The translations under genes were made by a program, and so were the position numbers. The notes beneath the pieces are model-generated. The model saw only the letters and a list, made by a program, of their open reading frames with translations, was not told the DNA's origin and did not search any database. Shown here piece by piece: positions 1 through 25,438 of a stretch of 25,438 nucleotides of DNA; positions within the stretch are counted from its first letter, which is position 1; every line of letters begins with the position of its first letter. Where the stretch lies: positions 1 to 25,438 of IMG/VR virus record IMGVR_UViG_3300014499_000031. One strand, written 5' to 3'. The stretch is from a virus.

Positions 1-1
1 A

Positions 2-172
2 GCAGAAGTAATTTATAACTATGTGAAAGAGAATGGAATAAATAAGTATGTCATCATAGATGATTCTGATCATGGATACAGTAAATTATTTACTTACCAG
101 TGGATTCAGCCTAAATCGCATATAGGAATTAGTCATGGTAATTACATGCAGGCTATGCTGACGCTTCAATAG
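2..172 (+). CDS. C-terminal end of HAD-like protein (RNA-repair 'Swiss army knife' type), partial
   Basis: An open frame enters from the left edge and stops with TAG at 170-172, leaving the last 56 residues. It reads KYVIIDDSDH in the middle and ends with HGNYMQAMLTL. This resembles the C-terminal half of the HAD domain found in RNA-repair 'Swiss army knife' proteins, where a YVILDDD-type strand and a final Gly-Leu-Thr-like helix (here GISHGNYMQAML) are typical. The catalytic N-terminal Asp motif would lie outside the window. The link to RNA repair is an inference from this short match; it fits the RNA ligases and nucleotidyltransferase further along. It could be another HAD phosphatase. Confidence 0.5.
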   Translation, partial: AEVIYNYVKENGINKYVIIDDSDHGYSKLFTYQWIQPKSHIGISHGNYMQAMLTLQ

Positions 173-190
173 ATAATATATAATCTTACA

Positions 191-661
191 ATGAAATCTG
201 AATTTTTAACTAAAACATACTTGGTATGTAATTCTTCTGTATTTAATCAAATCAGAAAAATAGAAGGTTTTTCTCTTAATTTAGGAAGATCATTATTGAA
301 TATGGATAAAAAATTCATTCCTTCTGATGTTGTTATTCAAAAGCATATCATGTTTTTTGATGAGATCCTTCAGCTTAATGGATATTTAGGCAGTCTTCAC
401 GTTTATAATAACTCAAGATATTCGCAGGATCAATTCTCTGTGTTCAACGAGAAGAATAGAGTAGATATTAGAATGGAAAATAAAACTATCTTAGAAGCGA
501 TAAATGAAGGCTTAAATAAGATGGCTGAAATATGCGGAATTAAAGCAGATATAGCTCCACCTCCAGCAGATGCATCCAAAGAACAAAAATATGTAAGGCC
601 GGCGAAAAAATTGGAAGAGATGACTTTAGACGAAAGAATTCAATTTGCTCGAAACCGATAA
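191..661 (+). CDS. Hypothetical protein, 156 aa
   Basis: I do not recognise this protein. It is soluble, with no signal peptide or membrane segment. The middle holds a charged, mixed alpha/beta-looking region. Residues 120-138 are Pro/Ala/Lys rich (IAPPPADASKEQKYVRPAK) and look like a linker before a short charged C-terminal helix (EEMTLDERIQFARN). It starts 18 nt after the preceding stop, behind a TATATAAT element at 175-182, so it probably has its own promoter or continues the upstream operon. No Shine-Dalgarno is visible. Confidence 0.75.
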   Translation: MKSEFLTKTYLVCNSSVFNQIRKIEGFSLNLGRSLLNMDKKFIPSDVVIQKHIMFFDEILQLNGYLGSLHVYNNSRYSQDQFSVFNEKNRVDIRMENKTILEAINEGLNKMAEICGIKADIAPPPADASKEQKYVRPAKKLEEMTLDERIQFARNR

Positions 662-697
662 TATATAAAATAAATATAATAATCAAAAATCTAACAC

Positions 698-1363
698 ATG
701 AACACTACATTAGCAAAAAGCACACAACATGCCTGTAACTTATTATTAAACTCCGGATTAACTGAAGATGGTTCTTTAGGCGCTATGTCTAATGCTGCTA
801 TTGCGAATTTGATAGCTAAGCTTAAAGATATATTTGAAAAAAAACATTATGTGTGGAGCACTAATAATTTAATAGGAATTAGAACTAGCGATGTGTATAC
901 TGACGAATTTACAGATATAGGAATTATAGTAGAAGGAGATTCTTTAATGGCATATCCTATCTCTACCAAACCAGGAATGAAGTATTTAGATCATCCAGAA
1001 AATGCTAATGGCTGTGCTTGTTTGAAAGAAGGACAATACCTAAACATGTGGCAATTTCATGATGAATTTAACGGTTGGACTGGAGATCCATATATGATGC
1101 AGGTAAGTCCTTGTAATGTTTATAGAGAAGTAAATCATGGAACATCTATCAATAGAAATGCGCATGTGGATACAGGATTATTTGGAGTTAATTATCATTC
1201 TTGGAAAGGTTTCAATAGTGAACATGTGGCTAATTTGTCAGCAGGGTGCCAAACTATGAATGAATCAGTATTAGTAGGCGAAGTGCTTCCTCACTTAGAA
1301 AAATCGTTCAAAGGAACTCCTACAACATATACTCTCATTCACACAGACGATTTCAAAGCTTAG
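698..1363 (+). CDS. Putative peptidoglycan-active protein (H...SAGC motif), 221 aa
   Basis: The C-terminal half carries H167 in GVNYHSWKG followed by LSAGCQTM (S181-C184). This spacing and motif resemble the His...S-x-G-C active site of L,D-transpeptidase-like/endolysin-associated domains, in which the Cys is the nucleophile. The N-terminal 50 residues are helical (LLLNSGLTEDGSLGAMSNAAI) and could be a small cell-wall-binding unit. No signal peptide is seen, as expected for an endolysin delivered by a holin. Residues 55-115 look like beta strands with YPISTKPG. A TATATAAA element lies at 662-669. The lytic assignment is inferred from the motif only; the rest does not match a family I can name, so a structural or unknown role is possible. 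Confidence 0.45.
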   Translation: MNTTLAKSTQHACNLLLNSGLTEDGSLGAMSNAAIANLIAKLKDIFEKKHYVWSTNNLIGIRTSDVYTDEFTDIGIIVEGDSLMAYPISTKPGMKYLDHPENANGCACLKEGQYLNMWQFHDEFNGWTGDPYMMQVSPCNVYREVNHGTSINRNAHVDTGLFGVNYHSWKGFNSEHVANLSAGCQTMNESVLVGEVLPHLEKSFKGTPTTYTLIHTDDFKA

Positions 1364-1527
1364 TGAGGCAGTAATGTCTTATTAGACCAATCATTGTCGT
1401 CGCCTCCAGTGCCTTTATCATTATCATTTCCTCCTCCACTATTGAATATAATGGATAGGGCTATGACAAAGACTAAAATACCTACAACTCCTTTGCCTAC
1501 AGGACTTAATGCGAAAAGCAATATCAT
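1360..1527 (-). CDS. Small membrane protein, 55 aa
   Basis: Reading the minus strand from ATG at 1527 gives a 55-residue protein. A hydrophobic segment at about residues 14-33 (GVVGILVFVIALSIIF) is followed by a Gly/Asn/Asp-rich tail (GGGNDNDKGTGGDDNDW). The ATG overlaps the TGA of the 88-aa gene upstream (ATGA), which supports translational coupling and a real gene. Its stop overlaps the stop of the convergent 221-aa gene. A single-span protein beside a putative lysin could be a holin or spanin-like factor, but nothing in the sequence proves that; the function is unknown. Confidence 0.65.
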   Translation of the reverse strand: MILLFALSPVGKGVVGILVFVIALSIIFNSGGGNDNDKGTGGDDNDWSNKTLLPH

Positions 1528-1790
1528 TTTATTTCTTCTTTAAATTCTTTAACTTTTTCTTTTATCCATTTAGGAATTCTATTATCGTCTATTAATCGGT
1601 AAGAAACATCAGAATATTTTCTTTTGATGTATTTTCTTTGTTCTTCAAATGTAGTTTTGACAGGAACTTCTACAATATTATGCCTGGTGCCAAAATTTTC
1701 TTTTGTTAAAGGACCTGCCATTTTACCGCCATAACTCCTATAAGCTAAAATTTTGCCTTCGTATTCTATGAAATATTCTATCTTAATCAC
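1524..1790 (-). CDS. Hypothetical protein, 88 aa
   Basis: This is a small basic protein of unknown function. It has a beta-rich N-terminal half (IEYFIEYEGKILAYRSYGG) and a charged helical C-terminus (WIKEKVKEFKEEIK). The start is GTG at 1790-1788, which overlaps the TGA of the preceding 159-aa gene (GTGA). It is therefore probably translated by coupling as the middle member of a three-gene minus-strand operon (159 aa, 88 aa, 55 aa). No membrane segment or catalytic motif was seen. Confidence 0.7.
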   Translation of the reverse strand: MIKIEYFIEYEGKILAYRSYGGKMAGPLTKENFGTRHNIVEVPVKTTFEEQRKYIKRKYSDVSYRLIDDNRIPKWIKEKVKEFKEEIK

Positions 1791-2266
1791 TTTTTATCTA
1801 TTTTAAAATACTTCAATACTGTTGCTATAGGCATATTAGGATCAGAATCTTCTAATAATTCTTTTCTTATTGTTTCTCCGTAAAAATCCAGTCCTAACAA
1901 TTCGTCAGCCGGTATTGTGTGCAATTGACTCCATCCTAATTCTAACTCATTAGCCTTCTTGGCTCTTACATAGTTTAGATCTTCCATCATTACCGCTCCT
2001 AGTCTCACTAATTTGCCTTCTAAGAAATAAGATTCGTAATCAAAAAATGCATAATGGCATTTTATCAATTCCTTTCTGTGGAAATTTATTTGTTCGGAGT
2101 TGTGCTTGGATTCTAAAAAATAAGGATTTTGATTTTTTCTTTCTATTTTTTTGACTGTATAGTAGTTGTTATCGTATCCATCGAGTCTTTGTACTAAGTC
2201 TCCTTCTTTCAAATTCACATCCTTTTTAGGCTCTAGTGCATAACCTAATATAATTCCTCTAATCAT
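1787..2266 (-). CDS. Hypothetical protein, 159 aa
   Basis: I do not recognise this protein. The first 60 residues look like a small beta-barrel (LKEGDLVQRLDGYDNNYYTVKK), reminiscent of SH3/KOW-like phage proteins. A mixed helical second half follows, containing RAKKANELELGWSQLHTIPADEL. It is the first gene of a leftward operon whose three members overlap stop-to-start. The start was chosen as ATG at 2266-2264; upstream is an AT-rich divergent region (2267-2356) shared with the rightward 224-aa gene. Confidence 0.7.
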   Translation of the reverse strand: MIRGIILGYALEPKKDVNLKEGDLVQRLDGYDNNYYTVKKIERKNQNPYFLESKHNSEQINFHRKELIKCHYAFFDYESYFLEGKLVRLGAVMMEDLNYVRAKKANELELGWSQLHTIPADELLGLDFYGETIRKELLEDSDPNMPIATVLKYFKIDKK

Positions 2267-2356
2267 ATTTTCAGTTGTCTATAATAAAATATTGTTGCTA
2301 ATTTATTCCTTTTCTATCAAACATAGAAAAAAGTTTCATATTTAATATATAAAATA

Positions 2357-3031
2357 ATGGAATCAATAGGCTTTATTAAAGATAAATTTAGAGAAATATA
2401 TGTGGTTAAATATAGGAAGAGTAAGATTCATGATAGAACATGTTATCATTTTGAACTTTACAAAGAGACTGAATTTGTAGGAGCATTTGAATTCGATGTT
2501 TATGATGACGAAGAATATGCAATATCAAATGATGCTTCGATAGAACCTAAATATCAAGATAAAAGAATTTATAGTGCGTTATTACTTTTTGCTAAGGATT
2601 TTTTAATAAAGAAAGGATTAAAAGGAATAAAAAGTGAAGGAATACATAGAAATGGCAATTCTGATGCGTCTTGGAGCAAAGTTCCTGGAGCAAAAGCTAC
2701 TAAATCTCGCTATCCTATTGATGATACAGACCCTAAAGGCTTTACATATATAGACTATACGTTAGAAAGCAAAATGTTATTATCACGAGACAAAATAGTT
2801 AGAATTGCGGAAGCAATGAACAAATACGAGCCCGGTTTGAAAGTGTGGATTCATTTTCCTATTACCGAAGATTTGATTCAATGTAATATAGATGAATCAA
2901 CTAGAGATAAAGTATTATTATCTATTCCTGAAGATAGCGATTTATTTGGAGCTCCTAAATTTTGGTTTAAAAAGGCTAACATAGTAGGCACGGTATCAGA
3001 AAAACATGATGCTAATGAAAAAGATAAATAA
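2357..3031 (+). CDS. GNAT-like acetyltransferase domain protein (tentative), 224 aa
   Basis: Residues 55-95 read SNDASIEPKYQDKRIYSALL followed by a helix and KKGLKGIKSEG. This looks like GNAT motif A (beta-strand, V/I-x-P-x-Y-x-x-x-x-I acetyl-CoA loop, helix, then a strand). The preceding strands (VGAFEFDVYDDE) fit beta2-beta3 of the fold. The loop Q-D-K-R-I replaces the usual Q/R-x-x-G-x-G/A, so cofactor binding is uncertain. The C-terminal 100 residues (from about 125) are unassigned. A TATATAAA element ends 3 nt before the ATG. The 3' end overlaps the start of the next gene. The GNAT call is a reading of fold motifs and could be wrong. Confidence 0.45.
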   Translation: MESIGFIKDKFREIYVVKYRKSKIHDRTCYHFELYKETEFVGAFEFDVYDDEEYAISNDASIEPKYQDKRIYSALLLFAKDFLIKKGLKGIKSEGIHRNGNSDASWSKVPGAKATKSRYPIDDTDPKGFTYIDYTLESKMLLSRDKIVRIAEAMNKYEPGLKVWIHFPITEDLIQCNIDESTRDKVLLSIPEDSDLFGAPKFWFKKANIVGTVSEKHDANEKDK

Positions 3032-3395
3032 GTTTTTCTTATCTATCATTTTATTGATAAGCCTATCTGCATACCCACAGTTCATCCACAAAATTCCAAA
3101 TAAAACATTTATAAGTGATAAAACTATAGCATCTTTGCAATATCGTCCTATAAAACACATCGATCCTAATTTCAAAGTCACCATAAGGACTACTAACATA
3201 CATCCAGGAGCAATATCTATGTTAATTGGACAGCCTATTATAATGGATGGATTAATTATATCTCAAATAGCTAATTATAATTTAAGATTTAGGTTGAGAA
3301 TTCCTAAAGGACATAAGCTTTATATAGGCTTAGAAAATATGTCTTTAACTAATCAAAATGTCATTTATATTGGAGGCATATTTCTAGTTAAATAA
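3006..3395 (+). CDS. Exported small protein with signal peptide, 126-129 aa
   Basis: The N-terminus has Lys residues (MKKINK) followed by a hydrophobic core FFLSIILLISLSAYPQF, a typical Sec signal peptide with possible cleavage near residue 23-25. No lipobox Cys is seen. The mature part is about 100 residues with beta-strand character (LRFRLRIPKGHKLYIGLEN). Either ATG 3006 or ATG 3015 could be the start; 3015 gives the more usual MKK start. The gene overlaps the end of the preceding reading frame. It may act in the periplasm or host envelope during infection (for example exclusion or lysis), but no function can be assigned. Confidence 0.65.
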   Translation: MMLMKKINKFFLSIILLISLSAYPQFIHKIPNKTFISDKTIASLQYRPIKHIDPNFKVTIRTTNIHPGAISMLIGQPIIMDGLIISQIANYNLRFRLRIPKGHKLYIGLENMSLTNQNVIYIGGIFLVK

Positions 3396-3432
3396 AAAAT
3401 CCATAAAACTAATTTTTGCCTTTTGTATATAA

Positions 3433-3456
3433 GATTGTATAAAAATAAATACAATC
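3433..3456 (+). repeat. 8-bp inverted repeat (hairpin) upstream of helicase gene
   Basis: GATTGTAT at 3433-3440 pairs with ATACAATC at 3449-3456 around an 8-nt A-rich loop. It ends 6 nt before the helicase ATG. A TATATAAG promoter-like element sits just upstream (about 3426-3433). In mRNA the hairpin could affect translation of the first helicase piece. Confidence 0.5.
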
Positions 3457-3462
3457 GATATA

Positions 3463-3684
3463 ATGGAAGGTGTAGATGTTTACGATATTAAGAAAATAAA
3501 GCTAGATAAAACGCCTAGGCCAGCACAGATAAAATTGTTAGAATTCATAAAAGAATCTATCAAATCTAATCACAAAGGTATTATAGTCGATGCTCCAGTT
3601 GGGTGTTTAACGAAAAATGAAAAAATCAATATATATGTATTAAAAGATATAAACATTGATCATGACATTAAAAAAACATTATGA
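3463..3684 (+). CDS. DinG/XPD-like helicase, extein piece 1 plus short N-intein (73 aa)
   Basis: Residues 1-47 are the N-terminus of a superfamily 2 helicase and stop in the middle of the P-loop (GIIVDAPVG). Residue 48 is Cys, starting a block-A-like intein segment (CLTKNEKINIYVLKD) that ends at residue 73 with TGA. The missing half of the P-loop, SGKS, appears at 5304 directly after an intein C-terminus (ISNHN). Joined, they give DAPVGSGKS. The piece thus encodes 47 extein residues and a 26-residue N-intein, too short to be a functional helicase alone. The next gene starts inside its end (ATG 3662). The helicase function is established below from the other pieces; trans-splicing is inferred. 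Confidence 0.85.
   Translation: MEGVDVYDIKKIKLDKTPRPAQIKLLEFIKESIKSNHKGIIVDAPVGCLTKNEKINIYVLKDINIDHDIKKTL
3604..3681 (+). other. Split intein 1, N-terminal fragment (26 aa)
   Basis: It begins with the catalytic Cys1 (CLTKNEKINI, block A) immediately after the P-loop Gly and ends at the ORF stop. Block B is not in this piece, so the split point lies between blocks A and B. A 25-residue N-intein of this kind is known from the AceL-TerL intein; most natural split inteins have N fragments near 100 residues. Confidence 0.8.
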
Positions 3685-4864
3685 AATTTCAAAAGCTATA
3701 AGAAAAATAAAAAATAATTGTAATTATGATTATATTTATAATTTTATAATTGAATATAACGACGAATTAAACTTAAATTTATCTAAAATCGATGAATGGA
3801 TTAAAGAAGTATTAAATAAAATAATTTCTTCTAAAAAAGAATCTTTAAATTTTAATTTTTTGAATTTAAAATACAAAAAAACTTCTAAAGAATATTGGTT
3901 GATACGTGGATGGAATGAAGATTATAGTATAAATAAAGCAAAAGAATGTAATAAAGTATACTCTCATAAAATACAATTAAAAGAAAATGGTTATAGTGAT
4001 GAAGAAATAAAAAATATAATGCTTAAAAGATTTAAAAAAGGAGCGCAAACCTTAAAGAATAGAAGTGATTATGATGAAATAAGAAAAAAATATGGACATA
4101 AAGTAGATAAATATTTAAAGAGAATAAATGCAAATACTAATAAAAATTATACATTAGAAGAAGCAAAAACTATAATATCAGAAATACAAAGAAAAAATTC
4201 AAAAAGAAAATGGGAAAAACATAAACTAAATCCTAGATTTGATAAAATAAACACCAGATTAGAATTTTATTTAGCTAAAGGTTTAAATAAAGAAGAAGCA
4301 GAAAATGCTTTATATGAGAGACAAATAAAAAATGGATTAAATTATTACATTAATAAATACGGTTTAGAAAAAGGAAAGGAAAAGTATAATAAAAGAATAG
4401 AAGAATACAGAAAAAAGATAAAATTACACAGAAAAAAGTATCCACAAAAATGGATTACATCAGGTAAAAGATATAGTGATAGTTCTAAACGTTTTTTTGA
4501 TAAAATTATAGAAGAAATAACTGAATTAAAAGATATGAAAATTTATTATGCCGAAAATGAATATTTTATTTTTGATGAAAAACGTAAAATATATTTCTAC
4601 GATTTTTATATTAAAGAACTTAATTTAATTATTGAATATAATGGATTAGTTTGGCATCCTAAAGAAAGAATACAAAAAAATTGGAAACATGTTTATACTA
4701 AAAAAAGTTCCGAAACTTATTATGATTATGATAGATATAAAGAGCAATTAGCTATAAGTAAAGGTATTGATATAATGTCAATATTTGAGGATGAATTAAT
4801 TTATAAAAGAAAACAAATAATAAATGAACTATATTCAAGAATTAACAAGATTAAAAATAATTAA
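3662..4864 (+). CDS. Homing endonuclease, Vsr-like type, in the gap of split intein 1 (400 aa)
   Basis: This free-standing gene lies exactly between the two fragments of split intein 1. The C-terminal third has FYDFYIKELNLIIEYNGLVW followed by HP, then DRYKEQLAISKGIDIMSIFED. That is the D...I-E-x-N-G...H...K...G...I-x-E-x-E pattern of Vsr-like (EDxHD) endonucleases, the type reported in 'fractured' split-intein genes. The N-terminal two thirds are basic DNA-binding modules: EYWLIRGWNEDYS near 80 and YYINKYGLEKGKEKYNKR near 230, the latter shared with the GIY-YIG protein at 23788. ATG 3662 is preferred over TTG 3656. Composition is visibly more AT-rich than the helicase exteins, as expected of a mobile gene. 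Likely role: cutting intein-free helicase alleles so the insertion spreads. Confidence 0.8.
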   Translation: MTLKKHYEISKAIRKIKNNCNYDYIYNFIIEYNDELNLNLSKIDEWIKEVLNKIISSKKESLNFNFLNLKYKKTSKEYWLIRGWNEDYSINKAKECNKVYSHKIQLKENGYSDEEIKNIMLKRFKKGAQTLKNRSDYDEIRKKYGHKVDKYLKRINANTNKNYTLEEAKTIISEIQRKNSKRKWEKHKLNPRFDKINTRLEFYLAKGLNKEEAENALYERQIKNGLNYYINKYGLEKGKEKYNKRIEEYRKKIKLHRKKYPQKWITSGKRYSDSSKRFFDKIIEEITELKDMKIYYAENEYFIFDEKRKIYFYDFYIKELNLIIEYNGLVWHPKERIQKNWKHVYTKKSSETYYDYDRYKEQLAISKGIDIMSIFEDELIYKRKQIINELYSRINKIKNN

Positions 4865-5981
4865 TGATTTATCATATTATTATGATACGAATTTTAATAA
4901 TTATAGTGATAATGAATTAAATATTTTTTTTACTAAACACGTAAAAAAAAATAAACAAGAAATTTCAATGATAGATTTTTATAATTTAAAAGATAAAACT
5001 GTATTAATTGAATCTTTAGACGGATTTGTAAAAGTCGGTAATAAAATAAAAAAGGAAAATTTAGAATGTTATACATTATCTTTAATAGATAATCGTAAAT
5101 TATCTGGGGCATTTAATCATTTAGTAGAAACTGAAAGAGGTTGGATAAAACTTATAGATTTAACTAAAAATGATTTTGTTTTAACTATTGATGGTTTTAT
5201 AAAAGTAAAAAATATAAGACAAATAAAAACACAAGAGGTATATGATTTAGAATGTTTGCATATAAATCATAGATATTTATCTAATGGTATTTCGAATCAT
5301 AATAGCGGCAAATCATATTTAGCAATTATGTTCATGGATTGGTTTAAAAAGAACTTTGACATTTCTGCTAATTTTGATGTCTTAACAAATTCAAAAATTC
5401 TTCAAGAGCAATATACCCAAGATTTTGATTTTATGAACTCTTTATGGGGCAAAGGATCATACCACTGCGATACATACGATACTGACTGCGGAACAGGCGG
5501 AGAATGGTGCAGAATACAAAATAAGAAGTGTGAAGCTTGTCCATACTCTACAGCAAAATATAGATTTGAAAATGGAGATGTAGCATTGACCAATTTTCAC
5601 TTGTTTCTGACATATATGGTTTATATGCCGCAAGCTTGGAAACGTTCGTCTAGAGTCTTAGTAGTAGATGAGTGTTTACATCCAGATACATTAATTACAA
5701 TAGGAGATGATACAAAAAAGAAAATTATTGATGTGAAAATTGGAGATATTGTTAAAACCGTCAATGAACAAACAAAAAAAATAGAAAATAAACCAGTAAA
5801 AAAATTACATAAAAACCTAAATAAAGGTCAACAAATGTATGAAATAGAGTTAGAAAATGGCTCTACTATTAAAATAACTGGCAACCATAAAGCTAAATTA
5901 ACCAATGGGCAATGGAAAAAAGTTGAAAATTTAGATGGAACCGAAGATATTTTATATATAAATGAAATAGAATCACATTAA
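4824..5981 (+). CDS. DinG/XPD-like helicase, middle piece: C-intein 1, extein 2, N-intein 2
   Basis: Three parts are read in order. Residues 1-160 end in ISNHN, a C-intein with His-Asn terminus; block B-like FNHLVETERGW is near residue 97. Residues 161-283 are helicase: SGKS completes the P-loop, then a Cys-rich region (YHC, TDC, EWC, KKCEACP), TNFHLFLTY, and the Walker B strand RVLVVDE. Residues 284-385 start CLHPDTLITIGDD and carry TGNHKAKL (block B), the N part of a second intein, ending in TAA. The cysteines (102, 109, 116, 123, 126 of the spliced protein) match the Fe-S domain of XPD/DinG helicases. The start could be ATG 4968 instead, giving a 112-residue C-intein. This piece would have to splice at both ends. 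Confidence 0.85.
   Translation: MNYIQELTRLKIINDLSYYYDTNFNNYSDNELNIFFTKHVKKNKQEISMIDFYNLKDKTVLIESLDGFVKVGNKIKKENLECYTLSLIDNRKLSGAFNHLVETERGWIKLIDLTKNDFVLTIDGFIKVKNIRQIKTQEVYDLECLHINHRYLSNGISNHNSGKSYLAIMFMDWFKKNFDISANFDVLTNSKILQEQYTQDFDFMNSLWGKGSYHCDTYDTDCGTGGEWCRIQNKKCEACPYSTAKYRFENGDVALTNFHLFLTYMVYMPQAWKRSSRVLVVDECLHPDTLITIGDDTKKKIIDVKIGDIVKTVNEQTKKIENKPVKKLHKNLNKGQQMYEIELENGSTIKITGNHKAKLTNGQWKKVENLDGTEDILYINEIESH
4968..5303 (+). other. Split intein 1, C-terminal fragment (112 aa or more)
   Basis: The segment contains TVLIESLDGFVKVG, a block-B-like SGAFNHLVETERGW, a further strand pair (FVLTIDGFIKVKNIRQI), block F (VYDLECLHINHRYL) and block G ending in NHN, followed by extein Ser (+1). From Met 4968 it is 112 residues. 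Together with the 26-residue N piece this gives a mini-intein of about 138 residues with no endonuclease domain. Confidence 0.8.
5673..5978 (+). other. Split intein 2, N-terminal fragment (102 aa)
   Basis: It starts with Cys1 (CLHPDTLITI) directly after the helicase Walker B VVDE. It contains block B as GSTIKITGNHKAKL (T-x-x-H) followed by WKKVENLDGTEDIL, then stops at TAA 5979-5981. The length and split point are those of canonical split inteins. Confidence 0.85.
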
Positions 5982-5988
5982 ACAAACA

Positions 5989-6834
5989 ATGAATAATGAA
6001 ACTAAGGATAAAATATATGATTTAATAGAATTATATAAAAATAGATTTGTGCACAGTTCTAATATAAAAAGTGATTTTTTAAAAATCTTAAATGACAATA
6101 ATATAATTTTTGAAGAATTAAAAGATAAAAAATTAAATGTCGAGATAGTATTTGATTATTTGACTCTTCATTGGAATAAAAAATGTGCATTAGAAGGATG
6201 TCATAATATAACACAAAGAAATACTTTATGGCCTAGAAGAAATGGGCCTAAAGTTATGTATAAAAAAACTTGCAGTAAAGAGTGTAATTCCAAATTAGCT
6301 TCAAATAGACAAAAAGGCACAAATAATACTTCTTTTAAAATGTCAGAAGAAGCAAAAATAGAAGCCAGAAAAAAGCAATCTATAACAATGAAAAGAAAAA
6401 TATTTGAAGGTGAATTTATTCCTAATATTACTAATTCTTGGGCCGGATCTAAAGTATCATTATTTATAAATGGTAAAAATATATATTATAGATCTAGTTG
6501 GGAAGCATTTTTTCATTTGTGTAATCCTCATTTAGATTATGAAAAAATAATTGTTAAGTATTTTAAAAACAAAGAAGAAAAAAATTATATTGTGGATTTT
6601 GTAGATTTCAATAAGAAAACAATTTATGAAATTAAACCAGAAAAATTAAAAAGAGGTTCTATATATGATACAAAATGTAATGCGGCTTTAGAATGGGCAA
6701 AAATAAATGGATATGTTTTTACTATAATAGATAATACTTGGTTTTTAGAAAATGTTAAAAAGAATAAACATTTATTGGGAGAACAGAATGATAAAAATAT
6801 AATCATGAAAAGATTAAACCAATTTGATAAATGA
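5989..6834 (+). CDS. Homing endonuclease, PD-(D/E)XK type with Cys4 zinc finger, in the gap of split intein 2 (281 aa)
   Basis: Four cysteines (C66, C71, C95, C99 in CALEGC and CSKEC) suggest a zinc finger in the first third. A basic, NUMOD-like stretch (NNTSFKMSEEAKIEARKKQS) follows. The nuclease core begins at about 167 with YRSSWEAFF (E172). YIVDFVD (D203) and IYEIKPEKL (E214, K216) then form a D...E-x-K catalytic motif of the PD-(D/E)XK fold, as in TnsA-like and phage homing enzymes. K229 and helix AALEWAKINGYVFTIID complete the fold. The gene fills the gap between the fragments of intein 2, starting 7 nt after the N-intein stop and ending in an ATGA overlap with the C-intein gene. Nuclease class differs from intein 1 and 3 enzymes. 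Confidence 0.8.
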   Translation: MNNETKDKIYDLIELYKNRFVHSSNIKSDFLKILNDNNIIFEELKDKKLNVEIVFDYLTLHWNKKCALEGCHNITQRNTLWPRRNGPKVMYKKTCSKECNSKLASNRQKGTNNTSFKMSEEAKIEARKKQSITMKRKIFEGEFIPNITNSWAGSKVSLFINGKNIYYRSSWEAFFHLCNPHLDYEKIIVKYFKNKEEKNYIVDFVDFNKKTIYEIKPEKLKRGSIYDTKCNAALEWAKINGYVFTIIDNTWFLENVKKNKHLLGEQNDKNIIMKRLNQFDK

Positions 6835-6935
6835 AGATTAAATCGATAAAAAAAATTAATTATTCTGATGATGTATATAATTTACACATAGAAGATAATC
6901 ATAACTATTTTGCTAATGATATATGTGTTAGTAAT
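6831..6935 (+). other. Split intein 2, C-terminal fragment (35 aa)
   Basis: It starts at its own ATG and ends in Val-Ser-Asn before the +1 Cys. The penultimate residue is Ser instead of the common His, which is seen in some active inteins. The length fits canonical C fragments of 35-40 residues. Confidence 0.85.
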
Positions 6936-8075
6936 TGTCATTCTTTAGAAGAAGTATTGTGCGACTTTATAACTACTAAGATAAGTAAGCCGTTATTGAA
7001 GAGAAATGGATTCACGGATCAAGAGGCAGAACAAGCCATGTGGTGTTTTGGAGAAAATCCTGAGAATATGGCTTTGGAAACATTCATAGAAATTGTTAAC
7101 GAATCATTTTTGCCTATAGTTAAGACGGTTATAAATCGCTTAGCAAGAGAAGCCGAAGAGACCAAGAGCATGCAGGCTATTAATTTCTTGCAAGGATTAA
7201 CTCAGCATCACTTCAAATGGGAGAATTTAGGATTAGAAGTACAAGCTAAGCCAAACAATTGGATATTAGAAGCTGAGAACATATATAAAAATGATAAGAA
7301 GACTGGAAAAGTGATAGACAAATACATAGAGTTCACCGCTCAACCGGTATGGGCATCTGAATATTTGGAAGAGAAAGTTTGGAGTCGTTATGATTTTATA
7401 TTATTTATGTCCGGCACTATTTTAAACAAAGAATTATTCTGTCAAATAAATGGATTGAATATTGAGGACACTGCATACATACAGATGGATTCTCCATTTC
7501 CTGTGGAAAATAGGCCTATTTATTATTTTTCTAAATTAGGCAAACAAACATTTGCCACAAAGGAATTAACATGGGGCAAGCAAAAGACGGTGTTAGAAAA
7601 AATATTGAAGAAATATAAGAACGAAAAAGGCATAGTTCACACCGCTAATTACGAGATACAAAAATGGGTCCACAAAGAGTTTGAGCATACTAATAGATTA
7701 TTGACTCATGATTCTACTAATAGGTCAGAATTGCTTCAAGAGCATTACAACAGCGAAGAGCCTACGGTATTAGTTTCTCCATCGCTGATGACAGGAATAG
7801 ATTTAGCCGACGATTATTCTAGGCATCAAACGATTCTTAAAATTCCTTATCCTAATTTGAAGAGCCAGAAGGTTAAGAAGAGAATGGAAACTAATAAAGA
7901 TTGGTACAGCTGGAGAACTGCTGTCGATATGCAACAATCTTATGGAAGAAGCATACGAAGCATGGAAGATCATGCAGATACTTATATGCTTGATGGATCA
8001 TTCACTAATTTTTTAAAATACAGTAGGAAATTTTTATTGGACTGGGTAGTAAATGCAATACAATTTGTAGATTAA
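6831..8075 (+). CDS. DinG/XPD-like helicase, C-intein 2 plus C-terminal extein (414 aa)
   Basis: Residues 1-35 are the C-terminal intein fragment (block F VYNLHIEDNHNYF, block G ending CVSN). Residue 36 is the +1 Cys of CHSLEEVL. Joined to VVDE from 5672 it gives VVDECHSLEE, a DECH-type Walker B box like DEAH in DinG/XPD. The remaining 379 residues carry helicase motifs IV-VI: FILFMSGTI, TVLVSPSLMTGIDLADD, and QQSYGRSIRSMEDHADTYML (Q-x-x-G-R-x-x-R with a late Asp). The complete spliced helicase would be 47+123+379 = 549 residues. A role in phage DNA replication or repair (5'-3' Fe-S helicase) is inferred from the family. The ATG overlaps the endonuclease stop (ATGA). Confidence 0.88.
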   Translation: MKIKSIKKINYSDDVYNLHIEDNHNYFANDICVSNCHSLEEVLCDFITTKISKPLLKRNGFTDQEAEQAMWCFGENPENMALETFIEIVNESFLPIVKTVINRLAREAEETKSMQAINFLQGLTQHHFKWENLGLEVQAKPNNWILEAENIYKNDKKTGKVIDKYIEFTAQPVWASEYLEEKVWSRYDFILFMSGTILNKELFCQINGLNIEDTAYIQMDSPFPVENRPIYYFSKLGKQTFATKELTWGKQKTVLEKILKKYKNEKGIVHTANYEIQKWVHKEFEHTNRLLTHDSTNRSELLQEHYNSEEPTVLVSPSLMTGIDLADDYSRHQTILKIPYPNLKSQKVKKRMETNKDWYSWRTAVDMQQSYGRSIRSMEDHADTYMLDGSFTNFLKYSRKFLLDWVVNAIQFVD

Positions 8076-8076
8076 T

Positions 8077-8379
8077 ATGGACATGGACGAAATAAATAAG
8101 TTGCTTGGATTCGAGACGACTTATAATAATAAAGAAACTGTAATAGGATTAGGGCTGCCTCCAGGATTGCCGCCTCCTATAAACGATAATACGGAAGACA
8201 ATTCGTATAAAATATATTTCCAGTTCAATAATGACGAGCCGGCTGTATTCATGGATGGATTGGATATAAATAGTATGTTCACTTTGTCTATGGATCCAAA
8301 ACAAAATTTAGACCAAGGACCATTTTTGCAATTTAGAGATAGAAATAATGTATTCAGGCTTATGTGTAGGAAAAAATAA
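8077..8379 (+). CDS. Hypothetical protein, 100 aa
   Basis: I do not recognise this small acidic protein. It has a Pro/Gly-rich stretch at residues 26-35 (GLPPGLPPPI) separating an N-terminal acidic helix (MDMDEINKLLGF) from a C-terminal beta-rich part (YKIYFQFNNDEPAVF, FLQFRDRNNVFRL). It starts one base after the helicase stop, so it is cotranscribed and probably translationally coupled. Its position suggests a helicase-associated function, but nothing in the sequence shows it. Confidence 0.7.
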   Translation: MDMDEINKLLGFETTYNNKETVIGLGLPPGLPPPINDNTEDNSYKIYFQFNNDEPAVFMDGLDINSMFTLSMDPKQNLDQGPFLQFRDRNNVFRLMCRKK

Positions 8380-8420
8380 TAAAAACTTTTTTAATAAAAA
8401 TAAATATAAACAATACGAAT

Positions 8421-8750
8421 ATGACCACAATAACAAAAAACGATGTGCAGCTGATTACCCAACTAGACTATATAAAAGTCTTATTGGAAGAGAATAGATA
8501 TGGCGAAGCTTCCGATCTTACATCAGAATTATCTAAAAGATTAGACGAAAAGGTTCATAAAATTGCAGAAGACATTAAACTTCGTCAATTGAATCTGCCT
8601 AAATACTTGACCAAAACTAAAGCTAATGAATGGGTCATTATCAACGAGAATTGGTATAAAGTTAAGAAAGTTTCTAAGACTGAAATTATTTTAGAATTGA
8701 ATCGTCAATTTACTATAACAAAAGTATACACTGGCACTGCAACAAAATAA
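8421..8750 (+). CDS. Hypothetical protein, 109 aa
   Basis: The function is unknown. The first 55 residues are predicted helical and charged (VQLITQLDYIKVLLEENRYG, then SELSKRLDEKVHKIAED). The second half looks beta-rich, with WVIINENWYKVKKVSKTEIIL. An A/T-rich element (AATAAATATAAAC) lies about 10-25 nt upstream of the ATG. It abuts the next gene: the stop is immediately followed by the next ATG. Confidence 0.7.
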   Translation: MTTITKNDVQLITQLDYIKVLLEENRYGEASDLTSELSKRLDEKVHKIAEDIKLRQLNLPKYLTKTKANEWVIINENWYKVKKVSKTEIILELNRQFTITKVYTGTATK

Positions 8751-8987
8751 ATGGCTGATATAAAAATTTATGAAGATTTTATTTTAAAATATTATAAGAA
8801 CGATAAAAAAATCCAAAAAGGATTAAATACTTCTCATAAGCATTTAAAAATGTGGATCACTAAAGAATTAATGTATTACGAAGCACAGAAAGAATCTATG
8901 AAAATGACATATTTAAAATATGCCGAGCTCATAAAAAACAAATTTGAATTACAATTCAAAAGCGAAATAAATAAAATGAATCAATAA
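8751..8987 (+). CDS. Hypothetical protein, 78 aa
   Basis: This is a small, very basic, almost wholly helical protein (Lys-rich; HKHLKMWITKELMYYEAQKE). It has no hydrophobic segment long enough for a membrane. ATG follows directly after the TAA of the 109-aa gene, with 0 nt between, implying coupled expression. The lysine content would suit nucleic-acid binding, but this is only a compositional hint. Confidence 0.65.
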   Translation: MADIKIYEDFILKYYKNDKKIQKGLNTSHKHLKMWITKELMYYEAQKESMKMTYLKYAELIKNKFELQFKSEINKMNQ

Positions 8988-8994
8988 ACCAAAC

Positions 8995-10092
8995 ATGACT
9001 GAAACAATGGTACCAACAACAGAAAAAATGAACAAAACTGACATTTTAAACAAAATATCCGAGTCTGAGATATTAAACGCGATCTTTAATCTTTATAAAG
9101 ATGCTAAAACCGAAGGACACGTCTATAAACTAGATAGCTCTAAGTATTCTGGAATGAATGGATTGCTTGGGAGTATTTACGTGTTCACTCTTAAAGATAA
9201 AATAATGGACATCATAGTTCCTTTATTCTCTACAGAAAGAACAGTGACTTGGAATTTTTCTTATAACACTATCTTAGCAGAAACATTAAAAGATTATGAG
9301 TTAGCAGAACATGACATCACTAAGCTTGCTAAAGCGGCTATATTCTATTTGAATAAAACAAATAATGATGTGGACTTTATGACAGTTGTTAATGTTTCTG
9401 ACTGGATCAGTAACGGCTTAAAAGGATCTAATGGTAAATCAGTTTATTACTGGAATGAACAACTTCCAAATGGGGATGGATTGACTAAAGGAGATATTAA
9501 ATCTGAGATCTTTGTGAAGATGCTTCCTAATTGGTCTAATAAAAAATTGATGGAGATTTGCACAGATTATGCTAACGAGAATTTCAAAAAATTTGCAACT
9601 AATTCTGCGACTAGAACTGATAAAACTAAGGTAAGAAATATAGCAAAAGGATTATATGCACAAATCAAGGTGTATCTTCAATTGAAGAACGATGGATATG
9701 ATGTAGATATGACATGGAGCAATAAGGACGATTTAGGAATTGACATCACATGGAAGACTAATGACACTAAAATTAATATAGATGTAAAATCTACAAGCGA
9801 CGAATTCTTAAAGATTTCTAGATTTAGAAAAGAAACAGATTTTTATGCTATTGTTAAATGGGAAAAATCAAATCCTGTTCTTATAGGATTCATCAATAAA
9901 TTCGAATTTTGGCAATCAAATCTTTTAGATACCAAAGCTCCAGTCAAAGATGAAAAATCTGGTTTATATGTTAAGAAATTGACAAAAAAATGGATGAAGT
10001 CTTTCTTAAAGATTGATAAAGTATTTGATAATTTGATGAAGTATCAAGCTTTAAAAGTGAAGAGCAAAGCTAAATTGTTCGATGTAGAATAA
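8995..10092 (+). CDS. Putative PD-(D/E)XK nuclease domain protein, 365 aa
   Basis: Residues 217-270 carry AKGLYAQIKVYLQLKNDGY, then NKDDLGIDITWK and INIDVKSTSDE. This is the alpha-beta-beta core of PD-(D/E)XK enzymes: an N-terminal helix, D250 in LGID, and D263-V-K265 as the D/E-x-K pair. The first 210 residues match nothing I can name; they contain TVTWNFSYNT and a WISNGLKGSNGKSVYYWNEQ segment. It follows the 78-aa gene by 7 nt and ends the rightward block at a strong terminator. A phage recombination, repair or restriction-like nuclease is plausible. The nuclease core is read from the motif; substrate and role are unknown. Confidence 0.55.
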   Translation: MTETMVPTTEKMNKTDILNKISESEILNAIFNLYKDAKTEGHVYKLDSSKYSGMNGLLGSIYVFTLKDKIMDIIVPLFSTERTVTWNFSYNTILAETLKDYELAEHDITKLAKAAIFYLNKTNNDVDFMTVVNVSDWISNGLKGSNGKSVYYWNEQLPNGDGLTKGDIKSEIFVKMLPNWSNKKLMEICTDYANENFKKFATNSATRTDKTKVRNIAKGLYAQIKVYLQLKNDGYDVDMTWSNKDDLGIDITWKTNDTKINIDVKSTSDEFLKISRFRKETDFYAIVKWEKSNPVLIGFINKFEFWQSNLLDTKAPVKDEKSGLYVKKLTKKWMKSFLKIDKVFDNLMKYQALKVKSKAKLFDVE

Positions 10093-10153
10093 TGGTGACT
10101 ATATAATTAGTTCAAATGTGGTACACCGTGACGACTGGCACACTGCCATACTT

Positions 10154-10185
10154 AAAACCTCAATCTTCTAGAAGATTGAGGTTTT
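10154..10185. terminator. Bidirectional intrinsic terminator (32-bp perfect palindrome)
   Basis: AAAACCTCAATCTTC and its exact reverse complement meet at a central CTAG (centre 10169/10170), flanked by A-run and T-run. It lies between the convergent 365-aa gene (plus) and denV (minus), so it can end transcription from both sides. Confidence 0.9.
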
Positions 10186-10189
10186 TTGT

Positions 10190-10669
10190 TTAAATAGGAA
10201 ATTGATATTTCATGGCATATTTAGAAGCAATATGACTCACATATCGGATACGATCCATTTCCTTTTTATCCTTTTTAAGGCTTTTCATGGACCAAACTCT
10301 ATTAAGAATCCTAGATCCAATTATATCCTTAGCATCGGATGTTACGAACAAATCGTTATAAAGCTCAGGATGAATAGTTTTACAATTTTTAAAGCATTCA
10401 TCATCTATGTTATTTAGAATGCCCCTATGATCCATTTCGGCTTTTAGACTTATAAATCTATCATGCAAGTATTTGATTCTTGTATAAAAGAATAAAACAT
10501 GGCCAGTCCCAAGCTTAAATTCGGTAGGCTGCTTTTTAAGAGATGATTTTATTTTGTCTTTAGAAGTTTTGTTGAGCACATTAGGAATCCTAATAATTTC
10601 ACGATACTCAGCAGTTAAATGTTGATCCACTAAATCAGCTGGCTCAATCCCGGCATTAATCCTTGTCAT
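10190..10669 (-). CDS. denV: Pyrimidine dimer DNA glycosylase / endonuclease V (T4 DenV-like), 159 aa
   Basis: The N-terminus MTRINAGIEPADLVDQHLTA, continuing EYREIIR, is nearly the signature of T4 endonuclease V (MTRIN...LADQHLMAEYRELPR). Thr2, whose amino group is the glycosylase nucleophile, and the catalytic Glu (E24 here, E23 in T4) are both present, as is TGHVLFFY, matching GAGHVTFFY. It is about 20 residues longer than the 138-residue T4 enzyme. It removes UV-induced cyclobutane pyrimidine dimers by glycosylase and AP-lyase action. The start is fixed by homology and by a promoter-like TATATTTA-CAGC placed directly before the ATG, suggesting a leaderless mRNA. It is the last gene of the leftward block, ending at the palindromic terminator. 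Confidence 0.95.
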   Translation of the reverse strand: MTRINAGIEPADLVDQHLTAEYREIIRIPNVLNKTSKDKIKSSLKKQPTEFKLGTGHVLFFYTRIKYLHDRFISLKAEMDHRGILNNIDDECFKNCKTIHPELYNDLFVTSDAKDIIGSRILNRVWSMKSLKKDKKEMDRIRYVSHIASKYAMKYQFPI

Positions 10670-10681
10670 GCTGTAAATATA
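10670..10681 (-). promoter_or_regulatory. Promoter-like TATATTTA-CAGC directly before denV ATG
   Basis: On the minus strand TATATTTACAGCATG occurs, with the -7/-10-like TATATTTA separated from the ATG by exactly 4 nt. The upstream context AATTGT is shared with the element before the exonuclease gene. It lies partly in the 3' flank of the nucleotidyltransferase gene. Confidence 0.6.
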
Positions 10682-10685
10682 ACAA

Positions 10686-11372
10686 TTATTTGAATAAAGA
10701 TAATATTTCGTCTGTCAAAATATCATTCTTAATACCGTGCTTATTCAAGACCTTTTTAAGGTCCTCTTTCTGATTTATCTCCTTCATGTCTTTAGGAGCT
10801 AATGCTTTAAATTCTGAAGATCTAGAATTAAATATTTTACGATATTTCTCGTCTATTTTCTGCCACAAGTCTCCGTGCTGGAATTCTTTTGCTAAACGTT
10901 TTAGGTCTTCTAGGATGAAGTTTGAAGATGAGTAATCTATTATCTTGCCTTCTCTGGCAATTTGAATTCCTAGGTCAAGTATACGTAAACTGTGAAATAC
11001 TGATTTGATGGCTAATCTGACATCATAATCTCCCATCACAGTTAACTTCTTTTTGCCCTTAACCCAACTATTTGAGCTTATAGTAGATATTGCAGTTCTC
11101 AGTTTAGATTTATTCAAATTGAGTAAAACGAACTTAATTTCTTCTTTAATAATACATTCTTTAGGAAGAAAAATACATTCTAACATTTGAATATCGCAAT
11201 TATCTAATTGATCCCTAAATTGATTTACCGTAAACACATGGAGATTTATATCTTTTGACTCAAAATATTCTTTAGCCACAACGATAAAATCCTCGTCAGA
11301 ATTCTCGTCATTGGTTCCATACACATGAGAGCCAAACTTATAAATATTTAAAATACTTTCGTTATCTTCCAT
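10686..11372 (-). CDS. Pol-beta superfamily nucleotidyltransferase (RNA-repair RlaP-like), 228 aa
   Basis: YKFGSHVYGTNDENSDEDFI (residues 11-30) is the G-S-x10-D-x-D signature of a minimal nucleotidyltransferase, with D26 and D28 as metal ligands. The GSHxYGTxxxxSDxD form is that of the predicted nucleotidyltransferase family found in RNA-repair operons (RlaP/Nuc-transf_2), which adds nucleotides to RNA ends. The C-terminal half is helical (AIKSVFHSLRILDLGIQIAR), typical of the family's helical domain. It lies between a 40-aa gene and denV in a block that also carries an RNA ligase. The enzymatic fold is fairly certain; the RNA substrate is inferred from family context. Alternatives are MNT-type antitoxin or antibiotic nucleotidyltransferases. 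Confidence 0.8.
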   Translation of the reverse strand: MEDNESILNIYKFGSHVYGTNDENSDEDFIVVAKEYFESKDINLHVFTVNQFRDQLDNCDIQMLECIFLPKECIIKEEIKFVLLNLNKSKLRTAISTISSNSWVKGKKKLTVMGDYDVRLAIKSVFHSLRILDLGIQIAREGKIIDYSSSNFILEDLKRLAKEFQHGDLWQKIDEKYRKIFNSRSSEFKALAPKDMKEINQKEDLKKVLNKHGIKNDILTDEILSLFK

Positions 11373-11388
11373 TATTCGTTTTTAATAC

Positions 11389-11511
11389 CTATACTTTATG
11401 GAAATTGATCCATTCTTTAATTTCTTCAGAAGGATTTCCATATACGCACATTCCAAATTTATCAGAATGTTCTTTAGGTATTTGCTTTATTTTATTTATG
11501 TCTAATTTCAT
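11389..11511 (-). CDS. Small hypothetical protein, 40 aa
   Basis: ATG at 11511 overlaps the TGA of the exonuclease gene (ATGA), and the 40-residue frame ends with TAG at 11391-11389. It is charged and soluble (KLDINKIKQIPKEHSDKFGM, then PSEEIKEWINFHK). The exact coupling and the fit into an otherwise empty 135-nt gap support a genuine gene. Function unknown. Confidence 0.6.
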   Translation of the reverse strand: MKLDINKIKQIPKEHSDKFGMCVYGNPSEEIKEWINFHKV

Positions 11512-12422
11512 TTTGTTATTTCGTATTTGGTTCCTTTTACAACATCTTCCATTTTAAGAGAAATGTTGTTAGGTTTTACGGTTTTTATTTGTTCATCGAA
11601 TTCATATACTTTATCTTCAGGCATATAAATAGAAAATAAGCCTATCAATTGGTTCTGTGCCCACATTTGCTCAGGTGTAATGTTGAATCCAAATTCATTT
11701 TTAAGAATTTCAGACAACGAAATATCTTTTTGACCTTTTATCCTGTCATATATTTCCATGACTTTCCTTTCGCCATTTCCAAAAGGAAGCAAAGAAGCTA
11801 CGTTGTCTGTTTTGCATCCTAAAAAGAATTTGTAATAATACAATAAATTTGTATCAATCACTTCAGATAAATGATCCTTTGGATCCTTAGGAGCTGGAAG
11901 TGAAGAGAATACATTAAAGTGATTAGAAATTGTTTCTAAAGAATCACAGTATAGTTTTAGATTTTTAGAATTGGCTGTATAAATGACAGCATTGTCTGAA
12001 GCAAGAGTCCTAACATCAACATCATTAGATATTAAAACATTAAATCCTTCGTGATTAGTTTCAACGGATAATGCCATTAAATCATCGGCTTCTAATCCAT
12101 GAATGTGCATAACATTAAATCCTTTATTTTTTAATATTTCGGTGCACTCATTTAATACAACATAAAAAGAATCGTCTAATTTTTTACGACCTTTTTTATA
12201 CTCTGGATTTAATTTTTTACGGAATGGCTTTGAACCATCGAAGCAAAGAATGATTTGATCTATTTCATTAAATCTTCTAGATAAAGACATCAGGTCAGTG
12301 ATGAATTTTCTGGCTAAAATAGCTTGAGATTTTTCTTCGGATAATTTAAAATCGGCATATCTTACACAAGTCCAGAATGCGCGATGATAGATATTTGAGC
12401 AATCGATGATTAGTCTAGTCAT
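11508..12422 (-). CDS. 5'-3' exonuclease / flap endonuclease (T4 RNase H-like), 304 aa
   Basis: PIN/FEN-type nuclease motifs occur in order: LIIDCSN (D7), ILCFDGSKPFRKKLNPEYKK (D62 with the basic arch), HGLEADDLMAL (E111, D113, D114), VLISNDVDVRTL (D134, D136), and FFLGCKTDNVASLLPFGNG with the Asp of the helix-hairpin-helix region. These are the acidic metal-binding residues of phage 5' nucleases such as T4 RNase H and T5 exonuclease. The length (about 305) is the same as T4 RNase H. It removes RNA primers and flaps at the replication fork and would work with the DNA ligase at 22587-25438. An ATG 15 nt upstream (12437) is rejected because it lies within the promoter-like TATATTTA-CAGC that directly precedes ATG 12422. 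Confidence 0.92.
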   Translation of the reverse strand: MTRLIIDCSNIYHRAFWTCVRYADFKLSEEKSQAILARKFITDLMSLSRRFNEIDQIILCFDGSKPFRKKLNPEYKKGRKKLDDSFYVVLNECTEILKNKGFNVMHIHGLEADDLMALSVETNHEGFNVLISNDVDVRTLASDNAVIYTANSKNLKLYCDSLETISNHFNVFSSLPAPKDPKDHLSEVIDTNLLYYYKFFLGCKTDNVASLLPFGNGERKVMEIYDRIKGQKDISLSEILKNEFGFNITPEQMWAQNQLIGLFSIYMPEDKVYEFDEQIKTVKPNNISLKMEDVVKGTKYEITK

Positions 12423-12434
12423 GCTGTAAATATA
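12423..12434 (-). promoter_or_regulatory. Promoter-like TATATTTA-CAGC directly before exonuclease ATG
   Basis: The minus strand reads TTGTATATTTACAGCATGAC. Spacing from TATATTTA to ATG is 4 nt, identical to the denV element, and even the bases after the ATG match. A transcript starting near the AUG would be leaderless. It also decides the start codon. Confidence 0.6.
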
Positions 12435-12462
12435 CAATTAATATTTAGAATAAGGAAATATA

Positions 12463-12855
12463 TTAATTGGCCGCTATTTCTGCAATAGATTTAGGATTTT
12501 CTACCAATTTTTTCTCTGGAATTTTTTTCTCTGGATAAATCATTGCCAATTTAGGGATTGTAGTTTGAATATTACCACTATGGAATCTTTTAGAATCCAT
12601 TATGCAGTTACATAATTCATTTTTAAATTGCTGTGATATTGCTAAAAGTTCGTTGCCTATTTCTACATCAGACCCCTTATTAGGCAATTTACTCATATAA
12701 CATCCGATGCTAACTTCCCCTTTGGTTGTTTTTAATTGAAAGACGACCTTGTATGTTATTTCATTTTTCGTAGGTCTATCGTCAACTATTTTAATAGGAT
12801 AAATTCTATCAATTTCGTCGGTCTCTATTATGTGATTATAAATATCTATAAGCAT
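12463..12855 (-). CDS. Hypothetical protein, 130 aa (possible paralogue of the 158-aa neighbour)
   Basis: I do not recognise the family. The N-terminus (MLIDIYNHIIETDEIDRIYP) resembles that of the upstream 158-aa protein (MIVEILGSAINTDHIYSITK), both followed by a strand, a basic turn and another strand. This is the pattern of small PH-like beta proteins common in phages. The C-terminus is Lys/Pro rich (PEKKIPEKKLVENPKSIAEI). Its ATG lies on the stop of the 158-aa gene, so the pair is translated together downstream of the RNA ligase pieces. Confidence 0.7.
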   Translation of the reverse strand: MLIDIYNHIIETDEIDRIYPIKIVDDRPTKNEITYKVVFQLKTTKGEVSIGCYMSKLPNKGSDVEIGNELLAISQQFKNELCNCIMDSKRFHSGNIQTTIPKLAMIYPEKKIPEKKLVENPKSIAEIAAN

Positions 12856-13331
12856 TATATTTCTGATAAAATTTTAGGAACTTTCTTTTCTTCCACACGT
12901 AAGTTATTAGTATAATATATCTTAGGAATTTTAAATGTATTATGCGGATAACCGGCACAATAATTATATTTTTCTATAGTCCAATATTCCAAAAGAGTAT
13001 TTCTCATTCTCTCTAAATCTCCTTTTATGAAATTTTGAACTTTTAATAAATCTTCAGGAGTTTTTTCTTTATGTATGTCTATGCTTTTAGGATAATGATC
13101 AATAAAAAATAAATCATTATCATACTGATAATTTTCCATTTTCAATCTAATAGAATCTCCATGGTTTAAATTAATATTAAAATAAAATCCAGACTCTATT
13201 AAAACCAATTCTCCATTTATACGATGCCTTTTACTTTCTAAAAATTCATCATTAGAATGAGTTGCTTCAATTTTGGTAATAGAATAAATATGATCCGTGT
13301 TAATAGCGCTTCCTAATATTTCGACTATCAT
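12855..13331 (-). CDS. Hypothetical protein, 158 aa
   Basis: The function is unknown. It has a beta-rich N-terminal domain starting VEILGSAINTDHIYSITKIE and containing GELVLIESGFYFNINLNHGD. A helix (DLLKVQNFIKGDLERMRNT) and a short basic tail follow. The start shares its A with the TAA of the RNA ligase C-terminal piece (TAATG), so it is coupled to that gene. The similar N-terminus of the following 130-aa protein suggests an old tandem duplication. Confidence 0.7.
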   Translation of the reverse strand: MIVEILGSAINTDHIYSITKIEATHSNDEFLESKRHRINGELVLIESGFYFNINLNHGDSIRLKMENYQYDNDLFFIDHYPKSIDIHKEKTPEDLLKVQNFIKGDLERMRNTLLEYWTIEKYNYCAGYPHNTFKIPKIYYTNNLRVEEKKVPKILSEI

Positions 13332-13942
13332 TACTTCTTGCTATCATAGTGCTTATTAATAATTTTAAAAGATCCTTCAGCATGTTGAACTACAACGCCT
13401 TCGAATGGCTTGCCATTCAATTCGGTAATACCAGAAGAATAATGCTGTATGATTTCTTTGGTCAATACAACATCTTTAGCAATAATTTCTACTGTTGGAA
13501 GATTTAATTTTTCAGCAATGTTCAAGAAATAATATTTATCTCCTTTGCGAGCATATCTTCTTTCCTCTGTCAAATATACAGAGAACATAGCCCAGCCTGC
13601 AGGAAGTTTAGAGTGAGGATTCAATTCTAAGCCTTGTATTCCAATCCCATAAGATTCTCCGCGCAAACAAATAGAAATATTCTCTTCGGTACAAAACTCT
13701 ATTAATTTATTTTTAATATCATATCTTTCGATTTGATCGGTGTAACGGTTGCTGAATATCTCATGCAATTCTAAAGTGCGTCCTAATACTCCAAAACGTT
13801 TATCAGGAACATGATAAAAGAAACTACAATTGTGTACTAATATATTATTTGCAAAAAAATTGTTGTTATTTGCTACTTCAATATCATATCTTTTAGATTG
13901 AGATTGTATTTTTCTGATTGATTTTATTTTTACTATTTGCAT
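13331..13942 (-). CDS. RNA ligase (DRB0094/Rnl5-like), C-intein 3 plus C-terminal extein (203 aa)
   Basis: Residues 1-38 are an intein C fragment (block F RYDIEVANNNNFFANN, then ILVHN) and residue 39 is the +1 Cys of CSFFYHVPDKRFGVLGRT. The 165 extein residues carry the remaining ligase motifs: ICLRGESYGIGIQG (motif III), KPFEGVVVQH (motif IV, E-G-V-V) and GSFKIINKHY (motif V, K-x-x-N/K). The catalytic Lys motif is in the other piece (ends at 15304). Spliced, the enzyme is 163+165 = 328 residues, a normal length. The ATG lies inside the 3' end of the endonuclease gene, overlapping by 50 nt. Confidence 0.85.
   Translation of the reverse strand: MQIVKIKSIRKIQSQSKRYDIEVANNNNFFANNILVHNCSFFYHVPDKRFGVLGRTLELHEIFSNRYTDQIERYDIKNKLIEFCTEENISICLRGESYGIGIQGLELNPHSKLPAGWAMFSVYLTEERRYARKGDKYYFLNIAEKLNLPTVEIIAKDVVLTKEIIQHYSSGITELNGKPFEGVVVQHAEGSFKIINKHYDSKK
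13829..13942 (-). other. Split intein 3, C-terminal fragment (38 aa)
   Basis: It starts at its own ATG and ends with Val-His-Asn before Cys+1, with a full block F/G consensus. It is canonical in length. It pairs with the 98-residue N fragment at 15010-15303. Confidence 0.87.
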
Positions 13943-14936
13943 ATTGATTTATTTTTATTATTAATAATTCTTTAATTTCGTCATTTGTTTTTTTATGTAT
14001 TTCATTTTCCCATATTGTTATAATATTATGACCTTTTTCCTTAGCATAATCATGTTTTAGTTTATCTCTTTTCCAAATGTCCTCAGCCTTTATGTGAGCA
14101 AATTTAAAAAATACAATATCATCGGCTTTATAAAAATTGGGATTAGCATGCCAGTAATTTCCATTCATTTCGATTATTAAATTGAAATCAGGTAAATAAA
14201 TGTCATAATAATATATTTTGTTGTTATATCTATTTTGAGTTTCTTTTGGTTTTTTAATTTTAAATTGATGAATATAAGTAAAATTTAATTCTGATAATAT
14301 TTCAACCAATTTTATTTCTGGCTTACTAATTTTATAGCCTTTGTGTTGTCCATTAGCTATTTTTTCTTTAGATTTATCGGAATGTATATTTTTATTAAAA
14401 AAATCTTCTTTTTCTTTATCTGATAAAGCATAAAACCATTTTTTCCATCCTATTGCTGTTTTTTCATGTGCTTCTTTAGTATTTATTTGTTCGATTATTT
14501 CTTTTATTTGAAATACATTATCTACGCCGTATTTATCCTTTACTGTTTTATTACGTTTTTCAAAAATTTTAGTTCCTCTAGATAAAACATTAACAGTGCC
14601 ATATTTTTTTAAACACGTTTCTTTGTTCTTTTTTTGACCTATAGTAAGAGCACTTTCGGAAAACGTTCTTTTTTTAATATTAAACCATTCCAAAAGAAAA
14701 AATACTAAATCCCAAGGTACATTTAATTTTTTATAATCTGGTAAACTATGTGTTTTATAATGGTTTTCAAAATTTTCTTTATTATTTATAAAATTAAACG
14801 TGTTTAAATAATTATATTGAATAAATTCGAATTTAATTTGTTTTTTACTTATACCATTTATGATTTCATTATTATAACACTTTATATAATGAGGACTTCT
14901 TGCATGGTTTTTACATTTAGGACATGTTGTTTTCAT
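13893..14936 (-). CDS. Homing endonuclease, Vsr-like type, in the gap of split intein 3 (347 aa)
   Basis: The N-terminus has a CPKC knuckle (C5, C8) with a further Cys at 20. Repeated K-Y-G-x-x-N modules (KETCLKKYGTVNVLSR near 106 and KDKYGVDNVFQ near 133) are typical DNA-binding motifs of phage homing enzymes. The C-terminal nuclease reads YYYDIYLPDFNLIIEMNGNY with WH, then DIWKRDKLKHDYAKEKGHNI and TIWENEI. This is a D...I-E-M-N-G...H...D-x-x-K...G...I-x-E-x-E pattern, as in Vsr-like/EDxHD enzymes and in the intein 1 endonuclease. It lies exactly between the two intein 3 fragments and likely targets intein-free RNA ligase genes. It is visibly AT-richer than the ligase exteins. Confidence 0.8.
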   Translation of the reverse strand: MKTTCPKCKNHARSPHYIKCYNNEIINGISKKQIKFEFIQYNYLNTFNFINNKENFENHYKTHSLPDYKKLNVPWDLVFFLLEWFNIKKRTFSESALTIGQKKNKETCLKKYGTVNVLSRGTKIFEKRNKTVKDKYGVDNVFQIKEIIEQINTKEAHEKTAIGWKKWFYALSDKEKEDFFNKNIHSDKSKEKIANGQHKGYKISKPEIKLVEILSELNFTYIHQFKIKKPKETQNRYNNKIYYYDIYLPDFNLIIEMNGNYWHANPNFYKADDIVFFKFAHIKAEDIWKRDKLKHDYAKEKGHNIITIWENEIHKKTNDEIKELLIIKINQYANSKNKINQKNTISI

Positions 14937-14974
14937 TTTCTTTAATCAGACAGAATTTAATCTATATATTAAAG

Positions 14975-15006
14975 AAAGTTGACAGATTTAGTAAAATATC
15001 AACTTT
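14975..15006 (-). repeat. 8-bp inverted repeat between N-intein 3 stop and endonuclease start
   Basis: AAAGTTGA (14975-14982) pairs with TCAACTTT (14999-15006) around a 16-nt loop, directly after the TAA of the N-intein piece. An AATATATAGATT promoter-like element follows on the minus strand. It may attenuate, or sequester translation of, the endonuclease gene. Confidence 0.45.
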
Positions 15007-15792
15007 TTATAAAACTACTACATTTTCATCTCCTTTTAAATCTTTTAATTGTCTATAACATTTTAATTCCGGTAAATAAACTCTATGATTCGAGGTTAAT
15101 GTTAATATTTCTCCGGTTTCTGTTTCTAATTCAAACCAATCATTATCGTTTTCTTGTATTAAATGGTTTTCAATCTTTTGCCATTCTTCTTCATTACTTT
15201 CGGTATTAAAACATTTTACTTTGCCTTTATACTTAGAATCGCATATTTCTTTAATTGTTTTAATACCATCTTTGGTTTCAACTAATGTTTCTTCTGAAAG
15301 ACAACTTTGCCCGTCCACTTTTAATCCGATATCTACAAGTTGTCCATAAGGCAATTTGTGATCTGGAAAATTTTCGTAACGTTCTTCGTCAGTTTTAGGT
15401 TGTTGATATGGCAATCCGCCTTTTACTTTTAGATCATTTGGTGCTGGTGGCTCATAGTGAGTAACTCCAATCATAGCGGCAACATCAGTTCCTACTTCAA
15501 GATCTTTTAAATCATTTCCATTAGGAAGAATATCAAACGGTATCACAATTCCCTCAGACCATTCTTTTCTTAAAAGACATGCTTTAATACGTTTAGGAGA
15601 ATACTTGCGGTATTCTTCAGTCCATGATTCCACTGGCAACAGAGAATCAGGTCTAACATAAACAATTTTTTCTCCGCCTTTATAAAGGCCTTTTTGAGTT
15701 ACGCATTGAAACCCTAAGACTTTTACTAAGTCTAATTTGTCGGCATTCCAGTGAGCCTTAACTTCTCCTATTAATTCGATACTTGCATCCAT
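15007..15792 (-). CDS. RNA ligase (DRB0094/Rnl5-like), N-terminal extein plus N-intein 3 (261 aa)
   Basis: The first 163 residues match the layout of the DRB0094-type RNA ligases. An N-terminal OB-like domain carries ADKLDLVKVLGFQCVTQKGL and VYVRPDSLLP. Next comes RIKACLLRKEWSEGIVIPF, then the nucleotidyl-acceptor motif LKVDGQS with Lys158. Directly after that Ser, Cys164 starts an intein (CLSEETLVETKDG) running to TAA. Joined to CSFFYHV at 13828 it gives KVDGQSCSFFY. The family seals RNA nicks using ATP. The gene heads a leftward operon divergent from the 15862 gene; a TATAATAG element lies at 15810-15817 on the minus strand. Neither piece alone has all ligase motifs. Confidence 0.87.
   Translation of the reverse strand: MDASIELIGEVKAHWNADKLDLVKVLGFQCVTQKGLYKGGEKIVYVRPDSLLPVESWTEEYRKYSPKRIKACLLRKEWSEGIVIPFDILPNGNDLKDLEVGTDVAAMIGVTHYEPPAPNDLKVKGGLPYQQPKTDEERYENFPDHKLPYGQLVDIGLKVDGQSCLSEETLVETKDGIKTIKEICDSKYKGKVKCFNTESNEEEWQKIENHLIQENDNDWFELETETGEILTLTSNHRVYLPELKCYRQLKDLKGDENVVVL
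15010..15303 (-). other. Split intein 3, N-terminal fragment (98 aa)
   Basis: It opens with Cys1 (CLSEETLVETKDGIKTI, block A). Block B reads GEILTLTSNHRVYL, with T-x-x-H, followed by YRQLKDLKGDENVVV. It sits immediately after the KVDGQS ligase motif. Architecture is canonical. Confidence 0.87.
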
Positions 15793-15849
15793 GTTTTATC
15801 TATTTAATACTATTATAATAATCAATTATGACATTTAAAAATAAATTGG

Positions 15850-15861
15850 TATAATTGCAGC
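15850..15861 (+). promoter_or_regulatory. Promoter-like TATAATTG-CAGC directly before ATG 15862
   Basis: TTGGTATAATTGCAGCATGG is the plus-strand version of the elements before denV and the exonuclease, with the same 4-nt spacing to the ATG. It marks 15862 as the start of the frameshifted gene. Confidence 0.6.
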
Positions 15862-16192
15862 ATGGGACACGATTATAATAAAATGAAGGAAAATTTAAGG
15901 AAACATTTAGAATCTTTGACTCCCCGAAGAGAAGGAAGAATTGTTCACAAAACATTTTCCGCCTGATACTCGTCCTAAAGGTTGGATCAGCATAGACGAC
16001 GAAACCAATTTGCCTTCATGTCCTGCTGGAGATTATTTGTCCAAAGGATACAAAGTCATAAAAGTAAGATATAACGATGGTTCTGGAGATACTAGTCACA
16101 TAGGTGGAGATGCTTTAATATGGAAATACATGGCTCAAGAAGCTGGAATTACTCATTGGTTTAATGAACCAGATAAAGAAGAAATTAATTAG
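15862..16192 (+). CDS. Hypothetical protein with apparent +1 frameshift at CCC-C (109 aa if joined)
   Basis: From ATG 15862 the zero frame gives 34 residues (MGHDYNKMKENLRKHLESLT, then PRREG...) and stops at 15964-15966. Skipping one C at the run 15922-15925 (CCCC) continues as LTPEEKEELFTKHF and on through RPKGWISIDDETNLPSCPAG to TAA 16190-16192, a far more protein-like reading. The downstream frame has no ATG, only TTG 15941. The joined 109-residue protein is unrecognised; it has WISIDD and YNDGSGD segments and ends KEEIN. Options are programmed +1 frameshifting (CCC in the P site, rare CGA next), a sequencing error in the C run, or a natural mutation. Its 3' end overlaps the convergent repeat protein. 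Confidence 0.6.
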
Positions 16193-16685
16193 CTGGAACA
16201 GTATTAGAGTTAGAATTTGGATTACTTTGTGGATTTGCAGAAGGTGGAGTATTCAAATTTCCTAAAAATGCTGGTGTAATTTGATTAGGCACAATCGAAG
16301 CATTAGAAATAGAAACATCTATTGATCCAAGTATTGGAGTTGTTGATTCGGTTGGAGGAGTATTCAAATTTCCTAAAACTACTTTAGGTTTTCCTATAAC
16401 TGGCCCATTTATATTTTTATTTAGTATAGAAGAATTATCTATTCCTTTTGGAGCTGCATTAATATTTAATCCTTTTATCGCAGAAACATCAGGCATTTTA
16501 GGAGTTCCATTCAGGTTTTGATTTTTTATAGGTGTTTCATCAATAGTCTTAGGCGTCTCGTTAAGATTTTGTCCTACTATAGGTTTTACATTAATAGGGA
16601 TAGGTGTTTCATTAAGATTTTCTGGAGTTAATTTGCCTGGAGGAGTTGGATTAGAATTGATATTTTGGCCTGTTATATTGTTCAT
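16185..16685 (-). CDS. Low-complexity protein with 17-residue repeats, 166 aa
   Basis: It is rich in Asn, Pro, Thr, Ile and Gly. A core N-(L/I)-N unit recurs at residues 22, 39, 56, 73 and 90, an exact 17-residue period (ENLNETP, QNLNETP, QNLNGTP, LNINAAP, KNINGP). Looser copies GNLNTPP occur at 105 and 142. The C-terminus is Asn/Ser/Pro rich. No signal peptide or catalytic motif is seen. Such a regular, extended repeat could be a structural spacer, fibre or scaffold element, but there is no direct evidence. It has its own TATATAAA element and is divergent from the 391-aa gene. Confidence 0.75.
   Translation of the reverse strand: MNNITGQNINSNPTPPGKLTPENLNETPIPINVKPIVGQNLNETPKTIDETPIKNQNLNGTPKMPDVSAIKGLNINAAPKGIDNSSILNKNINGPVIGKPKVVLGNLNTPPTESTTPILGSIDVSISNASIVPNQITPAFLGNLNTPPSANPQSNPNSNSNTVPAN
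16365..16622 (-). repeat. Tandem 51-nt coding repeat (17 aa period)
   Basis: This encodes the repeating N-(L/I)-N-x-x-P units of the 166-aa protein (residues 22-107). Units are diverged, so the repeat is old or under coding constraint and is clearer in protein than in DNA. Confidence 0.6.
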
Positions 16686-16687
16686 GA

Positions 16688-16729
16688 TTTATATATCCTT
16701 TAAACTATTTTCCGAATTAGATATATAAA
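16688..16729. promoter_or_regulatory. Divergent TATATAAA promoter-like pair
   Basis: TATATAAA occurs on the minus strand (16688-16695, 2 nt before the ATG of the 166-aa gene) and on the plus strand (16722-16729, 6 nt before the ATG of the 391-aa gene). The same octamer precedes starts at 698, 2357 and 18810, suggesting a common promoter or leader element. Confidence 0.45.
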
Positions 16730-16735
16730 CATCAA

Positions 16736-17911
16736 ATGAAACCTAAAATGGCAAAAAAATCGACAGTAAAGAAAGTAGCAAGAACTGGGGTAGCTAAAGC
16801 TAAAACTCCTATTAAAAAGACAATAGAACAACGTTATTTTGAATTTCTAAAAGAATTACAAGAATATTCCAAAGTAGGAGGATTCAAATCCTTTGCTCCA
16901 TTGATCAAAAAGCATGGAATATCTAAAAATGTTTCGGCTGTATTATTATCTTATGTGCCTAAATGTATAATCAAATTAGGTTCAGGAGAAATGCATCCAT
17001 TGCCTACTGATGTAAAATTCATAAAAGGAAACTTCTTATGGCTTGCTAGAAATCCCACAATGGATATGGCAATAGCTCTTGTAAAAGATGTAAAGAAATA
17101 TACCGATAAATCTAAAGCTAAAAAGGCATCAACTCTAGTCAATCAAATGCCAGTGGATGTTTTCACTGAAAACATTTCTGTTGCCGAGAAAATTATTAAT
17201 GATGTAAATACTAATAAGACCGAAATAGTAGAGCAAGAAAAAGTTGAAATTAAGCATAATCCAAATGCCGATAAAATAGATGTTGTAATTTTTACAGAAA
17301 ATTTGACTGTGTCTAATCAGATTATTAAAGATGTAAATAACAATAAGGCTGAAATAGTAGAAATTTCTAAAGTAGAACCAGAATTAACTGATATAGAGAA
17401 AAAATTCAATGATGAAATAGAAAGAATGAATTTTATTCATCAAGAAGAAAAAATTGCTGAATTAGAAAGAGAAATTAAAACTTTAGAATATTCTAAAGAA
17501 AATATAGGTCTTACTTATAGAAAACTATTATTCGATATGGATTCTCCTGATTTCTTGGTAAATAGATTATGCTCTTTAGATAATCATGAAGAAGCTATAA
17601 AAAATTCTCCTTTTTATACCAAAGAAATTAAAAAATTAAACGATAAAATAGAAGAGAATAAAGAATACATATACGAATTAAAAACTGAAGTAAAATCTTT
17701 GAAAGATGATAAAAACGAATCAGAAGCAATCATCGAAGTAATTAGAGCTAAATGGAGATTTAGATTTATTCAATTTCTTACAGGTAAAGGTTACTTTAAA
17801 AGAATAACTAAAAAGGCATATTTAAAATTAGCACTAAGAAAGAAATTTATTATGCCTATTGAAGGTACAACCACATTAGTAGAAAGAATAGAAATAGCTA
17901 GAAATAACTAA
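16736..17911 (+). CDS. Hypothetical coiled-coil protein with internal duplication, 391 aa
   Basis: The N-terminal 30 residues are very basic (KPKMAKKSTVKKVARTGVAK). Residues about 30-120 form a mixed domain (GGFKSFAPLIKKHGISKNVS). Two adjacent copies of one segment follow: VDVFTENISVAEKIINDVNT with KTEIVEQEKVE, and VIFTENLTVSNQIIKDVNNN with KAEIVEISKVE. A long charged coiled coil runs from about 220 to 345 (EKKFNDEIERMNFIHQEEKI and onward). The C-terminus is basic and helical. It is not recognised; basic ends and coiled coil would suit a DNA-binding structural or scaffolding role, which is inference. Confidence 0.75.
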   Translation: MKPKMAKKSTVKKVARTGVAKAKTPIKKTIEQRYFEFLKELQEYSKVGGFKSFAPLIKKHGISKNVSAVLLSYVPKCIIKLGSGEMHPLPTDVKFIKGNFLWLARNPTMDMAIALVKDVKKYTDKSKAKKASTLVNQMPVDVFTENISVAEKIINDVNTNKTEIVEQEKVEIKHNPNADKIDVVIFTENLTVSNQIIKDVNNNKAEIVEISKVEPELTDIEKKFNDEIERMNFIHQEEKIAELEREIKTLEYSKENIGLTYRKLLFDMDSPDFLVNRLCSLDNHEEAIKNSPFYTKEIKKLNDKIEENKEYIYELKTEVKSLKDDKNESEAIIEVIRAKWRFRFIQFLTGKGYFKRITKKAYLKLALRKKFIMPIEGTTTLVERIEIARNN

Positions 17912-18730
17912 TTATTCACTAGCATCGGCACAAAGCATTAGTTGATTAACAAATTGGCTAGTGCATTTTCCTTTTATCAAAGATTTATTCATATCCCACA
18001 TGTCTTTTAGATAAGTTTTGATTATTGCTGGAGTGCAAGTTTCAAATTCTTTTCTATTTGTATTTATCTCGCTTATTGTTTCTATCTCTGTATCATTTTT
18101 CCAAGGCCAATCTAAGAAATCGTATAATTTTTTCTTGTAATCACTAGATGTTTCGTCTACAACAGCAAGTTCTTCCTTTTTCATTCCTAAAGAATTCATA
18201 AGAGCCTTTTTAAGATTACTGCTTGATGATGCTGGTATTTTGCTATATCCGAATGCTTTTCCTTTTTTCTTCTTTCCAAATAATCCAGTGGCAATGTCTC
18301 CACTCCCGGCAGTTCCTGGAACGCCTGGAACCCCACTCAATCCTGGATTAGAAACTGCTCCCATTCCTCCAGTATTTCCTGCAGTCGCACAAGCAACTCC
18401 TCCACCAGCAGCAGCGCCACCGCCGGCACCTCCATCTTCGTTGACTGGCAAAGCATAAGGATTTTTTTCTTTTACTATTCTATCTACTAAGCTGCCCCAT
18501 AAAGATTTAAGCTTGGTTAAATCTATCTTGCACTTTAAATATGTTGAGCAATCTTCTTCTATAGTCAATAGATTGATTGGAAGCTTTACTGTCTTGTTTA
18601 AGACATATTCTCTGTTAGGAGCTTCTTTGTATTTGATTTTTACTAAAATGCTTTCGTTCTCAGCTTTATCGAGAACATCGAAAAACCATTGATTATTGAC
18701 GTATAATTCTTGTCCTTTAATTAAATCCAT
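17912..18730 (-). CDS. Hypothetical protein with Gly-rich linker, 272 aa
   Basis: Three regions are visible. An N-terminal beta-rich domain spans residues 1-95 (KGQELYVNNQWFFDVLDKAE). A Gly/Ala/Pro-rich linker spans 99-150 (GGAGGGAAAGGGVACATAGN, then GLSGVPGVPGTAGSGD) with a basic patch KKKKGKAFGYSK. A helical C-terminal domain starts at about 165 (NLKKALMNSLGMKKEELAVV). The linker is locally GC-richer than the neighbours. It converges on the 391-aa gene with no gap. Function unknown; a flexible linker between two domains suggests an adaptor or virion-associated protein. Confidence 0.75.
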   Translation of the reverse strand: MDLIKGQELYVNNQWFFDVLDKAENESILVKIKYKEAPNREYVLNKTVKLPINLLTIEEDCSTYLKCKIDLTKLKSLWGSLVDRIVKEKNPYALPVNEDGGAGGGAAAGGGVACATAGNTGGMGAVSNPGLSGVPGVPGTAGSGDIATGLFGKKKKGKAFGYSKIPASSSSNLKKALMNSLGMKKEELAVVDETSSDYKKKLYDFLDWPWKNDTEIETISEINTNRKEFETCTPAIIKTYLKDMWDMNKSLIKGKCTSQFVNQLMLCADASE

Positions 18731-18778
18731 ATACTATATATTGTAAAAGCTTCATTTTTATCTTACATTCTAAAGTGG

Positions 18779-18805
18779 TATAATAGCATTAATTTAATAT
18801 ATAAA
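18779..18805 (+). promoter_or_regulatory. Promoter-like TATAATAG plus TATATAAA before small membrane gene
   Basis: AAAGTGGTATAATAG (TATAATAG at 18779-18786) resembles the AAAAGTGGTATATTTA elements at 22381 and 24721. A TATATAAA octamer follows at 18798-18805, 4 nt before the ATG at 18810. Confidence 0.5.
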
Positions 18806-18809
18806 ACAC

Positions 18810-18947
18810 ATGAAAAAGGTAATTTTAGCAGTAGTTTTGGTCATATTACTAATGGTAGTATGGAATTTCAAATGGTTCATTGCAATCATATTAATTATTG
18901 CATTGGTTTTAAAATACAAAAAGTTAGCAAAATTCTTTAAGAGTTAG
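18810..18947 (+). CDS. Small membrane protein with two membrane segments, 45 aa
   Basis: The sequence starts MKKVILAVVLVILLMVVW. A short NFKW turn leads to a second hydrophobic helix, FIAIILIIALVL, and then a basic tail KYKKLAKFFKS. Two transmembrane helices with a tight turn make a hairpin protein whose basic ends would face the cytoplasm. It begins behind two promoter-like elements and ends 6 nt before the next gene. Such proteins can be holins or superinfection-exclusion factors in phages, but the function here is unknown. Confidence 0.7.
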   Translation: MKKVILAVVLVILLMVVWNFKWFIAIILIIALVLKYKKLAKFFKS

Positions 18948-18953
18948 TATTTT

Positions 18954-19346
18954 ATGTCTTTAGAACTTGTACTGACTAAGTCAGATGAAATAATTATGGC
19001 CGAGCTTCAGCGAGATTTGGTAGAGAAAAACAAATTAGCTAAGAAAGCAAAAGAGCGATTAGAAACATTCATCAAGGATCACACTACTGATATTTTTAGG
19101 CCGGGCAAAAAGGCTAACTATTTAATAAGAAGAGATATTGACACTGTCAAACATATTCTAAAATTAAATCCTGAAGGATTGACCACTTTTCAAATTTGTG
19201 ATGCTTTGAATCACATGATTAAAAAAGAGGATCGAAGATGGAAAGTGAATTTAGATTCAGGAATGTTTCACAGTTATTTAGGAATTCATTTGAAAAAAGA
19301 TTTTGAGATTCGTAAAATATTAACAAAATGGTTTTTAACAAAATAA
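18954..19346 (+). CDS. Hypothetical protein, possible winged-helix region, 130 aa
   Basis: A charged N-terminal coiled-coil-like helix (MAELQRDLVEKNKLAKKAKE) leads to residues 60-130. There IDTVKHILKLNPEGLTTFQI, then CDALNHMI, look like the helix-turn-helix of a winged-helix domain (x-L-x-x-x-P-x-G-x-T-x-x-x-I). It ends RKILTKWFLTK. DNA binding is therefore possible but not demonstrated. It starts 6 nt after the 45-aa membrane gene and is followed 4 nt later by the 103-aa gene, forming a small operon. Confidence 0.7.
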   Translation: MSLELVLTKSDEIIMAELQRDLVEKNKLAKKAKERLETFIKDHTTDIFRPGKKANYLIRRDIDTVKHILKLNPEGLTTFQICDALNHMIKKEDRRWKVNLDSGMFHSYLGIHLKKDFEIRKILTKWFLTK

Positions 19347-19350
19347 GAAA

Positions 19351-19662
19351 ATGACTTCTCATCCAGAATATAAAAAATTCTTTATGACGGATCACTTCCT
19401 CAAAAGATACATGGAGAGAATAAAAATGTCTAAAAATGTTTTAACCAAAAAGGCTAAGACAAATCTTAGAAATGAAATCAATGCATTATTAAGATCCAGT
19501 TCCGTAGTTCCTATTAACGATAAAGATAATAATCAATATTGTCTATACGAAGATATTTTGTTTGTTTCTCAATTAAAAAACAAAAAAACTTCGCTTGCCC
19601 TCATTACCTGTTACAGAGTTTCCAAAAGTAACAAATATAAGAGATTATTGGCTAAAATCTAA
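19351..19662 (+). CDS. Hypothetical protein with FLKRYMERI motif, 103 aa
   Basis: Residues 13-24 read TDHFLKRYMERI, and the C-terminus reads LALITCYRVSKSNKYKRLL. A His-x(2-3)-R-Y-x-E-R start and an exposed C-terminal beta strand recall small RelE/BrnT-like ribonuclease-fold proteins. The match is weak and no toxin-antitoxin partner is evident, although the 130-aa neighbour upstream may bind DNA. It ends the small rightward operon that starts at 18810. Confidence 0.65.
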   Translation: MTSHPEYKKFFMTDHFLKRYMERIKMSKNVLTKKAKTNLRNEINALLRSSSVVPINDKDNNQYCLYEDILFVSQLKNKKTSLALITCYRVSKSNKYKRLLAKI

Positions 19663-19739
19663 GTTATTGATAATCAATTAGTTAGCTATTTTATTGAAAA
19701 ATAACCAAAAATAAATTTCCCTGTATAGAATAGAAGTCG

Positions 19740-19750
19740 TATATTTACAG
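19740..19750 (+). promoter_or_regulatory. Promoter-like GTATATTTACAG upstream of the 239-aa gene
   Basis: TATATTTA at 19740-19747 followed by CAGC matches the leaderless class, but here a 32-nt A/C-rich leader (AACAAACACTAACC and onward) precedes the ATG at 19783. This gene probably has a conventional 5' UTR of Bacteroidota type. Confidence 0.6.
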
Positions 19751-19782
19751 CGTCAACAAACACTAACCTAAAAAACCAAAAA

Positions 19783-20502
19783 ATGGAAAAAACCAAAAAA
19801 TCAAAATCAGAAGTTTTAACATCAGGAGTTACAGTAACAGAAACACCAATGAATGGTTTAATGGCTTTAGCCGGTAATAATATAGTAGTGAAACCATCAG
19901 CTAAAAAAGATGACCACGAAATCATATTAGTAAAAGACAATAAAGAAGTTGCTGCAAGTATTACTGCTTTAATTGTCAATAAGGCAATTATGGATGCTGC
20001 AAAAAATGCAATGGACCAAGCTAATGGTGTTATTAAAACTTATGCCCAAGCAATCCAAATTGAAGAATTAAATAATTCTGGTCGCTTAAAGGATTCTTTT
20101 ATCCTAAGCAACGAAGAAGGTAAAAGTGCAATGTATATGGTTAAAGACCAATATACTTGCGATTTGAAAACTAAAGAAGGAAAACCCGATTTGCAAAAAA
20201 TTGCTGATTTGAAAGAACAATTCGGTAATGATATTATTACTACCGAAAACAAATTTGTTATCAATGCCGATTTGGTTGAAAAATATGGCAATGTTCTTTA
20301 TAAATTTATCATGGAAAGCGAAAAAATTTCTGCCGAAGATAAAGTTAAATTGATCCAATTGGAACAAAAGAATACTATTGCTAAAGGCACCATTGATAAA
20401 ATATCAGCCCTTGCCAAATTTGCTAAAATTAGTATTGCTAAAGTATGGAGCACTATCGAGCCAATACAAGCTTTAAGCGGTCAAGGTAAAAATAAAAAAT
20501 AA
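19783..20502 (+). CDS. Hypothetical protein, 239 aa
   Basis: I do not recognise it. It is soluble and mostly helical from residue 55 on, for example AASITALIVNKAIMDAAKNA followed by MDQANGVIKTYAQ. A variable N-terminus has short strands (SGVTVTETPMNGLMALAG). The C-terminus is basic (GQGKNKK). It stands alone as a monocistronic unit, with its own promoter-like element at 19740, a leader and a strong intrinsic terminator 20 nt after the stop. That arrangement suggests independently controlled and perhaps high expression. Codon usage looks less A/T-extreme at third positions than in the endonucleases. Confidence 0.75.
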   Translation: MEKTKKSKSEVLTSGVTVTETPMNGLMALAGNNIVVKPSAKKDDHEIILVKDNKEVAASITALIVNKAIMDAAKNAMDQANGVIKTYAQAIQIEELNNSGRLKDSFILSNEEGKSAMYMVKDQYTCDLKTKEGKPDLQKIADLKEQFGNDIITTENKFVINADLVEKYGNVLYKFIMESEKISAEDKVKLIQLEQKNTIAKGTIDKISALAKFAKISIAKVWSTIEPIQALSGQGKNKK

Positions 20503-20520
20503 TCATATCCCAATCAAACA

Positions 20521-20549
20521 AAAAGCCGATATTTAATATCGGCTTTTTT
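20521..20549 (+). terminator. Intrinsic terminator after the 239-aa gene
   Basis: GCCGATAT (20525-20532) pairs with ATATCGGC (20536-20543) across a TTA loop, flanked by an A run and followed by six Ts. This is a classic rho-independent terminator. Confidence 0.9.
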
Positions 20550-20572
20550 ATTAACCTTAACCTAATTAAGAT

Positions 20573-21232
20573 ATGATTGAATATCCAAAGTTCGCATATA
20601 TTTTCCCTCCTCGTGCCGAGAACGCGGTTCCAACCACTGAACTTGATGTATATGATAATGGTTATTATTTAGCTCAGCCTAAATTAAATGGGGATTGTGT
20701 TGAGATATACACAAACGGGATCGAAGTCATTGTGATGGATAGGCACAAAAAACAATTCAATAAGTGCAATGATACTCTTTTAGAAAAATATAAACATCTT
20801 CATCGTGGAACTAAAGGCAATTGGATGATTCTTGTAGGAGAATTCATGATCAAATCTAAAAGGGATCGTTTTGATAAAATATGGAATGAAAAGTTTGTTA
20901 TCTTCGACATCATTGCATACGATGGAATGCAATTGATCGGAAAGACATTCAAGCAAAGAGTAGAATTACTCGATGAACTTTATGGTCTAAATGAAGGATT
21001 CAACCAATCTGATGATAAATTTCTTCTTAAAACCGACATTGAAGATATTTATAGAGTTAAATCCTTTTTCGAAAATTTTAAAGCATTATACGAAGAATTA
21101 ATTCAGATAGATATGTATGAAGGATTCGTCTTTAAAAGATGTAGCGCGCCATTAGAGAACGGACAAAAAGTAAATAATAATGCACTCTCACAATTTAAAG
21201 TGCGGAAACAGACAAAAAATTATTTATACTGA
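20573..21232 (+). CDS. Adenylating DNA/RNA ligase-like nucleotidyltransferase, 219 aa
   Basis: Nucleotidyltransferase motifs occur in order: AQPKLNGDCVEIY (motif I; Lys then L-N-G in place of x-D-G), RHKKQFN (motif Ia region), MILVGEFMIK (motif III), KFVIFDIIAYDG (IIIa), MYEGFVFKR (motif IV) and SQFKVRKQ (motif V, K-x-R/K). These are the conserved residues of the ATP-dependent ligase/capping superfamily. At 219 residues it is essentially a minimal adenylation domain without a C-terminal OB fold. The Asp-to-Asn change in motif I is unusual. Whether it seals RNA or DNA cannot be told. Its last 13 nt overlap the convergent GIY-YIG gene. Confidence 0.75.
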   Translation: MIEYPKFAYIFPPRAENAVPTTELDVYDNGYYLAQPKLNGDCVEIYTNGIEVIVMDRHKKQFNKCNDTLLEKYKHLHRGTKGNWMILVGEFMIKSKRDRFDKIWNEKFVIFDIIAYDGMQLIGKTFKQRVELLDELYGLNEGFNQSDDKFLLKTDIEDIYRVKSFFENFKALYEELIQIDMYEGFVFKRCSAPLENGQKVNNNALSQFKVRKQTKNYLY

Positions 21233-22290
21233 TTCATGTGTGAACATAATTCATTTATCCATTTATTTCTTACACAAGCATTATAGGCGTTAATATTATT
21301 TATACCAAATTCTTTTTTGGTTTTATATTTTAGTGCTATTGCTCCACATTTTTCTTTAGTCCAATATACAGATTGGACTGTTTTATTCATGTGCGAACAC
21401 AATTCATTTATCCATTTATATCTACCACATGCTATATAACAATGAATATCATTAATTCTAAATTCTTTTTTAGTTCCGTATTTTAGTGCTATTAATCTAC
21501 ATTTTTCTTTTGTCCATTTTTTAGTTCCTCCAATTCCTCCGGTTTTATTTTTGTTTAAAATGATCCATCCTTTATTTTTATAATCATTTACAAAATTCCC
21601 TTCTTCTATTTTAGCTAATTCTACATCTATATAATCAATTAATTTTTTGAATATAGGAGTTAAATTCGTTTTTTGAATATGTTTAAAAACTTGACTTTTA
21701 GGATTTGTTAAATGTTTTATATTTCTATCTTCTAAATTTCCAGTCAATCCGACATAAACATGATTGTTCGAAAATTCATAACTATAAATGCATCTTTTAT
21801 GAGAATTTCCTATAACTTTCATGTGTGAACATATTTCTTCTAACCAATTATTTATTTTTGCCCATCTATATGAAATTTTACTTCCGATTTTATAATGCAT
21901 TTTTATTTGATATTTTAAAGCTTCTTCTTTGCATTTTTCTTTAGTCCAAAAGTCTTTAGATTTATAAGTCATCCCATTACATACATAGTTCATGTGTGAA
22001 CATATTTCATTTAGCCATCCATTTTTATTAGCTACTCCATGTGCTATTTTATCTTTGATATTAAATTCGTTTCTAGTTTTATATGCTAATGCTATTTCTC
22101 TACATTTTTCTTTTGTATAATATCCTTTAGGTTTTATTTTTTGAATCATATGAGAACAAACAAAATCTAGCCATCCGTTTCTTTTTGCCGCCTGATATGC
22201 ATAAGAATTTCTTCCGAATTTTTTTCTGCTTTCGTATTTTAATGCTTCCTCTTGGCATTTATCTAAAGTCCAATAATTTTTTACTTTCAT
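21220..22290 (-). CDS. GIY-YIG endonuclease with five flanking CSHM repeats, 356 aa
   Basis: A central GIY-YIG core (residues 167-250) reads CIYSYEFSNNHVYVGLTGNL with DRNIKH, then AKIEEGNFVNDYKNKGWIIL. It supplies the Tyr pair, Arg189 and a Glu near 229. It is flanked by five copies of a 43-residue module, W/Y-T-x-E-K-C...A-L-x-Y...F...W-x-x-x-x-C-S-H-M. Copies lie at 7-48, 58-100, 115-157, 259-301 and 310-352, three before and two after the core. These are probably DNA-binding units giving long-site specificity. It is a likely free-standing homing endonuclease. It converges on, and slightly overlaps, the ligase-like gene. It is AT-rich like the other endonucleases here. Confidence 0.85.
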   Translation of the reverse strand: MKVKNYWTLDKCQEEALKYESRKKFGRNSYAYQAAKRNGWLDFVCSHMIQKIKPKGYYTKEKCREIALAYKTRNEFNIKDKIAHGVANKNGWLNEICSHMNYVCNGMTYKSKDFWTKEKCKEEALKYQIKMHYKIGSKISYRWAKINNWLEEICSHMKVIGNSHKRCIYSYEFSNNHVYVGLTGNLEDRNIKHLTNPKSQVFKHIQKTNLTPIFKKLIDYIDVELAKIEEGNFVNDYKNKGWIILNKNKTGGIGGTKKWTKEKCRLIALKYGTKKEFRINDIHCYIACGRYKWINELCSHMNKTVQSVYWTKEKCGAIALKYKTKKEFGINNINAYNACVRNKWINELCSHMNQYK

Positions 22291-22348
22291 AATATTTAGT
22301 AGGTTTTAGTATATATTGCAGAAAATGATAAATTTCTTTATTTTTGAA

Positions 22349-22396
22349 CTGTTAATAACTTTTATTTTAAAGTTTCGAATAAAAGTGGTATATTTA
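22349..22396. repeat. Promoter-containing direct repeat, copy 1
   Basis: This 48-nt sequence, ending AAAAGTGGTATATTTA, recurs at 24690-24736 with a single-base indel. Copy 1 precedes the 60-aa gene and the N-terminal DNA ligase gene. Confidence 0.9.
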
Positions 22397-22400
22397 CAGT
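22389..22400 (+). promoter_or_regulatory. Promoter-like TATATTTA-CAGT directly before ATG 22401
   Basis: TATATTTACAGTATGG has the same 4-nt spacing to ATG as in denV, the exonuclease and the 15862 gene, predicting a leaderless transcript for the ligase operon. Confidence 0.6.
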
Positions 22401-22583
22401 ATGGAAAATACAACCGTAATATCATTAAACTTAATACCGTTTCTTGATAAAAATAAAAAATATCACACTTATGAAATATGGGATTTGTTAAAAGAAATGT
22501 TTAATATAACTTCTCTTTCCTTTCAAAGTAAACAAAAGATATTATTTACATTAAAAGATATAATGAATTATAAATTTAATTAA
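22401..22583 (+). CDS. Hypothetical protein, 60 aa
   Basis: The function is unknown. The sequence is helical and partly hydrophobic (TTVISLNLIPFLDKNKKYHT, then YEIWDLLKEMF) without a clear membrane helix. The start is fixed by the promoter-like element 4 nt upstream. It ends 3 nt before the N-terminal DNA ligase gene and is presumably cotranscribed with it. Confidence 0.65.
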   Translation: MENTTVISLNLIPFLDKNKKYHTYEIWDLLKEMFNITSLSFQSKQKILFTLKDIMNYKFN

Positions 22584-22586
22584 TAT

Positions 22587-23729
22587 ATGGCCACAAAAAA
22601 ACCAGCAACAACTAATTACACTCCTGATGAACAGCTTTATTTAAAAGCTAAGGAAGCTTATTACAAAGGCGAACCAATCATGTCCGACGAAGATTTTGAC
22701 ATCTTAGAAGATACCTTAAGAAACGAAGATTCGTTTGTTGTTGAAATAGTTGGAACTTCTAAAAAAGGTCCTAAATTAGATGTGCCGCATCCTACTCCAA
22801 TGCTTTCTTTGGATAAGGTAAAATTTAAAAAGAATTATGTGCCTTACCAAGAGGCAGTTCATAAATTATATTCTAAAGGCAAAGGCAAAATTATATATGA
22901 GCCTAAATTGGATGGAAATGCTATCACTATCACATACGAAAACGGAAACTTGATTTCCATAGCTTCTCGTGGAACTGGAGTATTAGGACAAAATTATACC
23001 GACAAATTAAAAAGCAAAGTCCCAGCAAAAATAAAAGATTTTACCGGCGAAGTTCGTGGAGAATGCGTGATTGATACAACATTGTTTGATCAAAAATATT
23101 TAACCTCAGAAGACCCAACCGCTAAGACATACAAAAATGCCAGAAATTTCGTAGCCGGTATTTTAAGCTCTGATATTGATAAAACAGTATTAGAGAAATT
23201 AAAAGACATTGATTTCGTTGCATTCGATGTTAAAGGATTAGAATTGGAAGAACCTTCTAAATGGTTAGCTTCAAAAGGATTTGAAGTATTAGATTTTACT
23301 GTATTTACTATTGAAATAAATGAAGAAACATTTGTTCGTATCTATAAAGAATTTGCTGAATATCGCGAGACTTGCAAATATCAATTGGATGGTATCGTTG
23401 CTAAGTTTGTCGACCCTAAATTAAGAGAAGAATTAGGAGAAACAGGACATCATCCTAATTGGGCATTAGCAATTAAATTCGTATCTCAACAAGTTTCTAC
23501 CGGAATAAATGGCATTGAATTAGGAATGACCAAACGTGGAGAACTTGCACCAGTTGCTCTTTTAGATCCTGTAGAGCTGATGGGTTCCACTGTAAGACGA
23601 GCATCATTATATAATGCTTCATGGATGATTGCTAATCGTTGTTATCCTGGAGCTGAAGTTTCTATCATAAAATCTGGAGACATCATTCCTGTTATAACTG
23701 GAATTGTTAAACCGGCTCCGATTCTATAA
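22587..23729 (+). CDS. ligA: NAD-dependent DNA ligase, N-terminal half (adenylation and OB domains), 380 aa
   Basis: The domain Ia signature for NAD binding is present (AYYKGEPIMSDEDFDILEDT), then HPTPMLSLDKV. The catalytic motif is EPKLDGNAI with Lys107. GEVRGECVI (motif III), KYQLDGIVAKF (motif IV) and ALAIKF (motif V) follow. The OB domain reads MTKRGELAPVALLDPVELMG and ends with GDIIPVITGIVKP. The protein stops exactly where a normal LigA enters its zinc finger, HhH and BRCT domains; these come from the gene at 24841. So NAD-dependent ligase is encoded in two parts, as also known for phage T5. It should adenylate itself, but needs the other half for efficient DNA binding. ATG 22587 is 3 nt after the 60-aa gene. 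Confidence 0.93.
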   Translation: MATKKPATTNYTPDEQLYLKAKEAYYKGEPIMSDEDFDILEDTLRNEDSFVVEIVGTSKKGPKLDVPHPTPMLSLDKVKFKKNYVPYQEAVHKLYSKGKGKIIYEPKLDGNAITITYENGNLISIASRGTGVLGQNYTDKLKSKVPAKIKDFTGEVRGECVIDTTLFDQKYLTSEDPTAKTYKNARNFVAGILSSDIDKTVLEKLKDIDFVAFDVKGLELEEPSKWLASKGFEVLDFTVFTIEINEETFVRIYKEFAEYRETCKYQLDGIVAKFVDPKLREELGETGHHPNWALAIKFVSQQVSTGINGIELGMTKRGELAPVALLDPVELMGSTVRRASLYNASWMIANRCYPGAEVSIIKSGDIIPVITGIVKPAPIL

Positions 23730-23753
23730 TACTACCAGATTTTATAATAAAAA

Positions 23754-23781
23754 CTTTAATATATAATAAAAAATATTAAAG
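23754..23781 (+). repeat. 9-bp inverted repeat before the GIY-YIG gene
   Basis: CTTTAATAT (23754-23762) and ATATTAAAG (23773-23781) form a perfect stem with a 10-nt A/T loop, ending 6 nt before the endonuclease ATG. A TATATAATA promoter-like element overlaps it. It could fold in read-through mRNA and limit endonuclease translation. Confidence 0.55.
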
Positions 23782-23787
23782 TAAATT

Positions 23788-24696
23788 ATGAAAATATGTG
23801 GTATTTATTCATGGACAAATACAATAAATGGTAAAAAATATATTGGAGAAAGTAAAAATATCGACACTCGATGGATTAAACATGAGCAAAATGCTAAATT
23901 AGGAATAAGAAGTAAATTTTATAATGCTTTAAGAAAGTACGGCAGTAATATTTTTGTTAAAGAAATTTTAGAATTGTGTGATAAAGATTCTGATAAAATG
24001 TATATGTTAGAAAGAGAGAAATTTTATATGTTAAAATTCGATTCAGTTAAAAATGGATATAATTCATCTATTTTATATGATACTATATCCAATAATATAA
24101 ATAAAGTCGAAATTTATAAAAAGATAAGTAAAAATAAAAAGGAATTAAATAAATCTTGGATATACAAAGATAATAAATCTAAATGTGTTAATGCTGATAT
24201 ATTAAATAATTATTTAAAAGATGGATGGAATTTAGGTAGAAAATTTAGTCAAATACATAAACAAAATATTTCTAAAGCACTTAAAAAATTATGGAATGAA
24301 GGTTATATGCCTTCTGAAGAATCTAGAGCAAAAATGAGTACTTTCAAAGATAAAAACCATACTGAAAAAACATTAAAGAAAATGCGTAAAGCATGTAAAA
24401 ATCAATATACATTAAAATGGTTTGTAAAAAGATATGGCAAATTAGATGGATTTTTAAAATATAATGATAAATGTAAAAAACTTAAAAATCGAAAAATGGC
24501 TAACGGTATTGATTGGTTTATTAGTAGATATGGAATAGAAGAAGGCATTAAAAAATATCAATTAAAACAAGAAAAATTAAGTAAGAGAAAAAAGACATTT
24601 ATAAATAATAGTAATGTATGTAAACTTATATCTTTAAATGAATTAGAATCGTATATTAATAATGGATGGACTAAAGGTATGTTAAAAGCCTGTTAA
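23788..24696 (+). CDS. GIY-YIG homing endonuclease between the DNA ligase halves, 302 aa
   Basis: The N-terminal GIY-YIG domain reads CGIYSWTNTINGKKYIGESK with R28, E75 (MLEREKFY) and N92 (NGYNSS), the full catalytic set. Next come a segment WIYKDNKSKCVNADILNNYL with KDGW (124-147), a NUMOD3-like FSQIHKQNISKALKKLW (153-169), and two repeats WFVKRYGKLDGFLKYNDK (211-228) and WFISRYGIEEGIKKYQLK (243-260). A second ELESYINNGWTKG copy ends the protein. The two-repeat module also occurs in the intein 1 endonuclease. It sits exactly between the ligase halves, and its last codons and stop lie within the promoter repeat at 24690. It is a likely agent of, or passenger at, the ligase split. Confidence 0.88.
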   Translation: MKICGIYSWTNTINGKKYIGESKNIDTRWIKHEQNAKLGIRSKFYNALRKYGSNIFVKEILELCDKDSDKMYMLEREKFYMLKFDSVKNGYNSSILYDTISNNINKVEIYKKISKNKKELNKSWIYKDNKSKCVNADILNNYLKDGWNLGRKFSQIHKQNISKALKKLWNEGYMPSEESRAKMSTFKDKNHTEKTLKKMRKACKNQYTLKWFVKRYGKLDGFLKYNDKCKKLKNRKMANGIDWFISRYGIEEGIKKYQLKQEKLSKRKKTFINNSNVCKLISLNELESYINNGWTKGMLKAC

Positions 24697-24736
24697 TAAC
24701 TTTATTTTAAAGTTTCGAATAAAAGTGGTATATTTA
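24690..24736. repeat. Promoter-containing direct repeat, copy 2
   Basis: This 47-nt copy of the sequence at 22349-22396 lacks one T and contains the endonuclease stop codon at its left edge. TATATTTA is at 24729-24736. It probably drives the C-terminal ligase gene 105 nt downstream. Confidence 0.9.
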
Positions 24737-24840
24737 TAACTTGAACCAATAAAAGAACCTAAATCAAATTTAATATTACTGTTGAGAAAATTATGACAAA
24801 AATTTTAAGAAATTAAAAATACTAATCTAAAATAGAAAAC

Positions 24841-25438
24841 ATGAACAAGAACAATGAAATACCGGAAGAATTACTCACAATATTAATATCATCTAAAACA
24901 TTAGATGAAAATGGAAAATGGCATGGTCACAAAGTGACTTACAATGGAGTGAACTTAATGGTTGAAGGTTTTGAAAATACTCCAGAATACAAAGCAATCA
25001 GAATGAACACCGCCATAACAGCTCTAGGATTCAAAGGAATTGGCCCTGCTACCGCCGAATTGTTGAGCAGTTTAAAACTGTCTGACATCATGGCTCAGAA
25101 CCCTGAAGGTCTTAAAATAATGCTTTTAAATACCGGCAATTTTAAAGAAGGAAGAGAATTGACTCTTATTATAGAAGCATTCTTTGCTTTGACTGAAGTT
25201 GAACTATGGCAGGTGATTTATTCATTCGGTTACAGAAATTGTGGCAAAACAATCAGCAAAGAGTTAGCCAAATATATGCTTAAACAAGATCATTCCTTCA
25301 AAGGATTAGAAAAGAAAGTGGTAGAAGCATTTGTAAATGACGAGGAACGCATTAAAGAAGTTAAAGAGTTTGTAGAGATATTAGAGAACAATAATGTAAA
25401 AGTTAACAAACCAAAAAGCACTGAAGGATTAGTTACCT
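24841..25438 (+). CDS. NAD-dependent DNA ligase, C-terminal half (HhH region), partial
   Basis: The frame is open from ATG 24841 to the window edge (199 codons). Residues 58-73 contain ALGFKGIGPATAELL, and further on VIYSFGYRNCGKTISKELAK occurs. These are helix-hairpin-helix units like those of the LigA C-terminal domain (GIRxVGxxxAxxLAxxF). A BRCT domain would be expected beyond the window. The zinc-finger part that should open this half appears degenerate: residues 1-50 (EIPEELLTILISSKTLDENG and onward) have no Cys. It follows the GIY-YIG gene behind its own promoter repeat and a 104-nt leader. It should join non-covalently with the product of 22587-23729. No intein residues are seen at the break. 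Confidence 0.8.
   Translation, partial: MNKNNEIPEELLTILISSKTLDENGKWHGHKVTYNGVNLMVEGFENTPEYKAIRMNTAITALGFKGIGPATAELLSSLKLSDIMAQNPEGLKIMLLNTGNFKEGRELTLIIEAFFALTEVELWQVIYSFGYRNCGKTISKELAKYMLKQDHSFKGLEKKVVEAFVNDEERIKEVKEFVEILENNNVKVNKPKSTEGLVT

What the first reader, a model, noticed from the sequence alone, without database searches (positions are those of the whole stretch)
3463..8075. One Fe-S helicase encoded by three extein pieces, two split inteins and two endonuclease genes
A DinG/XPD-like helicase can be reconstituted only by two protein trans-splicing events: DAPVG + SGKS (P-loop) and VVDE + CHSLEE (DECH box). The 47+123+379 residue exteins assemble to 549 residues with all core motifs and a Cys-rich Fe-S region. 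Each intein gap holds an intact homing endonuclease gene whose start or stop overlaps its neighbours. Split inteins with endonuclease genes in the gap ('fractured genes') are known from metagenomic phage data, but a doubly fractured gene, whose middle piece must splice at both ends, is exceptional.
Basis: partly seen in the sequence, partly recalled or inferred. Interest (0 to 1): 0.92.

Follow-up and report, generated by a model that had tools for sequence, protein, structure and literature searches.

The report
Phage helicase gene broken twice
A large-phage DNA helicase is encoded as three separate protein pieces that two different self-splicing protein elements (split inteins), each travelling with its own DNA-cutting gene, are predicted to stitch back into one enzyme; the breaks fall exactly in its two ATP-using motifs.

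Summary
At 3463-8075 an XPD/DinG-like helicase is split into 47+123+379 residues by two split inteins, with an intact endonuclease gene in each gap. The joined pieces match helicase family PHROG 2488 end to end (E=4e-97). The closest relative, in another phage contig, has the gene in one piece with nothing at either break.

Each break also occurs alone in sister helicases: cassette 1 (Walker A) in L092 and L093, cassette 2 (DExH box) in L035. Intein parts are 68-86% identical to the window's while the helicase parts are 39-52%, so each cassette probably moved sideways, as homing elements do. Intein 1 belongs with VidaL, with a conserved N-part of about 15 residues. Intein 2 is canonically split. 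Endonuclease 1 is EDxHD/Vsr-like; endonuclease 2 is PD-(D/E)XK.

None was found in a named phage isolate or in the papers I could search. Fractured genes are known; double fracture with differently split inteins looks like an undescribed variant. The founding paper (Dassa 2009) was not readable here. Splicing is inferred, not shown.

The parts
3463..3603 (+). Extein 1 (47 aa) of the helicase, ends DAPVG inside Walker A
   Evidence: colinear with uninterrupted L002
3604..3684 (+). IntN1, 26 aa plus stop; conserved core CLTKNxKIxIYxLK of about 15 aa
   Evidence: same core in L092, L093
3662..4864 (+). Endonuclease gene 1 (400 aa from ATG 3662), EDxHD/Vsr-like; overlaps piece 1 by 23 nt and piece 2 by 41 nt
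4824..5303 (+). IntC1, 160 aa, with a conserved N-terminal extension of about 48 aa before the VidaL-like core (4968-5303); ends HN
5304..5672 (+). Extein 2 (123 aa): SGKS to VVDE, holds the four invariant cysteines
5673..5981 (+). IntN2, 102 aa plus stop, canonical Hint-type N part
   Evidence: Pfam Hint 6.7e-10, Intein_splicing 2.3e-9
5989..6834 (+). Endonuclease gene 2 (281 aa), zinc-finger-like CxxC plus PD-(D/E)XK domain, TnsA-like fold
6831..6935 (+). IntC2, 35 aa, ends VSN
   Evidence: Pfam Intein_splicing 7.9e-6; joined intein 52.2 bits
6936..8075 (+). Extein 3 (379 aa): CHSLEE onward, Helicase_C_2 domain with QSYGRSIRS motif VI
   Evidence: Helicase_C_2 1.1e-19, PHROG 2488 5.5e-63

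Best explanation
A large-phage XPD/DinG-like helicase gene was invaded separately by two mobile cassettes, each a split intein with a free-standing homing endonuclease gene in its gap. Cassette 1 (VidaL-type intein with a very short IntN, EDxHD endonuclease) sits in Walker A (DAPVG|SGKS). Cassette 2 (canonically split intein, PD-(D/E)XK endonuclease) sits in the DExH box (DE|CH). The three pieces are made separately and joined by two protein trans-splicing reactions into a 549-residue helicase; the middle piece (IntC1-extein-IntN2) must splice at both ends. Shown here: anatomy, empty-site relatives, each cassette alone in sister genes, signs of lateral movement, purifying selection. Inferred: that both inteins splice, that the endonucleases cut the empty sites, and that only the spliced product is an active ATPase.
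For: Joined exteins match one helicase family end to end and XPD structures. The closest relative L002 is uninterrupted at both sites. L092/L093 carry only cassette 1 and L035 only cassette 2, with the same layout. Intein parts 68-86% against exteins 39-52% identical. dN/dS 0.11-0.25 for IntC1, IntN2, IntC2 and below 0.5 for both endonucleases. Catalytic Cys1, terminal Asn, block-B His and Ser/Cys +1 are present in both inteins. Endonuclease folds: I-Bth0305I and TnsA. GC boundaries coincide with three of four junctions. Related cassettes occur in PhoH, UvsX/RecA and UvsW-type genes.
Against: No direct evidence of splicing. IntC2 ends Ser-Asn instead of the usual His-Asn, although this is typical of the DE|CH group and IntC2 is the best conserved part. 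IntN1 is too short for a significant match by itself. The contig is only 25 kb with no reads.
Confidence: 0.86

Rival explanations
1. Genes in pieces: the pieces assemble as a non-covalent complex without splicing, as in the nrdA gene of phage Aeh1 broken by mobE.
For: Such unspliced split enzymes exist in phages (PMC2988022), and the NAD-dependent DNA ligase in this same window is broken around a GIY-YIG gene with no intein motif.
Against: Intein halves are complete, conserved and under purifying selection, which would be needless without splicing. Both breaks lie inside ATP-site motifs, with intein residues left on each end.
Confidence: 0.06
2. Assembly or sequencing artefact: a single ORF with two contiguous inteins containing endonuclease domains, interrupted by false frameshifts.
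For: Contiguous relatives of intein 1 exist (L011); no reads were available.
Against: Four frame changes would be needed. Independent contigs and finished phage genomes show the same broken layouts with overlapping ORFs.
Confidence: 0.02
3. The helicase fragments are a decaying pseudogene and the phage uses another helicase.
For: Only 25 kb of the genome is held, so a second copy cannot be excluded.
Against: All three exteins are intact with helicase motifs and the four cysteines. Window against L002: pN/pS 0.17-0.38 in each extein, dN/dS 0.11 for extein 3, dS saturated for the others.
Confidence: 0.05

Closest known systems
Fractured genes with split inteins and free-standing endonuclease genes (Dassa et al. 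2009, doi 10.1093/nar/gkp095; not readable here, known from citing papers and memory)
   Same: Gene broken within a split intein, endonuclease gene in the gap, uninterrupted homologues
   Different: Two such breaks in one gene, with two differently split inteins and two endonuclease families; whether that paper reports a double case could not be checked
Fractured PolB gene of Pseudomonas jumbo phage MIJ3 (PMC6892783)
   Same: Split intein plus endonuclease gene in a large-phage replication gene
   Different: Single break, HNH endonuclease
VidaL atypically split intein (PDB 6vgv)
   Same: Intein 1 is its closest solved relative (E 3e-8); short IntN, Cys1, P-loop-type relatives in UvsX
   Different: IntC1 has an extra conserved N-terminal extension; different host gene
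Doubly broken UvsX/RecA-type genes in IMG/VR contigs found here (L094-L097, L156-L159)
   Same: Three pieces, VidaL-type break at the P-loop and a second canonical split intein
   Different: Other gene; second break at SGG|C or a TNH motif, and some second gaps lack an endonuclease gene
UvsW-type helicase of Salmonella phage STP4-a and relatives (L009)
   Same: DE|CH break with an intein-2-type split intein and an endonuclease-2 homologue
   Different: Single break; other helicase family
Engineered tandem protein trans-splicing from three segments (PMC7210297, PMC12707363)
   Same: Middle segment flanked by IntC and IntN of two different inteins
   Different: Those are designed; this is natural

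Membership tests
Fractured gene with split intein | One host gene divided between separate ORFs that are whole in relatives | tested here: met
   L002 and most of 80 viral relatives whole
Fractured gene with split intein | IntN on the upstream and IntC on the downstream piece at the break | tested here: met
Fractured gene with split intein | Free-standing endonuclease gene in the gap | tested here: met
Fractured gene with split intein | Trans-splicing yields the whole protein | not testable with these tools
   needs expression
VidaL-type atypically split intein | Short IntN split after the first strands, with a large IntC | tested here: met
   IntN1 26 aa in the window, 15 aa in L092 and L093; published natural range 15-37 aa
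VidaL-type atypically split intein | Sequence relationship to VidaL | tested here: met
   6vgv E 3e-8
Canonical class 1 split intein (intein 2) | Cys1, TxxH block B, terminal Asn, Cys +1, IntN about 100 aa and IntC about 35 aa | tested here: met
Canonical class 1 split intein (intein 2) | Penultimate His (usual, not obligatory) | tested here: not met
   Ser-Asn in the window, L035 and many DE|CH relatives
XPD/DinG-like Fe-S helicase | Walker A, DExH, Helicase_C_2 and motif VI | tested here: met
XPD/DinG-like Fe-S helicase | Four conserved cysteines of the Fe-S domain | tested here: met
   C55, C62, C76, C79 of extein 2 invariant
XPD/DinG-like Fe-S helicase | Bound Fe-S cluster | not testable with these tools
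   needs purified protein
EDxHD homing endonuclease (endonuclease 1) | Invariant acidic/His residues and Vsr-like fold | tested here: met
   E300, D314, E325, H332, D357 invariant in 21 homologues; best fold hit I-Bth0305I, prob 1.00, E 0.018; Vsr E 0.0035 by profile
PD-(D/E)XK endonuclease (endonuclease 2) | D...(D/E)xK core and fold | tested here: met
   D203, E214 invariant, K216 nearly so; TnsA prob 1.00, E 0.003
Homing endonucleases (both) | Cleavage of the empty site | not testable with these tools
   needs in vitro cleavage
Group I or II intron | Intron RNA in the gaps | tested here: not met
   No Rfam match at gathering threshold in the window; intein coding reaches both junctions

The most novel reading that the evidence does not exclude
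Large phages carry a recurrent class of doubly fractured ATPase genes assembled by natural tandem trans-splicing. The middle piece has the order IntC-extein-IntN, which would cyclise itself if the two inteins could pair. In the cases seen here an S1-split VidaL-type intein is combined with a canonically split one, which should prevent this; selection for such orthogonality would then decide which second cassette can enter an already broken gene.
Probability: 0.3. Interest if true: 0.82.

Novelty: new variant of a known kind. Interest (0 to 1): 0.62.

Why it matters
It is a natural three-segment protein assembly, previously an engineering feat, using two inteins that must not cross-react. That offers two naturally paired, presumably orthogonal split inteins, one with a minimal N-fragment of about 15 residues, useful for protein semisynthesis. 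It also shows mobile elements converging on the two most conserved ATPase motifs, where imprecise loss is lethal and similar targets recur in many genes. Gene callers would list the pieces as five unrelated proteins, so such enzymes may be widely missed in phage annotation.

Tried and rejected
Intron explanation: no Rfam match. Assembly error: rejected by frames and independent contigs. Uniqueness of double breakage: rejected after the intein-profile scan of fetched loci. Pfam scan of endonuclease 1 homologues gave only scattered weak hits; its family came from fold and invariant residues. A PDB profile search for endonuclease 2 gave only E 0.22; the fold search resolved it. A genome-contig scan with the IntC1 profile found no relative, so cassette 1 was seen only in viral records. 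A tblastn of the doubly broken UvsX middle piece found only one isolate record covering 80% of it, SCTP-2, in which both inteins are contiguous; PA5oct-type phages have one break. Literature searches found no natural gene with two split inteins, but Dassa 2009 is not held. The table prints dN/dS as 0.00 where dS is saturated; those values are undefined and were not used. The chance probability of the short IntN1 was not computed; its support is conservation in relatives.

Full report
OBSERVATION. The window is a 25,438-bp virus record of IMG/VR. Between 3463 and 8075 lie five consecutive ORFs in three frames with short overlaps. Pieces 1, 2 and 3 carry helicase parts of 47, 123 and 379 aa, 549 in all. 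Piece 1 ends in a 26-aa IntN, piece 2 begins with a 160-aa IntC and ends in a 102-aa IntN, and piece 3 begins with a 35-aa IntC. Each gap holds an intact endonuclease gene. Exteins are 33-36% GC and the inserted DNA 17-25%. A segmentation that knew nothing of the junctions placed boundaries at 3613, 5686 and 6937, against predicted junctions at 3604, 5673 and 6936; the fourth (5304) was missed by 142 nt (the best model by BIC keeps only the last three boundaries).

HOST PROTEIN. Joined exteins match PHROG 2488 from 15 to 546 of 549 (E 3.9e-97), gain a ResIII match spanning both junctions and a DEAD_2 match above its cut-off, and match XPD structures. Four cysteines of extein 2 are invariant in relatives. 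A tblastn against named phages aligns the joined exteins in one piece to megaphage helicases at 35-40% identity and to phage G gp73 at 29%.

EMPTY SITES. The closest relative, L002, on a 313,708-bp contig, has the helicase whole (DAPVGIGKS and IIDEAH) with no gap at either junction. Of 80 viral relatives, 78 are uninterrupted at both sites (one of them, L012, is the L002 locus again), L035 is broken only at DE|C, L070 only at the P-loop, and none at both. A further relative, L093, is broken only at the P-loop. A more distant relative, L208, has a third break site, GIIH|C.

TWO CASSETTES. Cassette 1: L092 (the same contig as L070) and L093 carry the same short-IntN intein, the same endonuclease family and the same layout. 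The window shares 71% identity with both in IntC1 but only 39-46% in the exteins. Cassette 2: L035 shares IntN2 at 68% and IntC2 at 86%, with exteins at 39-52%. By contrast L092 and L093 are 72-80% alike in exteins and 79% in IntC1. Inteins more alike than their host proteins indicate lateral transfer. Synonymous divergence is also lower in the cassettes than in the exteins, although the AT-rich cassettes make that comparison rough. dN/dS is below 1 for every intein and endonuclease part, so the parts have been kept functional.

THE SAME CASSETTES ELSEWHERE. Intein-1 relatives sit at P-loops of PhoH (L007), UvsX/RecA (L008; contiguous in L011) and others; intein-2 relatives sit at DE|CH boxes, including the UvsW-type helicase of Salmonella phages (L009). 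Intein 1 is closest to VidaL, whose natural IntN is 16 aa; natural atypical IntN lengths run from 15 to 37 aa (PMC13014065). Endonuclease 1 has an invariant E/D/E/H/D pattern and a fold closest to I-Bth0305I, the type member of the EDxHD family. Endonuclease 2 has a D...ExK core and a fold closest to TnsA.

MECHANISM. Inferred: the ORFs are translated from one operon; IntN1 pairs with IntC1 and IntN2 with IntC2; two splicing events restore Walker A and motif II. Each break lies inside an ATP-site motif, so unspliced pieces should be inactive. The middle piece has the IntC-extein-IntN order that cyclises proteins when the halves are cognate (established intein knowledge, the principle of split-intein cyclisation). 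Here the halves belong to inteins split at different places, which should prevent it; this was not tested. Each endonuclease is inferred to cut cassette-free alleles and so drive copying of its cassette.

HOW UNUSUAL. Scanning the fetched loci for ORFs with IntC first and IntN last gave further doubly broken genes, of the UvsX/RecA type: complete three-piece sets in L094/L095, L096, L097, L156 and L157-L159, and partial ones in L114, L123 and L165. These loci were fetched with the intein-1 profile, so their shared VidaL-type first break reflects the search. In L157-L159, and in L094/L095, both gaps hold a homologue of endonuclease 1 or a large ORF in its place. A tblastn found no such gene in isolates. 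Literature searches found none, but the founding paper was not readable. The finding is therefore a new variant of a known kind: real and striking, but not unique.

LIMITS. No splicing or cleavage data; no reads; a 25-kb contig without a known host. The +1 residues needed for splicing also occur in some intein-free relatives: among the 80 the P-loop position is V 37, S 20, T 19, I 3, and the DE(x) position A 61, S 10, C 8, G 1 (counts include the two broken genes). They are permissive rather than diagnostic.

Noticed in passing
window 13331-15792 (-): A third split intein: an RNA ligase broken right after its catalytic KxDG motif (KVDGQS|C), with an EDxHD-like endonuclease gene 14936-13893 in the gap and IntC plus ligase C part at 13942-13331.
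   Followed up: partly
window 22587-25437 (+): NAD-dependent DNA ligase broken between its OB fold and the rest around a GIY-YIG gene (23788-24696) with no intein motif seen; either unspliced genes-in-pieces or an unrecognised intron.
   Followed up: partly
window 4824-4967: IntC1 carries a conserved helical-looking extension of about 48 aa upstream of the VidaL-like core; similar in L092, L093, L007, L096, L097 but lacking in L008, L114, L158. Function unknown.
   Followed up: no
L208 4058-6867: A distant DinG-like helicase broken at a third site, GIIH|C, with an endonuclease-like gene in the gap.
   Followed up: partly
L117 1424-10836: PolB, UvsX/RecA-type and DnaB/gp41-type genes all broken within about 9 kb, each gap holding an endonuclease-1 homologue.
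   Followed up: partly
L099 2641-5280: PhoH gene broken by a split intein at its P-loop without an endonuclease gene, and carrying a contiguous intein at VILDE|C: the same two motifs as in the window.
   Followed up: partly
L158 4454-11778: A doubly broken UvsX and a UvsW-type helicase broken at DE|C lie about 1.2 kb apart.
   Followed up: partly
window 21220-22290 (-): A 356-aa ORF with several copies of a repeated WTKEKC motif around a GIY-YIG-like stretch, next to the ligase genes.
   Followed up: no

Follow-up and report, generated by a model that had tools for sequence, protein, structure and literature searches.

An S1-split, VidaL-like intein with an extended C piece at the P-loop of a fractured viral helicase gene

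Introduction

How could a helicase be obtained from a gene that lies in three separate open reading frames, and at which point of its fold is the intein cut that interrupts the P-loop of this gene? The window in which these questions arise is a whole IMG/VR record of metagenomic origin, 25,438 bases long. Natural split inteins with an N piece the size of a synthetic peptide serve protein labelling, and few have been described. Short-N examples named in the literature are VidaL, PolB16, AceL, GOS and Cat TerL (PMC13014065, PMC11766414); VidaL and PolB16 are split at site S1, and AceL and GOS TerL at S2, after helix α1, which belongs to the N piece in S2 inteins (PMC13014065). A sequence-only reading of the window had assigned its P-loop intein, here intein 1, to the layout of AceL-TerL and had called this architecture rare. 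The names of blocks A, B, F and G and the numbering of strands follow general usage.

Results

Layout of the helicase locus

Positions 3463-8075 encode a DinG/XPD-like helicase on the plus strand, distributed over three ORFs and recognized in PHROG and Pfam searches by matches in its C-extein (6936..8075; 379 aa, starting with CHSLEE; phrog_2488, E 5.5e-63; Helicase_C_2, 1.1e-19). The first ORF (3463-3684) begins with the N-extein (3463..3603; 47 aa, ending in VDAPVG) and continues into the N piece of intein 1, which consists of a conserved core of about 15 residues (CLTKNEKINIYVLKD; 3604..3648) and an 11-residue tail (3649..3681) that overlaps the start of the ORF in the split gap, a free-standing one of the homing-endonuclease type (3662..4864; 400 aa). 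The second ORF (4824-5981) carries the C piece of intein 1, made up of a helical N-terminal extension of 46 residues (4824..4961) and a core of 114 residues with α1 and block B-, F- and G-like motifs (4962..5303), then 123 residues of helicase as the middle extein (5304..5672; SGKS at its start, VVDE at its end), and finally the N piece of intein 2 (5673..5981; 102 aa plus stop). It is followed by the free-standing endonuclease ORF of intein 2 (5989..6834; 281 aa; phrog_15427 endonuclease, 4.9e-22), the C piece of intein 2 (6831..6935; 35 aa; Pfam Intein_splicing 7.9e-6; profile positions 107-139) and the C-extein, all on the same strand.

In a 313-kb viral contig (L002) the helicase is uninterrupted, and the exteins of the window align to it with junctions at APVG/SGKS and DE/CHS. 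They are complete and share the reading frame of both inteins; identity to L002 is 53% over the 47 aa of the N-extein and 76% over the 123 aa of the middle extein. Intein 1 is inserted in the Walker A motif, between APVG and SGKS, where L002 has an uninterrupted APVGIGKS.

The two pieces of intein 1

That a natural split intein whose N piece is short sits at this P-loop, as the sequence-only reading had proposed, is borne out, far above chance, by homology to VidaL, by the recurrence of the cassette in relatives and by the predicted fold. The proposed N piece of 26 residues holds as well: Cys1 is encoded at 3604 and opens a run of 26 codons closed by TGA at 3682-3684, and block A-type sequence is all that it contains, with FNHLVET and the block F- and block G-like parts in the C piece. 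Three independent contigs (L065, L067 and L111) have the same order of N piece, ORF and C piece at the same helicase site, with N pieces that stop at residue 15 (CLTKNEKIRIYKLKK in L067 and L111, CLTKNQKIRIYKLKK in L065); 12 of the 15 core residues of the window are identical to those of L111 and L067, both ending there. In the DNA alignment, a 5-nt indel at the stop of these three N pieces separates the 26 residues of the window from their 15, and because of it the 11-residue tail is absent in them. Tails of similar length are present in other family members, with N pieces of 24-34 aa; over both surveys described below, N pieces range from 15 to 34 aa, the VidaL-like trait being 15-17. Alone, the N piece of the window reaches only E 0.067 against a profile of contiguous relatives; nevertheless, its position and its relatives leave little doubt about the assignment. 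Cys1, the C-terminal His-Asn and a +1 Ser/Thr/Cys are all present.

For the C piece, a length of at least 112 residues had been given. Counted from ATG 4971 it is 111, whereas the likelier start, ATG 4824, yields 160. An MNY start is common to all four C ORFs (4/4, the window and L065, L067 and L111, with C pieces of 160-162 aa in the three relatives), at a point where the preceding ORF still has about 40 nt to run, and a Met at the position equivalent to 4971 is missing in L111 and in the huge phage LR756500 (L003). Thus, ATG 4824 is most likely the start, with the qualification that the first 13 codons overlap the upstream ORF, so that their conservation depends partly on that ORF. By eye, no Shine-Dalgarno-like site is evident before ATG 4824 or ATG 4971. 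The piece ends in SNGISNHN at 5303, followed by SGKS. Its match to VidaL (PDB 6vgv) has an E-value of 2.4e-8 and spans residues 6-111 of the short form; against a profile of 23 contiguous relatives it scores 82 bits over positions 16-139 of 139. His99, Asn148, His149, Arg150, Tyr151, His159 and Asn160 are invariant in all 46 aligned rows. The core is under purifying selection, with dN 0.13-0.15 against dS 0.74-1.03 and a dN/dS of about 0.12-0.20 between the window and close relatives.

The split precedes helix α1

An AlphaFold model of the 160-residue C piece, for which an alignment of 46 window and locus translations served as input, has a mean pLDDT of 94.9, and its predicted fold is a HINT domain without its first strand. 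Helices 3-7, 9-19, 29-43 and 49-53 precede the first HINT strand of the piece, helix 49-53 corresponding to α1. Compared with VidaL, the model gives a VIA Z of 17.8 and an rmsd of 2.0 over 123 aligned residues. In most of the solved inteins listed by VIA-align, model residues 40/45-160 pair with intein residues from about 10-17 onward (for instance 11-137 in NpuDnaE and 12-125 in gp41-1), while the Cat C-piece, split at S2 (6dsl), aligns from residue 30, about 15-20 residues deeper into the HINT fold. The UvsX Walker A intein of Salicola phage SCTP-2 (L005) is contiguous and matches VidaL at 3.5e-46, and was therefore used as a ruler for the split site; in it, as in 23 other contiguous relatives, N and C parts lie within one chain. 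As the C piece lacks only the first 10 or so residues of the fold, covering HINT residues from about 11 to the end, the split is at S1. Judged by homology and predicted structure, intein 1 is thus split like VidaL, between β2 and α1, and the AceL-TerL layout does not stand, since alignment, profile and model all place α1 in the C piece.

The extension of the C piece

The 46-residue extension is conserved and confidently folded in the model (pLDDT 86-96). Its identity to the extensions of L065, L067 and L111 is 47-56%, and its dN/dS between the window and close relatives ranges from 0.37 to 1.08, a constraint that is weaker or relaxed compared with the core. Many C pieces of at least 150 aa in the family start with an extension; in L130, the extension lies within a contiguous intein. 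When a profile of eight extended C pieces (A8) was compared with the PDB, 16 of the 20 matches were helix-turn-helix (HTH) or other DNA-binding proteins, among them HipB, SinR and the 434 repressor, and the remaining four were OTUB2, the best E-value being just 0.024. Pfam HTH_26 and HTH_3 each match three of the eight A8 extensions, one reaching the curated cut-off and most falling below it. In the model of L039, the extension has helices at 3-11, 16-23, 27-32 and 40-57, with block means of pLDDT at 95-98 over most of it; the rows that VIA-align lists for this model are taken up by inteins, aligned outside its HTH part. A profile of the window-type extension (A9, five rows) aligns to A8 with a probability of 94.9, in a profile comparison whose E-value covers that single comparison, and lacks about 20 A8 columns, those spanning the turn and the recognition helix. 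Searched alone, the extension of the window gave no match to an HTH protein. Most likely, on the indirect evidence of these profiles, it represents a reduced HTH-like accessory (DNA-recognition) domain between β2 and α1.

The N pieces are longer where the C piece is extended, with a median of 24.5 aa in 24 extended rows and 16 in 21 others (p 5e-6, without correction for relatedness; the extended class is defined by a C length of at least 150 aa, that of L123 having been entered by hand). The longer tails of extended members suggest that N tail and extension may be in contact.

The gap ORF and the spread of the cassette

The ORF at 3662-4864 has weak matches in PHROG (homing endonuclease, 6.9e-6; phrog_3339/22677) and to relatives annotated as VSR endonuclease; Pfam gave no match for it. 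It is 50-54% identical to the gap ORFs (398 aa) of L065, L067 and L111. Between the window and these three contigs, identity is 73-80% in the N piece and 76-81% in the C core, and 38-51% in the individual helicase parts. The helicase of L002, on the other hand, is 53-76% identical to that of the window in its parts, yet lacks both inteins. That intein 1 is well kept between distant helicases and that L002 is empty match the prediction of horizontal spread, and with cores 76-81% identical in helicases of about 40% identity, the intein looks horizontally mobile. The cassette is also found in the PhoH-like Walker A of LR756500, with a 26-residue N piece, an extended C piece and a gap ORF 39% identical to that of the window. 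Most likely, these sequence matches indicate, the gap ORF is a homing endonuclease that spreads the cassette. A group I intron was searched for with Rfam, which at its gathering threshold gave no family within the window.

Intein 2

The sequence-only reading had further proposed that a canonically split intein resides in the same gene and is of independent origin, which agrees with our results. Intein 2 has the canonical S0 split (102/35 aa), its N piece matching Pfam Intein_splicing (2.3e-9) and Hint (6.7e-10) over profile positions 1-104, and its endonuclease ORF is from a different family than the gap ORF of intein 1. The contiguous VidaL-like profile scores 82 bits with the C piece of intein 1; with intein 2 and a third intein it reaches 22-24 bits on the N pieces and 10-12 on the C pieces. 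As L065, L067 and L111 lack intein 2, their DEAH site being uninterrupted, and L002 has neither, the two inteins were probably acquired separately. It had been suggested that the different split sites could prevent mis-pairing; however, family genes with one detected intein share the S1 split, which can thus be accounted for without this idea.

The VidaL-like P-loop family

Because scans of viral_contigs with a single sequence and with a first alignment yielded poor results, one locus each, motif patterns were used: NHRY-3aa-G-3aa-HN-x-GK (pattern 1) and the same with one residue more (pattern 2), both of which catch only inteins with xGK after His-Asn. Pattern 1 occurs in 109 stretches of viral_contigs and in one of genome_contigs, judged to be chance. 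The two collections gave 82 distinct upstream sequences, of which 23 are contiguous, 34 encode the N piece separately (15-28 aa, median 16) and 25 are unresolved or unrelated; the gap of the 34 split members measures at least 900 nt in 19 and less than 300 nt in 15. Pattern 2 adds 26 stretches, 20 of them distinct, and in half of these (10/20) the N piece is separate and 17-34 aa long, bringing the distinct sequences with a short separate N piece to 44. Pattern hits in L038/L095, L121, L126, L129 and L134 were judged to lie outside the family. At 34 of 82 distinct hits, short-N splits are frequent in this family, and the label "rare" does not apply to them. Split forms are scattered among contiguous ones in a tree built from 73 rows and 114 columns, requiring at least 10 changes (10-12) between 33 split and 23 contiguous rows, a count that is rough since many forks are weak. 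L081 is the near-identical, fused twin of the split L024, and L096 keeps internal Met residues at the C-piece start of L051.

Discussion

What can be proposed about the making of this helicase? The short N piece, contributing β1, most of β2 and the Cys1 nucleophile, would be made on the 47-residue N-extein, and the 160-residue C piece, with the extension, α1 and what remains of the HINT fold, on a second polypeptide that would run on through the middle extein into the N piece of intein 2. Once the N piece of intein 1 had supplied what the C piece lacks, the HINT fold would be complete, leading to trans-splicing of APVG to SGKS, while intein 2, after or before intein 1, would splice VDE to CHS, and a helicase of about 549 residues (47+123+379) would result from three polypeptides. 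The 400-residue gap ORF would spread the cassette as a homing endonuclease, and the extension would descend from an HTH-like accessory domain that was once inserted between β2 and α1 and is now reduced to supporting helices. Together, a VidaL-like S1 intein at the P-loop, trans-splicing from three chains, homing by the gap ORF and an HTH-like remnant make up an explanation that we regard as highly probable. Within it, intein 1 is probably an active, genuine member of the S1-split group with an extended C piece. A further proposal on the history of the extension is tentative and rather unlikely: in a sub-group of S1-split inteins, an HTH-derived DNA-recognition module on the C piece, at the break between β2 and α1, and the endonuclease may once have formed one homing unit, and in lineages like that of the window, after loss of the recognition helix, the module may serve as an assembly scaffold for the longer N tail. 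If true, one element would serve homing first and fragment docking later.

The reading by analogy to AceL-TerL, with a split at S2, would have the N piece provide β1, β2 and α1, and the C piece start at β3 with about 111 residues. Although 26 residues are close to the roughly 25 of AceL, and an ATG is present at 4971, this is very improbable and is effectively ruled out by alignment, profile and model, all of which find α1 in the C piece, and by the N pieces of close relatives, which end at residue 15 and are too short for α1; furthermore, the S2-split Cat C-piece aligns only from residue 30, and M4971 is not kept in L003 and L111. A decaying cassette, in which an intein that is being lost shows itself by the indel, the 11-residue tail and the missing HTH turn, so that the helicase may not be rebuilt, would account for a tail unlike the closest relatives, the missing recognition helix and the weak constraint on the extension. 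It is nevertheless improbable in view of the low dN/dS of the C core, the intact splicing residues, the tails on N pieces of 24-34 aa in other members, and exteins that are full length and in frame. That false stops of sequencing or assembly split a contiguous maxi-intein could be suspected, as the 25,438 bases come from one metagenomic record; the recurrence of the same N stop, ORF and C start in independent contigs (L065, L067, L111, L003 and others) rules this out, and the probability we would still assign to it is negligible.

With the VidaL-like S1 reading preferred, how does intein 1 relate to known systems? It shares with VidaL (UvsX-type Walker A; N piece of 16 aa) the HINT sequence and fold, the S1 split, Cys1 and an SHN-type end, and differs from it in its DinG/XPD-like helicase host, the 11-residue N tail and the 46-residue helical extension; pieces identical or near-identical to VidaL occur between GESG and SGKS in the Walker A of L012/L045/L055. 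The S2 inteins AceL-, GOS- and Cat-TerL are likewise natural splits with a short N and a long C piece of HINT fold, but their host is the terminase large subunit rather than a phrog_2488 helicase, and their N pieces hold α1 (PMC13014065), whereas in intein 1 it belongs to the C piece. The N length of intein 1 fits the 25-37 aa or so of S2 inteins and lies near that of AceL, yet the analogy fails. The UvsX intein of Pseudomonas phage PA5oct (L004) is similar in its Walker A site, its 17-residue N piece, 481-residue ORF and 128-residue C piece, but lacks the extension and resides in another host gene. In 2009, Dassa et al. reportedly described canonically split inteins in fractured genes, accompanied by free-standing endonucleases. 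As there, an endonuclease-type ORF (3662-4864) lies between separately translated intein-extein halves, the gap in intein 1 being at S1 in contrast to their canonical site. The endonuclease of VMA inteins is of the LAGLIDADG type. HTH-like accessory domains are known in these inteins (PMC8966425), which resemble intein 1 in tying an HTH-like module to an endonuclease-linked intein; their module is in one chain with the endonuclease, while that of intein 1 is on the C piece and has, in the window, no recognition helix. Our literature search found no paper on two split inteins in a fractured phage gene, and a search for phage split inteins, helix-turn-helix and homing endonuclease found only the VMA inteins.

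Intein 1 is thus a variant with an extended C piece within the known VidaL-like S1 group, neither AceL-type nor rare in its layout. Few natural split inteins whose N piece is this short have been described; the surveys found 44 distinct sequences of the kind, and an ORF of endonuclease size frequently lies in the gap. According to PMC6801210, the endonuclease domain of inteins occupies one conserved site; the free-standing ORF is instead found at S1, a position relevant to the question of how split inteins come about, and the near-identical pair of split L024 and fused L081 makes the step from split to fused directly testable. For the virus, the helicase of the window would require trans-splicing twice, by inteins that are split at different sites.

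Inteins and Endonuclease-Type Genes at Other Loci of the Window

The RNA ligase gene on the minus strand is interrupted by a canonically split intein with an N piece of 98 and a C piece of 38 residues. This locus (15010-15303, 13893-14936 and 13829-13942, minus strand) has an endonuclease-type ORF of its own. An NAD-dependent DNA ligase is encoded in two ORFs (22587-25437, plus strand), between which lies a free-standing GIY-YIG ORF (23788-24696); at this split locus, Rfam yielded no group I intron at the gathering threshold, and no intein was seen.

Relatives in Other Genomes

By tblastn, four places in the 462-kb huge phage LR756500.1 are related to the homing-endonuclease-type gap ORF of the window. 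One and the same intein is split by a gap of about 1.1 kb in contig L024, whereas it is fused without a gap in L081; being otherwise nearly identical, the two constitute a natural split/fused pair. At another locus (L130:3555-4148, plus strand), the helical extension resides within the single chain of a contiguous intein, in the order N part, extension, alpha1. In L067, whose helicase carries the same intein cassette as that of the window, a type II topoisomerase-like gene (7692-9479, as oriented) adjoins the helicase, and the end of this gene looks like a canonical N-intein (GLCLEENTEILIFNGEV...). Weak profile matches in L093, L083, L051 and L016 point to a second intein 3' of the first in the same ORF, and these candidates are reminiscent of the UvsX of Salicola phage SCTP-2, which contains two contiguous inteins.

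What the first reader, a model, noticed from the sequence alone, without database searches (positions are those of the whole stretch)
13331..15792. RNA ligase split by an intein immediately after the catalytic KVDG motif, with a Vsr-like endonuclease in the gap
A DRB0094/Rnl5-type RNA ligase is broken at KVDGQS/C. The catalytic Lys and the motifs III-V are on different polypeptides, so activity should depend on trans-splicing. The 98/38 intein fragments and the endonuclease gene between them are complete. I know of no commonly described intein at this site in an RNA ligase.
Basis: partly seen in the sequence, partly recalled or inferred. Interest (0 to 1): 0.83.

Follow-up and report, generated by a model that had tools for sequence, protein, structure and literature searches.

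The report
Phage RNA ligase split by an intein
A phage's RNA-joining enzyme is made in two pieces that should be stitched together by a split intein, with a mobile DNA-cutting gene between the two gene halves; this arrangement is already known for other phage enzymes, but I found no other case in an RNA ligase.

Summary
On the minus strand, an Rnl5/DRB0094-type RNA ligase is encoded in two pieces. The N-piece (15007-15792) ends in a 98-aa intein N-fragment right after KVDGQS. The C-piece (13331-13942) starts with a 38-aa intein C-fragment ending ...LVHN|C. Joining the flanks in silico gives a 328-aa ligase that aligns without a gap at the junction to intact relatives (KVDGQS|CSFFYH against KVDGQSCSFYYN). 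The gene between them (13893-14936) is a 347-aa homing endonuclease whose C-terminal domain has the Vsr/I-Bth0305I (EDxHD) fold. Most likely mechanism: protein trans-splicing rebuilds the ligase, and the endonuclease drives homing into intein-free ligase genes. Splicing, ligation and cleavage were not assayed.

This is the "fractured gene" arrangement already described for phage enzymes. None of 34 related viral ligase loci carries an intein here, and no held paper reports one. But five phage contigs carry related split inteins (35-40% identical IntN) two codons upstream, right after KxDG, in DNA ligases, most with a related endonuclease. So this is a new host gene and insertion site for a known kind. 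The same contig holds two more split inteins in one helicase and a DNA ligase broken by a GIY-YIG gene.

The parts
15304..15792 (-). RNA ligase N-extein, 163 aa: N-terminal OB-fold domain and motif I (KVDG), ending ...KVDGQS
   Evidence: PF21189 E 2.8e-10, phrog_968 RNA ligase E 3.3e-30, split point set by alignment with intact relatives
15010..15303 (-). Intein N-fragment, 98 aa (CLSEETLVETKDG...TLTSNHRVYL...), stop codon 15007-15009
   Evidence: TIGR01445 intein_Nterm 36.7 bits, cut-off 24.5; related IntN in L047, L051, L052, L054, L056
14937..15006 (-). 70-nt spacer between the N-piece stop and the endonuclease start
   Evidence: no promoter- or terminator-like site in it above chance
13893..14936 (-). 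Free-standing homing endonuclease gene, 347 aa; C-terminal Vsr-like EDxHD nuclease domain about residues 200-335
   Evidence: phrog_3339 homing endonuclease E 7.4e-17; profile hits I-Bth0305I 3r3p E 7.3e-5; model domain matches Vsr 1cw0 Z 12.5 and 3r3p Z 10.8
13829..13942 (-). Intein C-fragment, 38 aa (MQIVKIKS...FFANNILVHN); its start lies inside the endonuclease 3' end (50-nt overlap, other frame)
   Evidence: TIGR01443 intein_Cterm 24.9 bits, cut-off 15.6; overlap computed
13334..13828 (-). RNA ligase C-extein, 165 aa: Cys+1 and the later nucleotidyltransferase motifs (LRGESYG, PFEGVVV, SFKIINK); stop codon 13331-13333
   Evidence: PF09414 RNA_ligase 38.1 bits, cut-off 27; alignment A1 with 8 intact relatives

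Best explanation
A fractured gene. A Cys1/Asn-C-terminal/Cys+1 split intein interrupts motif I of a phage Rnl5-type RNA ligase, and a free-standing EDxHD homing endonuclease gene sits where a contiguous intein would carry its endonuclease domain. The two precursors (163 aa extein + 98 aa IntN; 38 aa IntC + 165 aa extein) are translated separately, associate through the intein halves and undergo protein trans-splicing: N-S acyl shift at Cys1, trans-thioesterification to Cys+1, Asn cyclisation, S-N shift. The product is a 328-aa ligase with an intact KVDGQSCS motif I. The endonuclease probably cuts intein-free ligase alleles of co-infecting phages at or near this codon block, so that repair copies the whole intein-endonuclease cassette. 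Shown here by sequence: the anatomy, the splice-site residues, the exactly restored motif, the existence of empty sites, the relatedness of intein and endonuclease to known ones. Inferred: splicing, ligase activity, cleavage, homing.
For: Intein termini pass curated models; closest solved intein is the naturally split NrdJ-1 (8ubs, E 3.6e-11). Restored ligase matches NgrRnl over its whole length (family profile E 5.8e-40) and intact phage relatives up to 67% identical with no gap at the junction. Two intein-free relatives already have Cys at +1 (L010/L018, L026). No stop or frameshift in either half. The endonuclease has the Vsr/I-Bth0305I domain. The same module (IntN + endonuclease + overlapping IntC) occurs whole in other phages in DNA ligases (L054, L056). 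Fragment sizes 98/38 lie at the canonical natural split site (IntN about 100-130, IntC about 35-50; PMC13014065).
Against: No transcript, protein or splicing data. One contig only; no second RNA ligase with this intein, so constraint on the intein cannot be measured by substitution patterns. The endonuclease target is not shown, and a degenerate endonuclease cannot be excluded: its model is poor outside the nuclease domain (mean pLDDT 54).
Confidence: 0.92

Rival explanations
1. The two halves assemble without splicing into a two-subunit RNA ligase (genes in pieces, as in the split NrdA of phage Aeh1), and the intein pieces are passive or only act as a dimerisation zipper.
For: Genes-in-pieces enzymes without splicing are known in phages (Friedrich 2007, cited in PMC3653736, and in PMC10448857), and the NAD-dependent DNA ligase in this same window is broken by a GIY-YIG gene with no intein.
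Against: All intein splice-junction residues are kept (Cys1, TSNH, HN|C) and pass the curated terminus models; a passive remnant should lose them. The break lies between the KVDG nucleophile motif and the rest of the catalytic domain, not between domains.
Confidence: 0.05
2. A decaying gene: the ligase is dead, with both intein and ligase halves on their way to loss.
For: Single contig; intein-free relatives are the rule.
Against: Both halves open to their natural ends, with no internal stop; C-extein keeps the residues invariant among relatives; intein keeps the splice residues.
Confidence: 0.02
3. Assembly or binning artefact that joined unrelated pieces.
For: It is an uncultured virus record of 25,438 bases, not an isolate.
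Against: Gene order N-piece, endonuclease, C-piece is the same as in independent contigs (L054, L056); the endonuclease and IntC reading frames overlap in both; two more split inteins in the same contig show the same order.
Confidence: 0.01

Closest known systems
Fractured genes (Dassa et al. 2009, NAR 37:2560, doi 10.1093/nar/gkp095; not held, known from memory and from citations in PMC3653736 and PMC7090010)
   Same: Split intein breaks a conserved enzyme gene, a free-standing endonuclease gene (often Vsr-related) lies between the halves, phage or metagenomic origin.
   Different: Host gene is an RNA ligase; the published set, as I recall it, was DNA synthesis and repair enzymes.
Split inteins after KxDG in phage ATP-dependent DNA ligases (L047/L053, L051, L052, L054, L056; found here)
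   Same: IntN 35-40% and IntC 51-70% identical where measured; both in motif I of a covalent nucleotidyltransferase; related endonuclease in L047, L052, L054, L056; IntC start overlaps the endonuclease end in L054.
   Different: Insertion right after KxDG instead of after KxDGQS; other enzyme (PF01068); endonuclease lost in L051 and on the opposite strand in L047.
NrdJ-1 and gp41-1 natural split inteins
   Same: Canonical split position and closest solved intein sequence (8ubs E 3.6e-11; gp41-1 6qaz E 0.0064).
   Different: Other host proteins (named after NrdJ and gp41).
RtcB-family RNA ligase inteins (NF038162)
   Same: An intein in an enzyme called RNA ligase; the intein N-part is distantly similar (E 6.8e-10).
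   Different: From general knowledge, RtcB is a different fold and chemistry (no KxDG nucleophile), so the site is not homologous.
I-Bth0305I (EDxHD homing endonuclease, PDB 3r3p)
   Same: Same nuclease domain by profile (E 7.3e-5) and fold (Z 10.8, 27% identity over 97 residues).
   Different: Its name in the PDB is 'Mobile intron protein'; here the gene lies between split intein halves.

Membership tests
Fractured gene (split intein with free-standing endonuclease) | Conserved enzyme broken in two ORFs, each joined to one intein half | tested here: met
Fractured gene (split intein with free-standing endonuclease) | Separate endonuclease gene between the halves | tested here: met
   13893-14936, phrog_3339 homing endonuclease, Vsr fold
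Fractured gene (split intein with free-standing endonuclease) | Trans-splicing yields the functional enzyme | not testable with these tools
   needs expression of both pieces
Canonical class 1 split intein | Cys1, block B TxxH, C-terminal HN and Cys/Ser/Thr at +1 | tested here: met
   CLSEETLV, TSNH, LVHN|C read directly; TIGR01445 and TIGR01443 over cut-off
Canonical class 1 split intein | IntN about 100-130 aa and IntC about 35-50 aa | tested here: met
   98 and 38 aa against the ranges in PMC13014065; IntN is at the low edge
Rnl5 / DRB0094 RNA ligase | N-terminal OB-type domain followed by the nucleotidyltransferase domain | tested here: met
   PF21189 at 3-85 and PF09414 at 158-315 of the joined protein; whole-length match to NgrRnl
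Rnl5 / DRB0094 RNA ligase | Passes the equivalog model TIGR02306 | tested here: not met
   116.9 bits against a cut-off of 151.15, E 9e-34: clear homologue of the family, not shown to be an equivalog of DRB0094
Rnl5 / DRB0094 RNA ligase | Seals nicked RNA with ATP through a lysine adenylate | not testable with these tools
   needs assay; the KxDG lysine is invariant in 13 aligned ligases
EDxHD homing endonuclease | Vsr-like catalytic domain related to I-Bth0305I | tested here: met
   D245, E256, H263, D291 kept in the four related endonucleases of A8
EDxHD homing endonuclease | Cuts the intein-free allele | not testable with these tools
   needs cleavage assay

The most novel reading that the evidence does not exclude
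The split is more than a tolerated parasite. Because the nucleophile lysine and the rest of the active site are on different polypeptides, trans-splicing could time or gate ligase activity during infection, and related split inteins may have specialised on motif I of the nucleotidyltransferase superfamily (RNA and DNA ligases), hopping between enzyme classes.
Probability: 0.1. Interest if true: 0.6.

Novelty: new member of a known kind. Interest (0 to 1): 0.4.

Why it matters
If it splices, it extends fractured genes to an RNA-repair enzyme and gives a natural split intein with Cys at +1 and an active-site insertion, which makes a tight all-or-none reporter (no splicing, no ligase). Finding related inteins two codons apart in RNA and DNA ligases suggests that one intein lineage has moved between related active-site motifs of different enzymes, which can be tested with more sequences. 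For annotation it warns that the halves score as fragments and are easily missed.

Tried and rejected
Group I intron or other known RNA element in the gap: no Rfam match in the window, no tRNA. Same intein in cultured phages: none by tblastn. Same intein in one genome per species of bacteria and archaea: none. Another RNA ligase with an intein at this site: none among 34 loci found with the C-half profile; all read through KxDG in one frame in the 32 examined (the other two, L019 and L046, are matches identical in score to L018). C-half of the L047 DNA ligase: not found in its 112-kb record; those empty answers have no positive control and the record may be a fragment. Tree of the inteins: the order among RNA-ligase, helicase and DNA-ligase inteins is not resolved, so I do not claim that the RNA-ligase intein descends from the DNA-ligase ones. 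Promoter brought in with the endonuclease: promoter-like sites are no more frequent than in shuffles.

Full report
What is there. The window is the whole of an uncultured virus record of 25,438 bases. On the minus strand, three ORFs follow one another: 15007-15792, 13893-14936 and 13331-13942. The first reads as 163 aa of RNA ligase followed by 98 aa beginning CLSEETLVETKDG and containing TLTSNHRVYL. The last reads as 38 aa ending FFANNILVHN followed by 165 aa of RNA ligase beginning CSFFYHV. The intein ends pass the curated models for intein N- and C-terminal splicing regions and the joined 136 aa pass Pfam Intein_splicing. The closest solved inteins are the naturally split NrdJ-1 (E 3.6e-11), a DnaX mini-intein and, weakly, gp41-1.

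The enzyme. Joined without the intein, the halves give 328 aa. This matches Naegleria gruberi RNA ligase at E 5e-23 by single sequence, and a profile of 13 ligases matches it over its full length at E 5.8e-40. TIGR02306 (RNA ligase DRB0094) matches at E 9e-34 but below its equivalog cut-off, so it is a family member in the broad sense. Intact relatives occur in many viral contigs. N-halves are up to 67% identical and C-halves up to 65% in alignments A1 and A2. The junction needs no gap: KVDGQS|CSFFYHV against KVDGQSCSFYYN in L010. K158, D160 and G161 are invariant in 13 sequences.

The endonuclease. The 347-aa product matches phage homing endonuclease families (phrog_22677, phrog_3339) and, weakly, NCBIfam Vsr. 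A profile of five relatives picks I-Bth0305I (3r3p) first in the PDB at E 7.3e-5. An AlphaFold2 model is poor overall (mean pLDDT 54) but about 80 in the C-terminal domain, which matches Vsr endonuclease at Z 12.5 over 119 residues and I-Bth0305I at Z 10.8 over 97 residues. RAP domains of ribosomal and FASTK proteins score alike; they share the fold, so the match alone does not prove the function.

How common is it. A profile of the ligase C-half found 34 related loci in IMG/VR. All 32 that I read run through KxDG in one open frame, so the site is empty in every relative. Two of the empty sites have Cys at +1 (L018/L010 and L026), as this class of intein requires. A search with the IntN found no copy in cultured phages or in the bacterial and archaeal species genomes, but found related split inteins in viral contigs: five in ATP-dependent DNA ligases, directly after KxDG (L047/L053, L051, L052, L054, L056), and NrdA halves (L059, L060) with an HNH-type gene between. 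Identity of the IntN to ours is 35-40%; the IntC of L054 is 70% identical and that of L051 51%. L054 and L056 have the full module in the same order: N-piece, endonuclease, C-piece. In L051 the endonuclease is gone, leaving about 200 nt. In L047 it lies on the other strand and the C-half was not found in the record.

How it most likely works. From established intein chemistry: the halves associate, Cys1 forms a thioester, Cys+1 of the C-extein takes over the N-extein, the last Asn cyclises, and the peptide bond forms. The endonuclease gene occupies the place where contiguous inteins carry their endonuclease domain and would promote copying of the cassette into empty ligase genes in mixed infections. 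The first part rests on kept residues and on the behaviour of close relatives such as NrdJ-1 (reported as very fast; PMC7090010; PMC13014065). The second rests on family membership of the endonuclease. Neither is shown here.

Comparison with the literature. The organisation is that of the fractured genes of Dassa et al. 2009. That paper is not held; my account of it is from memory and from papers that cite it. Searches for papers naming an RNA ligase together with inteins found no such case. This shows only that no held open paper reports it.

Verdict. The finding is real and correctly interpreted. It is a new host gene and a new insertion site for a known kind of element. The most interesting extra is that related split inteins sit in the same active-site motif of DNA ligases, two codons away.

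Noticed in passing
window 3463-8075: A helicase (phrog_2488) is in three pieces with two split inteins: one in the P-loop (APVG|SGKS), one at the DEAH-like box (DE|CHSL). Joined, the 549 aa match phrog_2488 end to end (E 3.9e-97). Each break has an endonuclease gene (3656-4864 and 5989-6834). The middle piece carries IntC of the first and IntN of the second, so two separate trans-splicing reactions would be needed.
   Followed up: partly
window 3463-3684 and 4824-5303: The first helicase intein has an N-fragment of only 26 aa and a C-fragment of 160 aa, in the range of atypically split inteins (IntN 15-37 aa). Its C-fragment carries about 60 extra residues at the start.
   Followed up: partly
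window 22587-25438: The NAD-dependent DNA ligase stops after its OB domain; a GIY-YIG gene follows (23788-24696), and a separate ORF from about 24841 to the window end matches the later part of the ligase (phrog_3869). No intein is seen, so it may be a two-piece ligase.
   Followed up: partly
window 20573-21232: A third ligase-like protein: 219 aa with PF01068 ATP-dependent DNA ligase domain (41.5 bits, cut-off 26.2) and a KLNG motif. It lacks a recognised OB domain.
   Followed up: no
window 21220-22290: A GIY-YIG-type protein with repeated W-x-K-E-K-C modules between the two DNA ligase-like genes.
   Followed up: no
L047 3431-5513: DNA ligase N-half with IntN followed by a related endonuclease gene on the opposite strand; the C-half was not found in the 112-kb record.
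   Followed up: partly
L051 3988-5911: Split-intein DNA ligase whose endonuclease gene is missing, leaving about 200 nt: a split intein after loss of its endonuclease.
   Followed up: no
L055 4004-4927: A free-standing relative of the endonuclease in a 735-kb uncultured phage, between unrelated genes and with no intein beside it.
   Followed up: partly
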